64,000 bases of DNA, from assembly GCF_002931075.1 (NCBI RefSeq), contig NZ_PSTQ01000003.1:62001-126000 (forward strand), written 5' to 3'. The stretch is from Pseudoclavibacter sp. AY1F1 (GTDB lineage: Bacteria; Actinomycetota; Actinomycetes; Actinomycetales; Microbacteriaceae). Positions 1-64,000 of the stretch are shown one piece after another (within the stretch, counting starts at the first letter, position 1; every line of letters starts with the position of its first letter). A model generated the notes under the pieces. It was given only the letters and a program-made list of their open reading frames with translations, was not told the DNA's origin and did no database searches. The position numbers were made by a program, and so were the translations under genes.

Positions 1-47
1 TAAGGCCCCGTTCGGGTGGATACGATACCAGTTTCAGTATCGAACCG

Positions 48-121
48 TGGGGCTACCAGGACTTGAACCTGGGACCTCTTCGTTATCAGCGAAGCGCTCT
101 AACCGCCTGAGCTATAGCCCC
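48..121 (-). tRNA. tRNA-Ile (anticodon GAU)
   Basis: Read on the minus strand, the segment folds as a full cloverleaf: a 7-bp acceptor stem (GGGGCTA with TAGCCCC), a D arm with GGCGGTTA, an anticodon stem CTTCG/CGAAG around the loop CTGATAA, and a T arm CCAGG-TTCAAGT-CCTGG. The anticodon is GAT, so it is isoleucine tRNA. The discriminator base is A and the CCA tail is not encoded. It lies just downstream of the gyrA-DUF3566 genes, a common position in actinobacteria. Confidence 0.95.
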
Positions 122-175
122 CGAAGCGACTGCCCCAACATACACGAAAAGTGCACCGTAGGGGAAATCGAGCCG

Positions 176-583
176 CTAACTGTTCGTGAAACCGAACACG
201 AGGCCTCCCGTGACCTTCACCGCGAGGTTGTAGAGGAACGCCGCAACCGCGCCGAGGGCGGTGCCCGCGACGAGGTTCAGCAGCGCTACAACAAGCGAGA
301 AGAGCATGAGCTGCGGCAGTGTGACGAAGTCGTCGACTCCGACACCGGCCGAGCCGGAGACATCGTTGAGCAGGCTGTTGACGCTGTTGAGCACACCTGT
401 GTTCTCGATGACCGTCCACATCAGGAACGTCGCAACGATCGTGATGATGCCGAAGCAGATGGACAGCAGGAAGGAGAACTTCACGACAGACCAGAAGTCG
501 ATATGCACCAAACGGAGGCGCACCTGCTTGCTCGCAGTCTTCTTGCTGGACTTCTGGGCCAGCTTGTCAGCAACGCTCGTCAT
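176..583 (-). CDS. DUF3566 family membrane protein
   Basis: 135-residue small membrane protein. A basic N-terminus (many Lys/Ser, residues 1-20) is followed by a hydrophobic segment at about 30-58 and a second at about 90-122, with a short loop containing VDDFVTLPQ between them. This layout, and the position directly after gyrA with 11 bases between the genes, match the actinobacterial DUF3566 family (related to mycobacterial Rv0007 and CwsA-neighbourhood proteins). The family has no established biochemical role; a link to the cell envelope or division is only inference. It is probably co-transcribed with gyrB-gyrA. Confidence 0.85.
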   Translation of the reverse strand: MTSVADKLAQKSSKKTASKQVRLRLVHIDFWSVVKFSFLLSICFGIITIVATFLMWTVIENTGVLNSVNSLLNDVSGSAGVGVDDFVTLPQLMLFSLVVALLNLVAGTALGAVAAFLYNLAVKVTGGLVFGFTNS

Positions 584-594
584 AGATCAGTACC

Positions 595-3237
595 TCAGTC
601 TTCGGTCTCGTCCTGCTCGAACGACGTGACCGAGTCTGCCACAGTCTCACTCGCGGCACTCTCGGCTGGGGTACTCTCCCCGTCGGTCGAGGCCTGGGGC
701 GTCGCTTCGGACCCGGAGTCGGCAGTCTCGTCGCCTTCGGCGTCTTCGTCTTCCTTCTCGAGTTCGCGGTCCGCGTTCTGGGCGATAGCGATCACGTAGT
801 CGCTGTTGTCCAGCCTCGCGAACGTGACGCCCATGGAGTCGCGTCCGGTCACAGAGACCTCGGCGACGTTGGAGCGCACGACCTTGCCGGAGCCGAGGAT
901 GACCAGCACCTCTTCTTCGTCGTGGACGAGCAGCGCGCCAGCGAGGCCGCCACGCTCTTCGTTCAGCTTCGCGACCTTGATGCCGAGGCCGCCGCGCTTC
1001 TGGATGCGGTACTGCGACACCGAGGTGCGCTTCGCGTATCCACCCTCGGTGACGATGAAGACGTACGCGTCATCGCTCGAGGTGACGGCCGCCGTGAGCA
1101 GGTAGTCGCCGTCGCGGAACGACATGCCCTTGACGCCCGACGTTGATCGGCCCATGGGCCGGAGCGCCTCGTCGTTCGCCTCGAAGCGAAGCGACATTCC
1201 GAGGTGGGACACGCAGAACACGTGGTCGGACTCGTCGGCCAGCATGGCGGAGACGAGTTCGTCGCCTTCCCGCAGGTTGACAGCGATGATGCCGGCCTGG
1301 CGGTTCGTGTCGTATTCCGTGAGCGCCGTCTTCTTGACGAGACCCTCGCGGGTTGCGAGCACGAGGTACTGGGCCTGGCGGTAGTCGCTGATGTCGAGGA
1401 TCTGCGCGACCTTCTCGTCCGGCTGAAGCGGCAGGAGGTTCGCGATGTGCTGCCCCTTCGCGTCGCGACCAGCTTCAATGAGCTCGTACGCCTTGGCCCG
1501 GTACACGCGGCCGAGGTTCGTGAAGAACAGGAGCCAGTGGTGGGTCGTCGTGACGAAGAACTGCTCGACCACGTCGTCCGCGCGGAGCTGGGCGCCCTTG
1601 ATGCCCTTGCCACCGCGGTGCTGTGAACGGTAGTTATCGCTGCGCGTGCGCTTGATGTAGCCGCCGCGCGTGACGGTGACGACCATCTCTTCCTCTGGGA
1701 TGAGGTCTTCGTCGGTCATGTCGCCGCCGGAGCCGCGCAGGATCTCGGTGCGGCGGTCGTCGCCGAACTTGTCGACGACTTCCTGCAGCTCTTCGCCGAT
1801 GATGGTGCGCTGGCGCACGGGGTCGGCGAGGATCTCCTTGTACTCGGCGATCATGGCTTCGAGCCGGGCTGCGTCTTCCATGATCTTCTGGCGTTCGAGC
1901 GCCGCGAGGCGACGGAGCTGAAGGTTCAGGATGGCGCTGGCCTGCAGTTCGTCGACGTCGAGCAGCTCCATGAGGCCGGTGCGAGCTTCTTCAACCGTCG
2001 GCGACCGGCGGATGAGCGCGATGACCTCGTCGAGCATGTCGAGGGCCTTGAGGTAGCCGCGGAGGATGTGAACCTCGTCCTCGGCCTTCTTGAGGCGGAA
2101 CTTCGTGCGGCGCACGATGACCTCGACCTGGTGCTGCACCCACGCGGTGATGAAGCCGTCGACCGCGAGCGTGCGGGGCACGCCGTCGACGATCGCGAGC
2201 ATGTTCGCGCCGAAGTTCTCCTGCAGCTGCGTGTGCTTGTAGAGGTTGTTCAGCACGACCTTGGCAACGGCGTCGCGCTTGAGCACGATGACGAGGCGCT
2301 GACCGGTACGACCAGAGGACTCGTCGCGGATGTCGGCGATGCCGGAGAGACGCTGATCCTTGACGAGCTCGGCCACCTTGAGCGCGAGGTTGTCTGGGTT
2401 CACCTGGTACGGCAGCTCGGTGATGACGAGGCACGTGCGGCCGTGGATCTCTTCGATTGCGACGACGGCGCGCATCGTGATGGAGCCGCGACCAGTGCGG
2501 TACGCCTCCTGGATGCCCTTGGTTCCGAGTATCTGGGCACCGGTCGGGAAGTCGGGCCCGTGGATGCGCGACATGAGCGCGTCCATGAGCTCCTCACGGG
2601 TTGCATCCGGGTGCTCGAGGTGCCAGAGTGCACCGGCCGCGACCTCTCGGAGGTTGTGCGGCGGGATGTTCGTGGCCATTCCGACAGCGATGCCGACGGA
2701 GCCGTTGACCAGGAGGTTCGGGAATCGCGCAGGCAGCACGGCGGGCTCGCGCGTGCGGCCGTCGTAGTTGTCCTGGAAGTCGACAGTGTCTTCGTCGATG
2801 TCCCTGACCATCTCGAGCGCGAGCGGCGCCATCTTGGTCTCGGTGTATCGAGGAGCAGCAGCGCCGTCGTTTCCGGCGGAACCGAAGTTCCCCTGGCCGA
2901 GGGCAAGCGGGTAGCGCAGCGACCATGGCTGCACGAGACGGACGAGCGCGTCGTAGATCGCTGAGTCGCCGTGGGGGTGGAACTGCCCCATGACGTCGCC
3001 GACGACGCGGGCGCACTTGGAGAATGCCTTGTCTGGGCGGTAGCCCCCGTCGTACATCGCGTAGATGACACGGCGGTGCACGGGCTTGAGCCCATCCCGA
3101 ACTTCGGGGAGCGCTCGCCCGACGATGACGCTCATCGCGTAGTCGAGGTACGAGCGCTGCATCTCGAGCTGCAGGTCGACTTGCCCGATGCGGTCTTCTC
3201 CGTCGGCGTTGGTGGTTGTGACGCGTTCTTCAGCCAT
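595..3237 (-). CDS. gyrA: DNA gyrase subunit A
   Basis: 880-residue breakage-reunion subunit of DNA gyrase, which cuts and reseals DNA to add negative supercoils. The N-terminal domain carries the catalytic tyrosine in [11 protein letters not shown] (Tyr131). The quinolone-determining region [14 protein letters not shown] has Ser92 and Asp96, the residues associated with a drug-sensitive state. The C-terminal DNA-wrapping beta-pinwheel contains a GyrA box in the form QHRGGKG, with His for the more usual Arg. The last 65 or so residues are a Glu/Asp/Ser-rich tail, longer than in many gyrases. The gene starts 17 bases after gyrB and the two form an operon. Confidence 0.98.
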
Positions 3238-3254
3238 AGATGTGCCTGTGTGCC

Positions 3255-5582
<2,328 letters not shown>

Positions 5583-5660
5583 CTACCAAGGAACGCGACA
5601 CGCAGCCCGAAAATGGCGCGTGAAGCGACGAAAACAAGGGCGCGTACCGTATTTGCCTTG

Positions 5661-6149
5661 TCAACCGTAGGTATCGCGTGGGCCACGCCCTGGAACCGAT
5701 CTGGGACCGCGTTTCCAAGAGGGGGCACCCGGGTTCAGAAAGCGGATGCGCTCGACCTTGGCTTCCGAGTACCTCTCCGTGAGGTTGGTGAGCAGCAGCG
5801 ACTGCATCCCGCGCAGCTGTGTCGCCCACGCCGTCGAGTCGCATTGGATCAGCAGCACCCCGTCTTCGATGTGCAGGGGAGTCGAATGCGCCGCGGTCTC
5901 CTTGCCGACGATCTCGGGCCACGCATCCATCAACTCAGCCTGTTTGATGGGGCCGTTCCAGCCGAACTGCCTGGTGAGAGCAGCGAGAGCTGAGCCGGCC
6001 GCGACCGGATCGCGTCCGAAACCGAACGGTTCGGAGAGGTCGGCTCCCGCTGAATCCTTGGCCTTCGCTGCCAGCCGGCGCCGCAACGACGTCGTCTTTC
6101 CGCCGAAGACCTCTTTGAAACGCGCGTAGACCTCAGCACCCTCACTCAT
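5661..6149 (-). CDS. dciA: DciA-like (DUF721) protein
   Basis: 162-residue DUF721 protein. The conserved core runs WPEIVGKETAAHSTP, then a beta strand GVLLIQCDSTAWATQL and a Leu-rich helix. DUF721 proteins of the DciA group are replicative helicase operators that help load DnaB in bacteria lacking DnaC/DnaI; the recF-gyrB location is the standard one in actinobacteria. The start is taken at ATG 6149, which overlaps the recF stop by 8 bases; an upstream extension to 6305 would run entirely through recF and is low-complexity Arg/Ser. No DnaC/DnaI loader is seen near dnaB at 39.4 kb, which is consistent with this role. Confidence 0.85.
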   Translation of the reverse strand: MSEGAEVYARFKEVFGGKTTSLRRRLAAKAKDSAGADLSEPFGFGRDPVAAGSALAALTRQFGWNGPIKQAELMDAWPEIVGKETAAHSTPLHIEDGVLLIQCDSTAWATQLRGMQSLLLTNLTERYSEAKVERIRFLNPGAPSWKRGPRSVPGRGPRDTYG

Positions 6150-7353
6150 CGGCCGCCCCTGTCTGGATCGCCCCTGTCTGGATCGTGCCTGTCTGGATCG
6201 TGCCTGCGCTGATGCGTATGACCTGCGATCGAAGGCCTTCAGGAACGTCCTCAAGCACGGCCGCTGTGATGAGCACCTGCTCGAAGTCGCCGATCGCCTC
6301 AGCAAGACGAGATCTGCGCGATGCGTCGAGCTCAGCGAACACGTCGTCCAGGATCAGCACGGGGTCGCCGGCGCGAGATTCGCTGCGCACAAGCTCCGCA
6401 GCAGCCAGCTTGAGTGCAAGCGCAAACGACCAGGATTCCCCGTGGCTGGCAGTGACGCGAGCGGGGAGGCCGTTCAGCCAGAACACCGCGTCGTCGCGGT
6501 GCGGGCCGACCAGGCTCACGCCGCGCTCGAGCTCTCGTGGTCGCATCGCAGCGAGCTGCGCCGTGAACCGCTCTCTGATCTCCTCGGTCGTGACTTCGCC
6601 GCCATCGACCTCCGCGCCCTCACCATCGGCATCGCCCATGACGGAAGCGGCGTGGCCGAACGCCGATACACGCATGGACAGGGTCGGCCGGTGGTCAGCA
6701 CCGACCAATCGCCGGTACGAGCCCGCGAGGTGCGGCAGCAGACGGTCGCAGAGAAGGAGCCGCTCGGCGATGATCTGCGAGCCGAGCTCCAGCATCCGCT
6801 CATCCCACACATCCAGCGTCGCGACCATCGCTTCCGACGATCTCGGTCCGCGCATCGAGCGAAGCAGGGAGTTCCGCTGCCGAAGGACCCGCTCATAGTC
6901 GGCGATCACTCCACCGAGCTTCGGCGAATGCGTCACGAGCAGGGAGTCGAGGAAACGCCGGCGAGCGCCGGGCTCACCACGCACGAGGGTCAGATCCTCT
7001 GGCGCGAACAGCACACTCGCGAAGTACCGAGCGAGGTCTCGAGATCGAACGTTCTGGCCACCGACACGCGCCTTGTTGGCACCGGAACTCGCGATCTGCA
7101 CGTCGAGGTGCAGCGAGCGGGTCTCATGGGCGAGTTCCATCTTGACGACGGCGAACTCCTGGCCGAAGCGCACAAGCGCCTGGTCGCTCGAGACTCGATG
7201 GGAACCGAGCGTGGCCAAGTAGCCGATCGCCTCGACCAGGTTCGTTTTGCCCTGGCCGTTGGAGCCGACAAACAAGTGAGCTCCTGGCCCGAGCGTGAGG
7301 TCGGCCGACTCGTAGTTCCTGAAGTCGTGCAGTTGCAGACGGGTGACGTGCAC
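6142..7353 (-). CDS. recF: DNA replication and repair protein RecF
   Basis: 403-residue SMC-like ABC ATPase that helps load RecA at gaps. Walker A is GSNGQGKTN (about residues 30-38), the signature region contains ERGVSLVGPHRDD, and Walker B is VLILDDVFAELD followed by the D-loop. It starts at GTG 7353, three bases after the dnaN stop, so dnaN-recF-dciA-gyrB-gyrA are probably one transcription unit. The C-terminal end is odd: a tandem five-residue repeat (IQTGT, IQTGT, IQTGA, IQTGA), encoded by 15-bp repeats at about 6150-6205, added after the conserved fold. Confidence 0.95.
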   Translation of the reverse strand: MHVTRLQLHDFRNYESADLTLGPGAHLFVGSNGQGKTNLVEAIGYLATLGSHRVSSDQALVRFGQEFAVVKMELAHETRSLHLDVQIASSGANKARVGGQNVRSRDLARYFASVLFAPEDLTLVRGEPGARRRFLDSLLVTHSPKLGGVIADYERVLRQRNSLLRSMRGPRSSEAMVATLDVWDERMLELGSQIIAERLLLCDRLLPHLAGSYRRLVGADHRPTLSMRVSAFGHAASVMGDADGEGAEVDGGEVTTEEIRERFTAQLAAMRPRELERGVSLVGPHRDDAVFWLNGLPARVTASHGESWSFALALKLAAAELVRSESRAGDPVLILDDVFAELDASRRSRLAEAIGDFEQVLITAAVLEDVPEGLRSQVIRISAGTIQTGTIQTGAIQTGAADE

Positions 7354-7356
7354 CGG

Positions 7357-8496
7357 TTACCGCATGAGCAGATTCGGCTGCAGCAGGTAGCGGTAGTTCG
7401 TCGACTCACCCTCGTCGCGCGAGGTCTGGCTCGTGAGCAGCACAGGGCCCGGCTTGTTCGGGTTCTCGGAGTTCGTGAACGCGATACGCACGAACGGCGA
7501 GTGGATGGCGCCAACTCCGTCGAGCAAGAACTGCGGCTTGAGCGAGACAACCATGTCGTTGCCGTGCAGCACGGCGTCGAGGTTCTCGCTTGCCTGCGCC
7601 TGCTCGCTGCCGAGCGCCTCGAGGTGAAGCCCCTCGGTTGTGAAGGTGAACCGGAGAGCAGCCTCACGCTCGAGCACAAGCTGCACGCGGCGAACCGCGT
7701 CGACGATGTCGCTCACGGTGAGCACGGCGTAGTGCGGCGTCTCTGCCGGGAAGAGGCGCTCGACGGCAGGGAAGTTTCCCTTGATGAGGAGCGACGTGAC
7801 GGTCTTGTTGCCTGCGGAGAAAGCGATCAGTTCGCGAATGTCGTCCTTGACGAGCGTGATCGTTATCTCGCCGGAGCTGCCGAGCGACTTGCCGACCTCA
7901 GCGAGCGTCTTGGCGGGAACCAGGGCCGTCTCGGTCTCCGTGAGAGAGCTCTGCCACTCGATGGTGCGGACCGCGACGCGGTAGCGGTCGGTCGCGACGA
8001 GGCTCATGGAATCTGCCTGCAGCGAGAGGTTCACACCCGTGATCACTGGCGCGACGTCTTCGCGAGAAGCTGCAACTGCAACCTGCGAGATAGCTTCCGA
8101 GAACACGTCACCGGCGATGGAGCCGCTTGCGCCCTCAACGACGGGAAGGCTCGGGAACTCCTCGATGGGCATCGTCGGCAGGTGGAACGAAGCGCTTCCA
8201 CAGCGAATGACAACCCCAGAGTCGTCGCGGCTGAGCTCCACGGGTGCCTGAGGAAGCCGGTTCGCGATGTCTGCGAGCAGACGTCCCTGGACGAGCACAG
8301 CCCCTGGCTCCTGCACATCAGCGTCGATGCTGGTGCGGCTCGAGACCTCGTAGTCGAATGACGAGAGCGTGACCCCTGCTTCCCCGACCTCGACAACAAC
8401 ACCGCTGAGGATGGGAAGAGTCGGGCGCTGAGGCAGAAGCTTGACGACAAACGACACCGCATCGCTGAAGACGTCACGGTTGACCACAAACTTCAC
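7357..8496 (-). CDS. dnaN: DNA polymerase III beta subunit (sliding clamp)
   Basis: 379-residue ring-forming processivity clamp. The start MKFVVNRDVFSDAVSFV and the three repeated clamp domains are typical, with FSAGNKTVTS-type and LLQPNLLMR-type segments where clamps end in their hydrophobic-pocket region. The length matches the actinobacterial family (about 375-400). It follows dnaA and oriC in the same direction; recF begins three bases after its stop. Confidence 0.97.
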   Translation of the reverse strand: MKFVVNRDVFSDAVSFVVKLLPQRPTLPILSGVVVEVGEAGVTLSSFDYEVSSRTSIDADVQEPGAVLVQGRLLADIANRLPQAPVELSRDDSGVVIRCGSASFHLPTMPIEEFPSLPVVEGASGSIAGDVFSEAISQVAVAASREDVAPVITGVNLSLQADSMSLVATDRYRVAVRTIEWQSSLTETETALVPAKTLAEVGKSLGSSGEITITLVKDDIRELIAFSAGNKTVTSLLIKGNFPAVERLFPAETPHYAVLTVSDIVDAVRRVQLVLEREAALRFTFTTEGLHLEALGSEQAQASENLDAVLHGNDMVVSLKPQFLLDGVGAIHSPFVRIAFTNSENPNKPGPVLLTSQTSRDEGESTNYRYLLQPNLLMR

Positions 8497-8974
8497 TAGG
8501 CGTTCCTCTCGTTGGAATGCCCCAATGGTAGCCGCCTCGATTCGGTGTGTTGTCCCCGATCGTCAGAGCATCCTGTGATGTCCTGAGCGACTCCCTCGCC
8601 GCTTCGCGCCCGTGAACATACCAGCCCATCGAGGCTCGGCCGACCACCGCTCATCGATGTCATCGACTCTCCCAATATCTATAGATTACTTGTCATCATC
8701 GTATTAACAGCTGTGCACACTGTGGATAACTCTGTTCTGACCAGCGTCCGTATGGGAACTACAAAAATGTAAGTTGTGGCGGGGCGGTGGACGCCCTGTG
8801 CACGCTGACGAGCACTGGCGTGCACAACTTTCCGGACTCCACAGCGTCGAGGGCGTTTTCCACAGTCCGTCTCCGCGTGTTGTTCCAGAGTTCCACAAGT
8901 TATCCACAGGGCTTGAGGCCAAGAAAAACCCCGCATCCGACCTCGAGAGCCTGTGATGCGGAGCTGAAGTGGGT
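8497..8974. other. oriC: replication origin oriC (dnaA-dnaN intergenic)
   Basis: 478-bp gene-free stretch between dnaN and dnaA. Exact DnaA boxes TTATCCACA lie at 8900-8908 (plus) and 8721-8729 (minus, as TGTGGATAA). Near matches include TTTTCCACA at 8856-8864. An AT-rich tract at 8673-8708, the lowest-GC stretch here, is a plausible unwinding element. The dnaA-dnaN interval is the standard actinobacterial origin position. The dnaN promoter must also lie here but I cannot place it with confidence. Confidence 0.85.
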
Positions 8975-10441
8975 TCAGGAGCGGCCGTTTCCGTTCTGGC
9001 GGATGCGCGCGGTGAGCTCGGTGACCTGGTTGTAGACGTCCCGGCGCTCGGTCATGAGCTTTGTGATCTTGCGATGCGCGTACATGACCGTGGTGTGGTC
9101 GCGCCCGCCGAACAGCTGCCCGATCTTCGGGAGGGAGAGGTTGGTCATCTCCCTGCAGATGTACATCGCGATCTGTCGGCTCGTCGCTATTGCCTGTGAC
9201 CGTGAGGAGCCGTACAGGTCATCGACGGTCAGTTGGAAGTACGCAGCTGTCCTGTTGATGATGTCGACCGGCGACACGATTCCCGTGTCCTGGTCGGACA
9301 CGAGATCCTTCAGCACCGTCGAGACGAGTGCCAGATCGACCTTCTCACCGTTGAGGTTCGCGTAGGCCGTGACGCGAATGAGCGTGCCCTCCAGCTCGCG
9401 GATGCTCGAGGAGACCCTCGCCGCGATGAACTCGAGCGCGTCATCGGGGATCAGAAGGTTGTCGACCTGCGACTTCTTCCTGAGGATCGCGATTCGCGTT
9501 TCAAGGTCTGGGGACTGCACATCGGTGATGAGCCCCCACTCGAAGCGCGACCGCATTCGGTCTTCGAAGCCGGTCAGCTGCTTCGGGGGGAGGTCGCTGG
9601 TGATCACGACCTGCTTGTTGTGCTCGTGCAGGGTGTTGAACGTGTGGAAGAACGCTTCCTGCGTCGAGTCCTTGCCCTGGAGGAACTGAATGTCATCGAT
9701 CAAGAGGATGTCGTTGTCGCGGTAGCGCGCCTGGAACGACTGCGTCCGGTTGTTCGCGATCGAATTGATGAAGTCGTTCGTGAACTCTTCGCTCGAGACG
9801 TACCTGACCTGGATGCCCGGGTAGATCGACTCTGCATAGTTGCCGATCGCGTGGAGCATGTGGGTCTTGCCGAGTCCGGAGCCGCCGTAGACGAACAACG
9901 GGTTGTAGGAGCGGGCGGGTGCCTCGGCGACAGCAACCGCAGCGGCATGCGCAAATCGGTTCGACCCGCCGATGATGTAGTTGTCGAAGGTGTACCGCGG
10001 GTTGAGTCGCGATTCGGGGTCGGGTTGTGTGCGAGCGCTCTGGTCCGAGGAAGAGTGGAGGCCAACCGAGTCTGCTTCGACCACGGTCACCGAGCTGGTC
10101 GGCGCAGGGGCGGAGCGCGGCGGAGCCACTTCGATGTAGTCGTGCGAGTCGAGAGGCTCGCTCACGGATGCGCGCGGAGCGGCATCCGGATTGACGAGAA
10201 CCGCGAAGGTCTTGATCTCAGGCTCGCCGAGTTCGGCGATCGCAGCGAGCATTGGCACGCGAGCGCGAGTCTCGATCATCGTTCGGGTCATGTCGTTGGG
10301 GACTTCGAGGAGCAGCGCGCCACTCATGACGCCCTTGGCCTCGACCAGTCCAAGGAATCCAAGCAGGGAAGCTGGGACGCGATCATCTTCTCGAAGTGTG
10401 GAGAGCAGCGTCTGCCACGTCTCTGAAACCGGGTCGGTCAC
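8975..10441 (-). CDS. dnaA: chromosomal replication initiator DnaA
   Basis: 488-residue AAA+ initiator that binds DnaA boxes and melts the origin. Domain I (TWQTLLSTLRED) is followed by a Pro/Ser-rich linker, then the ATPase with Walker A GGSGLGKTH, Walker B DILLIDDIQFL and the sensor segments. Domain IV carries the box-binding signature GGRDHTTVMYAHRKI. I chose the GTG at 10441, giving MTDPVSETWQ, because a GGGGGGAG ribosome site stands 8 bases before it; an upstream ATG at 10483 lacks one and adds 14 unconserved residues. DnaA boxes upstream suggest autoregulation. Confidence 0.95.
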   Translation of the reverse strand: MTDPVSETWQTLLSTLREDDRVPASLLGFLGLVEAKGVMSGALLLEVPNDMTRTMIETRARVPMLAAIAELGEPEIKTFAVLVNPDAAPRASVSEPLDSHDYIEVAPPRSAPAPTSSVTVVEADSVGLHSSSDQSARTQPDPESRLNPRYTFDNYIIGGSNRFAHAAAVAVAEAPARSYNPLFVYGGSGLGKTHMLHAIGNYAESIYPGIQVRYVSSEEFTNDFINSIANNRTQSFQARYRDNDILLIDDIQFLQGKDSTQEAFFHTFNTLHEHNKQVVITSDLPPKQLTGFEDRMRSRFEWGLITDVQSPDLETRIAILRKKSQVDNLLIPDDALEFIAARVSSSIRELEGTLIRVTAYANLNGEKVDLALVSTVLKDLVSDQDTGIVSPVDIINRTAAYFQLTVDDLYGSSRSQAIATSRQIAMYICREMTNLSLPKIGQLFGGRDHTTVMYAHRKITKLMTERRDVYNQVTELTARIRQNGNGRS

Positions 10442-10863
10442 CGAAGCACTCCCCCCGTCCCTCTGTACTTCACGAGACCGCATCTCTGCGGACTGGCGAT
10501 TCTTCTTGGCTACGCACCCGCAGCATGGTCAACGCACCGGCCGTGTGGCACTGGTGCGCAAGTCATTGTGATCTACCCGGAGAGATATCCACAACTTCTG
10601 TGGACAAACAGGCGGGTGCCTGTGCATAACTCGCGGGGGTAGGGGGCTAGCCTACGCCGGATCGGGACGCGCGCCAATCGCTTTTGAAGGATTCGGCATG
10701 TCGTGCGCGCGGCCGTCGGTGTCCTGAGCATAATGCTGGCCCTCTGGCGCCAGTTGACTGCCGGCCGCAGGTCACGTAGGTTAAGGCAGTTGTGCCCTTC
10801 GGTAGGGCACTTGTGAAAATCCGTACGGCGTCCGCCGATCGGGTCGTATCTTCCGGAGTTCTC
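10442..10863. promoter_or_regulatory. dnaA-rpmH divergent control region with DnaA boxes
   Basis: 422-bp gene-free stretch between divergent dnaA and rpmH. Three DnaA-box matches crowd 10585-10629: ATATCCACA (10585-10593), the exact actinobacterial form TTGTCCACA on the minus strand (10599-10607), and TTATGCACA on the minus strand (10621-10629). They sit in the dnaA upstream region and fit DnaA autoregulation. The right half holds the rpmH promoter. Confidence 0.7.
10754..10782 (+). promoter_or_regulatory. rpmH promoter (sigma-70 type)
   Basis: A -35 element TTGACT at 10754-10759 and a -10 element TAGGTT at 10777-10782 are separated by 17 bases, close to the housekeeping consensus. The predicted start leaves a leader of about 75 bases before the rpmH ATG at 10864. 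It probably drives rpmH-rnpA-yidD-yidC-jag. Confidence 0.7.
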
Positions 10864-11001
10864 ATGTCGAAGCGTACTTTCCAGCCAAACAACCGCCGCC
10901 GCGCGAAGACCCACGGCTTCCGCCTGCGCATGCGCACCCGTGCGGGTCGCGCCATCCTCTCGGCTCGTCGCCGCAAGGGTCGCACCGAGCTTTCCGCGTA
11001 G
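10864..11001 (+). CDS. rpmH: 50S ribosomal protein bL34
   Basis: 45-residue, strongly basic ribosomal protein: [19 protein letters not shown] and an Arg/Lys-rich tail ending GRTELSA. This is the full bL34 family length and sequence pattern. The ATG at 10864 is an internal start in a longer open frame; the upstream extension is not conserved in bL34. It opens the rpmH-rnpA-yidD-yidC-jag series found beside dnaA in most bacteria. Confidence 0.97.
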
Positions 11002-11005
11002 CTTC

Positions 11006-11398
11006 TTGCTTCCCTACGCGAACCGCGTCACGAAGGGCGATGACTATCAGGCCATCGTTCGGCGCGGCGTTCGCGTAGGTGCTCGGGGAATCACGGTCAG
11101 CGTGCGCGAGCGCGAAAACAACGACACACCTACCCGCTTCGGCTTCATTGTCTCGAAGCGGGTAGGTGTGGCCGTTGTGCGCAACCGCATCCGTCGACGC
11201 CTCAAGGCAGTCTCAAGGGAGCTTCTCCCTGAAGTCGGCTCTGGCTTCGACATCGTGTACCGAGTGCATCCGGAAGCGGCCGCGCTCGGGTTCGATGATC
11301 TCCGTGAGCGTGCCAGGTTCGGTTCGATCCGAGGCGTGCGTCGCATCGCTGCCCCCAGTGATGCGGATGCCCGCGACAGATCGAAGTCGGGCGGCTGA
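11006..11398 (+). CDS. rnpA: ribonuclease P protein component
   Basis: 130-residue basic protein partner of RNase P RNA, which matures tRNA 5' ends. The family signature appears as RFGFIVSKRVGVAVVRNRIRRRLK, written here as FIVSKRVG and NRIRRRLK, and the N-terminus LPYANRVTKGDDY matches the usual LPxxNRLxxxxDF. I place the start at TTG 11006, four bases after the rpmH stop, since it gives the family-typical N-terminus; no strong ribosome site is visible and an earlier start inside rpmH is possible. Confidence 0.88.
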   Translation: MLPYANRVTKGDDYQAIVRRGVRVGARGITVSVRERENNDTPTRFGFIVSKRVGVAVVRNRIRRRLKAVSRELLPEVGSGFDIVYRVHPEAAALGFDDLRERARFGSIRGVRRIAAPSDADARDRSKSGG

Positions 11399-11399
11399 G

Positions 11400-11705
11400 A
11401 TGCGTGCCCTGCGCCGACTTGCTCTGCTTCCCCGCAACGTGGTGATAGCAGTCCTGAACGCGTACCGCCTGGTGATCTCACCGCTGTACGGAGACGTCTG
11501 CCGGTATCACCCCAGCTGCTCCGCGTACTCTTTAAGGGCTGTGCAGGTTCATGGCGTCCTCCGGGGCGGCTTCCTCACCGGGCGACGACTCGTTCGTTGC
11601 CACCCTTGGGCTGCTGGAGGCATTGACGACGTGCCTGAGCCTGAACACCGAACCACCACCACTACCGCTCATGGATTCGTTGTCCAGGGCAGTAGCGGAA
11701 CTTAA
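11400..11705 (+). CDS. yidD: membrane protein insertion factor YidD
   Basis: 101-residue protein with the YidD pattern ISPLYGDVCRYHPSCSAY and the Cys/His motif RCHPWAAGGIDDVP. YidD family members are small membrane-associated proteins thought to aid YidC-dependent insertion. The ATG at 11400 lies one base after the rnpA stop. The Thr-rich C-terminal 20 residues are not part of the conserved core. Confidence 0.92.
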   Translation: MRALRRLALLPRNVVIAVLNAYRLVISPLYGDVCRYHPSCSAYSLRAVQVHGVLRGGFLTGRRLVRCHPWAAGGIDDVPEPEHRTTTTTAHGFVVQGSSGT

Positions 11706-11726
11706 GAGAAAGACGTCACCGCACTC

Positions 11727-12737
11727 ATGGATATCCTCGGAACCATCTTGTGGCCGATCAAATGGGTCATCGAGCTCATCTTGGTCGGTTTCCACACGCT
11801 GTGGACGACGCTCGGTCTCAACGGCACTGATGGTTGGACCTGGATCCTCGCGATCCTCGGCCTCGTGCTCGTGGTTCGCTCCGCCATGATCCCCCTCATG
11901 GTCAAGCAGGTGAAGTCCCAGCGCGCCATGATGGACGTCGCTCCTGAGATCAAGAAGATCCAGGACAAATACAAGGGCAAGCGCGACCAGTTCTCGATGG
12001 AGGCCATGCGTCGCGAAACCATGGCCGTCTACCAGCGCACCGGGTCGAACCCGATGGCCGGCTGTTGGCCCCTCCTCGTGCAGATGCCGATCTTCTTCGG
12101 TCTGTTCTCTGTGCTGAACGGCGCGCAGCACAACACGGTGGGTGTTGGCGCGCTCAACCAAGAGCTTGCGACTTCCTTCTCTCAGGCTGACATCTGGGGA
12201 GCACCGCTCAGCGCGACGTTCCTGAACAACGATGGCAACGTGGGCGTGCAGATCCTTGCCGGCGTCATGGTCGTTGTGATGACGGTTTCGCAGTTCATCA
12301 CACAGAAGCAGATCACTTCCAAGAACGTGTCGCAGGCGACCAAGGAGTCGCCGATGTACCGCCAGCAGCAGATGCTGCTGTACATCCTGCCCCTCACATT
12401 CCTCGTATCCGGCGTGATGTTCCCGCTCGGCGTCATGACGTACTGGCTTATCTCCAACTTCTGGACCATGGGCCAGCAGTACATCATCATCCGCAACATG
12501 CCGACGCCCGGCTCCGAGGCCGCTAAGGCTCGCGAGGACCGTCTCAAGGCTCGCGGCAAGTGGGTCGAGCCTGAACGCAAGGACTCGAAGGGGAATGTCA
12601 TCGTTGAGGCCCCCATGCAGCAGCCAGCGCAGCGTGCTCAGCCGGTTTCGAAGAACCGCGCGAAGAAGAAGGCAACCGGCGGCAAGCCCAACACGGGTGG
12701 TACGTCGGGGAAGAGCACTCCTCCCGCGAAGAAGTAG
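11727..12737 (+). CDS. yidC: membrane protein insertase YidC/Oxa1
   Basis: 336-residue integral membrane insertase that places proteins into the cytoplasmic membrane alone or with SecYEG. An N-terminal helix (about 10-28) precedes the conserved groove helix with Arg51 (LVLVVRSAMIPLMV), then cytoplasmic hairpin MMDVAPEIKKIQDKYKGKR, then helices with GCWPLLVQMPIFFGLF and a final TM bundle near PLTFLVSGVMFPLGVMTYW. The C-terminus is a Lys/Arg/Pro-rich cytoplasmic tail, common in Gram-positive YidC. It follows yidD by 21 bases. Confidence 0.96.
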   Translation: MDILGTILWPIKWVIELILVGFHTLWTTLGLNGTDGWTWILAILGLVLVVRSAMIPLMVKQVKSQRAMMDVAPEIKKIQDKYKGKRDQFSMEAMRRETMAVYQRTGSNPMAGCWPLLVQMPIFFGLFSVLNGAQHNTVGVGALNQELATSFSQADIWGAPLSATFLNNDGNVGVQILAGVMVVVMTVSQFITQKQITSKNVSQATKESPMYRQQQMLLYILPLTFLVSGVMFPLGVMTYWLISNFWTMGQQYIIIRNMPTPGSEAAKAREDRLKARGKWVEPERKDSKGNVIVEAPMQQPAQRAQPVSKNRAKKKATGGKPNTGGTSGKSTPPAKK

Positions 12738-12779
12738 TTTCCCACTCTCGTCGCCCCACTGTCTTTATAAGGAACACGA

Positions 12780-13289
12780 ATGACTGAAGCAACCTCCGAG
12801 GCCATCCCCGCCGGGAAGAGCGCACCGGATTCCCGTGACGACGGCGACATCGCTGCTGATTACCTCGAAGAGCTCCTCGACATCAGTGACGTTGACGGTG
12901 ACCTCGACATCGAGGTTCGCGAGGCACGTACGTACATCTCGGTCAATTCGGATGGAGAGTCGAACCTCTCGAAGCTTGCTGACGGTGAGACTGTCGATGC
13001 TTTGCAGCATCTGACCCGTCTCGCTGTGCAGGCGGAGACAGGTGAGTTCTCGAGGCTCATTCTCGACATCGGCGGGTCGCGTGAGGCGCGCCGTGGAGAG
13101 CTCGCAGGCCTCGTAGACCGCGCCATCACGCGTATCGAAGAGGGGGCCTCGTCTGCGGCGCTGCCACCCATGTCTTCGTACGAGCGGAAAATCGTGCACG
13201 ACATCGTCTCCGAGCGTGGCTACGTTTCTGAGTCGGAGGGTGAGGCGCGTGAGCGTCATACGGTCATTCGCCCCGGGGCCTCGGCCTGA
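12780..13289 (+). CDS. jag: Jag/KhpB RNA-binding protein (KH-R3H)
   Basis: 169-residue cytoplasmic RNA-binding protein. An acidic N-terminus leads into a KH domain (about 45-100) and a C-terminal R3H domain with SSYERKIVHDIVSERGYVSE and a terminal Arg-His. Jag/KhpB pairs with KhpA and affects RNA metabolism and cell shape in other bacteria. It sits at its usual place after yidC, with a good AAGGAA ribosome site before the ATG. The TGA is followed immediately by a run of DnaA boxes. Confidence 0.93.
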   Translation: MTEATSEAIPAGKSAPDSRDDGDIAADYLEELLDISDVDGDLDIEVREARTYISVNSDGESNLSKLADGETVDALQHLTRLAVQAETGEFSRLILDIGGSREARRGELAGLVDRAITRIEEGASSAALPPMSSYERKIVHDIVSERGYVSESEGEARERHTVIRPGASA

Positions 13290-13442
13290 TCCACAGACTT
13301 ATCCACAGGACTTTCCACAGTCCCAATCCCGCTGATTCGTTGTTGAGTAGTGCTTTGCACTAAAAGACCTGGTCAGCGAGTGTATTCCTTGATCTTCGTC
13401 GTGATTTTGTTTGCTCGTGAGTTCTCCACATAGTTATCCACA
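13287..13442. promoter_or_regulatory. DnaA-box cluster between jag and rsmG
   Basis: Five DnaA-box matches in 156 bp, all reading the same way on the plus strand: TGATCCACA 13287-13295, exact TTATCCACA 13299-13307, CTTTCCACA 13311-13319, TTCTCCACA 13422-13430 and exact TTATCCACA 13434-13442. The middle part is clearly richer in A and T than its flanks. It lies about 4.5 kb from oriC. Confidence 0.7.
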
Positions 13443-13570
13443 GGATGACGAACGTGCATATCTCGGCGGCGATGTCCGAGGCGTCAACGTCGTGTCAGAC
13501 TGGCTGCAGCTGGCCACGGGACTGCAGTGCGTTCTTGTCGATACATTTTTGTTGCGAGAGGATTTTCTCT

Positions 13571-14209
13571 ATGACTGAGCAGCCAACTGAACTCGAGGTT
13601 GAGCCGGCCATCGCCGCGCAGCTGTTCGGGGAGCGAATCGATCTTGCTCGGGCTTTTACGGCTGACCTCGCGAAGTATGGGGAGCAGCTCGGGCTGGTGG
13701 GGCCGCTGGAGTACCCGCGGCTGTGGACTCGTCACGTCGTGAACTCCGTGCTCATGGCGCCGCTTCTGCGTCCGGGGCTCGTGGGTGACATCGGATCGGG
13801 TGCCGGTCTCCCCGGACTCGTGCTGGCGATCGCCCGGCCTGACGTGAACTTCGTGCTGATCGAGCCGATGGAGCGTCGCACGGAGTGGCTGCAACGTGAG
13901 GTGGATGCTCTGGCCATTTCAAACGTGCAGGTGCGTCGCGCTCGTGCGGAAGAGGTGCACGATGAGTTCACCTTTGATCAGCTAACGGCGCGCGCGGTGT
14001 CAGCTCTCAGCAAGCTAATTCCGATCACGGTTCCTCTCGTTCGTTCTGGTGGTGAACTGGTTTTCCTCAAGGGACGCTCTGCCGAGGCCGAGATCGAGAA
14101 GGCAAGCAAGGCGATCCGAAAGTTCGGACTCACCGACGTGCGCGTCGAGGAGCTTGGCGAAGGGCTCGACACTGAGACCACGCGCGTCATCCGGGCGACG
14201 GTCGAATAG
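13571..14209 (+). CDS. rsmG: 16S rRNA (guanine-N7) methyltransferase RsmG
   Basis: 212-residue SAM-dependent methylase that modifies G527 of 16S rRNA. The SAM-binding motif is GDIGSGAGLPGLVLAI, followed by VLIEPMERRTEWLQ and the RARAEEV segment typical of GidB/RsmG. The ATG at 13571 is preceded by GAGAGGA at suitable spacing; upstream in-frame codons give an unconserved Cys/Ser-rich stretch. In most genomes parA follows at once; here 6.8 kb separates them. Confidence 0.95.
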   Translation: MTEQPTELEVEPAIAAQLFGERIDLARAFTADLAKYGEQLGLVGPLEYPRLWTRHVVNSVLMAPLLRPGLVGDIGSGAGLPGLVLAIARPDVNFVLIEPMERRTEWLQREVDALAISNVQVRRARAEEVHDEFTFDQLTARAVSALSKLIPITVPLVRSGGELVFLKGRSAEAEIEKASKAIRKFGLTDVRVEELGEGLDTETTRVIRATVE

Positions 14210-14476
14210 AAGGTTTAGTTGCGAGCCCGCTTGCTGAGAGCGTGAGTCTTGGATCGAGTTACGCCGATTCAACGCAGTCATTCGAAATTCCCTCGGTTGA
14301 GCCTCGTACACGCTCGTCGCCGCGGATATTTAATGCAATTCTGCATCTCGTGCGGTTCTCCTCGCTGAAGACGCGAGTACTGTGCCCACGGGGCTGAGCG
14401 CGCAATTCTGCTCGCGATTCGAGCTCGTTATGGCAACTTTTGTAGATGCGTCCGTGCAGAGACGATTTCGGGCACT

Positions 14477-14490
14477 GTTTCACGTGAAAC
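14477..14490. promoter_or_regulatory. parS site 1
   Basis: GTTTCACGTGAAAC, the perfect palindromic consensus for ParB binding. It is 268 bp after the rsmG stop and is the leftmost site. Confidence 0.9.
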
Positions 14491-14645
14491 TTTGAAGATT
14501 TGAGCCGGTGCAGACATGGAACGTCAGGTGTCTAGGTCGAGCAGCGGCTCGAAGACTGTTGATGATTCAGCTGGCTGTGGTGGGGTTGGGGTTGCTCTCG
14601 TACAGTACGTGGATCCGTGTCTGTCTGACACGGATGAAGCTACGT

Positions 14646-14690
14646 GCAGTGCAGTGCAGTGCAGTGCAGTGCAGTGCAGTGCAGTGCAGT
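14646..14690. repeat. (GCAGT)9 microsatellite
   Basis: Nine perfect tandem copies of the pentamer GCAGT. It is the longest uninterrupted simple repeat in the parS island and is not in a credible gene. Confidence 0.95.
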
Positions 14691-15237
14691 GCCAGTCTGC
14701 GGCGCAGTGTGCGGCGCAGTCCTGTGCTGCCTTGCGGCATAGAGGTTCACCCGCACTCTCTCCGGGCTAGCGTCGTTCGGCAGGTGTGTACTCCTCTGCG
14801 CCGAGTGACCCTCGCTCGCGTAGTCACCCTCTCGTCGGCAGGTGCAGTGTTGCTCGCTTGCCGGTAGTCAACTACACGTTCGCTACTCGCAGGACCTGCG
14901 ATCCTTCGTGACTGGTGGCCGCGCGTTGGGGCCGGGGTCGGTGGCGTGACAGGCGACAATTTCTGTCACTGGACCCGCTCGCCGTCTCTCGGTCGATTCG
15001 AAGGGCAGTGTTGAGCAGGGCACACACTCGAACACGCGAGTGTAGCAGCAGGGGGGTGCACACGCTGCTGGTCCCGCGCTCGACCAACATGAGGCCCTTT
15101 GACGTCGGCAGAGACGGTACTTCAATAGACAGTCAGAACTGTGGAACGCATCGGCGAACCGAAGGTAGTACACCGCAACGGCTCTGTGGTTGGGAGCAGC
15201 AATCGCGGTTTGAAAGTTTTCAATCGTTTTCGCGGTG

Positions 15238-15251
15238 GTTTCACGTGGAAC
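15238..15251. promoter_or_regulatory. parS site 2
   Basis: GTTTCACGTGGAAC: the consensus with a T>C-equivalent change in the right arm, so the site is asymmetric. Confidence 0.88.
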
Positions 15252-15379
15252 GAAGTCTGGCGACTGGTCATCGCGGTGCGACTACCTCATACGCGCTGAC
15301 TATTGCTACTGCCACTAGCGCGTATCTCAAAGCCAAGGCCCATCGTTGATTCTTCAGAACTTACTGTTCCTGAGCTAAG

Positions 15380-15515
15380 GCACGCAGGACAGGACAGGCA
15401 TGACAAGGAACGACAGGGCAGGGCATAAACAGGGAACGACAGGAACGGCAGGGCAGGGTGAGGGTGGCAGGGAACGGGAGGGCAGGGCGGGGATGGCAAG
15501 GCAGGCAGGGTTGCC
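15380..15515. repeat. degenerate GGCAGG/ACAGG purine-rich array
   Basis: About 135 bp of imperfect pentamer and hexamer units (ACAGG, GGCAG, GGAACG) with strong purine bias on the plus strand. No credible gene reads through it. Confidence 0.8.
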
Positions 15516-15925
15516 GAGCGAAATTGGCGTGGGCTGAAATGCGGGCTTTAGTTTCTTCGAGCTGCAGCAATCCGGGACGCTTCATGCTGCAGCCGGAGAA
15601 GTCAGCGCTTTCAGGTGAGCTCATCCGGTGGCACAACTCGGTCCACTGTCGTATCGGCGCTGAGCCACGGTCCCTCCGTCCGTCGAGACCGCCGAGTCCT
15701 CCGTGGGTCTTATCACTTCAAGCGGGCCCCATCCGCAACAACGACGGTAGCCTCCGAAAATGGACGCAAGAGTATGCGTCTATTCCAGGGGTCTAGATGT
15801 CGCTCAGGTTGCGCGGCCGGTGTTGGTGCCAGGCGGCAGGGGTTCTCCAGTCGGCTGTTCAGAGCCCGATACTGTGAAGGCCGATGATGTGGGCATACGA
15901 CGGGTGAAAAAGCCGAACTGATCAA

Positions 15926-15939
15926 GTTTCACGTGGAAC
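15926..15939. promoter_or_regulatory. parS site 3
   Basis: GTTTCACGTGGAAC, in the same orientation as sites 2, 4 and 5. It is 148 bp from site 4. Confidence 0.88.
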
Positions 15940-16073
15940 ATGTGAGGCCGGCGGAGGTCCCTATCCGAGATTTGTCGGTCCGAAGTCCGAACCCGTCGAC
16001 GCCAGCACTTCTCGCTAGAGTTCGACGACCTTGCAACTGTCGCCGCGTAGTTAGTGCGCAGGCGGCTCATTAC

Positions 16074-16087
16074 GTTTCACGTGGAAC
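16074..16087. promoter_or_regulatory. parS site 4
   Basis: GTTTCACGTGGAAC, paired with site 3. Confidence 0.88.
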
Positions 16088-16233
16088 GGCTTTGCCGAGA
16101 CAACACACCCGCCCACGTGCGGCGACAGCTGTCTGCGTGCGCTCTGGCTCGACGTGAGCTCGGTCAAGAGTGTCAAGCCAACCCACCTGTGCTTCTGCGT
16201 AGCAGTGAGCGGTCCGAGGTTAGTTAGTGCAGT

Positions 16234-16316
16234 GCTCTTGCTCTTGCTCTTGCTCTTGCTGTTGCTCTTGCTCTTGCTCCTGTTCTGGTTCTGGCCCTTG
16301 TTCTTGTTCTTGTTCG
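16234..16316. repeat. (GCTCTT)n hexamer microsatellite
   Basis: Tandem GCTCTT units, decaying rightward into GTTCTG and TTCTTG variants, over 83 bp. In one frame it would encode a run of leucines, which is a by-product of the repeat and not a gene. Confidence 0.9.
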
Positions 16317-16898
16317 GTCCAGTTCTTGGTCCTGCGCGCTTTGTGCATGCCATCCATCTACCGCGGGACACCATGAGCACCCTTGCCTGTGTGTTGAGCG
16401 ATGAGAGTCGCGCTGGCCCTGGAAGTGGACGTGCGATGCTCAGGGAAACGAGAGTCCGAAGTGGACTTACCTTCCAAGAAACGCGACACGGAGCGCAGCG
16501 CCACCAGTCTCTCCCGCTGTCGCTCTTGTTGCTGCCGCCATTGTCAGTGCTACTGGCGCGTGCACTGCCACTGACGGCGTCGATGTGAGTATCGGTGCCG
16601 CTTGCGTTGGTGACAACCACAAGTGCTGGTTCCGAGCACCGACGGGTCCGTCACGTCCCGTCCCGTCCCCTCGTCATATGGCTAGTGACTTCATAGGACG
16701 GGGGTCAATCGCTCTCACGCCACTAACCACGGAACGAGGTCGCGAGCCCAGGGGCACATTGGCGAAATCTGACGCCGATCTACGATCCGCAGGCAACACA
16801 ACTCGCGCCCACATCGTGAGTAGGCCCGACCCAGACCATCTGAGTTTCAGGAACTAGGTATCGGAAATGTTCGTTCGAGATGTCGGACGCTAGCTGTT

Positions 16899-16912
16899 GT
16901 TTCACGTGGAAC
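16899..16912. promoter_or_regulatory. parS site 5
   Basis: GTTTCACGTGGAAC, isolated, 825 bp from site 4 and 1,036 bp from site 6. Confidence 0.88.
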
Positions 16913-17603
16913 GAGGAGGGAGGCCATCAGGACAGCCAGAATGCACCGGCGCGGGTCTATCGCAATTGGATGCCGGTCGATCCCGGTGACCAGCCCGGTA
17001 GATCTGGTGCGGGGGGGCCCTCGCTGGCTTTTCTTAGACGGGTGTTGAGCCGCGCGCTACTCGCGGTCGTGGAGGGACAATGCAAGAGCAGTCTGAGCTT
17101 CCCTGTCGGACTGCAAGGCCACCTCCTGCACGGTGTCGATGTACCGTCCAGCTACCTACCCAGCCCCCTGCCGAGCACGATACTGCAGCCCCAAGTGAGC
17201 ACGCGCGAGCTCCGTAGACCGACTATCAGAATGCCCCAGACAAGGCCTTCGAGGTCGTTCGGCAGCGGGGCATACAGCGCCCGAGTGCTGGAGGTCAGAC
17301 GCCCAACGGAGAGGAGTTTCCGTGCCGAACCCAGCTGCCTTGCTCGGTGCAGTCCAGTGCTCGCTTGTGTCGGACTTCTCGTGACCGATCGGTGTGGCTC
17401 TGGGTTCGCAGTGCTGTACTCAGCGTCGCGTCTCTCAGGATTCTGCTCGGGTGCCCGTCTTCTGGTGTGCTGGAAGTACTACATACTCTGTGGCTTGTGG
17501 CTTGTGGCTCGTGCCTATCGGCCTCGTGCCGGGTTCTTCCGGCCCTCTCGTGCCCAGCGGCCGCGCAGTACCCAGTGCCCGGGGCCACTCGTGTTCAGCA
17601 GCT

Positions 17604-17665
17604 CCCCATGCCCCGTGCCCCGTGCCCCGTGCTCAGTGCTTAGTGCCCTGCGTGCCCTGCCCTGC
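17604..17665. repeat. (CCCCGTG)n heptamer repeat
   Basis: CCCCATG followed by three CCCCGTG copies and decayed units (CTCAGTG, CTTAGTG, CCCTG). Confidence 0.85.
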
Positions 17666-17934
17666 ATCTGGCCTATGCCTGATGCCTTCCGCCTGGTGGC
17701 CGTGGCTTCATGCAGCCGGTCTCATGCCAGAGACGCCAGCAACTGCTCGTCGATCGCATCGTGGTTGTGCTGTCGAGTGTCGAGCAGAGGTGAATGTGCC
17801 CTTTCCCATCGGATCGCCTCGGCTTCACTGGGGGTGCTTTTCGGTGGATGAGCCCAAGTTCCCAACAGCCGACGGTCGGCTTAGCCGGCTCTTCGGAGAC
17901 TCCGTGATCAAGTGAAAGGTAGGGCCTCTTCAGC

Positions 17935-17948
17935 GTTCCACGTGGAAC
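17935..17948. promoter_or_regulatory. parS site 6
   Basis: GTTCCACGTGGAAC, a perfect palindrome with C/G at the fourth position. It lies in the first copy of a 39-bp tandem duplication. Confidence 0.88.
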
Positions 17949-17973
17949 GCACCGCTGGACCGCTTGGTGATGC

Positions 17974-17987
17974 GTTCCACGTGAAAC
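17974..17987. promoter_or_regulatory. parS site 7
   Basis: GTTCCACGTGAAAC, in the second copy of the 39-bp duplication (copies at 17933-17971 and 17972-18010). Confidence 0.88.
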
Positions 17988-18190
17988 GCGCCGCTGGATC
18001 GCTGGGCCCCAGAAGACCGAACGTTTTGGGTCGGGCCTTCAACAGCGGATTGGTGTGGCCGGCAACACAATAGTTTGTGCGTTGTTTCGTGGAGTCGAGG
18101 TTTCACTGTCTGTCTTCGACATGTTGTCCTTTGTCCTTTGGTCTCGTGTCTGGTGTTCAGCAGTCGGTACTCCCTCCGCGCTGCTTGCCT

Positions 18191-18231
18191 GCGCTCTGCG
18201 CTCGCGCTCTGCGCTCTGCGCTCTGCGCTCT
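18191..18231. repeat. (GCGCTCT)n heptamer repeat
   Basis: Six units of GCGCTCT, one of them shortened by a base, within the parS island. Confidence 0.9.
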
Positions 18232-18631
18232 GTGGCGGCCTGTGCTGTGTGGCCGCCTGTGCAGTGCGCTCCTTGCTGATGCTCAGACAGACGGTCTCAG
18301 TCGGGGCGCAATGGAGGGCAAAGAGTCGTCCTAACGACGATGATCTGTGTTTCACGGGTATGTATCTCGAGGGTGGGCAGGACGTCCACCTTCCTCCGTT
18401 CGTGGAAATCCTCGGTTCGCCTGGGCGCGATGATCGCGAGATTGAGCCGCTTCCGAGGGCGATGTGGGTCTCTCTCGGAGCGGTATTGGGCGCGAATTGA
18501 GCTCGAGTGCCAGTGCGGCTGGAGTGAGTCCGCGCACGGACTGGGTGTGGTGGTTCTTACGCTTGCCAGCCGCTCTACAGCAGCGACAAGGAATGAATCC
18601 AAGTTGGGCAGTTTGCGTGAGCCGATCGGGT

Positions 18632-18645
18632 GTTTCACGTGAAAC
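18632..18645. promoter_or_regulatory. parS site 8
   Basis: GTTTCACGTGAAAC, perfect consensus; the symmetry extends to 18 bases (18630-18647). Confidence 0.9.
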
Positions 18646-18711
18646 ACTCCCGGCCGCTCTGTCTTGGATCCCATGCCTTGCCGTGTTCTTTTGAGTTTCA
18701 ACCTAAGAAGT

Positions 18712-18725
18712 GTTTTGCATGAAAC
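18712..18725. promoter_or_regulatory. degenerate parS-like copy
   Basis: GTTTTGCATGAAAC keeps both arms but has lost the CACGTG core. Flanks AGAAGT on the left and GAA on the right are shared with site 9, exactly 60 bp away, so it looks like a decayed duplicate. Confidence 0.5.
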
Positions 18726-18771
18726 GAATACATAGTGCCCGATTGAGCGCAAACGCATGGAGGCGAGAAGT

Positions 18772-18785
18772 GTTCCACGTGAAAC
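18772..18785. promoter_or_regulatory. parS site 9
   Basis: GTTCCACGTGAAAC, 140 bp from site 8 and 60 bp from the degenerate copy. Confidence 0.88.
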
Positions 18786-19220
18786 GAAACAGAGCTCGCA
18801 ATGTGTCGCGGAGCCAATTGGCTTCTCTCTCCCGAGTTGTGAGTGAACACATCCCCTCCTGCCGTCTGGACGAGCGGGACACGCTTCACTGAATAGCTAT
18901 CTACGCTTTGGCATGCGGCGAGGGTGGTCTAGTTCTCGGTTTTTCGGCAGGCTCTCGCTGCTCGCTGCCGGGGTGAGATAGTTCCTGCTGAGGTGTGCGC
19001 AATTTCGTTGGTCTTGACGATTGGCTGTCGCCAGGCGCACCACAAGTCTTCGCGCTCAGTTGCACGTTCGAGACTCGCCGCCCTAGGCAAGGATGTGTGA
19101 GGGAAGGAGGGCGCTTGGGACTGGACGAAGTGACACCTACAGGCTCTGGCTGATGGCTGAGAGTGAGGGACAAGCTAGGCCGTGCCGCGGTAGATGTCAG
19201 AAGTGTTTGCAAGAAGCGAT

Positions 19221-19234
19221 GTTTCACGTGGAAC
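19221..19234. promoter_or_regulatory. parS site 10
   Basis: GTTTCACGTGGAAC, isolated site. Confidence 0.88.
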
Positions 19235-19574
19235 TCAACCGCAGGAACTGGGCCTCGAAGTCGGGCGCCTGGACCTCAGATCAAGAGTGTAGCGATCCGA
19301 CTCAACGAAGTGGTCCCGGCGGACACGTGGCGGGCCGCGCTCGCGCTCAATGAGTTGCATGTCGCGACGAACATTGCGAAGGGAATTCTCGGACGCGCGG
19401 AGGGTGTCGAGATGCTGAGCGTGTGAATCACCGAAATCGACCTCCTTCACAATAGGGAGCATTTGGTGACGCGTCTCGTGGATTCGGAGGGCGGCAGCCT
19501 ATTGGGTCAGGTTGCAGCCGCATAGTCTTGCCCGCGCTGGGAGAGAGAGCTCTGGAGAACCGCGAGCTCAGTAC

Positions 19575-19596
19575 TGTGAGCTGTGAGCTGTGAGCT
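19575..19596. repeat. (TGTGAGC)3 repeat
   Basis: Three tandem TGTGAGC copies, followed by related GAGCTC words. Confidence 0.75.
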
Positions 19597-20055
19597 CCTC
19601 ACTACGAGCTCGATACTAGGTGCTTCTCGTCGTTGAGCAGTCCGTGCTCCGCTTCGCAGTAGAAGCTTGGGGACTCCCACCACGACGGCTACGACTCCAA
19701 GTTTGGGGTGCGTTCACGCATGTCTGTCGCGAATGCGCGCCTATCAGAACCTGAATCGGGAAGCTTCGTCGTCTGCTTCGTTTCACCCTGGAGTCGGGCC
19801 ACGACCGACTGATTCCCCTTATGATCTTCACCATGAACGCCGGCCGGCGCGGGTGAGATCCCTGTCTTCCAGCGGCGATCCTGGTGAGCGCGGCCATGAG
19901 CGCATACGAGCACATCCCGAGTTGAGTGCGTGACTGCTCGGCTGATTGCTAAGCGCGGTCAACACGCGGCACGGACGAATGCCGAGTCGGAGAGGCAGAC
20001 TCGGTCGGTCCGGCCGACACTGGTCCCGTATCCGGGATGTGCACAATCTGCGGCT

Positions 20056-20069
20056 GTTCCACGTGAAAC
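20056..20069. promoter_or_regulatory. parS site 11
   Basis: GTTCCACGTGAAAC with flanking T and A that extend the inverted symmetry by one pair. Confidence 0.88.
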
Positions 20070-20405
20070 ACGTTTGTTTGGCGCGCGTTGGTTTTGCTGA
20101 AGATGCAGTTGCTACACAGGTTTCCAGGTTTGCTTCGTTCGGCTTTAGAAAACGTCGGCGATGGACGAGATCACAGAGACTGTGCGATGCAGCGCACGGC
20201 TGGCAACCGAGTTCGGTCAATTGGTCCCCGGCAAGGTCTGTTCTGCTACCCGATCAAAGACTGATCGCTCCGCCGCCCCCGTCATCACTGCTTGATTTGT
20301 CTTCACTGCTTGTTATCCCACTCCGCATCTCGCTGCGGACTCTGTGCTCGCAATGACCAGTCTCTGGAACTCATTGGGATGGTGGTTGTGGCCGGGAAGC
20401 CCGAG

Positions 20406-20431
20406 AACCCCAACCCCAACCCCAACCCCAA
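20406..20431. repeat. (AACCCC)4 repeat, G-quadruplex-capable
   Basis: Four AACCCC units. The minus strand has four G4 runs separated by two T, the pattern of ciliate telomere DNA and a strong candidate for a G-quadruplex. Confidence 0.9.
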
Positions 20432-20706
20432 CACACACCACTACCTGCTCCACTCGGTAGCCGAGCTGCTTAGTGTGGCTGTGTCGTATTCGGGCTCATA
20501 CAGCGTGCTGGGTGTTCGATGTCTTGGGGATCATTCGACTGTCAAGGGTGGGACGCCTCCTAAGCTCGCCTCGGGCCCGATACGGCACGCTACCTGCACT
20601 CACAGACGGCCGACGTCCCCTACTGATCTATCAACCATGGACAAGGCTGCTCAGTGGAACAGCTTGCAGCACGAGCTGAACCGCGTCGGCGAGCTGAACT
20701 GCGTCG

Positions 20707-20720
20707 GCTTCACGTGAAAC
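20707..20720. promoter_or_regulatory. parS site 12 (variant)
   Basis: GCTTCACGTGAAAC: one change in the left arm at the second base. It lies 20 bp before site 13 with matching flanks. Confidence 0.75.
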
Positions 20721-20726
20721 GGTCGC

Positions 20727-20740
20727 GTTTCACGTGGAAC
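20727..20740. promoter_or_regulatory. parS site 13
   Basis: GTTTCACGTGGAAC, 20 bp (about two helical turns) from site 12; both are followed by GGTCG. Confidence 0.88.
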
Positions 20741-20880
20741 GGTCGGCGTCCGACCAAGAGTCATTCGCACCTCCTCGTTTGTGACGCGCGTCGAGAACCC
20801 AGCTTCAGGGTGTCGGACAAGCGTTCTCGTCTCACTGCCGCGTGCCGAACCCTGTAGTTGAAGTTGAAACCACCACGTCT

Positions 20881-20894
20881 GTTCCACGTGAAAC
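20881..20894. promoter_or_regulatory. parS site 14
   Basis: GTTCCACGTGAAAC, 102 bp before the parA start, so within the probable parAB promoter region. ParB bound here could repress its own operon. Confidence 0.88.
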
Positions 20895-20995
20895 AGGCCG
20901 GGTGGAACGTGCGCGATTCCACAACTCTGAGCGTCACCGCGTTTCCCGCGAGGATGTGGGGCACAATTGAGACGTCTACTTGAGGGAGAGCATTC

Positions 20996-21919
20996 TTGAA
21001 AGCTTCATCTGCCGGCGATGCCGCGACGCCACCCGCGTCAGGGCTCGACGATTCACCGCTCGCGACAGCTCTGTCCGAGCTGAACCAGCGGAGGAAAAGC
21101 CTGGTCAAGAAGGAAGTTCCCCTCCCCGACCACACGCGCATCTTCACTGTCTCCAACCAAAAGGGTGGCGTTGGTAAGACCACTACAGCGGTCAACTTGG
21201 CAGCCGCACTCGCGACGCTCGGCGCACGCGTTCTGGTCATCGACCTGGACCCACAGGGCAACGCGTCGACGGCGCTTGGCATCGAGCACCGCGGTGAAAC
21301 GGCCGGCACTTACGAGGCGCTGCTCGACGGCGAACCGCTGAGCGAGCTGATGCAGCAATGCCCCGACATCGACACGTTGTGGTGCGTCCCGGCGACGCTG
21401 GACCTCGCCGGTGCCGAAATCGAACTCGTCAACCTCGATAAGCGCGACTACCGACTGCGTCAGGCCATCGCTGCCCTCCTCGACGAGACAACAGGTACTG
21501 AAGAAGAGTTTCACTACATCTTCATTGACTGTCCTCCCTCCCTCGGGCTGCTGACAATCAACGCCTTCGTGGCTGCCCGCGAGGTGCTCATCCCCATCCA
21601 GTGCGAGTACTACGCGCTCGAGGGTCTCGGCCAGTTGATCGCCAACCTCAACCTCCTGTCGCAGGACCTCAACCCACAGCTTCGACTCACAACGATCCTG
21701 CTAACCATGTACGACGGACGAACCAACCTGTCACAGGAAGTCGCCGCAGACGTGCGCGAACACTTCCCCCAAGAGACGCTCAAGGTTGCGATCCCGCGCA
21801 CCGTCCGCATCTCCGAGGCGCCAAGCTTCGGCAAGACCATCATTTCGCACGAACCAACCTCGACCGGCGCGATCGCGTATCTCGAAGCGGCCGTCGAAAT
21901 CGCCCAGCGAGGAGCATAA
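20996..21919 (+). CDS. parA: chromosome partitioning ATPase ParA
   Basis: 307-residue ParA/Soj ATPase that moves ParB-parS complexes along the nucleoid. The deviant Walker A is KGGVGKTTT with the signature lysine, Walker A' is VLVIDLDPQGN, and Walker B is YIFIDCPPSLG. The DNA-binding C-terminal part ends in the usual GAIAYLEAA segment. Start TTG at 20996 has a GAGGGAG ribosome site 7 bases upstream. The 45 residues before the ATPase fold are variable, as in other actinobacterial ParA. parB follows after 5 bases. Confidence 0.96.
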   Translation: MKASSAGDAATPPASGLDDSPLATALSELNQRRKSLVKKEVPLPDHTRIFTVSNQKGGVGKTTTAVNLAAALATLGARVLVIDLDPQGNASTALGIEHRGETAGTYEALLDGEPLSELMQQCPDIDTLWCVPATLDLAGAEIELVNLDKRDYRLRQAIAALLDETTGTEEEFHYIFIDCPPSLGLLTINAFVAAREVLIPIQCEYYALEGLGQLIANLNLLSQDLNPQLRLTTILLTMYDGRTNLSQEVAADVREHFPQETLKVAIPRTVRISEAPSFGKTIISHEPTSTGAIAYLEAAVEIAQRGA

Positions 21920-21924
21920 CAACC

Positions 21925-23388
21925 ATGGCAACCAAAAAACGCACTGGACTAGGACGAGGCATCGGCTCCCTCATCCCCACCTCGGACAGAGGCGCATCAC
22001 GCCCCTCAGACGTCTTCTTCGACAGTGAAACGCCTGCCTACCCCACGACTGCATCGACGCGTACCAATGCAGCCACGAAGGTTCCAGACGCCGCCAGCGA
22101 CGCGGTCGAGGCGGCTCCCTCGACGACGACCGCCGCTGAATCAGCAGCCGAGGAACCAAAGCGAAAGACGCCCGCGACTCGGACCACGCGCGCCAAGACT
22201 CCAACGGCCACACCAGCCGCGGCCAAGTCAGGCACGGCAAAAACGACGGCAACTAAGCCCAGGGCAGGCGCAGCAGCTGCCGCGAAGACACGAGCAACAA
22301 CGGCCGCCGCGACCGCCAACGACACGGCAAACGACACGGCAAACGACACGGCAAAAGACACGGCAAAAGACACGGCAACAGGGGCCAAGGAGGACACTGA
22401 ATCGAAGAACATCGATTCAGTAAGCATGGTTGAGGACACGTCAGAACTGGCCGCGAGCACGGTAACTGATGTTGACGCTTCCGCAGCTACGCGCGGTGGA
22501 GACACCGCCCCCGACAGTAGTGACGACAACTCGGACGGACTCATCGAGATCCCCGGTGCCACCCTGCGAGCTCTCGACCCAAGCCGCATCGTCCCCAACG
22601 CGCACCAGCCCCGCACCGAGTTCGATGAGAGCGCGCTGCAGGAACTCATCATCTCCGTCCGAGAGTTCGGCGTTCTGCAGCCGATCGTCGTGCGCCCCAT
22701 CCCAGACGACCACCCGCTGCGCGACGAAGCTGACTTCGAGCTCATTATGGGTGAGCGCCGCCTCCGTGCGACGAAAGCAGCGGGGCTGCCGAGCATCCCG
22801 GCCGTCATCCGGAACACCGAAGACGACGTCATGCTTCGTGACGCGCTCCTCGAGAACCTGCACCGCAGTCAGCTGAACCCCCTCGAAGAGGCATCCGCGT
22901 ACCAGCAGCTGCTCAACGACTTCGGCATCACGCAGGAAGTGCTCGCCGAACGTATCGGCCGTTCGCGTCCGCAGATCAGCAACACGCTCCGCCTCCTGCG
23001 CCTGCCGCTTGAGGTGCAGCGTCGCGTGGCTGCCGGTGTGCTCTCCGCCGGCCACGCTCGCGCGATCCTCAGCGCAGGCGAGCCGGCAGCTATGCAGCAG
23101 CTTGCCGACAAGATCGTGAACGAGGACCTCAGCGTCCGTTCCGCGGAAGCGGCAGCCGCCAAGTCGAGCAGTGCCAAAGCGGACACTCAGGCACCCATCC
23201 ACAAGGAGCCACGCAGCGGCCTCACCGGCTACCTCGACGAGATCGGCGAGCAGCTCGGCGACCGCCTCAACACACGCGTCAAGGTGACCCTGCGGCGCAC
23301 CAAGGGCCAGATCGTCGTCGACTTCGCGTCGATCGCCGACCTCAACCGCATCCTCGAGGAACTCGGCGAGTCAGCACCCGGCAAATAG
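21925..23388 (+). CDS. parB: chromosome partitioning protein ParB (CTPase clamp)
   Basis: 487-residue parS-binding clamp. The N-terminus KKRTGLGRGIGSLIP is the ParA-contact motif. A very long linker, about residues 25-200, is Ala/Thr/Lys-rich and has a TAND/TAKD tandem repeat at 22317-22380. The CTP-binding domain follows with IVPNAHQPRTEFDE, GERRLRATK and ENLHRSQLNPLEEA; the parS-reading helix-turn-helix is EVLAERIGRSRPQISNTLRLL in two parts; the C-terminal dimer domain ends near RILEELGES. ParB is usually 300-350 residues, so the linker explains the extra length. ATG at 21925 has GAGG-type site GCGAGGAG upstream. Confidence 0.96.
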   Translation: MATKKRTGLGRGIGSLIPTSDRGASRPSDVFFDSETPAYPTTASTRTNAATKVPDAASDAVEAAPSTTTAAESAAEEPKRKTPATRTTRAKTPTATPAAAKSGTAKTTATKPRAGAAAAAKTRATTAAATANDTANDTANDTAKDTAKDTATGAKEDTESKNIDSVSMVEDTSELAASTVTDVDASAATRGGDTAPDSSDDNSDGLIEIPGATLRALDPSRIVPNAHQPRTEFDESALQELIISVREFGVLQPIVVRPIPDDHPLRDEADFELIMGERRLRATKAAGLPSIPAVIRNTEDDVMLRDALLENLHRSQLNPLEEASAYQQLLNDFGITQEVLAERIGRSRPQISNTLRLLRLPLEVQRRVAAGVLSAGHARAILSAGEPAAMQQLADKIVNEDLSVRSAEAAAAKSSSAKADTQAPIHKEPRSGLTGYLDEIGEQLGDRLNTRVKVTLRRTKGQIVVDFASIADLNRILEELGESAPGK

Positions 23389-23414
23389 CTGCTGGGTGGC
23401 ACCCAGGACAACAA

Positions 23415-23452
23415 AAGCGGGTGGATGCGCCGAGAGGCACATCCACCCGCTT
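23415..23452. terminator. bidirectional terminator parB / Ddl-like gene
   Basis: A 13-bp perfect stem (AAGCGGGTGGATG against CATCCACCCGCTT) around a 12-base loop lies between the convergent parB and Ddl-like genes. A-rich and T-containing flanks suit termination from both sides. Confidence 0.85.
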
Positions 23453-23489
23453 CAGTCGTGTTCAGGTCCTGCGGGTCGAACGGCCGTTG

Positions 23490-24452
23490 CTACTCGAGCG
23501 GACCGCGCGCGGCTGCGGCCGCAGCGAGCTGGGCGTAGATGGCGCTCAGCTCCGAGTCGTCAGCCTCGATGCCGAGGGGAACGATAGAAGTCTCCGTGAG
23601 ACCCGGGATGGGGTCAGCTTCGAGGAACCACACCACTCCGGCCTCGTCGACGATGAAGTCGACACGGGCCACGTCGGAGAGACCGATGGACGCCACGGCG
23701 TGAAGTGCCGCCTCGCTGACGCGCGCAGCTTCGTCCTCGGAGAGCCTCGCCGGCGCGTAGTACGTCGTCTCACCGGCGTTGTAGCGCGCCTCGTAGTCGT
23801 AGACGCCGTTGTTCGGCACGACCTCGACTGCGGGGAGCGCAAGAGGTTCTCCGTCGAGGTCGAGCACGCCAACCATCACTTCACGCCCCTCGATGCGCTT
23901 CTCGATGATGACGGTGTCGTCATAGGTGAATGCGGTGACCAGCGCCTGCGGGAGTTCCTCGAAGCTCGCCACCGACGTCACGCCTTGGGCGGAGCCGCCC
24001 TCAACGGGCTTCACGACCGCAGGCAGCTCGATGCCGCGCGCGATGAGCCGCATCACGGCCTCGGCTCCCAGTTCGCGGAAGGTGCTGTTCTCAAGCACTA
24101 TCGACGGGGGTGTCGACAAGCCGGAGCGCTTCGCGAGCGCCTTCGCGGTCGCCTTGTTCCACGCGAGCCGCGCCGAAGTCGGACGGGAGCCGACATACGG
24201 GAAACGTCCGGCGCGCAGCAGCGAGTACAGGGCACCGTTCTCGCCACTCGAGCCGTGCAGCAGCGGCCACACAACATCAGGCTTGGTCTCCTCGAGGAAA
24301 CCGAGCAGCGACGCGTCAGGCTCGCGAATGGTGACCTCCGCACCCGCGCGGCCGAGCGCATCCGCGACCCGTCTGCCGGAGCGCAGGGAAACGTCCCGCT
24401 CGTGCGAGATGCCGCCGGAAAGGATGACGACGTGCAGGCCCTCGATGCTCAA
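23490..24452 (-). CDS. D-alanine-D-alanine ligase-like ATP-grasp protein
   Basis: 320-residue ATP-grasp ligase resembling Ddl, which joins two D-Ala for peptidoglycan. The N-terminal motif GGISHERDVSLRSG and HGSSGENGAL match Ddl; the ATP-grasp core has PAVVKPVEGGSAQGV and VIIEKRIEGREVMVGV; metal ligands lie in VARVDFIVD and FLEADPIPGLTETS. The third ligand position is Asp where Ddl normally has Asn (ExN), and the protein is shorter than typical Ddl (about 350). It could be a paralogue with altered substrate. It is separated from the aminotransferase upstream by 35 bases. Confidence 0.8.
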   Translation of the reverse strand: MSIEGLHVVILSGGISHERDVSLRSGRRVADALGRAGAEVTIREPDASLLGFLEETKPDVVWPLLHGSSGENGALYSLLRAGRFPYVGSRPTSARLAWNKATAKALAKRSGLSTPPSIVLENSTFRELGAEAVMRLIARGIELPAVVKPVEGGSAQGVTSVASFEELPQALVTAFTYDDTVIIEKRIEGREVMVGVLDLDGEPLALPAVEVVPNNGVYDYEARYNAGETTYYAPARLSEDEAARVSEAALHAVASIGLSDVARVDFIVDEAGVVWFLEADPIPGLTETSIVPLGIEADDSELSAIYAQLAAAAAARGPLE

Positions 24453-24487
24453 TGGAGTTCCCTTCGTAGGAGAGTCAGGTGCCGCGG

Positions 24488-25810
24488 TCAGGAGATGTTC
24501 GGCGGGGGTGTGGTGACGCGGTCTTCGTCCCGCCCGCGGCGCGTGGACGTGCCGAACGTCTCGACGAGATCGAGTTCGCCGTTGATGACGTTCGCGAGGC
24601 GCCGCACGCCGAGCTTGATGCGCTCGGGGGTGGGGTAGCAGAACGAGAGGCGCATCTCGTGGCGACCACGCCCATCGGCGAAGAACGCGGTGCCCGGCGT
24701 GTAGGCAACAAGCTCCTTCACGGCGCGGGGCAGCATCTGCTTCGAGTCGAGCTGCTCGGTGAGGCGCACCCAGACGAAGAAGCCACCGTCCGGTTTTGTC
24801 CAGCTGAGCTGCGGCAGGTACTCATTGAGCGCCTGATCCATGGCATCTCGACGCTCGCGGTACACAGCCCGGTACCCCTCGATCTGCTGCTGCCAGTCGC
24901 TCTGCCGCAGGTACTCGGTCACCACCCACTGGTTGAACGTCGACGGCGACAGGATAGAAGCCTCGACCGCGAGGATCAGCTTCTCGCGGATGGCGTGCGG
25001 GGCGAGCGCCCAACCCACGCGCAGGCCGGGCGACAGGATCTTCGAGAACGAGCCAAGGTAGATGACGTTCTCGGCGTCCATCGAGCGCAGCGCGGGGAGA
25101 CCCGGCTTGTCGAAGTACAGGAGCCCGTACGGGTTGTCCTCGAGGATCAGGATGTGCTCGCGCCGACAGATCTCGAGCACGCGGACGCGCCGCTCGAGGC
25201 TCATGGTCACGCCGGCCGGGTTGTTGTAGTTCGCGACGGTGTACAGGAACTTGATGGTCCTGCCCTCGACGCGCAGACGCGCGATGGTCTCCTCGAGCGC
25301 CTCCGGGATGAGGCCGTTCTCGTCGATCGAGACGTGGGCGACGTCAGCCTGGTAGGACTTGAACGTTCCGAGCGCGCCGACATAACTGGGGGCTTCGGCC
25401 AGGACGACGTCGCCGGGGTTGAGGAAGAGCTTCGAGACGAGATCGAGCGCGTGCTGCGACCCGGTAGTCGTGACCACGTCGTCGGCCGAGGCATCGTTGA
25501 TGCCTTCGAGGCTCATGACCTGCAGGATCTGCTCGCGCACCTCGGGGATGCCCTGGCCTCCGCCGTACTGCAGCGCCTCGGATCCGTGCTCGCGCATCAT
25601 CGTCGTGAAGGCAGAGTGGATGAGCTCTTCCGGGAGTGCCTGCACAAACGGCATTCCGCCGGCGAGGGAGACGACCTCGGGGCGGGAGGCGACGGCGAAG
25701 AGGGCTCGGACCTCGCTGGCGGCCAGACCGGCGGTGCGGTCGGCGTAGCTGGTGTACCACGGGTCAAGGTTTCGGCCTGTCTGCGGGCCGACGTCGCCTG
25801 GATGCGTCAC
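24488..25810 (-). CDS. PLP-dependent aminotransferase (fold type I)
   Basis: 440-residue aminotransferase of the class I/II family. The PLP lysine lies in GSFSKILSPGLRVGW; TTGSQHALDL binds the cofactor phosphate; NYNNPAGVTMS and EDNPYG are the other conserved parts. The closest families are 2-aminoadipate/aspartate aminotransferases related to MocR, but no GntR helix-turn-helix domain is present. The true substrate cannot be read. Start is GTG 25810 behind AAGGAA. The C-terminus adds about 25 charged residues. This gene often lies near parB in related actinobacteria. Confidence 0.85.
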   Translation of the reverse strand: MTHPGDVGPQTGRNLDPWYTSYADRTAGLAASEVRALFAVASRPEVVSLAGGMPFVQALPEELIHSAFTTMMREHGSEALQYGGGQGIPEVREQILQVMSLEGINDASADDVVTTTGSQHALDLVSKLFLNPGDVVLAEAPSYVGALGTFKSYQADVAHVSIDENGLIPEALEETIARLRVEGRTIKFLYTVANYNNPAGVTMSLERRVRVLEICRREHILILEDNPYGLLYFDKPGLPALRSMDAENVIYLGSFSKILSPGLRVGWALAPHAIREKLILAVEASILSPSTFNQWVVTEYLRQSDWQQQIEGYRAVYRERRDAMDQALNEYLPQLSWTKPDGGFFVWVRLTEQLDSKQMLPRAVKELVAYTPGTAFFADGRGRHEMRLSFCYPTPERIKLGVRRLANVINGELDLVETFGTSTRRGRDEDRVTTPPPNIS

Positions 25811-25914
25811 GGGGTTCCTTCGCGAGAGTCGAAATCCCAGGATACGCCCGCGCGAACAGTTCGCTCGCGAACCGCATGCAGGAAGTGGACTGCCCGACCC
25901 TGTGGCGTGCGGGG

Positions 25915-26400
25915 TCAGTCGCGCGCGATTACGGCCCGAACGGCCTCGGTGATCGAGAGGAACGCGTCCGGGGCGACCTCGATATCGAGGCCTCGACGCC
26001 CGCCGGACACGAAGATCGTGGGATGCGCGAAGGCCGACTCGTCGAGGTAGGTGGGCAAGCGCATCCGCTGCCCGAACGGACTGATGCCGCCCCGCACGTA
26101 GCCGGTTCGCTTCTCAGCGAGCGCGGTGTCGGCAAGGGCCGCGCGCTTGCAGCCCGCCGCCTGGGCGAGGGAGCGCAGGTCGAGCGACCCGCTGACGGGC
26201 ACAACTGCGACGGCCAACTGCTTCTCGTCGAGCTGCACCACGAGCGTCTTGAAGACGCGAGCCTCGTCGATGCCGAGCTTCTCGGCCGCCTCGGCCCCGA
26301 ACGCAGAGACGCCGGGGTCGTGCACGTAGCTGTGAACCACGTGCACGACCCCGGCCGCGTCGAGCGCCTTCGTCGCGGGGGTGATCGGCGCTCTCGCCAT
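25915..26400 (-). CDS. ybaK: Cys-tRNA(Pro)/aminoacyl-tRNA deacylase YbaK
   Basis: 161-residue YbaK/EbsC protein. This family removes wrongly attached amino acids from tRNA, in particular Cys from tRNA-Pro. The conserved lysine lies in ARVFKTLVVQLD; the later motifs TGYVRGGISPFGQR and TIFVSGGRRGLDIEV are the YbaK fingerprint. Length matches the family (about 160). It stands alone on the minus strand between trxA and the aminotransferase. Confidence 0.9.
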   Translation of the reverse strand: MARAPITPATKALDAAGVVHVVHSYVHDPGVSAFGAEAAEKLGIDEARVFKTLVVQLDEKQLAVAVVPVSGSLDLRSLAQAAGCKRAALADTALAEKRTGYVRGGISPFGQRMRLPTYLDESAFAHPTIFVSGGRRGLDIEVAPDAFLSITEAVRAVIARD

Positions 26401-26437
26401 GACTGCTGAACCTGACTCTGAGCCTCAGCCCAGCGGC

Positions 26438-26761
26438 TTAGCCCAGGTAGTCGGCGAACTGCTTCTCGAGGGCAGCACGCGGGTAGGCGCCGACGACCTC
26501 CTTGACGACCTCGCCGTTCGAGAACAGCTTGAGGGCGGGGATGCTCGTGATGCGGAACTTCATGGCCAGGTCTGGCTCGTCATCGACGTTGACCTTGACG
26601 ATGGAGAGGTTCTCGTGCGCTTCGCTCATCTGGTCGAGCACAGGCGCGACCTGACGGCACGGGCCGCACCAGGGCGCCCAGAAGTCGACGATGACGGGAC
26701 CCTGGGCGTCTGCCACGATCTGGTCGAAGTTCGCCGTGGTGGCGACGATCGGTTCTGACAT
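26438..26761 (-). CDS. trxA: thioredoxin
   Basis: 107-residue cytosolic thioredoxin that reduces protein disulfides. The active site WAPWCGPCRQVAP contains the canonical WCGPC; the cis-proline lies in ITSIPALKLF. It follows trxB on the same strand (108 bases between), so the two likely form the cell's main thioredoxin pair. Confidence 0.96.
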   Translation of the reverse strand: MSEPIVATTANFDQIVADAQGPVIVDFWAPWCGPCRQVAPVLDQMSEAHENLSIVKVNVDDEPDLAMKFRITSIPALKLFSNGEVVKEVVGAYPRAALEKQFADYLG

Positions 26762-26869
26762 TTGTACCTCCGTGGGAGTTGTCGTGCTTCGTGGTGAATG
26801 GTGTTCGGTGCCGAGTGCCTGCCCGGATTGAGCGGATGACCCACTTCGGCTGGCGAAACGCCCCGACGG

Positions 26870-27862
26870 TCAGACGATGACGGTTTCGCTCTCCGTCACC
26901 GCAGCAGCAGCCTGGTCTTCGGACTCCTGAGCGATCGGCTCCGGCAGCGCCGCGAGGAACGCCTCGGCGTCAAGCGCCGCTACGGTGCCGGACCCTGCGG
27001 CCGTGATGGCCTGCCGGTAGTGGGGGTCGATGACGTCGCCGGCCGCGAAGACACCAGGGATGCTCGTGCGTGACGAACGGCCGTCCACCCAGATGGTGCC
27101 CTCCTCGGTGATGTCGAGGACATCCTTGAAGAGGTCGATGCGCGGGTCGTTGCCGATCGCGACGAACACGCCCGTGACGGGCAGTTCGGTGCGCTCGTCG
27201 GTGTCCGTGTTGAGGACGCTTGCCGACTCGACGCTCGTCTCACCCGTGATGTCGTCGATGCGCGAGTTGAGCATCCAGTCGATCTTCGGGTTCTGCTCGG
27301 CGCGCTCCCGCATGATGACGGATGCGCGCAGATTCTCTGAGCGGTGGATGATCGTGACCTTGCTCGCGAAACGCGTCAGGAAGGTCGCCTCTTCCATGGC
27401 CGAGTCGCCGCCGCCGACAACCGCGATGTGCTGGTCCTTGAAGAACGCGCCGTCGCAGGTCGCACACCAGGAGACTCCACGGCCCGAGAGGCGAGCTTCC
27501 GCGTCAAGGCCGAGCTTCCGGTACGCGGAACCCGTCGAGATGATGATGGTGCGCGCCTCGAAGTCACCGCTGTACGACGTGGAGACCTTCTTGACGTCGC
27601 CGTCGAGGTCGACAGAAACGACGTCGTCGTAGACGAGCTCCGCGCCGAAACGCTCGGCCTGCGCCTGCATGCGCTCCATGAGGTCTGGACCGAGGATGCC
27701 CTCGGGGAAACCGGGGAAGTTCTCGACGTCGGTCGTGTTCATGAGCTCGCCGCCGACTTCGACGCTCGAGGTGATGACAACCGGCTTCAAGCCAGCACGT
27801 GCCGCATAGATGGCAGCGGTGTAGCCGGCGGGGCCTGAGCCGATGATGATGACGTTCCGCAT
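26870..27862 (-). CDS. trxB: thioredoxin reductase
   Basis: 330-residue FAD/NADPH flavoprotein that recharges thioredoxin. FAD is bound by GSGPAGYTAAIYAAR near the N-terminus; the redox pair is CATC in SWCATCDGAFF; the NADPH site is VVGGGDSAMEEA; the second FAD motif is GVFAAGDVID. I chose ATG 27862 with a GGAGGACTC ribosome site; a frame extending to 27907 adds 15 residues without a site. The last 25 residues (Ala/Glu/Ser) are an extension beyond the core. Confidence 0.95.
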   Translation of the reverse strand: MRNVIIIGSGPAGYTAAIYAARAGLKPVVITSSVEVGGELMNTTDVENFPGFPEGILGPDLMERMQAQAERFGAELVYDDVVSVDLDGDVKKVSTSYSGDFEARTIIISTGSAYRKLGLDAEARLSGRGVSWCATCDGAFFKDQHIAVVGGGDSAMEEATFLTRFASKVTIIHRSENLRASVIMRERAEQNPKIDWMLNSRIDDITGETSVESASVLNTDTDERTELPVTGVFVAIGNDPRIDLFKDVLDITEEGTIWVDGRSSRTSIPGVFAAGDVIDPHYRQAITAAGSGTVAALDAEAFLAALPEPIAQESEDQAAAAVTESETVIV

Positions 27863-27933
27863 GAGTCCTCCGCACTTCTCCGAGTCGCGGGAATCGCGGC
27901 TCGACATACAGGCAAACGCGTTGAGACTAGCGA

Positions 27934-30015
27934 CTATTCCTTCGGACGAGGTGTTGAACCGCGCCCGTTGAGCTCATCCGTCTCGCCGCGGGCTTCTCGG
28001 GCGAGGCGAGCCTCCTCTTCACGGCGGGCGGCCAGCTCGATCACAGCCCGGCGTTCCTCTTCGCGACGCTCCCGACGCGTGCGCGGGGGCTCCTGCCGTC
28101 CGACCTTCGGAATCTCGGTCGTGCGAGTGTGCATGGGCAGGATGATGCCGGCCGTCGAGAGGTCCTCGGTCGCGCCCCCGAATGCCCACGACGCAGCATT
28201 GACGCGCTCTTCGCGCTTCTCTTGTTCCTCGGCCTGCCTGCGGTCTTCGCTGACCTCAGCATCGGCATCTTCTGACGCGAGATTCCAAGGAGTGGGTGCG
28301 GAGTCGTTGCCGGAGACGGCGGCGCTGTCGGGGAAGTTCGCCAGCATGTCCTCGTCGAGCGCTTCCTCTTCCCTGCGCGCCGCATCCGATGGGCCACCGC
28401 TCTTGATGCCGAAGCGCGCCAGCACCGGGCCGGCGAAGCCGCGGAACTCAGTCGACTTGAGGAGCCAGAGCAGCGGGAAGTAGAAGAGCGCCATGACGCC
28501 GGCGCCGATCGCGCAGGAGATGAGAGCCTGGAAGATGCCGGAGCGCGGGAAACCGTCTTCCTGGAATGTGCCGAGCAGGAACATGACCAGCAGGGCGGGA
28601 ACGGCGGCGGCGACGGCGGCGATCGTGAAGCGCAGGTATGAGCGGGCGATGTTCGCGAAGTCGAGTTGCCCCATCCGCTTCCGGAGGATGAAGAGCAGGA
28701 TCGCGAGCCGCAGCGTCGACATGATCGACTGCATGAGGGCGAGCCCCACGACGATCAGCTCGAACGGGCCGATCGCGGCGAGTGCCATGCCGAAGATGTG
28801 CAGCGGCACGGTGAAGAGAAAGACGAAGAACATGGTCCTGGTGTCCTCGAGCGCGTAGAACGCGCGCTGCACGAGGAACAGACCACTGAAGGGGATGAGG
28901 CCGATGAGGAAGGCGACAAGCGTCATCGCGATGGAGTTGATGCCGGCATCCGTCGACGCGAAGATGCGCGCGAAAGGGACGGAGACGAGCGCCAGGCCGA
29001 ATCCAGAGAAGACGAGGAACATGCCGATGAGGCGTGATCCCTCGGAGAGATCGCGGATGAAGTCCTTGGGTCTGCCGTCACTCACTGCCGCGCTCATGCG
29101 TGTGAAGAAGGCAGTAGCGATGGACACTGCGATGACAGCGTGCGGTAAGGCGAAGATGAGGAAGGCGTTCTGCATGGCAGCGATCGATGCCGCCCGACCG
29201 AAGGCGACGTTCGCGACGATCGTCTCGACGAGGCCCGCGAGCTGCATGATGAGCAGCATCCCGAGAGTCCAGCCTGCCAGTCTTCCCACCTGGCCGAGGC
29301 CGGTGCCTCGGAACTGGAAGTCGAGGCCGAAGCGGAGCCCGGCGCGCCGCCAGAAGAACAGCAGCACGATCGTCTGCATCGCGACGCCGATTGTCGCCGT
29401 GCCACCGAGCATCGCGATCATCGTGGGGTCCCACGAGTCGATGTTGCGTCCATCGCCCGTCGGGTCGGCGCCGAAGACAGAGCTGAAGAGCAACAGCCCC
29501 GCGATACCGACCACGTTGTTGATGACGGGTGCCCACGCGAACGGGCCGAACAGCCCGCGTGCGTTGAGGATCTCTCCGAGCACGGCGTACATGCCGTAGA
29601 AGAAGATCTGCGGCATGCACCAGTAGGCGAATGCCACGAGCAGACCGAGTTGCTCCGAGCTGAGGCTCGCACCGTAGAGGGCGCCGATGATGGGCGCCCC
29701 GACCGTCGCGAGGATCGTCAACCCGCCGAGGAGCACCATGGCAAGCGTGACGAGACGGTTGACGTAGAGCTGCCCGCCGTCCTCGTGCCTGGCCGCCTTG
29801 ACGACCTGAGGGACGATGACGGCGTTGAGGAGGCCCACCGAGATGATCGAGTAGATGTTGCTCGGTAGCTGGTTCGCGCCGGCGAACGCGTCGGCGGAGA
29901 CGCCGATCACGCCGATGGTCTGAGCGATGACGATGGCCTTCACGAAGCCCAGCACGCGCGACACCATGGTGCCCGATGCCAGGAGCGCGCTCGCCCGCGC
30001 GATGCCCTGAGCCAT
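27934..30015 (-). CDS. murJ: lipid II flippase MurJ
   Basis: 693-residue polytopic membrane protein of the MVF/MOP family. It moves lipid II across the membrane for peptidoglycan synthesis. The N-terminus SALLASGTMVSRVLGFVKA and TIGVIGVSADAFAGANQLPS are MurJ signatures; 14 or so TM helices fill residues 1-530. A cytoplasmic tail of about 160 residues, rich in Arg/Glu, follows; it lacks the pseudokinase fold seen in mycobacterial MviN as far as I can see. The neighbour DUF6049 stops two bases before its start, a conserved pairing in actinobacteria. Confidence 0.93.
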   Translation of the reverse strand: MAQGIARASALLASGTMVSRVLGFVKAIVIAQTIGVIGVSADAFAGANQLPSNIYSIISVGLLNAVIVPQVVKAARHEDGGQLYVNRLVTLAMVLLGGLTILATVGAPIIGALYGASLSSEQLGLLVAFAYWCMPQIFFYGMYAVLGEILNARGLFGPFAWAPVINNVVGIAGLLLFSSVFGADPTGDGRNIDSWDPTMIAMLGGTATIGVAMQTIVLLFFWRRAGLRFGLDFQFRGTGLGQVGRLAGWTLGMLLIMQLAGLVETIVANVAFGRAASIAAMQNAFLIFALPHAVIAVSIATAFFTRMSAAVSDGRPKDFIRDLSEGSRLIGMFLVFSGFGLALVSVPFARIFASTDAGINSIAMTLVAFLIGLIPFSGLFLVQRAFYALEDTRTMFFVFLFTVPLHIFGMALAAIGPFELIVVGLALMQSIMSTLRLAILLFILRKRMGQLDFANIARSYLRFTIAAVAAAVPALLVMFLLGTFQEDGFPRSGIFQALISCAIGAGVMALFYFPLLWLLKSTEFRGFAGPVLARFGIKSGGPSDAARREEEALDEDMLANFPDSAAVSGNDSAPTPWNLASEDADAEVSEDRRQAEEQEKREERVNAASWAFGGATEDLSTAGIILPMHTRTTEIPKVGRQEPPRTRRERREEERRAVIELAARREEEARLAREARGETDELNGRGSTPRPKE

Positions 30016-30017
30016 GC

Positions 30018-32357
30018 TTACTCCTTGGTGCTCTCGGTCGCGTTGACGGTGTCGGTCACGTCACCGGATGTTCCGGCGACCGCCGCGCGTCGGCGACGGA
30101 TCGTGCGCACGAGGCCGGCGACGAAGAGCACGGCGAGGCCGATGCTCGCGATGAGGATGGCGATGCCCTCCCACTCGGCGCGCACATCCAGTCGGATCTG
30201 CTTCGTCGAGGCGAGCGGCTCGCCCTCCGGCGTCATGATCTTGACGTTCACGTAGGTCGCGCCGTTCGCGATGGCGGTGATGGGAATGCCCACTCGGGCC
30301 ATGGAGCCGGTCTCGATCGTGAGCGCAACGGCGTCACCTGTCTCCACGGCTCCGGTGGTGGGCTGGAGTTCGACCAGCACGGTCACCTTACGATTCGGCA
30401 CGGCGTTCGACACGAACAGTGGGAGCTCAGTGTCGCGGCCGACGATGAGCGCCTCGCTCGTGTCACCGAGCTGCACGTACGACTCGGTGACGGTGACGTA
30501 GTCGCGGATGTTCTTGACCGCCGTCTGCGCTTCAACCGGATACTTCGCCCAGCCCGTCGAGAGGGACCCGATGCTCGCGGTGCGCACGGAATCGCTGTAG
30601 TCGGTGGGGTCGTCGAAGATCGTCGAGATCGTCTGCGCGCGCTCGATCGCCTGCATGGCGGATGTCATGCGGCTGAGCGCTTGCTCGCCCACGGTGCCGT
30701 CGATGAGTGTCGCTTCACGGCGGTCCTGGTCGTCGTCGCTCGGGAACGTGAGCGGTGTCGGTGTCGCCCAGCTGAGCCCGTCGATGAACTGGAGCGTCTG
30801 TGCGAGTCGTTCGCCGTCGAACTCGTCGCGCGTCACGGTGCCGACAAGGGTGCGGGGTTCATTCGGGAGCTCGCGTGTGACGACGGCGAGGAGCGTCGCC
30901 ACGCGAGCGGCCGCTTCATTCCACTCCTCGTCCGTCGATGCGTGCACCGCGTTGTCGATGGCGTTGTCGAGGATCCGCTCCGCGATGACCGCGTTCCAAC
31001 CGGAGACGACGGCCTGCGCGCTCTCGGTGAAGTTGGCCTCCGCGCTTGTGCTCGCGTTGGTGTCGTCGAGGATGATCGACGATCCGCCCCAGGTCTCGAA
31101 GCGGGCGAGGTCAGTGGACTGCACGGTGCCTGCCTGCGGCCAGACAACCCCGGTCATCGTGTAGTCGAAGCTCACCAGGCTCTCGGTCGTGGGCAGCGGC
31201 GGTGCCGACGGCTCTGGTGACTCGGTCGGCGTGGGTGCAGCCGTCGTTTCCTCGGTCGTCGCTGGCGATTCACCATCAACGGCTTCCTCGGCTGGTGGCT
31301 GCATCGCTGAGCCGGTGCTCTGCGTCGGCGTGGGGGTGGCTGTCGTGGTCGCCGAGGGCTCTGCGAAGTTGGCCTGATCGATGGCGAAGTCGAAGTTCGG
31401 GATCTGCAGGGGTTCTGCGGCACCCCACTGCGACTGCAGGGTGAGGCTCGCGTCTGCGAACGGCAGCTCGAACGTCGGATTCTCGAGCGCTTCGAGCCTC
31501 GTGAGCCAGTCGGTCGCGGAGCGGGGTGCAGCCGAGCCGAGCACGCGAATCGACACGAGGATGCGCGGGTCGATTGCCACGGTTGTGCTCGGGCTGGCTT
31601 CTACTGCAGCGAGCACCTGCGTGAGGCGCCCCTCCGGAGCGGTCTCCTCGGTCAGGTGCTGGCTGCTGAGGAGCGCCTCGTCCGCGTTCGCGACGAGTCC
31701 GGACGTGATCGGGACCACGGTTGAGACGAGCGTCGGCTGAGCCGCGACTGGCCCGTTGAGCACGATCGTGGAGCGGGCCTGCGCGAGCTTCGTGTCGTCA
31801 TCCGTGAATGTTGCCGCCATGGCACGCGGGCCGAAGTCATCGGTGGCCGCGAAGGGAAGCCCCTCAGCTGGCACGGAGACGCTGACCTGAGTGGTCTCCC
31901 CGGCAGCGACGGCCGCCGTCGCGAGGCTTGCGACGACGTCCAGTCGCTCGACCGCAGCCTCGTCGCTGGATGCGCTCCACGCGTCAAGGGCGAACCGCGT
32001 GTCGATGGTCGACGACCCAACAGCGAGCTCGAGCTGGGCGGGTTCGAGGTCAGCTTCGGTCTTGTTCACGACGACCAGTTCGACGACCAGGGCCCCGCCG
32101 GGCTGCACGAGCCCGCCATCGGCAGGTGCTGCGTAGACCGAGACCTGCCCGTCAGGGGCGTCGGCGATCGCTCGCGGCTCGGCCGCTGAGGCAACGATCG
32201 TGGCCGGGTTCGCTTGGCTCGTGGGTGCTGCTGACGCGCCACCGGCGACCCCGAGTGCCAGCAGCGACGCCAGGAGCGTCGCAGGGACAACCCGGCGTGC
32301 AGCGGCACGCAGGAACCGTGGCACAGCTGCGCGCGGTGCGTGGTCCATGACCTCCAT
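30018..32357 (-). CDS. DUF6049 family exported membrane protein
   Basis: 779-residue secreted or anchored protein. An Arg-rich N-terminus and hydrophobic stretch VPATLLASLLALGVAGGASAAP form a signal peptide (about residues 20-44; cleavage after ASA likely). A large extracellular part includes a Pro/Thr/Glu-rich segment around 340-400. A single TM helix near residues 737-757 (GIAILIASIGLAVLFVAGLV) and a short basic tail close it. DUF6049 genes lie next to murJ in many actinobacteria, so a role in envelope biogenesis is plausible but unproven. A second ATG at 32348 is an equally possible start. Confidence 0.82.
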   Translation of the reverse strand: MEVMDHAPRAAVPRFLRAAARRVVPATLLASLLALGVAGGASAAPTSQANPATIVASAAEPRAIADAPDGQVSVYAAPADGGLVQPGGALVVELVVVNKTEADLEPAQLELAVGSSTIDTRFALDAWSASSDEAAVERLDVVASLATAAVAAGETTQVSVSVPAEGLPFAATDDFGPRAMAATFTDDDTKLAQARSTIVLNGPVAAQPTLVSTVVPITSGLVANADEALLSSQHLTEETAPEGRLTQVLAAVEASPSTTVAIDPRILVSIRVLGSAAPRSATDWLTRLEALENPTFELPFADASLTLQSQWGAAEPLQIPNFDFAIDQANFAEPSATTTATPTPTQSTGSAMQPPAEEAVDGESPATTEETTAAPTPTESPEPSAPPLPTTESLVSFDYTMTGVVWPQAGTVQSTDLARFETWGGSSIILDDTNASTSAEANFTESAQAVVSGWNAVIAERILDNAIDNAVHASTDEEWNEAAARVATLLAVVTRELPNEPRTLVGTVTRDEFDGERLAQTLQFIDGLSWATPTPLTFPSDDDQDRREATLIDGTVGEQALSRMTSAMQAIERAQTISTIFDDPTDYSDSVRTASIGSLSTGWAKYPVEAQTAVKNIRDYVTVTESYVQLGDTSEALIVGRDTELPLFVSNAVPNRKVTVLVELQPTTGAVETGDAVALTIETGSMARVGIPITAIANGATYVNVKIMTPEGEPLASTKQIRLDVRAEWEGIAILIASIGLAVLFVAGLVRTIRRRRAAVAGTSGDVTDTVNATESTKE

Positions 32358-32428
32358 AGTAAGTACGGACGGGGAGGTGGGGAGCTGTACGCGCCCGGGG
32401 CGGCTCGGCGAGCATCCGCCTCGCCTCG

Positions 32429-32434
32429 TAGAAT
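32429..32434 (+). promoter_or_regulatory. -10 element for leaderless CCA transferase mRNA
   Basis: TAGAAT ends six bases before the ATG at 32441, which places the expected transcription start on the A of the start codon. No ribosome site is seen. The -35 is weak. Confidence 0.5.
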
Positions 32435-32440
32435 GAGCGG

Positions 32441-33871
32441 ATGCAAAACGTGCAGTCCGCCATGGAACGCCTTCGCGGACTCGCGACCGCCTCGCCTGTC
32501 GCAGAGCTCGCCTCCGCCTTCGAATCGGCCGGCTTCGAGCTTGCGCTCGTCGGCGGTCCCGTCCGTGACGCCTTCCTCGGCAGGGACGTCACCGACCTCG
32601 ACTTCACGACGAACGCGCGACCGGACGAGATCCTCCGCATCGTCGCCCCCATCGCGGATGCGCACTGGGACATCGGCCGCGAGTTCGGAACAATCGGGGC
32701 GAGGTTCTCGGGTGAGACGGTCGAGATAACGACGTACCGCGCCGATAGCTACGACGGAACTTCTCGGAAGCCAGTCGTCGCGTTCGGGGACACGATCGAT
32801 GGCGACCTGCACCGGCGCGACTTCACGGTCAACGCGCTCGCGCTGCAGCTGCCCGGGATGACACTCGTGGATCCCTCGGACGGCACGAAGGACCTCATCG
32901 ACGCGACGCTCCGCACGCCAATCGAGGCAGCCGTCTCATTCGGCGACGACCCGCTGCGCATGCTCAGGGCAGTGCGCTTCACGTCGCAGCTGGGCTTCCA
33001 GCTCGACGTCGATTCGTTCGACGCCATCGTCGAGCTGAGGCGCCGCATCCTCGACATCTCCGCCGAGCGTGTGCGCGACGAGCTCGTGAAGCTGCTCAAG
33101 ACCGACACTCCACGCGCAGGCCTTGAGCTGTTCGTCGAGACGGGCCTCGCAGAGCTCGTGCTCCCCGAGCTGCCCGCACTCCAGCTCGAGCGCGACGACG
33201 CGCACCGCCACAAGGACGTCTACGAGCACTCCATCACGGTGCTCGAACAGGCGATCAGCCTCGAGCGCGAGCGCAACCCCGGTGCCGACTCCGACCTCGT
33301 CCTGCGCCTCGCCGCGCTGCTGCACGACATCGGCAAGCCCAAGACGCGGCGCTTCGGAGACAACAAGAAGGTCACCTTCTACAACCACGACGTCGTCGGT
33401 GCGAAGCTCGCACGCAAACGCCTCACCGCGCTGCGCTTCGACAACGACACCATCAAGTCGGTCTCGCGACTCGTCGAGCTGCACATGCGCGTCTTCAACT
33501 ACGAGGGCGCCGGCTGGACGGACTCCGCGGTGCGACGCTTCGCGCGCGACGCGGGACCGGAGCTGCAGCGGCTCCTCATCCTCATCCGCGCGGACATCAC
33601 GACCCGCAACCAGCGGAAGTCTGACCGGCTCCTCTTCGCGATCGACGACCTCGAGCGGCGCATCCTGGAACTGCAGGAGAAGGAAGAGCTGGACTCCGTG
33701 CGCCCGAGCCTCGACGGGGAGCAGATCATGGCGATCCTCGAGATCGCGCCAGGGCCCCTCGTCGGGAAGGCGTACAAGCACATGCTCGAGGTTCGCCTCG
33801 ATGAGGGACCGCTCGATCACGACGACGCGAAGCAGCGACTCCTCGAATGGTGGGAAACGAACCGACCCTAG
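32441..33871 (+). CDS. CCA tRNA nucleotidyltransferase
   Basis: 476-residue class II nucleotidyltransferase that adds or repairs the CCA end of tRNA. The head has ALVGGPVRDAFLGR and the catalytic pair in VTDLDFTTNARP; the neck has DLHRRDFTVNAL and RMLRAVRF. A C-terminal HD domain shows RHKDVYEHSI and LLHDIGKPKTRR. Members with this HD domain are annotated CCA-adding enzyme or PcnA in actinobacteria. It is needed here because the tRNA-Ile gene at 48-121 does not encode CCA. It diverges from DUF6049 with an 83-bp gap. Confidence 0.93.
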   Translation: MQNVQSAMERLRGLATASPVAELASAFESAGFELALVGGPVRDAFLGRDVTDLDFTTNARPDEILRIVAPIADAHWDIGREFGTIGARFSGETVEITTYRADSYDGTSRKPVVAFGDTIDGDLHRRDFTVNALALQLPGMTLVDPSDGTKDLIDATLRTPIEAAVSFGDDPLRMLRAVRFTSQLGFQLDVDSFDAIVELRRRILDISAERVRDELVKLLKTDTPRAGLELFVETGLAELVLPELPALQLERDDAHRHKDVYEHSITVLEQAISLERERNPGADSDLVLRLAALLHDIGKPKTRRFGDNKKVTFYNHDVVGAKLARKRLTALRFDNDTIKSVSRLVELHMRVFNYEGAGWTDSAVRRFARDAGPELQRLLILIRADITTRNQRKSDRLLFAIDDLERRILELQEKEELDSVRPSLDGEQIMAILEIAPGPLVGKAYKHMLEVRLDEGPLDHDDAKQRLLEWWETNRP

Positions 33872-33900
33872 GTCGAGCATCCTGCGCGCCCGTTGAACAC

Positions 33901-33930
33901 GAATGGCCCCGTCCGAAGACGGGGCCATTC
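33901..33930. terminator. bidirectional terminator CCA transferase / MmpS-like gene
   Basis: A perfect 13-bp stem (GAATGGCCCCGTC with GACGGGGCCATTC) with a CGAA tetraloop lies between convergent genes. It is a strong factor-independent terminator for both. Confidence 0.9.
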
Positions 33931-33950
33931 GCGTGTGCTGGGACTTGGCG

Positions 33951-35360
33951 TTACTCGCTCAGGTAGTCGGCGAGGCTGTAGCCCGAGCAGGAGACGTAGC
34001 TCGAGCTCGTCGCCTCCTCGACCACGTTGCCGTTGACCGTCAGCGTGCACGTGAGCTGCGACGTGTCCGAGTAGTCGCTCGTCGTCGCGTACACGGATGC
34101 GGACGAGCTGTCGTAGCCGTACTCAGCCTTGTACTTCATCGTCACCGACTCCGACCACGGCACTGCGCTTGCAAGCGCCTCGGTGTCGACCTGCTGGCGA
34201 TCGGCGCCCGTGAGTGCGTTGTCGTAGCTGTACGTGATGTCGACCGGCGTGGTCGACGTGCTGGTCACAGTGAGCTCGACCTCGATCTCGCCTTCGGCCG
34301 GGAAGCCGTTGTCGAGCGTCGAGTACTCCTCATCGAGGAGCGTCTCGTAGTCGTCGACCTCAGGAAGCTGGCTCGCGACGGCTGCGACCGTCGTCGCCGT
34401 CGTGATGAACGGGCCCACGATGAGTCCGAGGCCACCGAGCACGAGCCCGATGATCGCGAGGAGCTTCTTCGCGTTGAAGCGCTTGACGACCAATCCGGCG
34501 ATGCCGAGTCCGATGGCTGCAAGCGCGAGCACGATGCCGAAGTACCCGAAGAAGGGAATGAACGAGATCGCGATGCTCAGGACACCGGCGATGAGCGCGA
34601 TGAGCCCGAGCGTGTTCATACCGCCCTGGCCCTGCGGTGCGTAGTTGCCGTACTGCTGCTGTCCACCGCCAGCACCACCGGCGACACCGTACGCGGCACC
34701 GTAGCCGGGCGCCGCGTTCGGGTCCTGAGGCGCCGAACCGTAGGCGTTCTGTCCAGGCGCGCCGTACGCGTTCGGGTCGGCGGGTGCCGAGCCATACGCG
34801 TTCTGCGTGGGTGCGCCGTACGCGTCAGGGGCAGGTGCGGAGCCGTACGAACCAGGTTCGTTGCTGTTGCCGTATCCGCCAGCTGCCGAGTAGTCGGGCG
34901 TGCTGCCGTACGCGGGTGCCGAGTAGTCGCTACCGGATGCGGAAGGTGCCGTGTACGACGTGTCTCCCGTGTAGGAGCCTGCGCTCGGTGCCGAGTACGA
35001 GGAGTCGCTCGACGAGCCGTAACCCGGAGTCGAGTAGCCGGAGTTCGACGAGGCGCTTGGCACGCTGGGCTCGGCGGAGCCAGAGTAAGAGGACTGGCCG
35101 CTCTGGTAGCCGGATGCGGAACCTGGAGCCTCGTACGAACCGCCCGGAGCCGTGTAGTTGCTCGGAGCCTGGTAGTTGTCGCCGTTCGAGCCGTAGCTGC
35201 TGCCGACGCCATAACCGCCCTGCTCGCCGCTGGCGGGCTGGTCGCCGAAGGACGCCTGAGGAGCCTGCGGTGCTGCAGGGTCGCCGTTCTGCGGTGCTGG
35301 GTTCTGTGGCACGGGGGCGTTCGGGTCGCGTTCGCCCGCGCCGCCTGTTGGATCGCTCAT
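33951..35360 (-). CDS. DUF4190-type membrane protein with Tyr/Gly/Ser-rich N-terminus and MmpS-like C-terminus
   Basis: 469 residues. The first 240 are low complexity (Tyr, Gly, Ser, Ala, Pro, Gln), with repeated words such as NAYGSAP, YGAP and YSAPS. Two or three hydrophobic helices follow (MNTLGLIALIAGVLSIAISF, GIVLALAAIGLGIAGLVV and KKLLAIIGLVLGGLGLIVG), as in DUF4190. The exported C-terminal 140 residues resemble the MmpS/SecDF-accessory fold: ITYSYDNALTG, VPWSESV and TCTLTVNGNVV with paired Cys. Function is unknown; surface exposure is inferred from topology. Confidence 0.7.
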   Translation of the reverse strand: MSDPTGGAGERDPNAPVPQNPAPQNGDPAAPQAPQASFGDQPASGEQGGYGVGSSYGSNGDNYQAPSNYTAPGGSYEAPGSASGYQSGQSSYSGSAEPSVPSASSNSGYSTPGYGSSSDSSYSAPSAGSYTGDTSYTAPSASGSDYSAPAYGSTPDYSAAGGYGNSNEPGSYGSAPAPDAYGAPTQNAYGSAPADPNAYGAPGQNAYGSAPQDPNAAPGYGAAYGVAGGAGGGQQQYGNYAPQGQGGMNTLGLIALIAGVLSIAISFIPFFGYFGIVLALAAIGLGIAGLVVKRFNAKKLLAIIGLVLGGLGLIVGPFITTATTVAAVASQLPEVDDYETLLDEEYSTLDNGFPAEGEIEVELTVTSTSTTPVDITYSYDNALTGADRQQVDTEALASAVPWSESVTMKYKAEYGYDSSSASVYATTSDYSDTSQLTCTLTVNGNVVEEATSSSYVSCSGYSLADYLSE

Positions 35361-35534
35361 GATTCCCCTAGGTAGTGGTGCGGTTCAGCGGACCACGGGG
35401 GCCGCCGGTTGTGCTGGAACGAGCATATTCGTTCGCGCGAAGGGGAGTTCTTCCAATTGGCTGGCATTTGGGAGGCAGAAGCGACTATGCTGGCGAGGTT
35501 GTCTGTGCGATCAACTGCCCAGACACGCGCAATA

Positions 35535-35585
35535 ACCCTCCTGCTGCAGATCGTCTGCAGCCGTTCTAGACCGAAGGAGGTGGGT
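35535..35585 (+). promoter_or_regulatory. candidate bS6-bS18 leader RNA structure
   Basis: A perfect 8-bp hairpin (35543-35550 with 35554-35561) is flanked on the left by CCTCCT (35537-35542), which can pair with the rpsF ribosome site AGGAGG (35575-35580). CCG follows the hairpin at once. The arrangement fits the known S6:S18 autoregulatory leader, but covariation was not checked. Confidence 0.5.
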
Positions 35586-35590
35586 TTATC

Positions 35591-35977
35591 GTGCATCAGT
35601 ATGAGTTGATGGTGATCCTCGATCCAGAGATCGACGAGCGCACCGTAGCTCCAAGCCTCGATAAGTTCCTCAACGTCATTCGTAACGACGGTGGAACCAT
35701 CGAGAAGACCGACATCTGGGGCCGTCGTCGCCTCGCCTACGAGATCAACAAGAAGAGCGAAGGCATCTACGCCGTCGTTGACTTCACGTCGACCTCGGCA
35801 ACGGCGAACGAGCTCGACCGCCAGCTGAACCTGTCCGAAGCTGTCATGCGCACCAAGGTGCTCCGCGCAGAAGAGGCCATCGCTCGCGTTGCCTCCGAGG
35901 CGAAGCGCGACGAGGCTCGCAAGGCTGCCAAGGCCGCTGCTGCTGCAGCGAAGCCTGCGGCGACCACCGAGGCTTAG
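35591..35977 (+). CDS. rpsF: 30S ribosomal protein bS6
   Basis: 128-residue ribosomal protein that pairs with bS18. The bS6 pattern is clear in [33 protein letters not shown] and EGIYAVVDF. Start is GTG at 35591, with AAGGAGG about 10 bases upstream. The Ala/Lys-rich tail after residue 105 is an actinobacterial extension. It starts the rpsF-ssb-rpsR-rplI operon. Confidence 0.97.
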
Positions 35978-35979
35978 TC

Positions 35980-36564
35980 ATGGCCGGCGACACGATCATC
36001 ACCGTGGTGGGCAACCTCACGGCTGACCCCGAACTCCGTTACACGCAGAACGGGCTCGCAGTCGCGAACTTCACCATCGCATCCACCCCCCGCGTGTTCG
36101 ACCGTCAGGCGAACGAGTGGAAGGACGGCGAGGCACTCTTCCTTCGGGCGAGTGTCTGGCGTGAATTCGCAGAGCATGTCGCCTCGAGCCTTGCAAAGGG
36201 CTCGCGAGTCATCGCGCAGGGTCGCCTGAAGCAGCGTTCCTACGAGACGAAGGAAGGCGAAAAGCGCACTTCCATCGAGCTCGAGATCGAAGAGATCGGA
36301 CCTAGCCTCCGCTACGCCACGGCTCAGCTCACCCGTACGTCCTCCGGCGGCGCCGGCGGACAGCAGGGTGGCGGCCAGGGCGGCTTCGGTGGAGGCCAGC
36401 AGCGCTCCTTCGGTGGCGGCAACAGCGGCGGCAACGCCGGTGGACGCCAGTCCGCTCCTGCGGACGAGCCGTGGGGACAGCCCGCGGGCCAGCCTCGCGA
36501 CAACGGCGCATCCGGCTGGGCGACGCCCGGCGCATCGAACGATTTTGACGAGCCCCCCTTCTAA
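35980..36564 (+). CDS. ssb: single-stranded DNA-binding protein
   Basis: 194-residue SSB that coats single-stranded DNA. The OB fold has [19 protein letters not shown] and [19 protein letters not shown]; the linker is Gly/Gln-rich; the acidic tip DFDEPPF is the partner-docking tail, close to the usual DDDIPF. It begins two bases after the rpsF stop. Confidence 0.96.
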
Positions 36565-36602
36565 AGGGCGCTCGCAAGCACACTCAACGAAAGAAGATCC
36601 CA

Positions 36603-36863
36603 ATGGCTGGAAAGTCAAGCGGCGACCGCCGCAAGGGTGTACGCGGGAAGGGCGGCAAGCCCGCTGCTCCCGCGAAGCAGATCCGGGTCGGAGTCATCGA
36701 CTACAAGGATGTCAACACCCTCCGCAAGTTCATCTCGGAGCGCGGAAAGATTCGCGCACGTCGCATCACCGGCGTCTCCGTTCAGGAGCAGCGCCTCATC
36801 GCGCGTGCAGTCAAGAACGCACGTGAAATGGCGCTCCTGCCCTACGCCGGCTCTGGCCGCTAA
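36603..36863 (+). CDS. rpsR: 30S ribosomal protein bS18 (cysteine-free type)
   Basis: 86-residue bS18: [18 protein letters not shown] and [18 protein letters not shown] are typical. The N-terminal region has no cysteine at all, where zinc-binding bS18 proteins have a CxxC pair. It therefore belongs to the zinc-independent (C-minus) type although it sits in the main rpsF operon. Ribosome site AAAGAAG upstream. rplI follows after 12 bases. Confidence 0.96.
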
Positions 36864-36875
36864 GGAGTAGTCGAC

Positions 36876-37328
36876 ATGGCAAAGGTAATTCTTACGCACG
36901 AGGTCTCCGGCCTCGGTGCAGCCGGTGACGTCATCGAGGTCAAGAGCGGCTACGCCCGCAACTACCTCGTCCCCAAGGGCTATGCAGTCAGCTGGTCCCG
37001 TGGCAGCGAGAAGCAGGTCGAGCAGATTCGTTCAGCTCGTGCCGCACGCGAACTCGCAACCCTCGAAGAGGCGAAGGCGCTCAAGGACAAGATCGAGGCC
37101 GCCCTCGTCAAGCTTCACGTCAAGTCGGGCGCTGAAGGCCGCCTCTTCGGTTCCGTTCGCGGCGCCGACGTTGCGACCGCTGTCGAAGCAGCTGGCCTCG
37201 GCCAGATCGACAAGCGCAAGGTCGAGTTCCCCAACCCGATCAAGTACACGGGCAACCACGAGGCGACTGTTCGCCTCCGTGACGACCTCGTTGCGACCGT
37301 CAAGCTCCAGGTCATCGCCCAGCGATAA
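36876..37328 (+). CDS. rplI: 50S ribosomal protein bL9
   Basis: 150-residue bL9. The N-domain begins [22 protein letters not shown] with the conserved [11 protein letters not shown]; a long helix links it to the C-domain with [15 protein letters not shown]. Length matches the family (about 150). It closes the operon and is followed by a strong hairpin. Confidence 0.97.
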
Positions 37329-37356
37329 CCAGCAGCTGCCGTCCTGCGGCAGTGAC

Positions 37357-37403
37357 ACGACGACGGCTCAGGACATTTCGATGTCCTGGGCCGTCGTCGT
37401 TTT
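37357..37403 (+). terminator. terminator of the rpsF-rplI operon
   Basis: A 20-bp stem (37357-37376 with 37381-37400, one mismatch) carries a TTCG tetraloop and ends in TTTT. This is a near-ideal factor-independent terminator 28 bases after the rplI stop. Confidence 0.92.
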
Positions 37404-37528
37404 GGTCCTGCGCCGCGCTACACCCTCCGGCGTGCAAGCACCACTCCCGGGCGGATGTGCGTCGGAACGCTATAAGGTCAGCGGAGTCCAGCATCCGGCC
37501 GGACCCTTCCCCTGATTGATTCAAGAAC

Positions 37529-39097
37529 ATGCCGCACCACACTCACCGAACCGCGATCGCGCGCGAGCCGCGCCGCTTTGCGGCGACGGTGAGCCCGACG
37601 TTCCTGGGTCTCATCGGGTCGCTGTGCATCCTCGTCGGCTCGTTCGGTGCCGGCTGGATCGGCGACGGCCTCGGGTTGCGTGAGTGGTTTCCCATCGCGT
37701 TCTTTCGGAGTTCGCCCGACCTGACGCGCCTCTGCACGATGCTGCTCATCGTCGGGGGCTTTCTCCTCGTCATCGCGTGGCTGCGCTTCCGTCCGAGCAT
37801 CCGAGATGACGACGCCTCGTTGCGGCGGGTCATCAGAACCTCCGTCATCTGGGCCGTTCCCCTGCTGATCTGCGTGCCCGTCTTCAGTCGCGACATGTTC
37901 TCGTACGTGGCCGTCGGTCGTCTCATGGCGGCTGGCATCGACCCGTACCAGCACGGCGTCAACGAGATCGCAGGCTGGTACTCGCTTGGAGTAGACCCGT
38001 TCTGGTCGAGCACCGAATCGCCCTATGGGCCGCTCTTCATCGCGCTAGCTGCCGTCTTCTCCTGGCTCGGTTCCGAGATCCCCGAGTACGCCCTCTTCCT
38101 GAACCGGCTGGCCGCGACCGCTGGGGCCGTGCTCATGGTGGTCGCGTTCCTCAAGATCGCCGCACTCCGTGGCCGCAATCGCGCCTTCGTCGCGTGGATG
38201 ATCGCGGCGAACCCCCTCACGCTCCTCCTGTTCATCGCCTCAGGGCACAACGACGGGCTCATGCTCGCGGGCATGGGGTTCGGACTCCTGGCGGCTCTCA
38301 AGGGGCGCCGAATCCTTGCAGTGGTCTTGATCGCCCTTGCGATCGCCATCAAGCCGATCGCGCTCATCGCCCTGCCCATCGTGGCGCTTGTCGGCCGCCC
38401 GAGCACGCTTCCCCTGTGGGACAGGGTGAAGAGCTGGGCACTGCACGGGGCGATCGCCATCGGCTTCGTCGGGGCGCTCGGTCTTGCGCTCGGCCTCGGC
38501 TTCGGGTGGGTGACGGCTCTCACCGTGCCAGGGGCGATCCAGCACTGGTACTCGCCGCTCACCCTCATGGTCGGCACGGTCCGCGGCCTCGCAGAGCTCG
38601 TCTCACTTGACCCGTTCGTGTTCGAGATCATCCTCAAGGTCATCGCCTTCTCGATAGCTGGCCTCGTCGCGTCGTGGGTTGTGATCACCAAGCGACCCAT
38701 CGACCCTGTGCTCCGCCTTGTGCTGTGCACGGCCGTCATCGTCGCCGCGTCCACGGCCATCCACCCCTGGTACGTCATGTGGATACTTCCGTTCGCGGCC
38801 GTCGCGGGGCCGTGGCGGAAGGGGCAGGAGGACCTGGCGGTGCTTGCGACGATCTTCTTCACGACGGTGACGCTCGCCGAACCGACTGACTCATTCTTTG
38901 AGGGTCCGTACACGAGGCTCGTCGTAGCGCTCATCACGGTCCTCTTCGCACTGTCGGTACTCGTGTGGTGGTGGCGCTCGAGAAACGTCTCAGGGCGTGC
39001 GCTGCTTGTCGCGGTCCCATTCGGCCAGGTGCTGGTCGACCGCCTGGCTGCGAGGCGCGAGCGCAGGCAGCAGCTGCGGGCAGACACGTCTCACTGA
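37529..39097 (+). CDS. MptB-like alpha-1,6-mannosyltransferase (GT-C)
   Basis: 522-residue polytopic membrane glycosyltransferase with about 13 TM helices. The loop after the third helix, SRDMFSYVAVGRLMAAGIDPYQHG (signature DMFSYVAVGR), and SPYGPLF match the polyprenol-phosphomannose-dependent MptB family, which builds mannan cores of lipomannan-type glycolipids. Further hallmarks are ASGHNDGLMLAG and HPWYVMWILPF. The family assignment is good; the exact acceptor is not known. Cytoplasmic Arg-rich C-terminus. It stands alone between rplI and dnaB. Confidence 0.85.
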   Translation: MPHHTHRTAIAREPRRFAATVSPTFLGLIGSLCILVGSFGAGWIGDGLGLREWFPIAFFRSSPDLTRLCTMLLIVGGFLLVIAWLRFRPSIRDDDASLRRVIRTSVIWAVPLLICVPVFSRDMFSYVAVGRLMAAGIDPYQHGVNEIAGWYSLGVDPFWSSTESPYGPLFIALAAVFSWLGSEIPEYALFLNRLAATAGAVLMVVAFLKIAALRGRNRAFVAWMIAANPLTLLLFIASGHNDGLMLAGMGFGLLAALKGRRILAVVLIALAIAIKPIALIALPIVALVGRPSTLPLWDRVKSWALHGAIAIGFVGALGLALGLGFGWVTALTVPGAIQHWYSPLTLMVGTVRGLAELVSLDPFVFEIILKVIAFSIAGLVASWVVITKRPIDPVLRLVLCTAVIVAASTAIHPWYVMWILPFAAVAGPWRKGQEDLAVLATIFFTTVTLAEPTDSFFEGPYTRLVVALITVLFALSVLVWWWRSRNVSGRALLVAVPFGQVLVDRLAARRERRQQLRADTSH

Positions 39098-39454
39098 GCG
39101 CGGCGTTGCGCCTCTGGTCTGTGGAAAACGCCGGATATCCCCGGTTTGCGCGGGGTCCGTGCCGGATGTTATGCACAGTGCGGCTCTGCACATTCAACCT
39201 TCAATGGATGCTTCACACCTCTTATACACAATGCTTGCGAAGCAGTAAAAGCCAGGTCAGGACTAGTTTTTAACACTAGACCGACCAATTGGTAGTTACG
39301 TTCTCCACACAGTTTCCACAACCCCTACGGCGCGTCTCCACAGTTTCACACAGGGTTATCCACAGGCACGCCGCTTCGTGTTCGCTCGGCGGGGGAGGTG
39401 GGGGCTACTGTGGGGAAATCTCTCACCGGCATTCGAGCGAAGTCAGGAGCATCC
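39098..39454. promoter_or_regulatory. dnaB upstream region with DnaA-box cluster
   Basis: 357-bp gene-free stretch. DnaA-box matches: exact TTATCCACA 39356-39364; one-mismatch TTATGCACA 39169-39177, TTATACACA 39222-39230, TTCTCCACA 39301-39309 and TTTTCCACA on the minus strand 39120-39128; two-mismatch GTTTCCACA 39312-39320 and GTCTCCACA 39334-39342. A small inverted repeat CTAGT/ACTAG with a T-rich loop lies at 39263-39279 in an AT-rich patch. Confidence 0.7.
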
Positions 39455-40840
39455 GTGTCGATCGCGCACCTCGGTTCCCCGCCTCAGGGTGAACGCGAAA
39501 CGCACGACGGGGTACGCACTCCTCCACACGACCTGCTCGCAGAGCAGTCCGCGCTCGGTGGCATGCTGCTCTCGAAGGATGCGGTCGCCGATGTCGTCGA
39601 GGGCGTGCGCGGCATCGACTTCTACGTCCCGAAGCACGAGATCATCTTCGACGCAGTGCACGCGCTCTACGCGGCGGGCGAGCCGACCGACGTCATCACG
39701 GTCACCGACCACCTCACGAAGTCGGGTGAGCTCTCGCGCGCAGGTGGCGCCGAGTATCTGCACACGCTCGCGGGAATCGTTCCGACCGCAGCCAACGCCG
39801 GCTACTACGCGGCCATCGTCTCCGAGCGGGCAGTGCTGCGACGCCTCGTTGAGGCCGGCACGCGCATCGTGCAGATGGGCTATCTCGCGGAAGGTGAGGT
39901 CGTCGACCTCGTCAATCAGGCGCAGGCTGAGATCTACGGGGTCACGGGTGCCGTCGAGAAGGAAGACTACGTAGTCCTCGCCGAGGCGATCCTCGAGGCG
40001 CAGAACGACATCGACGCCGCGCAGAACAAGTCAGGCGGCATGACGGGTGTGCCGACGGGGTTCAGCGACCTCGACCGCATCACGAACGGCTTCCACGGCG
40101 GCCAGCTCATCATCGTGGCAGCCCGCCCGGGTCTCGGAAAGTCGACGGTGGCCCTCGACTTCGCGCGCTCCGCATCCATCACGCACGGCAAGCCCTCGAT
40201 CTTCTTCAGCCTGGAAATGGGCAAGAGCGAGATCGCCATGCGTCTCATCTCCGCCGAGGCGAGTGTGCGCCTGCAGCACATGCGCGCGGGAGGCCTCACG
40301 CAAGAAGACCTCACGCAGATCGCGCGCACGCAGGGCGACATCTCCGACGCCCCGCTCTACATCGACGACAGCCCAAACATGACGCTCGTCGAGATCCGCG
40401 CCAAGTGCCGCAGGCTCAAGCAGAAGGTTGGTCTCAACCTCGTCGTCATCGACTACCTGCAGCTGATGACAAGCGGCAAGCGCGTCGAGAGCCGCCAGCA
40501 GGAAGTCTCCGAGTTCTCGCGTGCGCTCAAGCTGCTCGCGAAGGAACTCGACGTTCCGGTCATCGCACTGTCCCAGCTGAACCGTGGTCCCGAGCAGCGT
40601 GCCGACAAGCGGCCAGCAGCCAGCGACCTCCGTGAGTCCGGATCGCTTGAGCAGGACGCCGACATGATCATCCTGCTCCACCGCGAGGGTGCGTACGACC
40701 GCGAGAGCCCGCGAGGCGGTGAGGCCGACTTCATCCTCGCGAAGCACCGTAACGGCCCGACCGACACCATCACCGTCACCTTCCAAGGGCACTTCTCGCG
40801 CTTCATGGACATGGCCCCCGGGTACGCCACGGGCCAGTAG
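39455..40840 (+). CDS. dnaB: replicative DNA helicase DnaB
   Basis: 461-residue hexameric helicase of the replication fork. The N-terminal primase-contact domain contains PPHDLLAEQSALGGMLLS; the RecA-like motor has Walker A ARPGLGKST, Walker B LVVIDYLQLM and the arginine-finger region RESGSLEQDADMI. No intein interrupts it. Start GTG at 39455 has AGGAG five bases upstream; the frame is open to 39398 but without a site. DciA (5661-6149) is the probable loading partner. Confidence 0.96.
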   Translation: MSIAHLGSPPQGERETHDGVRTPPHDLLAEQSALGGMLLSKDAVADVVEGVRGIDFYVPKHEIIFDAVHALYAAGEPTDVITVTDHLTKSGELSRAGGAEYLHTLAGIVPTAANAGYYAAIVSERAVLRRLVEAGTRIVQMGYLAEGEVVDLVNQAQAEIYGVTGAVEKEDYVVLAEAILEAQNDIDAAQNKSGGMTGVPTGFSDLDRITNGFHGGQLIIVAARPGLGKSTVALDFARSASITHGKPSIFFSLEMGKSEIAMRLISAEASVRLQHMRAGGLTQEDLTQIARTQGDISDAPLYIDDSPNMTLVEIRAKCRRLKQKVGLNLVVIDYLQLMTSGKRVESRQQEVSEFSRALKLLAKELDVPVIALSQLNRGPEQRADKRPAASDLRESGSLEQDADMIILLHREGAYDRESPRGGEADFILAKHRNGPTDTITVTFQGHFSRFMDMAPGYATGQ

Positions 40841-40895
40841 TTTTCTCGTGGATGCTCGGTGTGATTCGGTCATACCGGTGAGGTTCGGAGAAAAC

Positions 40896-41150
40896 ATGGG
40901 TTCTCACAAGGTGGCGATCAGCCTGCCAGACGAGATCTACGAGATCCTCGAGCGCGCACGGATTGTCGAGCATCGCACTCGCTCAGAAGTGATCCAGGAG
41001 GCTCTGCGTAGCCATTTCGGTGAACCGGTGTATGTGCCCGGTGAGCAGGAAAAACTGCTCCTGAAAGCTGCGCTCGACGAGGAGACTCAGCATCCGGACC
41101 GCACTCGAAGCTGGGACGAGGTTCGGTCGGTCCTGCGAGAAGAGCAGTGA
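40896..41150 (+). CDS. ribbon-helix-helix antitoxin (CopG/ParD-like)
   Basis: 84-residue protein with an N-terminal ribbon-helix-helix, KVAISLPDEIYEILERA then HRTRSEVIQEALRSHF, and a charged C-terminal half that probably wraps the toxin. Its stop overlaps the downstream start by four bases, as is usual in toxin-antitoxin operons. The likely role is to neutralise the neighbour and repress the operon. No clear operator is seen in the 55-base gap after dnaB. Confidence 0.8.
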   Translation: MGSHKVAISLPDEIYEILERARIVEHRTRSEVIQEALRSHFGEPVYVPGEQEKLLLKAALDEETQHPDRTRSWDEVRSVLREEQ

Positions 41151-41452
41151 CCCTTCGGTTTACTGAACTCGCAGTTGCAGATCTCCTAGAGGCGCGTGAA
41201 CATTTCCGAGAGATCTACGACCAACTGGAACTCAGATTCCTCGACCAGGTCGACCAGCTTGTCGATCGGCTAGTGGCGTTCCCGGACGGGGCAACACCTG
41301 TAGACGGGTTCCCGGGCATCCGGAGAGCACGCGTTCGATGGCAAGCCAAACCATCGCTCAACGTCCGGCCTGGGAAAAATTGGTGGGTTAGCCGAACTGA
41401 TCGAAGCGCATTCGTGAGACACCAAAAGGGGCAGCGTCAACGACCTGGTTGA
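41147..41452 (+). CDS. RelE/ParE-like toxin with atypical C-terminus
   Basis: 101 residues, starting at GTG 41147 inside the antitoxin stop. The first 65 residues look like ParE: RFTELAVADLLEAREHFREI, LELRFLDQVDQLVDRL and GFPGIRRARVR. After ARVRWQAKPS the sequence departs from the family: where ParE has a beta hairpin ending in a YxRxGxxVxVLAVxHxRR-like motif, this protein has a Lys/Arg/Trp-rich stretch with only a faint HQKGQR. It may be a truncated or recombined toxin. The reading frame itself is open throughout. Confidence 0.6.
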   Translation: MTLRFTELAVADLLEAREHFREIYDQLELRFLDQVDQLVDRLVAFPDGATPVDGFPGIRRARVRWQAKPSLNVRPGKNWWVSRTDRSAFVRHQKGQRQRPG

Positions 41453-41834
41453 CCGGCGCGCAGCTACTTCAGTGGCTAGCACGCCGGCTCTGTCCAAGGC
41501 ACGCGGCGGTAACGAAAGAGGCTCGAAGTTTGGCCTCATGTGCCGTGCACTTGCCGATCGACCCCTGAGTGCACACCAGTGGTGATTCACGCCACTTTCA
41601 TCTGGAGCTCCGCCGACCCTCTTCGTGGCCCGTTCGTCAACAAAGGTTTACACGGCGGCCAGCTCATCCTCGCGACTACTGCCGTGTCTGCAGAGTTCCT
41701 CCGCACGGCGGCGCACTTCCCCCTCACGGTGGAAGCGGCGCACGCCCACGCATCCGTAACGTCGTAGTCAGATGAACCGAGGCACTCGACCCGAGGCTCG
41801 GGCCACGTGAACACAGCGACAGAGGAGTGGGACC
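41453..41834. other. gene-poor gap with a DnaB-like fragment
   Basis: 382-bp stretch without a credible gene. An 18-base run CACGGCGGCCAGCTCATC (41650-41667) is identical to the dnaB segment at 40097-40114, and the peptide there (GLHGGQLILATT) resembles DnaB GFHGGQLIIVAA just before the P-loop. It may be a remnant of a rearranged dnaB copy. Nothing else is recognised. Confidence 0.4.
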
Positions 41835-42083
41835 ATGAACGCCAACGGCACGAACACCAGCACCACCGTTCAGCGCGACGCGGACAAGCAGCGCATCGCG
41901 ATGCGGGTCCTCACGATCGGGATGAGCGTCGGAATCCTGAGCCTCATTGTGCTCTTCGTCGCCGGCGTCGTGACTGGTTCTGCACCGATGATGGTCGCGG
42001 CCAGCGCCAGCGCGGCGGTGGTCGGAGCCGCCTGGGTGGCCGCCTACGTCGGCATCCGCGCGAAGACACGCGCCCTCGCCTGA
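41835..42083 (+). CDS. small two-helix membrane protein, hypothetical
   Basis: 82 residues. A polar Asn/Thr-rich start is followed by two hydrophobic helices (about 24-47, VLTIGMSVGILSLIVLFVAG; and 50-73, APMMVAASASAAVVGAAWVA) and a basic end. GAGGAGTGG before the ATG is a good ribosome site. I do not recognise the family; similar small proteins are common in actinobacteria. Confidence 0.65.
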   Translation: MNANGTNTSTTVQRDADKQRIAMRVLTIGMSVGILSLIVLFVAGVVTGSAPMMVAASASAAVVGAAWVAAYVGIRAKTRALA

Positions 42084-42140
42084 GCCGAACTTCCGCAGTC
42101 ACGCCGAGTCCGCGGCCGACTCCTCGAGAGCGCCCCGCCG

Positions 42141-42167
42141 GGGAGGGATGAGCAGGGCCTTCCTGAC
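42141..42167. repeat. dispersed 27-bp repeat, copy 1
   Basis: Begins GGGAGGGATGAGCAGGGC and matches copy 2 at 43581-43607 in 25 of 27 positions. It lies 114 bp before the cupin gene. Confidence 0.7.
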
Positions 42168-42280
42168 GACCCCGCGCGTCGTCGGGATTCGCCAGCGGGC
42201 CAGCAAATAGCCCGAAGGCGGTCGTCGAGGCTGCGCGGCATCTGCCAGACTGAGCGCACCGACCCGACTGGAGGAACCCA

Positions 42281-42760
42281 ATGGTGAGTTCTGAAGAGAT
42301 CGTCCTGGGCGACCTGCCCGCATGTATCGTCCGAGCAGACGAGGCCGTTGCCGGCCGTGTCTGGAATGTGCTCGGCCACACCTACATCACGAAATCAGAG
42401 AGCGCCTCGACCTACTCATGGCTCTCGCTCGACCCAGCCGGAACCGGGGTGCCGCCGCACGTGCACCCCACCCAGGACGAGTTCATCTACGTGTTCGAGG
42501 GGGTCTACACCCTCTACCTCGACGGCCAATGGACCACGGCCGGCCCGGGCGACCTTGTGCAGATGCCGAAAGGCATCCCGCACGCCTACTACAACAAGCA
42601 GGACGAGGCAGCGAAGTCGCTGTTCTGGGTAAGCCCAGGCGGCAAGCTGGCGAACCTCTTCAGCCTGCTTCACAACGTGACCGACCCGGCCGAAGTCGTG
42701 CGTCTCTCAGCCCTGAACGGCGTCGACTTCCTGCCAGAGGGTGCCGTGGAAGGCGCGTGA
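42281..42760 (+). CDS. cupin-domain protein
   Basis: 159-residue single-domain cupin. Motif 1 is PPHVHPTQDEFIYVFEG, with two His and a Glu as likely metal ligands; motif 2 is GDLVQMPKGIPHAYYN with the third His. Cupins of this type include dioxygenases and sugar-binding regulators, so the substrate cannot be told. The site GGAGGAACCC before the ATG is strong. An alpha/beta hydrolase gene follows 13 bases after the stop, suggesting a two-gene operon, perhaps for degradation of an aromatic or quinone-like compound; this is inference. Confidence 0.85.
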   Translation: MVSSEEIVLGDLPACIVRADEAVAGRVWNVLGHTYITKSESASTYSWLSLDPAGTGVPPHVHPTQDEFIYVFEGVYTLYLDGQWTTAGPGDLVQMPKGIPHAYYNKQDEAAKSLFWVSPGGKLANLFSLLHNVTDPAEVVRLSALNGVDFLPEGAVEGA

Positions 42761-42773
42761 GGCGGCGCACGTG

Positions 42774-43565
42774 ATGGATGCGAGCGTCCGGAGCGTGCCG
42801 GGCGACCCGGGGGCGCGGCGCGAGAGATACGGCTCGGACGGAGACCAGAATCTGACGTTCTGGGCACCTTCCGGGCCCGTGCGCGGGCTCACTGTGCTCA
42901 TCCACGGTGGATACTGGCGGTCGCAGTTCACCGCCGAACTCATGCTGCCGCTGGTGCCAGAGTTCACCCGACGCGGCTGGGCCGTGGCGAATCTCGAGTA
43001 CCGGCGGGGCGACGATGGGTGGTCAGCGACGCGAGGGGACCTCTCGCATGGTCTCTCGGTGGCGCGCAGCGAGGCGTTCCAGTTGACGTCGGATGCTCGG
43101 CTCGTGATCGTCGGGCACTCGGTTGGCGGGCAACTCGCGCTGCTCGGCGCAGAGCCAGGCGACGCGGTTATAGCGCTCGCGCCGGTCACCGATCTCGCGC
43201 GCGGCTACGAAGAAGGCAACGGAGAAGGAGCCGTATCGGAATTCTTCCGCGTGGCGCCCGCCCAAGCCCCGGAGCTCTATGCGTCTGCGTCACCGATCGA
43301 GCACCTGCCTCTGCAGGCGCGAGCACTGCTTGTGCACGGCGCCGACGACGCGCGTGTCCCGGTCGAGCACACCCGGGCCTACGTCGCCGCCGCCAGGCAG
43401 GCGGGCGCCGAGGTCGAACTCATCGAGCCCGCGAGCCTTGAGCACCGCGCCGCGATCGCACCGGATGCGCCGCACTGGCCAGACGTGCATGCCTGGCTCG
43501 ACGCATCCGCATCCGCATCCGCATCCGCATCCGCCTCCGCATCCGCATTCGCTCGCCACAGCTGA
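42774..43565 (+). CDS. alpha/beta hydrolase, kynurenine formamidase-like
   Basis: 263-residue hydrolase. The oxyanion motif HGGYW, the nucleophile elbow GHSVGGQ and the later HGADDARVP (Asp) and EHRAAI (His) form the expected triad. The HGGYWRSQ form and order are like bacterial kynurenine formamidases and BD-FAE proteins. Start ATG 42774 is preferred to 42741, which would overlap the cupin. The C-terminus ends in an Ala-Ser run coded by a GCATCC hexamer microsatellite (43503-43550), which probably changes length between strains. Confidence 0.8.
   Translation: MDASVRSVPGDPGARRERYGSDGDQNLTFWAPSGPVRGLTVLIHGGYWRSQFTAELMLPLVPEFTRRGWAVANLEYRRGDDGWSATRGDLSHGLSVARSEAFQLTSDARLVIVGHSVGGQLALLGAEPGDAVIALAPVTDLARGYEEGNGEGAVSEFFRVAPAQAPELYASASPIEHLPLQARALLVHGADDARVPVEHTRAYVAAARQAGAEVELIEPASLEHRAAIAPDAPHWPDVHAWLDASASASASASASASAFARHS
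43503..43550 (+). repeat. (GCATCC)n microsatellite in the hydrolase 3' end
   Basis: Eight hexamer units (GCATCC, with one CTCC and one ATTC variant) encode alternating Ala and Ser at the protein end. Unit number changes would keep the frame. Confidence 0.95.
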
Positions 43566-43580
43566 GGCGGTCTGACGCCA

Positions 43581-43607
43581 GGGAGGGATCAGCAGGGCCT
43601 GCCTGAC
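43581..43607. repeat. dispersed 27-bp repeat, copy 2
   Basis: Second copy of the element at 42141-42167, here about 90 bp before the nhaA start. Confidence 0.7.
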
Positions 43608-43695
43608 ACCCCCAAGCGCCTCCGCTGGGACGTATGCTTTCCATCCGGTGCGAGGGGTCTGAGCACAGACCAGCGCCGAGGTGGAGGGGGATCCA

Positions 43696-45537
43696 TTGGG
43701 GAAGCAGAAACAGGACTGGGTGCGCCTCGTCGCGGACCGGCTACGGACCGAATCGGGGAGCGCGCTCCTGCTCGTGGGAGTCGCGGTCTTCGCACTCCTC
43801 TGGGCGAACTCGCCCTGGTCTGAGTCGTATGTGCACCTCTGGGAGATGCACGCGGCCATCGGTGTCGGCGACTTCCGCATCGACATGAGCCTTCACCACT
43901 GGGTGAACGACGGCTTCATGGTCATCTTCTTCTTCCTCATCGGCCTCGAGGTTCGCCAAGAGTTCGCGGTCGGCTCGCTCCGCGACCGTCGCCAGGCGCT
44001 GGTCCCGATCGTCGCCGGGATCGCCGGCGTCGTGCTGCCCGCCCTGATCTACCTGGCCATCGCCGGCCGAGACGCACCAGAGGCGTGGGGTGCCGTCATC
44101 GGCACCGACACCGCGTTCCTGCTCGGAGCGCTCGCGCTCGTCGGACCGAAGCTGTCAAGCCAGCTGCGCGTGTTCCTGCTGACGCTCACCGTTGTCGACG
44201 ACTTCCTCGCGGTGTCGATCATCGGCATCGTCTACACCGAGTCGGTGCAGTGGATGCCCCTGGCCATCGCTGTTGTCTGCCTGGTACTGCTCTTCCTCCT
44301 CGCCCGGGCCAACGAGTGGCGCAGCACGCCCTACATCGTGCTCATCGTCGTGCTATGGGCGGCGACCCTCGCCTCTGGTGTGCATCCGTCGCTCGCGGGC
44401 ATGGCGGCCGGCCTGCTCATTCCTGCCTCCGACCCCGAACGCGACGATGTGGTGCGAGCAAAGCGCCTGTTCCGTGACTTCACGCAGTCGCCCCGCGCAG
44501 ACGCAGCCCGCAACGTGCGACTGGGCCTCGCCAAGTCGATTTCCGTCAACGAGCGCCTCCACGAGGTGTTGCTCAGCCCCGTGGCGCTGTTCATCGTGCC
44601 GATCTTCGCGCTCGCGAATGCGGGCGTGGACCTGCGCGGCGGGATGCTCGGCGACGCGCTGACATCGCCCATCACCTGGGGTGTTGTGGCGGGACTCGTC
44701 ATCGGGAAGTTCGGCGGCATCGCACTCGGCAGCTGGATCGCCGTTCGGGCTGGCCTCGGCACGCTCCCGCAGGGGGTTGGCATGGGCAGCGTCTTCGGCG
44801 GCGCTGCGCTCAGCGGCATCGGCTTCACGATGTCGCTGCTCATCATCTCGCTTGCCCTCGAGGGTCAAGTCGCGAGCCAGGCGATCGTCGGCGTCTTCAT
44901 CGCCATGGTCCTCTCCTGGGTCATCGGCTGGCTCACCTTCACCTTCGCTCGCGTGAAGATGAACGAGACGAGCGCCGACCTGCCGACGACGCTCTCGCGC
45001 CCGGTCGACCCCGAGAACGACCACATGCTGGGCGATCCGGATGCGCAGGTCACGATCGTCGAGTACCTCGACTTCGAGTGCCCGTTCTGTGCGCGAGCGA
45101 CCGGCATGTGGCAGGACCTGGGCGAGCACTTCAAAGACGGCGGTGCACGGTACATCGTGCGGCACCTGCCGCTCGAGGACTACCACCCCCACGCCTTCCA
45201 GGCTGCGATCGCGGCGGAGGCGGCCGCAAACCAGGGCAAGTTCTGGGAGATGCACAACGTGCTCTTCGCCAACCAGGAGCGCCTCGACGTGCAGTACCTG
45301 CGCGGCTACGCGGAGGAGATCGGCCTCGACCTCGACCGTTTCGACGTCGACATGCTCGACGAGGCGCTGCCGCAGCGCATCCGCGACGACATGCAGAGCG
45401 CACTCGACAGCGGTGCGCGCGGCACGCCCACGTTCTTCATCGGCGAGACGCGCCACAGCGGTGCGCACGACGCGCGCACCCTCATCGCGACGATCGAGGC
45501 GCAACGCAAGGAGCTCGCGATCCGCCGGCGTTCCTGA
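43696..45537 (+). CDS. nhaA: Na+/H+ antiporter NhaA fused to a DsbA-like thioredoxin domain
   Basis: 613-residue fusion. Residues 1-410 are NhaA with about 12 TM helices; the ion-binding pair is in LTVVDDFLAV, and GTDTAFLLGALALVG and SGIGFTMSLLI are also typical. The last 190 residues are a DsbA-family domain with CPFC in YLDFECPFCARATG and the cis-Pro GTPTFFIG. NhaA-DsbA fusions are known in actinobacteria; the redox part lies on the side the C-terminus faces. I prefer TTG 43696 because GGAGGGG stands six bases before it; GTG 43681 is the other choice. Confidence 0.9.
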   Translation: MGKQKQDWVRLVADRLRTESGSALLLVGVAVFALLWANSPWSESYVHLWEMHAAIGVGDFRIDMSLHHWVNDGFMVIFFFLIGLEVRQEFAVGSLRDRRQALVPIVAGIAGVVLPALIYLAIAGRDAPEAWGAVIGTDTAFLLGALALVGPKLSSQLRVFLLTLTVVDDFLAVSIIGIVYTESVQWMPLAIAVVCLVLLFLLARANEWRSTPYIVLIVVLWAATLASGVHPSLAGMAAGLLIPASDPERDDVVRAKRLFRDFTQSPRADAARNVRLGLAKSISVNERLHEVLLSPVALFIVPIFALANAGVDLRGGMLGDALTSPITWGVVAGLVIGKFGGIALGSWIAVRAGLGTLPQGVGMGSVFGGAALSGIGFTMSLLIISLALEGQVASQAIVGVFIAMVLSWVIGWLTFTFARVKMNETSADLPTTLSRPVDPENDHMLGDPDAQVTIVEYLDFECPFCARATGMWQDLGEHFKDGGARYIVRHLPLEDYHPHAFQAAIAAEAAANQGKFWEMHNVLFANQERLDVQYLRGYAEEIGLDLDRFDVDMLDEALPQRIRDDMQSALDSGARGTPTFFIGETRHSGAHDARTLIATIEAQRKELAIRRRS

Positions 45538-45575
45538 CCCTGCCCGGCCCACGCATCCGCCCGCAGGCACACGAG

Positions 45576-45610
45576 AAATGCCGCTTCGTTTCGAGGCGAA
45601 GCGGCATTTT
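45576..45610. terminator. bidirectional terminator nhaA / flavoprotein gene
   Basis: A perfect 13-bp stem (AAATGCCGCTTCG with CGAAGCGGCATTT) with an 8-base loop and T-run lies between convergent genes. Confidence 0.9.
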
Positions 45611-45643
45611 CCGTGTCGATGCGCCGTCGGCGGGGCAGCTTGC

Positions 45644-47350
45644 CTACTCGGCGCCGAACTCGCGAGCGCGCAGGGCGGCGAGGTGGGTGTGGATGAGGGG
45701 CAGCGAGGAAGCGCCCTCACCGCTGGCGGAGGCGACGCGCTTCATCGATCCGGAGCGAACGTCACCGGCGACGAAGACACCAGGGAGAGTGGTTTCGAGG
45801 TCGGCGGGAGGCATGCCGTCGGTCCACGCATCCTTGGGAACGTCTCGTCCCGTGAGCACAAAGCCGGCCTTGTCGAGCGCGATTCCCTCCGGCAGCCACG
45901 TGCAGTCCGGTTGGGCGCCAAGCATGCAGAAGAGCCCGCCGATGTCGAAGCGGTGCTCATCTCCCGAGGTTCGGTCGCGAACGGTCACCCACTCGAGGGC
46001 CGCTTCCCCTCCGCCGTCCGCGATCTCACTGTTGCCGGCGACTGAGACGTTCGGGGTCGAGTCGAGTTCGCGGATCAGGTACTCGGACATCGACTCGCTC
46101 AGCGAAGCACGGCGGATGAGGATGGTCACGTGCTTCGCGAACTTCGCGAGGTGTACGGCCGCCTGACCGGCTGAATTGCCTCCGCCGACGACGATGACGT
46201 TCTTGTCCTGCATCTCGCGAGCGATGGAGGTGGCGGCTCCGTAGTAGACGCCTGCACCGGTGTGCTCGTCGACCGATTCGATGCCAAGGCGCCGATACGC
46301 GACACCCGTCGCGATGAGCACGGTCCGCGCACGCAGCTCGGTGTCGCCGAGGTGCACCCGGTAACTGGGCACGCCGTCGAGCGTGCAGGGCTCGAGGCCG
46401 GTGACTGAGCGTCCCGTGTAGAACTTCGCGCCGAAGCGTCCGGCCTGGATGCGGGATCGCTGCGCGAGGCGCATGCCTGAGATGCCTCGCGGGAAGCCGA
46501 GGTAGTTGCGGATCATCGAGCTTGACCCTGCTTGCCCGCCAATCGCATCCCGTTCCAGCACGGCCGTGCTGAGTCCCTCGGAGGCGGCGTAGACGGCCGC
46601 GGCGAGGCCGGCGGGGCCGGCGCCGACGACCAGGACATCCGCCACCTCACCCTCGGGGACCGCATCGAACTGCGTCGAAAGCAGCTCGTTGAGGCCCCTC
46701 GCCGTTGCTGCGGGAAAGAGTCGTCCGTCATAAGCTCTCGCGAGCGGCAAGACCACTGGGGACGAGGAGTCCGCCGAGGCCTGCGCGAGGAGTGCTGCGC
46801 CTTCGATGCTGTCCGGGGTGAGGATGCGGTTCGGGAAGCCGAGGCGCTCGAGCAGGTCCCTGATGGCGCCGGCTTCGCGGTCGTGCGGCTCGGCGACGAC
46901 ATCGATGAGGCTGACCGCGGGGCGAGCCACCGACCAGCCCCACTCGGAGAGCAGCTCCGTCACGATCGTGTGGAACTCTTCATCGCGCGGGCCCATCGGG
47001 ATGCCCGTGAAGGTGTCGATGTCGCGACGAATGGTGGCCTCGCGGAGGTCGTCGAGGTTCGCGGCGTACGTGGCCCCCGGCATTGCCAGGATGAGTCGCC
47101 TCGCAGTCGACGAGAAGGCCTGCGTGCGGCGAAGGAACGCGGCCCCCGAGGTCTCCCCAAGGGAGACGCCGGCGACGATCATCGCGATGGGGGCTCGGGA
47201 GTCGACGAGCTCTTTGAGGACCTCCAAGGCACCCTGGACGTCGCCGGACGTGACGATCTGGTAGTCGCGGTCGTATCTTGCCCGGAATTCTGCTTCGATC
47301 TGCGAGAGGTGCTCATCAGCGGCGATGAGGATGATGGGCTGGTCAGTCAT
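45644..47350 (-). CDS. receiver-like domain fused to TrxR-like flavoprotein
   Basis: 568 residues. Residues 1-125 look like a response-regulator receiver, but the acidic pocket and phospho-Asp are missing: the expected position reads IAMIVAGVSLGE. Residues 235-568 form a two-dinucleotide flavoprotein of the thioredoxin reductase group: VVGAGPAGLAAAVYAAS, VVGGGNSAGQAA and GVFVAGDVRSGS. Where TrxR has CxxC (SWCATCDG), this has VYYGAATS, with no cysteine. It fits the fused response-regulator/TrxR-like family. It should still reduce something with NAD(P)H, but not by a CxxC pair. Confidence 0.8.
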   Translation of the reverse strand: MTDQPIILIAADEHLSQIEAEFRARYDRDYQIVTSGDVQGALEVLKELVDSRAPIAMIVAGVSLGETSGAAFLRRTQAFSSTARRLILAMPGATYAANLDDLREATIRRDIDTFTGIPMGPRDEEFHTIVTELLSEWGWSVARPAVSLIDVVAEPHDREAGAIRDLLERLGFPNRILTPDSIEGAALLAQASADSSSPVVLPLARAYDGRLFPAATARGLNELLSTQFDAVPEGEVADVLVVGAGPAGLAAAVYAASEGLSTAVLERDAIGGQAGSSSMIRNYLGFPRGISGMRLAQRSRIQAGRFGAKFYTGRSVTGLEPCTLDGVPSYRVHLGDTELRARTVLIATGVAYRRLGIESVDEHTGAGVYYGAATSIAREMQDKNVIVVGGGNSAGQAAVHLAKFAKHVTILIRRASLSESMSEYLIRELDSTPNVSVAGNSEIADGGGEAALEWVTVRDRTSGDEHRFDIGGLFCMLGAQPDCTWLPEGIALDKAGFVLTGRDVPKDAWTDGMPPADLETTLPGVFVAGDVRSGSMKRVASASGEGASSLPLIHTHLAALRAREFGAE

Positions 47351-47435
47351 GGAATCAGCGTACTGACGGATGCGCGATTCTGTCGGAAGTGCAAGAACGG
47401 TGGTTCACGCGTCGGTCGGGCGTACGCTTCCTGTC

Positions 47436-47462
47436 ATGGAAGACGATCAGGCTCATGGCTGA
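47436..47462 (+). CDS. possible 8-codon upstream ORF
   Basis: ATG GAA GAC GAT CAG GCT CAT GGC TGA starts 7 bases after a TACGCT -10-like word (47423-47428) and overlaps the ATG of the DUF1905 gene at 47455. It may be a leaderless upstream ORF coupled to that gene. The evidence is positional only. Confidence 0.3.
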   Translation: MEDDQAHG

Positions 47463-48072
47463 CGCACGCGGCGCGCTCGGCGAGGAGGCCGCACCCGACA
47501 CCACTGCCGTCAGGTTCGAGGCGCAGGTCATCGCCGTGCCCATCGTGGGGGACGACGGGGAACGGCTCATCGTGCGCCTTCCGGATGACGCGAGCCGGAT
47601 GCTGCCCTCGCGCGGGCAGGTCGCCGTTGTCGGCTCGATCCGCGCTCGTGCTGGCTCGGGTGCACGTGACGGCGACGCCTCGCGAACCTTCGAAACCGTC
47701 ATCGAGCCAGACGGCCTGCGTGGGCACTGGCTCGACGTCGCTGCTGCGGTCGGTTCCGACGCGGCCGACGGTGGCACTGTCAGTGTCGAGCTGCGGCCGA
47801 GCGGCGAGTGGCCCGAGCCGAAGGTGCCGGCAGACTTCGCCGTGGCGCTCGCGGAAGCACCGGACTCCACCGAGACCTGGAACGACATCACGCCGATGGC
47901 GAGGTGGGAGTGGGTGCGGTGGATCAACTCGACGCGAGTTGTGAAGACCCGGGAGCGTCGAATCGAGGTCGGCCTGTCGAAGCTCGAGGCCGGAAAGCGA
48001 CGCCCGTGCTGCTTCGATCTCTCGTCGTGCACCGACCCTGAACTGTCGAAGAGCGGCAAGCTCGCCGTCTGA
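47455..48072 (+). CDS. DUF1905 / YdeI (OmpD-associated) family protein
   Basis: 205 residues. The N-terminal half (RFEAQVIAVPIVGDDGERLIVRLP and DGLRGHWLDV) is the DUF1905 beta fold. The C-terminal half (ETWNDITPMARWEWVRWIN and KTRERRIEVGLSKLEAGKRR) is the YdeI/OmpD-associated domain, linked in other bacteria to bacteriocin or peptide resistance. The ATG at 47455 gives the family-like start; the open frame continues upstream without similarity. Function beyond the family name is not known. Confidence 0.8.
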   Translation: MADARGALGEEAAPDTTAVRFEAQVIAVPIVGDDGERLIVRLPDDASRMLPSRGQVAVVGSIRARAGSGARDGDASRTFETVIEPDGLRGHWLDVAAAVGSDAADGGTVSVELRPSGEWPEPKVPADFAVALAEAPDSTETWNDITPMARWEWVRWINSTRVVKTRERRIEVGLSKLEAGKRRPCCFDLSSCTDPELSKSGKLAV

Positions 48073-48090
48073 GCCTCTCAGTCTGCATCT

Positions 48091-48155
48091 CTCGGAGTCG
48101 TGACCACCTCGGAGTCGTGACCACCTCGGAGTCGTGACCACCTCGGAGTCGTGAT
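48091..48155. repeat. 17-bp tandem repeat
   Basis: Nearly four copies of the unit CTCGGAGTCGTGACCAC in tandem, in the gap between convergent genes. Confidence 0.9.
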
Positions 48156-48179
48156 TTCGAGATGGGTTTCGCGCTTGCA

Positions 48180-48225
48180 GATGGGTTGCAACCCATCCCG
48201 AAGCGTGTAACCCATCCCGAAACGG
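48180..48225. repeat. REP-like palindromic repeat, copy 1
   Basis: GATGGGTTGCAACCCATC is a palindrome, followed by a second arm AACCCATCCCGAA. It is related to the element at 58088-58140. It sits between convergent genes. Confidence 0.6.
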
Positions 48226-48284
48226 GAGGTGGTGGATGCGCGAGCCTGTGGATGCGCGAGTCTGTGGATGCGCGCGAGTCTGCG

Positions 48285-50147
48285 TCAGCGTCGGCGTCGG
48301 CCGAACGTGACGGCAATCGCGTGGAGCAACGGCACGACGGAGACGCTCATGAGAACGATGCCGAGCGGCGCGAGCTGCGGCAGCAGTATGACACCTGCGA
48401 TGAGCAGCGCCGCGAAGACGATCGCCGACACGACTCCGCGCAGCATCCGCTCAAGTGAGCGCATGTGCCGGTCGACACTTGGCGTCTGCACCTTGAGCTG
48501 CCCCGCCTCCAGTCGCGTGGTGAGCGCGTCGAGTCGCCCCGGCAGCGTGACGGCGGTCGCGAGTGCCGAGACTGCCTGCTTCGCGACGGCCTGGATAGTG
48601 TTGCCGCCCTCGTCGCGCGTGAGGGTGCGGGCGAACGGGTCGACCGCCTCCCACATGTTGAAGTCCTTGTCGAGTGCCGAGGTCACGCCGGAGACCAGCG
48701 AGACAGCGCGGATGATGAGCAGGAAGTTCTCGGGCAGCTGGAACGGCATCTCCCGGATCGTGTCCCGGAAACGGTCGGCGAAATCGCCGAGCTCGGCGGG
48801 GTCGACTCGTTGCAGCTCGGCGACACCCATGCCGCCGAAGCGTCCGAAGAGCTCGGTCATCGCCTGCTCGAGCTCGATCGTGTCGCCGGCAGGCAGCAGC
48901 ACGCCGACGCTGCGCATCGACCTGACCAGGCCTGGCCCGTCGCGCGACACGATGGCGAAGATGAGCTGGCGCAGGCTCGCGCGCAGGGTGTCGGAGATGA
49001 CACCCATCATGCCGAAGTCGATGTAAGTCAGCTCCCACGTGACGGGCGTCGGGGTGTCAGCCGCGGCCTCACCCTCGCCGTCTGACGGAGCCGGGAGTCT
49101 TGGCGTCGCAAGGGGAGTGACGAAGATGTTGCCAGGGTGCGGGTCCGCGTGGAAGAACCCCGCGACGAAGAGCTGCTGGAACGTCGCCCGTGCGAGTTCG
49201 TTGGCGACCTCGACGGGGTCGATGCCCGCGGCGCGGAGGGCATCCACGTCCGTGATCTTGATCGCGGTGACGTCCGACAGGGTCAGGATGCGCGACGCTG
49301 TGCGCTCCCACACGACCTGCGCGGCCCCCACTCGGGGATCGGTCTCGAAGTCGGACGCGAAGCGCTCGGCGCTCGAGCCCTCGTGGATGTAGTCGATCTC
49401 CTCGAGGCTGGTTGCCGCGAACTCCTCGACGAGCGCGGGAGCGTCGGCGCGCTTCGACACGAGCTCGACGCGCTTGAGGAGCTGCCCGACGCGGCGAAGC
49501 GCGCGCAGGTCGGTCTCGACGAGGTCTTCGATGCCAGGCCGCTGCACCTTCACGACAACCGTCGTGTATCCCGTCTCCTCAGCGAGGTTGGGGGTGAGGG
49601 TCGCTCGGTGGGCCTGCCCGAACGAGGCGGCCGCGATAGGGGTTTCCTCGAAGCTCGCGTACGCCTGCTCGAGCGCCATGCCGAGCTCCGACTCGGCCTG
49701 CGCGCGGATCGCGGGGAAGGCCACAGCGGGGACCTCGTCTTGAAGCCCCTCGAGCTCGGCCGTGATCTCGGGTGGGAGCACGTCGAGGCGCGACGACATG
49801 AACTGGCCGACCTTGATCATGAGCCCGCCGAGCTCGACCGCGAGGGCGTGGAAGCGCCGGGCGAGCCGCTGCATGCGCGCAGTACGCCCTCGCTCCGAGA
49901 GCTTGCCGAGACGGATGCGCGGCAGGAAGATCTCGAACCACCAGATCTGCACCATCGCGCGCTGTGCGAACCGGACGATCCTGCGATACCTGGCGCGCCC
50001 ATCCGCAGAGAGCTTGGTCGTGTTCTCCTGGGGTGTGCTGCCTCGGGTGACGGCCTGCGCCTGCGCCGCTGCGGTCGTTAGCCTGCTCGTGGCCGTCGGC
50101 CTGCTTGCACCCGCCCGCTGCTCGGTCAGGCCAAGGCCATCTGTCAC
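48285..50147 (-). CDS. ABC1/UbiB-family atypical kinase (AarF)
   Basis: 620-residue UbiB-type protein kinase-like ATPase. The KxGQ motif is in GGLMIKVGQFMSSR, the Ala-rich loop is PIAAASFGQAHRA, and the catalytic/metal segment is GFFHADPHPGNIF then YIDFGMMG. Two TM helices near the C-terminus (SAIVFAALLIAGVILL and LGIVLMSVSVVPLLHAI) anchor it. The family is linked to quinone or lipid homeostasis. It starts with GTG 50147, two bases after the PadR gene stop, so the PadR protein probably regulates it. Confidence 0.88.
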   Translation of the reverse strand: MTDGLGLTEQRAGASRPTATSRLTTAAAQAQAVTRGSTPQENTTKLSADGRARYRRIVRFAQRAMVQIWWFEIFLPRIRLGKLSERGRTARMQRLARRFHALAVELGGLMIKVGQFMSSRLDVLPPEITAELEGLQDEVPAVAFPAIRAQAESELGMALEQAYASFEETPIAAASFGQAHRATLTPNLAEETGYTTVVVKVQRPGIEDLVETDLRALRRVGQLLKRVELVSKRADAPALVEEFAATSLEEIDYIHEGSSAERFASDFETDPRVGAAQVVWERTASRILTLSDVTAIKITDVDALRAAGIDPVEVANELARATFQQLFVAGFFHADPHPGNIFVTPLATPRLPAPSDGEGEAAADTPTPVTWELTYIDFGMMGVISDTLRASLRQLIFAIVSRDGPGLVRSMRSVGVLLPAGDTIELEQAMTELFGRFGGMGVAELQRVDPAELGDFADRFRDTIREMPFQLPENFLLIIRAVSLVSGVTSALDKDFNMWEAVDPFARTLTRDEGGNTIQAVAKQAVSALATAVTLPGRLDALTTRLEAGQLKVQTPSVDRHMRSLERMLRGVVSAIVFAALLIAGVILLPQLAPLGIVLMSVSVVPLLHAIAVTFGRRRR

Positions 50148-50149
50148 GC

Positions 50150-50686
50150 TCAGTCCTCGGCGAGGATCGAGTACAGCTTGCGCCGAGTCTCGTCGAGGAG
50201 CGCTGCTGCGCGCTCGGCCTGGTCGGGGGTTGCGCTGCTCTGCACCTGCACGACGGCCTGGGCGAGTCGTGCGCCGGCCTTCGGAAGTGTCGCGGCGCGC
50301 TCAGCGCGGCGTGCTGCGGGAGACTCCCACGGCAGGTCGCCAGTCGAAGCATCGACTGCGACGGCTCGTCCTTCTTCGGTGAGCGCGTAGACCTTGCGCT
50401 CGCCAGTGACCTCGGGGACAACAAGTCCTTCGTCGGAAAGCAGCTGCAGTGTCGGGTAGACGGAGCCGGGGCTCGGCTTCCAGGCACCGCTCGTGCGCTC
50501 CTCGATGGCCTGGATGAGCTGGTAGCCGTGCTGAGGACCTTCGAGTAGGGCAACGAGCAGCGCGGTGCGGACATCGCCGCGGCCAGCACGGGGGTTCGTG
50601 GGGCGGGATGCGAAGCTCTCGCGGATCTCGTCGACGGCTTCGCGGAGGCCGAAGCCGAGTCCGCCTGGGGTGTGCTGAGTGACCAT
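50150..50686 (-). CDS. PadR-family transcriptional regulator
   Basis: 178 residues. The winged helix has ALLVALLEGPQHGYQLIQAIEER, SPGSVYPTLQLLSDEGLV and RKVYALTEEGR, all hallmarks of PadR; the C-terminal helices after residue 120 are for dimers. I use ATG 50686 with AAGGGA six bases upstream; the longer frame to 50842 is unlikely. It precedes the ABC1 kinase gene on the same strand. Confidence 0.85.
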   Translation of the reverse strand: MVTQHTPGGLGFGLREAVDEIRESFASRPTNPRAGRGDVRTALLVALLEGPQHGYQLIQAIEERTSGAWKPSPGSVYPTLQLLSDEGLVVPEVTGERKVYALTEEGRAVAVDASTGDLPWESPAARRAERAATLPKAGARLAQAVVQVQSSATPDQAERAAALLDETRRKLYSILAED

Positions 50687-50857
50687 GTTCATTCCCTTTC
50701 GTGTGGCAGGCATCCGTTGCCGGAAAAATCGGCGCGAGGGATGCGAGGTACTCGCGATACCTGACGACACCCGACGATACATCGGTGAATGTCGGCGAAG
50801 CTGTGCATTCCGCCTGTCTGGGTGTTCCCTCCACCCGAACAACTCTTTGTTGCTAGA

Positions 50858-50905
50858 TACTGGTACTCAGTGTTACTTTGTACTGGTAGTCATCACTACT
50901 GAGTA
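50858..50905. promoter_or_regulatory. candidate PadR operator
   Basis: Direct repeats TACTGGTA at 50858-50865 and 50881-50888 (23 bp apart) overlap an imperfect inverted repeat TACTCAGTG / CACTACTGAGTA (50864-50872, 50894-50905). They lie just before the second PadR gene at 50919. Confidence 0.5.
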
Positions 50906-50918
50906 GAGAGGGTGATCG

Positions 50919-51320
50919 ATGGGCAAGCAAGCGACAGAGATGCTCAAGGGCACGCTCGAGGGCATCGTGCTCGCCGTCCTAGCCAGGCGTCCCGCGTACG
51001 GGTACGAGATCACGACCTGGCTACGCGAGCAGGGCTTCGCCGACATCGCAGAGGGCACGGTCTACGCGCTCCTCGTGCGCATCGAGCAGAAGGGGCTCGT
51101 CGACGTCGAGAAGGTGCCATCCGAGAAGGGTCCGCCGCGGAAGGTCTACACGATCAACGCAGAGGGCACTGAGTACCTCGGGGAGTTCTGGCGCACGTGG
51201 GAGTTCCTCGCGGAACGCCTCGAGCAGCTCCGCGACACCAGCACCACACCATCCGCTGGAACTGTCGCAGACGAAACCAGCACAGACAAGACCAGCACAG
51301 ACGAAGAAAGAGGCAACTGA
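50919..51320 (+). CDS. PadR-family transcriptional regulator
   Basis: 133-residue PadR of the short type: LEGIVLAVLARRPAYGYEIT, GTVYALLVRIEQKGLV and PPRKVYTINAEG. The last 30 residues are polar (Thr/Asp/Ser). It leads an operon with DUF1048 and an ABC exporter; PadR proteins in this setting commonly repress the exporter genes and release them on drug binding. Repeats upstream may be its operator. Confidence 0.88.
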   Translation: MGKQATEMLKGTLEGIVLAVLARRPAYGYEITTWLREQGFADIAEGTVYALLVRIEQKGLVDVEKVPSEKGPPRKVYTINAEGTEYLGEFWRTWEFLAERLEQLRDTSTTPSAGTVADETSTDKTSTDEERGN

Positions 51321-51321
51321 C

Positions 51322-51684
51322 ATGGCCGCCAAGTGGATCGAAGCGCTCACCGGCTCGTTCGAAGAGAAGAAGCAGTTCAAGGACGCGCAGGCCCGACTGG
51401 ACGCGCTGCCGGCGCCCTACGCCAAGGTGGCGCAGGCCATCCAGCGCTACCTCATGTACTACAGCGGCATCACCGACGGGGAGTCGATGGTGCGGATGAA
51501 CGTCGACCTCGCTGATCTGTGGGAGCGCGCGGCCGCAGACGGCACACCCGTGCACGACATCGTGGGCGCCGACCCGGTCGACTTCGCCGAGACCTTCGGC
51601 CAGTCGTACTCAGGCAAGCAGTGGATCGACAAGGAACGCGCTCGACTGGTGAAGGCCGTCGAGGAAGCGGAGCGAGGACAGTAG
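51322..51684 (+). CDS. DUF1048 family protein
   Basis: 120-residue helical protein: WIEALTGSFEEKKQFKDAQARL, YAKVAQAIQRYLMYYSG and the C-terminal WIDKERARLVKAVEEAE. These match DUF1048, which commonly follows short PadR genes and precedes ABC-2 transporters. It starts two bases after the PadR stop. Its role is unknown; it may act with the regulator. Confidence 0.85.
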   Translation: MAAKWIEALTGSFEEKKQFKDAQARLDALPAPYAKVAQAIQRYLMYYSGITDGESMVRMNVDLADLWERAAADGTPVHDIVGADPVDFAETFGQSYSGKQWIDKERARLVKAVEEAERGQ

Positions 51685-51686
51685 CC

Positions 51687-52466
51687 ATGAGCACACGTCC
51701 GGCCATCGTCGTCGATGGCATCACGAAGTCGTACGGCGACCTCGCTGTACTGACCGGAGTCGACCTCACGGTCGGAAAGGGCAGCATCTTCGCTCTCCTC
51801 GGCTCGAACGGGGCCGGCAAGACGACCCTGGTGCGCATCCTCTCGACCCTCCTTCGCGCCGATGGTGGTGCAGCATCCGTCAACGGCTTCGACGTCTCCG
51901 CTCAGGGCGCCGAAGTGCGGGGCGCGATCAGCCTCACCGGACAATTCGCGGCCGTGGATGAGGTGCTCACGGGCCGGGAGAACCTCGCCCTCGTCGCGCG
52001 GTTGCGACACGTCCCGCGGCCCGATCGAATCGCCGACGAGCTGCTTGAGCGGTTCTCGCTCGCCGATGCCGGCGGGCGGCGGGCGGCCACCTACTCGGGC
52101 GGCATGCGGCGTCGGCTCGACATCGCGATGAGCCTCATTGGGGACCCACTCGTCGTGTTCCTCGATGAACCGACGACCGGCCTCGACCCGCAGGCCAGGC
52201 TCGAGGTGTGGGCGGCCGTGCGGGGGCTCGCCGCTGCGGGCACCACCGTGCTCCTCACCACCCAGTACCTCGACGAGGCGGAGCAGCTCGCTGACCGCAT
52301 CGCGATCCTCCACGAAGGTCGCATCATCGCGAACGGCACGCTTGCAGAGCTCAAACGACTGCTGCCGCCGGCGAAGGTTGAGTACGTGGAGAGACAGCCC
52401 ACCCTCGAGGAGATCTTCCTCGCCGTTGTCGGCGACCGGAACAAGGAACGGAAGGTGGCGTCATGA
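51687..52466 (+). CDS. ABC transporter ATP-binding protein (DrrA-like)
   Basis: 259 residues. Walker A is GSNGAGKTTL, the signature is YSGGMRRRLDIA, Walker B is VVFLDEPTTGLDP, and the switch His is changed to Gln (LTTQYLDEAEQ), as is usual in DrrA-type ATPases. ATG 51687 lies two bases after the DUF1048 stop. The next gene overlaps by four bases and encodes the permease, so the two form a drug or lipid exporter. Confidence 0.92.
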   Translation: MSTRPAIVVDGITKSYGDLAVLTGVDLTVGKGSIFALLGSNGAGKTTLVRILSTLLRADGGAASVNGFDVSAQGAEVRGAISLTGQFAAVDEVLTGRENLALVARLRHVPRPDRIADELLERFSLADAGGRRAATYSGGMRRRLDIAMSLIGDPLVVFLDEPTTGLDPQARLEVWAAVRGLAAAGTTVLLTTQYLDEAEQLADRIAILHEGRIIANGTLAELKRLLPPAKVEYVERQPTLEEIFLAVVGDRNKERKVAS

Positions 52467-53224
52467 CCACGCACTTCCTCGGCGACACCGCCGTCCTCAC
52501 TGGCCGCTCGTTGCGCCACGTGCTCCGCAGTCCTGACACGATCGTGACGACGGCCGTCATGCCGATCGCGTTCATGCTCATGTTCGTCTACGTGTTCGGC
52601 GGGGCGATCGACATCGGCGCCGGCGCATACGTCGACTACCTGCTGCCAGGGATACTGCTCATCACGGTCGCCTCCGGGGTTGCGTACACCGCATACCGGC
52701 TCTTCCTCGACCTGAAGGGCGGCATCTTCGAGCGGTTCCAGTCGATGCCGATCGCGAGGTCGTCCGCACTGTGGGCGCACGTCCTCACGTCGCTGGTCGC
52801 GAACCTCGTCTCCGTCGCGGTCGTCGTGGGGGTCGCGCTCATCATGGGGTTCCGGTCCGGAGCCGGAGTGCTCGAATGGCTGGCAGTCGCGGGCATCCTC
52901 GTGCTCTTCACGCTCGCCCTCACCTGGATCGCAGTGCTCGCGGGGCTCTCCGCGAAGACCGTCGAGGGCGCGAGCGCCTTCTCCTATCCGCTCATCTTCT
53001 TGCCGTTCGTCAGCTCGGCGTTTGTGCCGACCGGGACCATGCCAGGCCCCGTGCGTTGGTTCGCGGAGAACCAGCCCGTGACGTCGATCGTGAACAGCAT
53101 CCGCCAACTCCTGGAGGGGCAACAGGTGAGCGGTGACCTCTGGCTGGCGCTCGCGTGGTGCGTCGGCATCCTGCTTGCTTCCTACCTCGCGGCGAACGTG
53201 GTCTACCGGCGCAAGATCAGCTGA
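52463..53224 (+). CDS. ABC-2 type transporter permease (DrrB-like)
   Basis: 253 residues with six TM helices: around 28-50, 62-85, 110-132, 138-160, 172-190 and 228-248. The ABC-2 signature is at FLDLKGGIFERFQSMPIARSS, and the extracytoplasmic stretch SAFVPTGTMPGPVRWFAENQPVTS is typical of DrrB. It partners the ATPase just upstream (ATGA overlap). Confidence 0.9.
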   Translation: MTTHFLGDTAVLTGRSLRHVLRSPDTIVTTAVMPIAFMLMFVYVFGGAIDIGAGAYVDYLLPGILLITVASGVAYTAYRLFLDLKGGIFERFQSMPIARSSALWAHVLTSLVANLVSVAVVVGVALIMGFRSGAGVLEWLAVAGILVLFTLALTWIAVLAGLSAKTVEGASAFSYPLIFLPFVSSAFVPTGTMPGPVRWFAENQPVTSIVNSIRQLLEGQQVSGDLWLALAWCVGILLASYLAANVVYRRKIS

Positions 53225-53245
53225 GCTGATGGACTGAACTTGGAC

Positions 53246-53266
53246 AGTGCTAGCATTGCTAGCACT
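53246..53266. promoter_or_regulatory. FitAB operator palindrome
   Basis: A perfect inverted repeat AGTGCTAGC-ATT-GCTAGCACT lies 13 bases before the antitoxin ATG. It is a good candidate for binding by the ribbon-helix-helix antitoxin and overlaps possible -10 words (TAGCAT, TAGCAC). Confidence 0.65.
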
Positions 53267-53278
53267 CTTGGAGGTCTC

Positions 53279-53506
53279 ATGGCGACGCTCACTATCCGGA
53301 ATCTGCCCGAAGAGACGAGGCGTGCCCTCAAAGCACGTGCGGCCGAGCACAACAGGTCCATGGAGGCCGAGGTGCGCGCGATTCTCGAAGAGTCCCTGGT
53401 GTCTGCGCCGGACTTCGTGACGAACTGGGTGAACGTCGTCGTCGATCTCGAGGGTGATTTCCATCTGCCGCCGCGGTCGAAGCCACGTGAGGTGGATCTC
53501 TCGTGA
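53279..53506 (+). CDS. FitA/VapB-type antitoxin
   Basis: 75 residues. The ribbon-helix-helix is ATLTIRNLPEETRRALKAR then HNRSMEAEVRAILEE, the FitA/Arc pattern. The C-terminal part (DLEGDFHLPPRSKPR) is the toxin-blocking arm; its Arg-Ser-Lys motif is like that of FitA, which reaches into the PIN active site. ATG at 53279 has GGAGG five bases upstream. The stop overlaps the toxin by four bases. Confidence 0.88.
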   Translation: MATLTIRNLPEETRRALKARAAEHNRSMEAEVRAILEESLVSAPDFVTNWVNVVVDLEGDFHLPPRSKPREVDLS

Positions 53507-53937
53507 TCGTCGTCGATACGAACGTCCTCTCCGAACCCCTGCGCCGTGAACCCGATCGGCGAGTTCTGGAGTGGCTCGCGCGGAACGCCGGGCAGCTCGT
53601 CCTGACGACGATCACGATCGCCGAACTGCGATACGGGGCCATGCGGCTGCCGGAGGGCACCAGGCGAACGGCCCTGCTGCTGGCTGTGGACCGACTCGTC
53701 GACGAAGCCGGCGACCGAGCGGTACCATTCGACGTTGAAGCCGCTCACGCATATGCCGCGATTCGTTCCATGCGCGAAGCTCGAGGTCGCTCGATCTCTG
53801 TTGAAGACACCATGATCGCCGCGATCTGCCGTTCTCGGGGCTACGCCCTGGCGACCAGGAACATCCGCGATTTCGATGATGTGGGCCTCTCCCTGTTCGA
53901 CCCCTGGAGCGCGCAGGACCTGCACCGCGATGACTGA
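53503..53937 (+). CDS. FitB/VapC-type PIN-domain RNase toxin
   Basis: 144 residues. PIN metal-binding residues are seen in VVDTNVLSE (Asp), TTITIAELRYG (Glu), EDTMIAAICR (Asp) and LATRNIRDFDDVG (Asp). This is a full-length FitB-like toxin, expected to cut RNA when free of FitA. It starts at GTG 53503. No frameshift or missing residue is seen, so the pair looks active. Confidence 0.9.
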   Translation: MIVVDTNVLSEPLRREPDRRVLEWLARNAGQLVLTTITIAELRYGAMRLPEGTRRTALLLAVDRLVDEAGDRAVPFDVEAAHAYAAIRSMREARGRSISVEDTMIAAICRSRGYALATRNIRDFDDVGLSLFDPWSAQDLHRDD

Positions 53938-53969
53938 GCTGTCGCCGCCCTAGACGAGCGCGCGCTCGC

Positions 53970-53975
53970 TAGGCT
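53970..53975 (+). promoter_or_regulatory. -10 element for leaderless MFS mRNA
   Basis: TAGGCT ends six bases before the ATG at 53982, so the transcript may begin at the start codon. No ribosome site is seen before that ATG. Confidence 0.45.
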
Positions 53976-53981
53976 CAGCGC

Positions 53982-55304
53982 ATGGGTGCGTCGAGCGAGG
54001 TGGCAGGAATGTCGCCGCAGCGCGCGTTCCGCGTGCACCCGGCCTGGTGGGTTGCCGCCGTCGCGTTTGTCGCACTGCTCGCCGCCGCGGGCTTCCGCGC
54101 CGCGCCTGGCGCGCTCATGGTGCCGCTCGGCGAGGAGTTCGGCTGGTCGACGAGCGTCATGTCGCTCGCCGTGAGCATCAATCTCGTGCTGTACGGCCTC
54201 ATCGCCCCATTCGCGGCCGCCCTCATGGATCGCTTCGGCGTGCGCCAGGTCGTCGCCGTCGCGCTCACGCTCGTCGCCCTCGGGGCTGGCGGCAGCGTGC
54301 TCATGACCGCGTCGTGGCAGCTGCTGATCTTCTGGGGGCTGCTCATCGGGATCGGCACCGGATCGATGGCGCTGGTCTTCGCCGCGACCATCGCAAACCG
54401 ATGGTTCGTGCAGCGCCGAGGGCTCATCATGGGGATGCTCACGGCGGGTTCCGCGACGGGCCAACTCATCTTCCTCCCACCCGTCGCCGCGCTCGCGGAG
54501 ACCGCTGGCTGGCGGTGGGCCTCCCTGCTCGTCGCGGCCGCGGCCCTGCTCGCCGTGCCCATCGTGTGGGCCGTCATGCGCGACTACCCGAGCGATCGTG
54601 GCGTGCTGCCGTACGGCGCCGATCCTGAGACCTACGTGGCCCCGGCGCGGCCAGCGAAGGGGTCTGCGTTGTCCGCCGCGAAGCGTGCGATCGACGGACT
54701 GGTGTTCGCGTCGAAGCATCGCTCCTTCTGGGCGCTCGCGCTCGCCTTCGCGATCTGCGGGGCGACGACCAACGGTCTCATCGGCGTGCACTTCATCCCA
54801 TCGGCGCACGACCACGGCATGGCCACAACGGTCGCGGCCGGTCTCCTCGCCGTTGTCGGCGTGTTCGACATCCTCGGCACCGTCGCCTCCGGCTGGCTGA
54901 CCGACAAGATCGACCCGCGCTTCCTGCTCGTCGCCTACTACGGGTTCCGAGGCGTTGGACTGCTCGTGCTGCCGTGGCTGCTCGCCGACACCGTGCATCC
55001 GAGCATGATCATCTTCATCGTCGTCTACGGGCTGGACTGGGTTGCAACCGTGCCGCCGACCTCTGCGCTCTGTCGGGAGATCTTCGGCGAGCGGGGCACA
55101 ATCGTCTTCGGCTGGGTCTTCGCGGCCCACCAGCTCGGAGCCGCCGTCGCGGCGCTTGGTGCCGGGCTCATCCGCGACACCCTCGGCACCTATACGTACG
55201 CGTGGTGGGGAGGCGCCGCCCTGTGTGCTGTTGCCGCCGTGCTCTCGATCGTCGTGCGCCGCACACCCACCCCGGCTCGAGTGAATGTCGGTACCCCCGC
55301 CTAG
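53982..55304 (+). CDS. MFS transporter (OFA/monocarboxylate-like)
   Basis: 440-residue major facilitator with 12 TM helices. The inter-helix 2-3 loop is ALMDRFGVRQ, and NRWFVQRRGLIMG and GWRWASLL are OFA-family features; the second half has GWLTDKIDPR. The substrate is probably a small organic anion, but cannot be defined. ATG 53982 fits a leaderless start; ATG 54009 with GAGGTGG upstream is the alternative. Phosphatase follows at 55314. Confidence 0.82.
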   Translation: MGASSEVAGMSPQRAFRVHPAWWVAAVAFVALLAAAGFRAAPGALMVPLGEEFGWSTSVMSLAVSINLVLYGLIAPFAAALMDRFGVRQVVAVALTLVALGAGGSVLMTASWQLLIFWGLLIGIGTGSMALVFAATIANRWFVQRRGLIMGMLTAGSATGQLIFLPPVAALAETAGWRWASLLVAAAALLAVPIVWAVMRDYPSDRGVLPYGADPETYVAPARPAKGSALSAAKRAIDGLVFASKHRSFWALALAFAICGATTNGLIGVHFIPSAHDHGMATTVAAGLLAVVGVFDILGTVASGWLTDKIDPRFLLVAYYGFRGVGLLVLPWLLADTVHPSMIIFIVVYGLDWVATVPPTSALCREIFGERGTIVFGWVFAAHQLGAAVAALGAGLIRDTLGTYTYAWWGGAALCAVAAVLSIVVRRTPTPARVNVGTPA

Positions 55305-55307
55305 GCT
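55302..55307 (+). promoter_or_regulatory. -10 element for leaderless phosphatase mRNA
   Basis: TAGGCT, including the MFS stop codon, ends six bases before the ATG at 55314. Same layout as for the MFS gene. Confidence 0.45.
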
Positions 55308-55313
55308 GATCGC

Positions 55314-56126
55314 ATGACGACGGCGACATCACTCGAGGGCACCTTCAACTTCCGCGACACGGGCGGCATGCCGCTTGCTGGGGGCGGCACGACTGCCTCC
55401 GGCATCTTCTACAGGTCGGATGCGCTGAGCTCGCTCACTCCGAAGGGGCTCGAGCAGCTCGCCGCGAGCGACATCGGCACGGTCGTCGACTTCCGCACGC
55501 CGTCTGAGCGCCAGATGGCGCCGGATCGTCTCCCCGTGAGTCGACCGTTTCACGTCGTCGAGCTGCCGCTGCTCGAAGGGGCCGTCTCCGGCCTGGTACA
55601 GCAGGGGCTGCAGTCAGCTGCGCGGGGCGGCGACCCTGCCGAAAAGGCGAAGGCGATGGATGCGGTGCTCGCGCAGATCCCGTCGCTCGGGGAGTTGTAC
55701 ATCGGCATGATGAAGCACGGCGCGACGACGTTTGCCGAGCTCGCGCGCCTCGTCGCCGACGCCACGGAGAACCCGCCGACCGCGGTGCTTGTGCACTGCA
55801 CCGCCGGCAAGGACCGGACGGGCATCGGCTCGGCGCTGTTGCTCGATGCGGTGGGGGTCGAGCGCCCCGCGATCGTCGCGGACTACGCCTCGTCCGGCGC
55901 GAACCTCTCGGGCGAGTGGGCCGAGCGGATGTACGGCATGGTGGCGCAGTACGGCCTGCCCCTGACCGCTCAGATCAAGGACCTCGTCGCCGCCACACCT
56001 GCGTCAGCTCTCGAGCACGCGCTCGAGTGGGTGGATGCGCAAGGCGGTTCGGCCGCGTATCTGCAGTCAGGCGGGCTCACCGGTGCGGAGCTCGTCGCGC
56101 TCAAGGGGCGCCTCGCCGGCGCTTGA
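55314..56126 (+). CDS. tyrosine/serine protein phosphatase (IphP-like)
   Basis: 270-residue phosphatase. The N-terminal signature is GTFNFRDTGGMPL and FYRSDALSSL; the active-site loop is VLVHCTAGKDRTGIG (HCx5R). These match the Y_phosphatase3/IphP group. Target proteins are not known. Its 3' end overlaps that of the EamA gene by 60 bp, tail to tail. Confidence 0.85.
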   Translation: MTTATSLEGTFNFRDTGGMPLAGGGTTASGIFYRSDALSSLTPKGLEQLAASDIGTVVDFRTPSERQMAPDRLPVSRPFHVVELPLLEGAVSGLVQQGLQSAARGGDPAEKAKAMDAVLAQIPSLGELYIGMMKHGATTFAELARLVADATENPPTAVLVHCTAGKDRTGIGSALLLDAVGVERPAIVADYASSGANLSGEWAERMYGMVAQYGLPLTAQIKDLVAATPASALEHALEWVDAQGGSAAYLQSGGLTGAELVALKGRLAGA

Positions 56127-57038
56127 GTTCTCGGCAGCCGGAGACCCGACAGCGAGCGTCGCGGCGGAAGACGGAGCTGCGCGTCCCGCCGAGCGCTCGA
56201 CGCCGATACCTGCGACGATGACCAGCACGAGGCCCGCGACCGGCAGCAGTCCTGGCACCTGGTGCAGCAGCAGCAGCCCGATGACAAGGGCGACGGCGGG
56301 CTCGAGACTCGTGAGGGTTCCGTAGGCGGCGGCGGTGATGCGCCGAAGCGCCTGGATCTCGAGCATGAACGGCACAGTCGGTAGCAGCACGGCGAGGCCG
56401 AGGCCGGCCAGGGCCGCCTCCCACGTGAGGAGCGGGATGGTGCTCGGCGCCGCGATGAGGCTCGCGATGACGGCGGCGACGGGAATCGAGACGGCCAGGC
56501 CGCGCACCCCGCTGAGCTCGTCGCCCACGCGCTGCGTGCAGAGAATGTAGACGGCCCAACAGGCGGCCGCGGCGAGCGCATAGAGCACGCCGATGGGGTC
56601 GATGTTGCCGGTCCACGGCTCGGTGAGCAGCACGACGCCGACTGCGGCGAGCAGCGGCCACAGCAGTGCCTTGCCTCGGCTGCGCAGCACGGCGACGGCG
56701 AGGGGGCCGAGGAACTCAAGGGCCGCGGCCGTGCCGAGCGGGATGCGGTCGATCGCGAGCGTGAAGAGCAAGGTCATGCCCGAGGTCGCTGCACCGAGCA
56801 CAACGCACGCGAGGAAGCTGCTGCGTGTGAACCAGGAGCGGCGCGGGCGCACGATCACCAGCACGAGTGCCGCCGCGAACACGAGGCGGATCCAGCCAGT
56901 GCCGAGCGGCCCGAGCTGCTCGAAGAGGCCCGTGCTGAGCGCCAGGCCGAGCTGCACGAACAGCATGGCGCTGATCGTCATGAGCGTGCCGGAGCGGGCA
57001 CTGCCCCGTGGAGCTGGCGCGAGCGGGGACGTGGTCAT
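56067..57038 (-). CDS. EamA/DMT family transporter (RhtA-like)
   Basis: 323-residue membrane protein with ten TM helices in two EamA repeats. TAAALEFLGPLAVAVL and YGTLTSLEPAVALVIGLLLL are the conserved ends of the repeats, closest to RhtA-type amino-acid exporters. Start ATG 57038 gives MTTSPLAP; an upstream extension to 57113 is not supported. It diverges from the LysR gene, which likely controls it. Confidence 0.85.
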   Translation of the reverse strand: MTTSPLAPAPRGSARSGTLMTISAMLFVQLGLALSTGLFEQLGPLGTGWIRLVFAAALVLVIVRPRRSWFTRSSFLACVVLGAATSGMTLLFTLAIDRIPLGTAAALEFLGPLAVAVLRSRGKALLWPLLAAVGVVLLTEPWTGNIDPIGVLYALAAAACWAVYILCTQRVGDELSGVRGLAVSIPVAAVIASLIAAPSTIPLLTWEAALAGLGLAVLLPTVPFMLEIQALRRITAAAYGTLTSLEPAVALVIGLLLLHQVPGLLPVAGLVLVIVAGIGVERSAGRAAPSSAATLAVGSPAAENSSAGEAPLERDELRTGEPA

Positions 57039-57163
57039 GAACTCAGGATGGCCCGCGCGTGCATCCGTGTCCACGCGAGAAATGCGAACGCATCGTTCGT
57101 GATTCGCGCACAATGGTTCCGTGGGCGCCAGGCCCGCGGTCCGGATGATCGGCGGGAGTCCAC

Positions 57164-58060
57164 ATGGAGACGCGACGGCTCGAGTACCTCGTCGACCTCG
57201 AGCGCCTCGGTTCCATGCGCGCCGTCGCCGATCAGCACCTCACGACGACCTCCGTCGTGTCGCAGCAGCTTGCCCTCCTCCAGCAGGAACTGGGCGCGCA
57301 CCTCCTCGAGCGGGTGGGACGTGGGGTGCGGTTGACTGCCGCCGGCTCGCGGCTCGCCGCGCGCGCATCCGGCATCCTCGCGAGCCTCGACGAGGCGAGG
57401 CGCGACTTCGACCCCGAAGCTGAACCGCAGGGAACGCTGCGCGTCGCGGGCTTCGCGACCGCCGCTCGGGCACTGTTCCCGATCATGCGCGAGCTCGCCG
57501 CGTCGCACCCCGGCGTGCGGCTCGTGCTCGAGGAGCAGGAACCCGACGAGGCGTTTGCGCTGGTCGACGCCGGCCGCATCGACCTTGCGCTGGTCTACGA
57601 CTACACGCTTGCGCCCCTGCGCATCCCGCCCGGCTACGAGAGCAAGCGTCTGTGGGATGGGGAGTGGGGCATCGGCGTGCCGGACAGCGTCGCGACGGAC
57701 CTCCCCGGCGGCGGCCTCGAGCCGCTGCCGAACCGAGACCTCATGCTCGCGCTCCGCAAGCGCGAGTGGATCGGCAACTCCAGAAACAACGCCGACGAGA
57801 TCGCCATCGGCGTGCTCGCGTCGCTCGCCGACTACGAGCCGAACGTCACCCACCAGTCCGACGACCTCGCCCTCGTGGAAGACCTCATCGCCGCCGAGTT
57901 CGGGGTCGGGATGCTTCCCCTCACCCGCGAACCGCGCGACAACGTGCAGATCGTGCGGATGCAGCACCCGCCCATGCTGCGCGCATCCGCCGCGTACCTC
58001 CGCGGCACCGCGGAGTGGCCGCTGCTGCGCCACGTGCTCGACCGGCTCACCGCATCCTGA
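57164..58060 (+). CDS. LysR-family transcriptional regulator
   Basis: 298 residues. The winged helix-turn-helix is RRLEYLVDLERLGSMRAVAD and TTSVVSQQLALLQQELGAHL; the effector domain begins GTLRVAGFATAAR. It is divergent from the EamA exporter with 125 bp between, a classic regulator-target arrangement. GGCGGGAG upstream is the ribosome site. Effector unknown, possibly an amino acid. Confidence 0.88.
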   Translation: METRRLEYLVDLERLGSMRAVADQHLTTTSVVSQQLALLQQELGAHLLERVGRGVRLTAAGSRLAARASGILASLDEARRDFDPEAEPQGTLRVAGFATAARALFPIMRELAASHPGVRLVLEEQEPDEAFALVDAGRIDLALVYDYTLAPLRIPPGYESKRLWDGEWGIGVPDSVATDLPGGGLEPLPNRDLMLALRKREWIGNSRNNADEIAIGVLASLADYEPNVTHQSDDLALVEDLIAAEFGVGMLPLTREPRDNVQIVRMQHPPMLRASAAYLRGTAEWPLLRHVLDRLTAS

Positions 58061-58087
58061 CTCGCCGCCGACCGACTGCAGACGAAC

Positions 58088-58140
58088 TTCGGGATGGTTG
58101 CAAGCCATCTGCGTGCGTGGAAGCCATCCCGAAACCGCGG
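58088..58140. repeat. REP-like palindromic repeat, copy 2
   Basis: GGATGGTTGCAAGCCATC, then AAGCCATCCCGAAACC. It shares its palindrome and second arm with the element at 48180-48225. A third related word, TCGGGATGGCAAG, lies at 58191-58203. Confidence 0.6.
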
Positions 58141-58283
58141 GTGGCATCCTGGCCACAGCCCGCGGGTGCCGATGGCGGTCTCGGGATGGCAAGTTCGCTT
58201 CGTTCGGGGAAATTTCCCGCAACGAGGTGAGTTCTCCATCCGGAGAGCGGGTGTGCGCTGTGATTGGCGAGGTCCGGGCGGTC

Positions 58284-60965
58284 TCAGACGGAGTCGAGCT
58301 CGGCGAGCAGCGCGCGGGCGCGCTCGAGCTGCGGCGTCGCCGTCGCCGTCTCGGGCGCAGCCGAACTGCTGCCGGTCACGAGGGACTCGAGGTGCTCTCG
58401 GGCCAGGTGCCGCTGTCCAGTTTGGATCTCGCCTTCCGCGAGTCCGAGCAGCGCCCTGGCGCGTTCGTGCGCGTTCGCGGAGCCCTCGGCGACCTCGAGA
58501 GCGACGGCGTGGTGCCCGGCCGCATCCGCGACCCGGCCCGCCTGTCCGTGCAGTTCCCCCAGGTTGTTCCTCACCGACGCGACGAGCGACGAGTTGCCCA
58601 TGGACTCGGCCAAGTTGAGCGCGGCACCGTGCTGTTCAGCCGCGGCGTCCGGGTCACCGAGGCCGGCAAGCGCGAGGGCGAGATTCGTGAGCGCGTAGGC
58701 GTGCGGCAGTCCGGCCTGGTGCTCGGTCAGGCGAACCGCTTCGCGCGCGGAGTCCGCCGCGCTCGAGAAGTCGCCGAGCTCCACCTCGACGTCGCTCAGG
58801 TTGACCAGCGCTACACCCGCGGCGACCTCGTCGCCCCGGTCGCGCGCGATCCGATGGGCTGCGCCGTGCCGAGTGCGGGCGCCCTCCACGTCGCCCAGGC
58901 GTCGCAGCACGATGCCCAGGTTGTCGTTGAGCGACGCCGCGAAGTGGTCGAGTCCGCCGTGCTCGGCAGCGGTGACGGCCTGCTCGAACCGGAGGGCCGC
59001 CTCGTCGAGGTCGCCGCCCTGCGCCGCGAGGATGGCGAGGGTATTCGACGCCTTGAGCACAAGCTCGTCGTTGCCAGCGTGCTCCGCGAGCTGCTGCGCA
59101 CGCAGCAGCTCGGCACGCGCATACGGGCTGCCCATCCGCACGAGCGACTGACCGACGCGGTGCGCCGCCACCGCGATGGCGTTCGCGCTTCCGAGCGCTT
59201 CCGCGTGGCGGAGGGCCTCGCGGTGCACCCGCTCGGCGGTGCGGTGCCGGCCGTCGACGTCGAGGTGGTGCGCGACGAGCTCGCTGACCTCGACGGGCAC
59301 CTCGGGTCGTCTGCCCCCGACTGCCGCGGAGAGCTCGATGAGCACTGGCAGTTGGGTCCGCCAGAACTCCGCCGCCCCGCCGTCGCCGAGCGGTGGCTTG
59401 AGCCCGGGGTTCCCCGACGAGTCGTTCGAGGCGTCGGAGTCCTCGGGCCTCCCCGAGCCGTCCGAGTCCCCCGAGCCGTCCGAGGCCGCCGAGCCGTCCG
59501 AGTCCGCCACACCGGCCGCCGGTCCTGCACCCGAACGTGTGCGCTCGAACGCGTCGGGGTAGCTGTTCTCGAGTGCCGCCCAGCCGCGTCGGAGGTAAAG
59601 GTCAAGCACTCGGTCGAGCGCGGCCCGGCGCTCAGCCGGGGTGTCCTCCTCGAGGCTGCGCGACACCGCGAACGATCGGACAACCGGGTGCAGCGTCGCC
59701 CTGGTCGAGCGCTGCACGAGCTGCGCCTCCTGCAGGGCATTCAGGATCGACGCCTGCGAGAGTGTCGAAGAGTCCGTGGATCCGCGCACCTCGGCGCGTG
59801 CATCCGCCACAACCCCGACGGCCGCCGTGTCGAGGCCGTCGCTGGGAACCGTCGCGAGAAGCCGCAGCAAGCGCTGGGCCCGCGCGTCGAGCGCCGCGTA
59901 GCTCAGCTCGATCGACGCCCGCAGCGGCCCATCCGGCGCCGTATCGCGCTCATCGAGCTCATCGAGGTGGTCGGCGAGCCGCCACTGCGGTCGCTGCAGG
60001 ATGCGCGTTGCCAGCAGGCGCGCGGCGAGCGGCAGTCCGCCGGTTGCGGCCGCGAGCCCCTGCAGCGCCTCCGGCTCCGAGTCGGCGCGATCCGCCCCGA
60101 TGCTGGCCCGCAGGTAGTCCATGGTCTCCTCGTCACGCCAGGGCGCGAGCTCGACGAGCCGCAGCCACGGCGCTTGCTCGGCCTCGTTCCGCGACACGAC
60201 GATGGTGGGGGTGCGCAGCGCACGGAGGAGCGGCTCGAGGGGAGCGAGCTCGCTGACGTCGTCGACGAAGACCCCGATCCGGCGCTCGGCGGTGGCATCG
60301 GCGACTGCGGCGATCACCGACGCCTCGGCGTCGCGGGCCTCCGCGGGCACGTCGAGCGCGCGGGCCAGCGCATCCGCGAGCGAGCGCGCATCCGCAGCCC
60401 CGCCCTGGCTCAGCTGCTCGCGCAGGTCGACGACGACCACGTCGCTCATCATGTCGGTATCCAGCAGGGTTCGCAGCGCCTGGATCGCGAGCTCCGTCTT
60501 GCCGACCCCGGGCATCCCCGTGATCACGGCCGGTCCTTCGATCACCGTCAGCAGACGCAACTCGTCCGCCCGCCCGACCAGGGAAGGCTCGGGGCTGGCG
60601 GACGCTTCGAGGCCGAGCCGCGCGACCCGCAGCGCCGTGCCGCCGCTCAGCACGTGTCCGCACCAGTCTGACCACAGCTGCACGCCGAGATCGTCGACGC
60701 CGAGGGCCCGAACGATGTCGAGCACCAGGGGCACGTCGAGGCGACGGCGACCGAGCCTGAAGCAGTCGTAGACGGTCATGCGGCCGACCGTCGACTCCCT
60801 CGCGTGAGCCCCGCGGCCGACTCGAACGGCGCGCACTCGCTCCGTGAGCTCCGAGAACGACGGCGAACCGGCGCGCTGCCGCAGCTCCCGGAGGCGCCCG
60901 ACGAGGTTGTCGAACGTCTCGGGCGGGAGGTCGGGATCGTCGAGGGTCGAGACCGGCGCGCTCAT
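58284..60965 (-). CDS. STAND (NB-ARC-TPR) regulatory ATPase
   Basis: 893 residues. A helix-turn-helix-like N-terminal domain (LVGRLRELRQRAGSPSFSEL, then VPLVLDIVRALGVDD) leads to an NB-ARC ATPase with P-loop GMPGVGKTELAIQ (near residue 150) and Walker B RIGVFVDDV. A Ser/Asp-rich linker lies near 490-530; TPR repeats fill the last 300 residues. STAND ATPases act as signal-triggered switches; some actinobacterial ones are transcription regulators and some are defence sensors. ATG 60965 is the probable start; the frame is open to 61217 but overlaps the next gene head-on. Confidence 0.82.
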   Translation of the reverse strand: MSAPVSTLDDPDLPPETFDNLVGRLRELRQRAGSPSFSELTERVRAVRVGRGAHARESTVGRMTVYDCFRLGRRRLDVPLVLDIVRALGVDDLGVQLWSDWCGHVLSGGTALRVARLGLEASASPEPSLVGRADELRLLTVIEGPAVITGMPGVGKTELAIQALRTLLDTDMMSDVVVVDLREQLSQGGAADARSLADALARALDVPAEARDAEASVIAAVADATAERRIGVFVDDVSELAPLEPLLRALRTPTIVVSRNEAEQAPWLRLVELAPWRDEETMDYLRASIGADRADSEPEALQGLAAATGGLPLAARLLATRILQRPQWRLADHLDELDERDTAPDGPLRASIELSYAALDARAQRLLRLLATVPSDGLDTAAVGVVADARAEVRGSTDSSTLSQASILNALQEAQLVQRSTRATLHPVVRSFAVSRSLEEDTPAERRAALDRVLDLYLRRGWAALENSYPDAFERTRSGAGPAAGVADSDGSAASDGSGDSDGSGRPEDSDASNDSSGNPGLKPPLGDGGAAEFWRTQLPVLIELSAAVGGRRPEVPVEVSELVAHHLDVDGRHRTAERVHREALRHAEALGSANAIAVAAHRVGQSLVRMGSPYARAELLRAQQLAEHAGNDELVLKASNTLAILAAQGGDLDEAALRFEQAVTAAEHGGLDHFAASLNDNLGIVLRRLGDVEGARTRHGAAHRIARDRGDEVAAGVALVNLSDVEVELGDFSSAADSAREAVRLTEHQAGLPHAYALTNLALALAGLGDPDAAAEQHGAALNLAESMGNSSLVASVRNNLGELHGQAGRVADAAGHHAVALEVAEGSANAHERARALLGLAEGEIQTGQRHLAREHLESLVTGSSSAAPETATATPQLERARALLAELDSV

Positions 60966-61173
60966 GCCGACGAAGGTAGCAGAGAGCGGATTGTCGCCTC
61001 CGCTGGCCGGCACGAGGGCCGGCGGGCCATCACGCGTCGACCCCGTACGGGTTCGTACGGGCTCGGGGTGCGGCCTTGCCGTGCTCGGATGCACGCCGCG
61101 AGGCTGGTGTGGCTGCGCCCTGCAACGAGGTGGCGCGGCCAGTGCCGGTGCTCGATGAAAGGTGACCTCCCCT

Positions 61174-62466
61174 ATGACCACACGACGACGGACGCGGCGG
61201 CGCGCGGCCCTGTTCACTGGAGCCTCGCTCGCGCTCGGCGGGTTCCTCGCTGCGGCAGCGGCACTCCCAGCCTCGGCTGCACCCGCGACCGCCGGCAGCT
61301 ACTCGGGCACCACCGACAGCGGTCGCGACGTCGAGTTCGACGTCGACGGCACCGGCGCGCTCACCGGCTTCTCGACCACCAGCACCTGCACGATCTTCGG
61401 CATGTTCCCGCAGACAATCTTCATCGTGTGGCCCGGCGACAACCCGGCCGTCGACGTCGAGGTCGGCGTGCCCTTCGACGTCGAATGGGAGCTGAGCGGC
61501 GGCAGCGGCACCACCACCTACGAGCTCTCCGGGGTACTGGATGCGGATGGCACCTTCACCGGGGAAGGACTGGCGCAGATGGACCTGCCCGTCCTGCCCT
61601 GTGTCGCCTCGCCCTTCGAGTGGACCGCCGCGATCGGCGGCGTGGCGCCGCAGCCGACGCCGACGCCGACCGCGACCGCGACGCCGACGCCCACGGCAAC
61701 TGCGACGCCCACGCCGACGCCCACGGCAACTGCGACGCCCACGCCGACGGCGACCGCGACCGCGACCCCCACGCCGACTGCCACTGCGACGCCCACGGCA
61801 ACCGCGACGCCAACCCCGACCCCAACGCCGACGGGCACCCCGACCCCCACAGCCACCCCGACTCCCGCCCCGGCACCCATCGGTGCGGAGGACCTGACGG
61901 ATGAACTCCGCGGCGGCATCTCCGTGCCGGCATCCGCTGAGGTCGGCGGAACGATCGCCCTCGGCGTGGGCGCCGACTACGCGGGCGCGACGGTCAATGT
62001 CTGGCTGCAGACCCCGGAGCCGATCCTGCTCGGCTCGGTGCTTGTCGACGACGCCGGGAGCATCACCGTGACCCTGCCGGCCGAGCTGGAGCCCGGAGCC
62101 CGGACCCTCGCGGTCTCCGACGCCACCGACGCCGTGATCGGCTGGGACGCCATCGAGATCGTGCCGGGCGCATCCACGCCAGCACCGACGGCCGCTCCGA
62201 CCCCGACCGTAACGCCGACCACGGCCCCGACCACCTCGCCGACCTCCACGAGCGGCGAGACACCGACGGCCTCCGCGTCGCCGACCGCGACTGCCGGCCC
62301 TGGGTCGACGAGCACGACCCCGCCAGCGGGCGGAACCCATACCCCTGACGCGCTCGCCAACACGGGCTTCGACGGCGCCGCGACCTTCGGTTGGATCGCC
62401 GGCATCGGCGCACTGCTGCTGGGGCTCGGAGCCTACGGGCTGACGCGCCGCCGCCACCAGAGCTGA
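61174..62466 (+). CDS. sortase-anchored surface protein with Pro-Thr repeats
   Basis: 430 residues. Signal peptide: [20 protein letters not shown] then [13 protein letters not shown] beta-rich domain (45-165) is followed by a long Pro-Thr-Ala repeat (about 165-235, coded at 61654-61870), a second domain (240-330), a Thr/Pro/Ser stretch, and a sorting signal LANTG, hydrophobic helix and RRRHQS. LANTG suggests a class D/E type sortase. No sortase gene is in view. ATG 61174 is favoured over GTG 61162 by spacing from AAAGG. Confidence 0.82.
61654..61870 (+). repeat. Pro-Thr microsatellite in the surface protein gene
   Basis: About 217 bp of imperfect ACGCCGACG / GCGACC units encode PTPTATATP-like repeats. 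The repeat would make cell-wall-spanning extended protein and is likely variable in length. Confidence 0.9.
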
Positions 62467-62488
62467 GCTCGCTCGCAGGTCTGACAAC

Positions 62489-62523
62489 GGAGGCGGGGGT
62501 CGCGCGCAGCGGCTCCCGCCTCC
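62489..62523. terminator. bidirectional terminator, surface protein / response regulator
   Basis: GGAGGCGGG pairs with CCCGCCTCC (9 bp) between convergent genes. Confidence 0.75.
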
Positions 62524-62535
62524 CTCATCGCTCGG

Positions 62536-63180
62536 TCACCTGACGAGGCCCATCCGCCACGCCCATGCCGCGATCTCGACGCGGTTGCGGGCACCGAGCT
62601 TCACGCTGATGTTGCGCGCGTGGGTCTTCACGGTCGAGACGGAGACGAAGAGGTCGGCCGCGATCTCCTCGTTGGTTCCGCCGCGCGCGACCGCGGTCGC
62701 GATTTCTACCTCGCGGTCGGACAGCTCGTGCTCAGCACCGGATGGAAGCTGCCTGGCCGCGCTCCCGGCGAGCTCGCCGAGCAGCCGCACCGTGATCGAG
62801 GGCGAGACGAGCGCGTCCCCGTCTGCCGCGGCGCGAACCGCTTCGACGAGCAGCCGGGGCCCCGCATCCTTGAGCATGAACCCGGATGCGCCGGCCTGCA
62901 GCGCCGAGCGCAGGTACTCGTCGGTATCGAAGGTCGTGACCATGACCACTCGCGGCGCGTCCGGCCGGGCGGTGATGATCCGTGTGGCGTCGAGCCCGTT
63001 CATCCCGGGCATGCGGATGTCCATGAGCACAACGTCTGGCAGGAGCCGCGTGGCTGCGGCGACCGCCTCGTCACCCGAACCGGCGACACCGACCACGCGG
63101 ATGTCGCTTTCCGCTTCGAGGATCATGTGGAAGCCGGCGCGCACCATCTCCTGGTCGTCGGCGAGGACGACGGTGATCAT
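62536..63180 (-). CDS. NarL/LuxR-family response regulator
   Basis: 214 residues. The receiver has acidic pocket LADDQEMVR, phospho-Asp in VVLMDIRMPGMNG and Lys in FMLKDAG. The output helix-turn-helix is LSDREVEIATAVARGGTNEEIA and TVKTHARNISVKLG. It starts at ATG 63180, overlapping the kinase stop by four bases. Targets unknown. Confidence 0.93.
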   Translation of the reverse strand: MITVVLADDQEMVRAGFHMILEAESDIRVVGVAGSGDEAVAAATRLLPDVVLMDIRMPGMNGLDATRIITARPDAPRVVMVTTFDTDEYLRSALQAGASGFMLKDAGPRLLVEAVRAAADGDALVSPSITVRLLGELAGSAARQLPSGAEHELSDREVEIATAVARGGTNEEIAADLFVSVSTVKTHARNISVKLGARNRVEIAAWAWRMGLVR

Positions 63181-64000
63181 CGCTGCGGCTCCAGGGGCAG
63201 GGTGGCCGAGACGGTCCACGTGTCTGGGGTGTCGGCGCCCGCGCGCATGGCCCCGCCGAGCGCCGTGACCCGCTCGGACAGGCCAATGAGCCCGAACCCG
63301 GCCGGGCCCTCCTCGCGGGCGCCCGCGCGCACCCCGTCGTTCTCGATCTCGAGCAGCAGCTCGGCGTCGACCACGCGCACCGACACGGCGGTGGTCCCCT
63401 CGGGCGCGTGCTTGCGCGCGTTCGTGAGCGCCTCCCTGACCACGCGGTATGCCGACTCGCCGACGCCGGGCGGCAGGGGAGCATCCGCATCCTCAAGGTG
63501 CAGGGTCGTGCGCTCGTGGCCGGGGTCGAACCGGTCGACGAGCGTCGGGATGTCGACGAGGCCGTAAGGCACGGTCACGGGAGCGGGCTCCCCATCGGTG
63601 CGCTCATCGCGGATCGCGCCGACCATGCGACGCATGCCGGCGAGCGCCTCGGTGCCGGCCGCCTCGATGGCGGTCAGGGCCTCGGTGGTGCGCTCGGGGT
63701 CGGCGCGGGCGACCGCGAGCGCCGCCTGCGCCTGCACGACGATTCCGGTGACCTGGTGCGCGACCACGTCGTGGAGCTCCCGCGCCAGCTCCAGCCGCTC
63801 CGCTCGCCGGGCGGCCTCGAGCGCGGATTCGCGGCGCAGGCGCACGAACCGGCCGGCGACGCCGCCGATGACGGCGCACCCCCACACCAGGACGGCGAGG
63901 AGGATCGCGGTCTCGTCGACACCGATGCGCAGCAGCGTGATGGCGAGTGCGACGACCAGTGCGCTGGCGCCGACGGCGATCGCGCCTCGGAGGGAAGCCG
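63177..64000 (-). CDS. NarL-type sensor histidine kinase (N-terminus outside window)
   Basis: C-terminal 274 residues of a kinase; the reading frame continues to the window edge through a hydrophobic segment (codons from 63888 upward read AILLAVLVWGCAVIGGVAG), so the start lies beyond 64000. The HisKA_3 box is LELARELHDVVAHQVTGIVV with the phospho-His; the HATPase has VVREALTNARKHAP and GFGLIGLSERV. It partners the response regulator by an ATGA overlap. Confidence 0.9.
   Translation of the reverse strand, partial: ASLRGAIAVGASALVVALAITLLRIGVDETAILLAVLVWGCAVIGGVAGRFVRLRRESALEAARRAERLELARELHDVVAHQVTGIVVQAQAALAVARADPERTTEALTAIEAAGTEALAGMRRMVGAIRDERTDGEPAPVTVPYGLVDIPTLVDRFDPGHERTTLHLEDADAPLPPGVGESAYRVVREALTNARKHAPEGTTAVSVRVVDAELLLEIENDGVRAGAREEGPAGFGLIGLSERVTALGGAMRAGADTPDTWTVSATLPLEPQR

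Follow-up and report, generated by a model that had tools for sequence, protein, structure and literature searches.

The parS island and its genomic setting

Within the window, that is, the whole 64-kb stretch of DNA analysed, the gene order is jag, rsmG, a gap holding a parS island, parA and parB. Island, sites and genes were located as follows.

14210..20995, no strand: non-coding parS island between rsmG and parA, with 13 exact GTTYCACGTGRAAC sites and one 1-mismatch site
14477..14490, no strand: parS site 1 (motif search)
15238..15251, no strand: parS site 2 (motif search)
15926..15939, no strand: parS site 3 (motif search)
16074..16087, no strand: parS site 4 (motif search)
16899..16912, no strand: parS site 5 (motif search)
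17935-17948: parS site 6, within tandem unit 1
17974-17987: parS site 7, within tandem unit 2
18632..18645, no strand: parS site 8 (motif search)
18772-18785: parS site 9, within the shared-flank segment 18766..18788
19221..19234, no strand: parS site 10 (motif search)
20056..20069, no strand: parS site 11 (motif search)
20881..20894, no strand: parS site 14, parA-proximal, with surroundings alignable in all four closest species
20996..21919, + strand: parA, ParA-like
21925..23388, + strand: parB, ParB domain at residues 214-396

Over its 6.8 kb, the island has no recognisable gene and no recognisable RNA. A Pfam search of ten island ORFs gave no match at the curated cut-off, and an Rfam search of the island gave none at the family cut-off and three sub-threshold matches. 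Hidden genes, as far as the ten ORFs tested are concerned, and hidden RNAs were thus not found at these cut-offs. In the 4.1-Mb genome, GTTYCACGTGRAAC has 13 exact matches, all inside the island, as compared to 0 for a reversed control pattern. The parB product reaches 179 bits with TIGR00180 (cut-off 58) and resembles solved ParB/Spo0J proteins, so that a ParB-family protein is encoded beside the cluster of sites. The matches of ParA are ParA-like and all stay below the NCBIfam cut-offs. When ParA was searched in 60 genomes, 58/60 matched at E < 1e-80, with G002 and G006 at about 1e-52 and 1e-55; its identity to the protein of a Leucobacter sp. relative is 66%. RsmG reaches its family cut-off and the Jag match stays below any cut-off.

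The confinement of the 13 exact sites to the island, together with the ParB confirmed beside it, argues that this non-coding stretch is the parS cluster, the predicted centromere, of the chromosome: a cluster of consensus parS sites lies beside parAB, as in a chromosomal ParABS system. The preliminary description of the sequence had seen the island in this way.

Clusters of parS are known from other bacteria. The closest known one is that of Myxococcus xanthus, where 3 kb of DNA, located some 4 kb upstream of parA, contain 22 putative parS repeats (PMC3899335; also PMC3778016). It resembles the present island in being a dense cluster beside parAB with a motif of the same family. However, the focal island, with 14 sites in 6.8 kb, contains visible duplicate units, and tandem origin, decay and fast divergence are not discussed in the available excerpts of the M. 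xanthus account. In Corynebacterium glutamicum, ten parS are scattered across 35 kb, lying between genes and in one gene (PMC7083940, in excerpt). The focal locus is likewise an actinobacterial multi-site centromere, but with all its exact sites in one gene-free stretch. Caulobacter has clustered parS and a permissive zone, in which new sites are tolerated near old ones, and its authors regard the expansion of the centromere-like region as an interesting question (PMC5815017). A mechanism of site birth is absent from that account as excerpted, and the word 'tandem' does not occur in this text of PMC5815017.

Duplicated segments bearing parS sites

The preliminary description had proposed that parS sites multiply by local tandem duplication and had pointed to three cases. 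All three are present in the sequence at the positions it gave.

17933..17971, + strand: tandem unit 1, 39 bp, holding parS site 6 (self-comparison, flank score)
17972..18010, + strand: tandem unit 2, 39 bp, holding parS site 7 (self-comparison, flank score, genome-wide flank search)
18706..18728, + strand: decayed parS copy (18712-18725, 3 mismatches) with the flanks of site 9 (self-comparison, alignment against shuffles)
18766..18788, + strand: parS site 9 with shared flanks (self-comparison, alignment against shuffles)
20672..20707, + strand: 18-bp tandem duplication directly before site 12 (self-comparison)
20707..20726, + strand: 20-bp unit with parS site 12, 1 mismatch (self-comparison, flank score)
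20727..20746, + strand: 20-bp unit with parS site 13 (self-comparison, flank score)

For every site with no more than one mismatch, flank similarity was anchored at the motif and scored in both direct and inverted orientation. For sites 6 and 7 the score is 12, a value reached by 0.02% of 9386 unrelated site-pair scores. The stretches 17933-17967 and 17972-18006 agree in 31/35 bases (89%) at an offset of exactly 39 bp; outside the parS motif, 18/21 bases of the 39-bp pair are equal. Its 20-base flank pattern occurs with 0 mismatches at exactly these two places of the 4.1-Mb genome, with no third full match; at 2 mismatches it was found at nine places, against 8 for the reversed control pattern. 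Copies lying head to tail and including the flanks, as in a tandem repeat array, are thus seen in this pair and in the array of species G005 described below. By these alignments, sites 6 and 7 can be assigned with security to a tandem duplication.

The segments 18706-18728 and 18766-18788, 60 bp apart, are 83% identical over 23 nt, and both contain AGAAGTGTT and GAAACGAA. Their local alignment scores 17, the maximum in 60 shuffled islands being 15, and the site-9 flank has two occurrences only within the 64-kb window. That site 9 and the decayed copy at 18712 form a duplicate pair therefore appears well supported. A third copy of this flank, suspected by eye near 19201, was rejected with a score of 9, below the shuffled mean of 10.9.

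The case of sites 12 and 13 is weak alone. Site 12 is one base off the motif (GCTTCACGTGAAAC) and 5/6 flank bases are equal, giving a score of 6, with p about 0.009 for a single pair before correction for 13 neighbouring pairs. Directly upstream, the 18-bp unit 20672-20689 is repeated at 20690-20707 (94%), running into site 12. With this abutting tandem repeat, a 20-bp duplication becomes plausible.

What looks like a better case of duplication than those of the focal island was found in the sister species G005. Here, an array of roughly ~54/65-bp steps contains six intact sites (10854, 10972, 11090, 11145, 11199 and 11307, numbered on L112 in reverse complement), along with two that have decayed (10919, 3 mismatches; 11037, 4 mismatches). 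The spacings are 65, 53, 65, 53, 55 and 54 bp, then 108 bp, and midway in the 108-bp spacing lies a 5-mismatch remnant (chance about 5%). In the 10 bases downstream, the six intact array sites share 7-9/10 with one consensus; both decayed copies share 7/10 with it, and the 12 other sites of G005 1-4/10. A 118-bp two-site unit is repeated, and its second site is decayed in both copies, by different changes. In its sister species G001, sites at the aligned place are spaced by 65 and 54 bp, and one of them has a mismatch. The aligned gap, site-filled in one species and site-free in the other, is 453 bp long in G005 as compared to 485 bp in G001, and the difference in sites would reflect either a gain in G005 or a loss in G001. 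The repeat lengths in G005 correspond to distances between neighbouring sites, which would fit an exchange between parS copies.

Degenerate sites were counted in nine islands, namely the eight of the genus and that of G029, from another genus of the family. One-mismatch sites number 15, six of them in G008, against 0.05 expected (0/60 shuffles); three-mismatch sites number 11, against 5.1 expected (0/60 shuffles). Two-mismatch sites number 2, against 0.5 expected (reached by 4/60 shuffles); both belong to G029, and none was found in the eight islands of the genus. The excess of one- and three-mismatch sites over shuffles shows that degenerate or variant parS sites exist beyond chance. The 18712 copy and the two decayed G005 sites support the further proposal of the preliminary description that some copies decay.

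Flank similarity and spacing in the genus and in other actinobacteria

The flanks of sites were scored over the loci of 48 of 60 searched genomes, including eight of the genus with 102 sites. Had the duplicates been fortuitous, neighbouring flanks should be no more alike than those of random site pairs; close pairs of the genus beat the random ones. The 8 genus pairs within 75 bp have a mean flank score of 5.38 in direct and 2.38 in inverted orientation. Their summed direct score is 43 as compared to 9.7 (sd 4.4) with permuted labels (reached in 0/5000 permutations), and without G005 it is 31 as compared to 7.4 (0/5000). The inverted control is mildly raised (19 vs 8.6; 22/5000). At 75-150 or 150-300 bp no excess is present without G005, the signal at 75-300 bp coming from G005 alone. 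The other genera of the 48-genome set, with 4 pairs within 75 bp, gave no flank signal, and for most parS sites no recognisable partner was found in the flank comparison.

A class-wide pattern search detected, in 98/394 genomes, parS pairs separated by 6-36 bases. In a scored sample of the class (29 of the 30 loci listed, that of the focal window excluded), the direct score is at least 6 in 12/39 pairs within 75 bp and the inverted score in 0/39, 4% of unrelated pairs reaching this value. The spacing is a multiple of 3 in 35/39 pairs. All ten loci that were checked have their pairs in an open frame, several of these in a ParA N-terminal extension. Protein constraint may therefore add to the flank likeness in this sample. 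In G390, three sites are joined by two identical 9-base linkers.

Two further samples were without signal at short range. Among 80 named loci, 20 pairs within 75 bp show no excess (mean direct 2.4, inverted 2.2; one each of at least 6). In the genus of Microbacterium gubbeenense, of which 20 of 38 matching genomes were scored, none of 7 pairs within 75 bp has a direct score of at least 6; up to 200 bp, this score is reached by 5/51 direct and 2/51 inverted comparisons. Six candidate arrays were also aligned. Only that of G529 is clear, with five units of 159-162 bp that are 48-66% identical outside parS, as compared to 40% (maximum 54%) for shuffled units. The arrays of G531, G490 and G453 are slightly above shuffled level and that of G494 is marginal; the evenly spaced units of G474 have nothing in common beyond parS, their identity being at shuffled level. 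Part of the likeness in the second genus (G529, G490, G531) resides in words that we take to be REP-like. Exact sites number 0-6 in 42 and 7-10 in 8 of 50 genomes outside the focal genus; in M. gubbeenense there are 13, confined to 4.6 kb.

The spacing of sites was examined between species, with one genome per species. In the nine islands, 8/98 gaps are of at most 75 bp, against 17.05 under uniform placement (P 0.003). Spacing is more regular than at random in G008, G004, G003 and G007, but not in G005. Duplication as the main source of sites would therefore require that most close copies disappear or become separated. Most of the islands contain local direct repeats all along their length (60 segments in the nine). 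Only 3/60 touch parS in both copies, close to the share of the island that touches parS (5-19% by genome); a preference of local duplications for parS was thus not found, and parS is carried along by general repeat-making, not targeted by it. The site set as a whole does not form one tandem array, no common period standing out. A ~53-bp period behind all spacings, hinted at by gaps in G008, G005 and G001, is not significant, and Tandem Repeats Finder (score 40 or more) detected no array containing parS in eight genomes.

Island turnover and the birth of parS sites

The islands differ among the eight species. On the upstream side of the island, G001 and G005 are 95.0-96.6% identical along 17.7 kb; on the downstream side the value is 92.9% for 20 kb, and blocks further away are at 79-92%. 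By global alignment, the adjoining 6 kb on each side are 93.2% and 92.0% identical, single 100-column windows falling to 63% between jag and rsmG and to 64% within parB. Four-fold sites differ at 350/1739 positions (20%) in nine genes named by eye. The islands themselves, of near-equal length (6066 and 6092 bp), are 49.5% identical by global alignment, the three controls (one reversed, two shuffled) giving 42.2-42.6%, and only 561/6288 island bases lie under local matches. With genes called by a rough rule, 3/32 gene gaps of G001 are mostly unaligned: besides the island, these are a stretch containing ORFs and the region's end. Among gaps aligned over their whole length, the lowest identities are 76-81%. 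In the window, 40841-43592 is another unaligned stretch besides the island; its ORFs are long, and it resembles a replacement of genes more than a drift of non-coding DNA. A further unaligned stretch starts from about 58000, at the end of the window.

In the G001/G005 alignment, 8/14 G001 sites fall on G005 sites, though the aligner may favour the motif. In addition, for 7 G001 sites the distance from parA agrees with that of a G005 site to within 15 bp, against 2.06 expected (P 0.0005). Such conserved positions were found for G001/G005 only, the five remaining pairings of the four closest species lacking them; G000 shows clear flank homology to the other three at the parA-proximal site only. 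As far as these alignments tell, the motif persists, often in the same position, and the DNA between appears to turn over faster than synonymous sites. Replacement of the island by recombination may be an alternative source of the divergence. In G003, G004 and G029 the island lies instead between jag and rsmG, in gaps of 8.4, 4.7 and 3.8 kb; islands would therefore have arisen in different gaps or have changed place.

Overall, a few neighbouring sites are shown by their aligned flanks to be head-to-tail copies of a parS-bearing segment, some of which have lost the motif. Local tandem duplication is thereby supported as a real birth route of parS sites, in the focal island, in G005 and in some other actinobacteria. 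As the main or general route of multiplication, which the preliminary description implied, it is not shown, since most sites are without a recognisable partner, the spacing is more even than chance, local repeats show no concentration at parS and two samples lack the signal. As to how copies are made, slippage and unequal exchange had both been suggested; tandem copies with their flanks agree with either.

We favour, as probable, an explanation in which births by duplication, decay and a kept, spaced set of sites together shape the centromere island. Short tandem duplications would arise all over the fast-changing non-coding DNA, by replication slippage or by unequal exchange, the latter maybe using neighbouring parS as homology. 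Whenever the duplicated segment carries parS, a new site would be born. ParB and SMC loading would favour keeping a set of spaced sites: many old ones would be held by purifying selection, surplus copies would decay and the DNA between sites would drift. The partnerless sites could be old copies with diverged flanks, or of other origin. In the excerpted C. glutamicum report, a strain with a single parS grew like wild type, and degenerate sites failed to recruit ParB (PMC7083940). Given this growth and the tolerance of extra sites in Caulobacter, surplus sites may be nearly neutral.

The strongest competitor is point mutation near existing sites, new sites being tolerated since ParB already works there; tandem pairs would then be occasional passengers of the repeat-making in the island. 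We regard it as a real possibility, though short of an even one, for the origin of most sites. The many partnerless sites, their more even than random spacing and the lack of concentration of local repeats at parS all agree with it, as does the tolerance of extra parS near the native cluster (Tran et al. 2017, PMC5815017, in excerpt). However, a stepwise origin might leave more two-mismatch sites than the 2 counted, and flanks are duplicated at several close pairs. The 15 one-mismatch sites look like decay, but could be tolerated variants.

The remaining alternatives concern the similarity itself. That it reflects function, through an extended motif for ParB or an accessory protein, or, in other genera, through protein constraint on parS sites within reading frames, seems improbable: GAT before and ATC after the motif do recur by eye across actinobacterial loci, and pairs are in frame in the ten loci checked, but distant and between-genome pairs of the genus lack such similarity, which is moreover mainly direct and not inverted although parS is a palindrome, and in G005 the flank occurs at the array sites and not at 12 others. 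Dispersed repeats next to parS are slightly less probable still. The presumably REP-like words in G529, G490 and G531 would suit them, whereas the 39-bp flank lacks a third full match in 4.1 Mb and the window has just two occurrences of the site-9 flank. Least credible of all is that chance or faulty assembly produced the similarity; taken alone, the 20-bp pair does come close to chance level, but the permutation results, the presence of such islands in the single-contig genus genomes G003 and G008, and the differences among eight species argue against it.

Repeated centromeres exist elsewhere. sopC of plasmid F is a plasmid centromere of tandem repeats, and the duplicates described here are likewise head to tail; sopC consists of regular arrays with a different motif, whereas the focal spacing is irregular, with short tandem runs only. 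Eukaryotic satellite centromeres have higher-order repeats. The likeness to them would lie in tandem birth, the two-unit periodicity of G005 and fast sequence turnover with kept function; it concerns the mode of evolution only, the focal centromere being small and defined by one motif. Tentatively, and with more doubt than confidence, the island might be read as a centromere evolving like eukaryotic satellites, in which sites are born by tandem or two-unit duplication and decay, selection acts on number and spacing and not on sequence, and the island diverges faster than synonymous sites with its length and much of its site set kept.

Clusters of parS being known, the literature was searched for the two other aspects. 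Neither tandem birth of chromosomal parS, looked for in titles and abstract openings, nor a hyper-divergent parS island was found among the matches listed, with subscription journals thinly covered; a birth-and-decay record and a hyper-divergent island are thus not found in the print searched, but not established as absent from it. The genus offers a putative record of parS births and decays in which the conserved features of a bacterial centromere (motif, number, spacing) can be separated from the unconserved DNA between sites. This helps to explain how a bacterial centromere can grow, though most sites are untraceable to such a copy. Since sister species are alignable in the neighbouring genes, the question of parS growth is testable by strain sequencing.

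Close parS pairs within reading frames

On the question of whether parS sites multiply by local tandem duplication, other actinobacteria were considered at ten loci. Close parS pairs were found there within open frames, as follows:

L178, L191, L193, L189, L183, L167 around position 1501: close parS pairs in open frame
L195: close parS pair in open frame, ahead of RsmG, encoding FHVKQ/FHVKH

In several of these ten loci, the pairs are located in the N-terminal extension of ParA, which shows VSRET repeats. As 35 of the 39 spacings between paired sites in the wider actinobacterial sample are multiples of 3, duplication in these bacteria looks to be in-frame.

Placement and repeat content of the islands

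The following features of the window are considered here:

14210-20995: non-coding parS island, between rsmG and parA
21925-23388, + strand: parB

Tandem arrays cover 6.7% of the island as compared to 1.8% of the remaining window, and from 0 to 4.7% of the other islands. Short-unit repeats (GTGCA, TGCTCT, CTGCGCT, AACCCC) are abundant in the window island.

In three compared loci (L116 from G003, L117 from G004 and L118 from G029, a genome of another genus of the family), the island is housed in the jag-rsmG gap rather than in the rsmG-parA gap. In the locus from genome G008, the island carries ten parS-like sites, six of them with one mismatch. Their spacing is strikingly even (CV 0.25), none of 500 random placements being equally even. 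Microbacterium gubbeenense (L048 / L197) represents a second genus of the family with a parS island, all 13 exact parS being inside one 4.6-kb island. The retrieved loci of 19 related genomes, a portion of them truncated, carry 4-14 parS sites.

Neither exact parS nor a parA match at 1e-75 was found in G002 or G006, two genomes of the focal genus. Perhaps this reflects an assembly gap at the island; the completeness rating of G002 is 97%.

Other variable stretches of the window

ParB has an Ala/Thr/Lys-rich N-terminal part of about 210 residues (21925-22560) ahead of the ParB domain, and a 12-bp tandem repeat is observed at 22318-22378 in the parB stretch preceding this domain. Over segment 21920-22868, identity between the focal genome and the closely related species G001 is only 76%. 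Besides the island, the stretch 40841-43592 has no alignment to G001, yet it is composed of ORFs and looks like a gene replacement.
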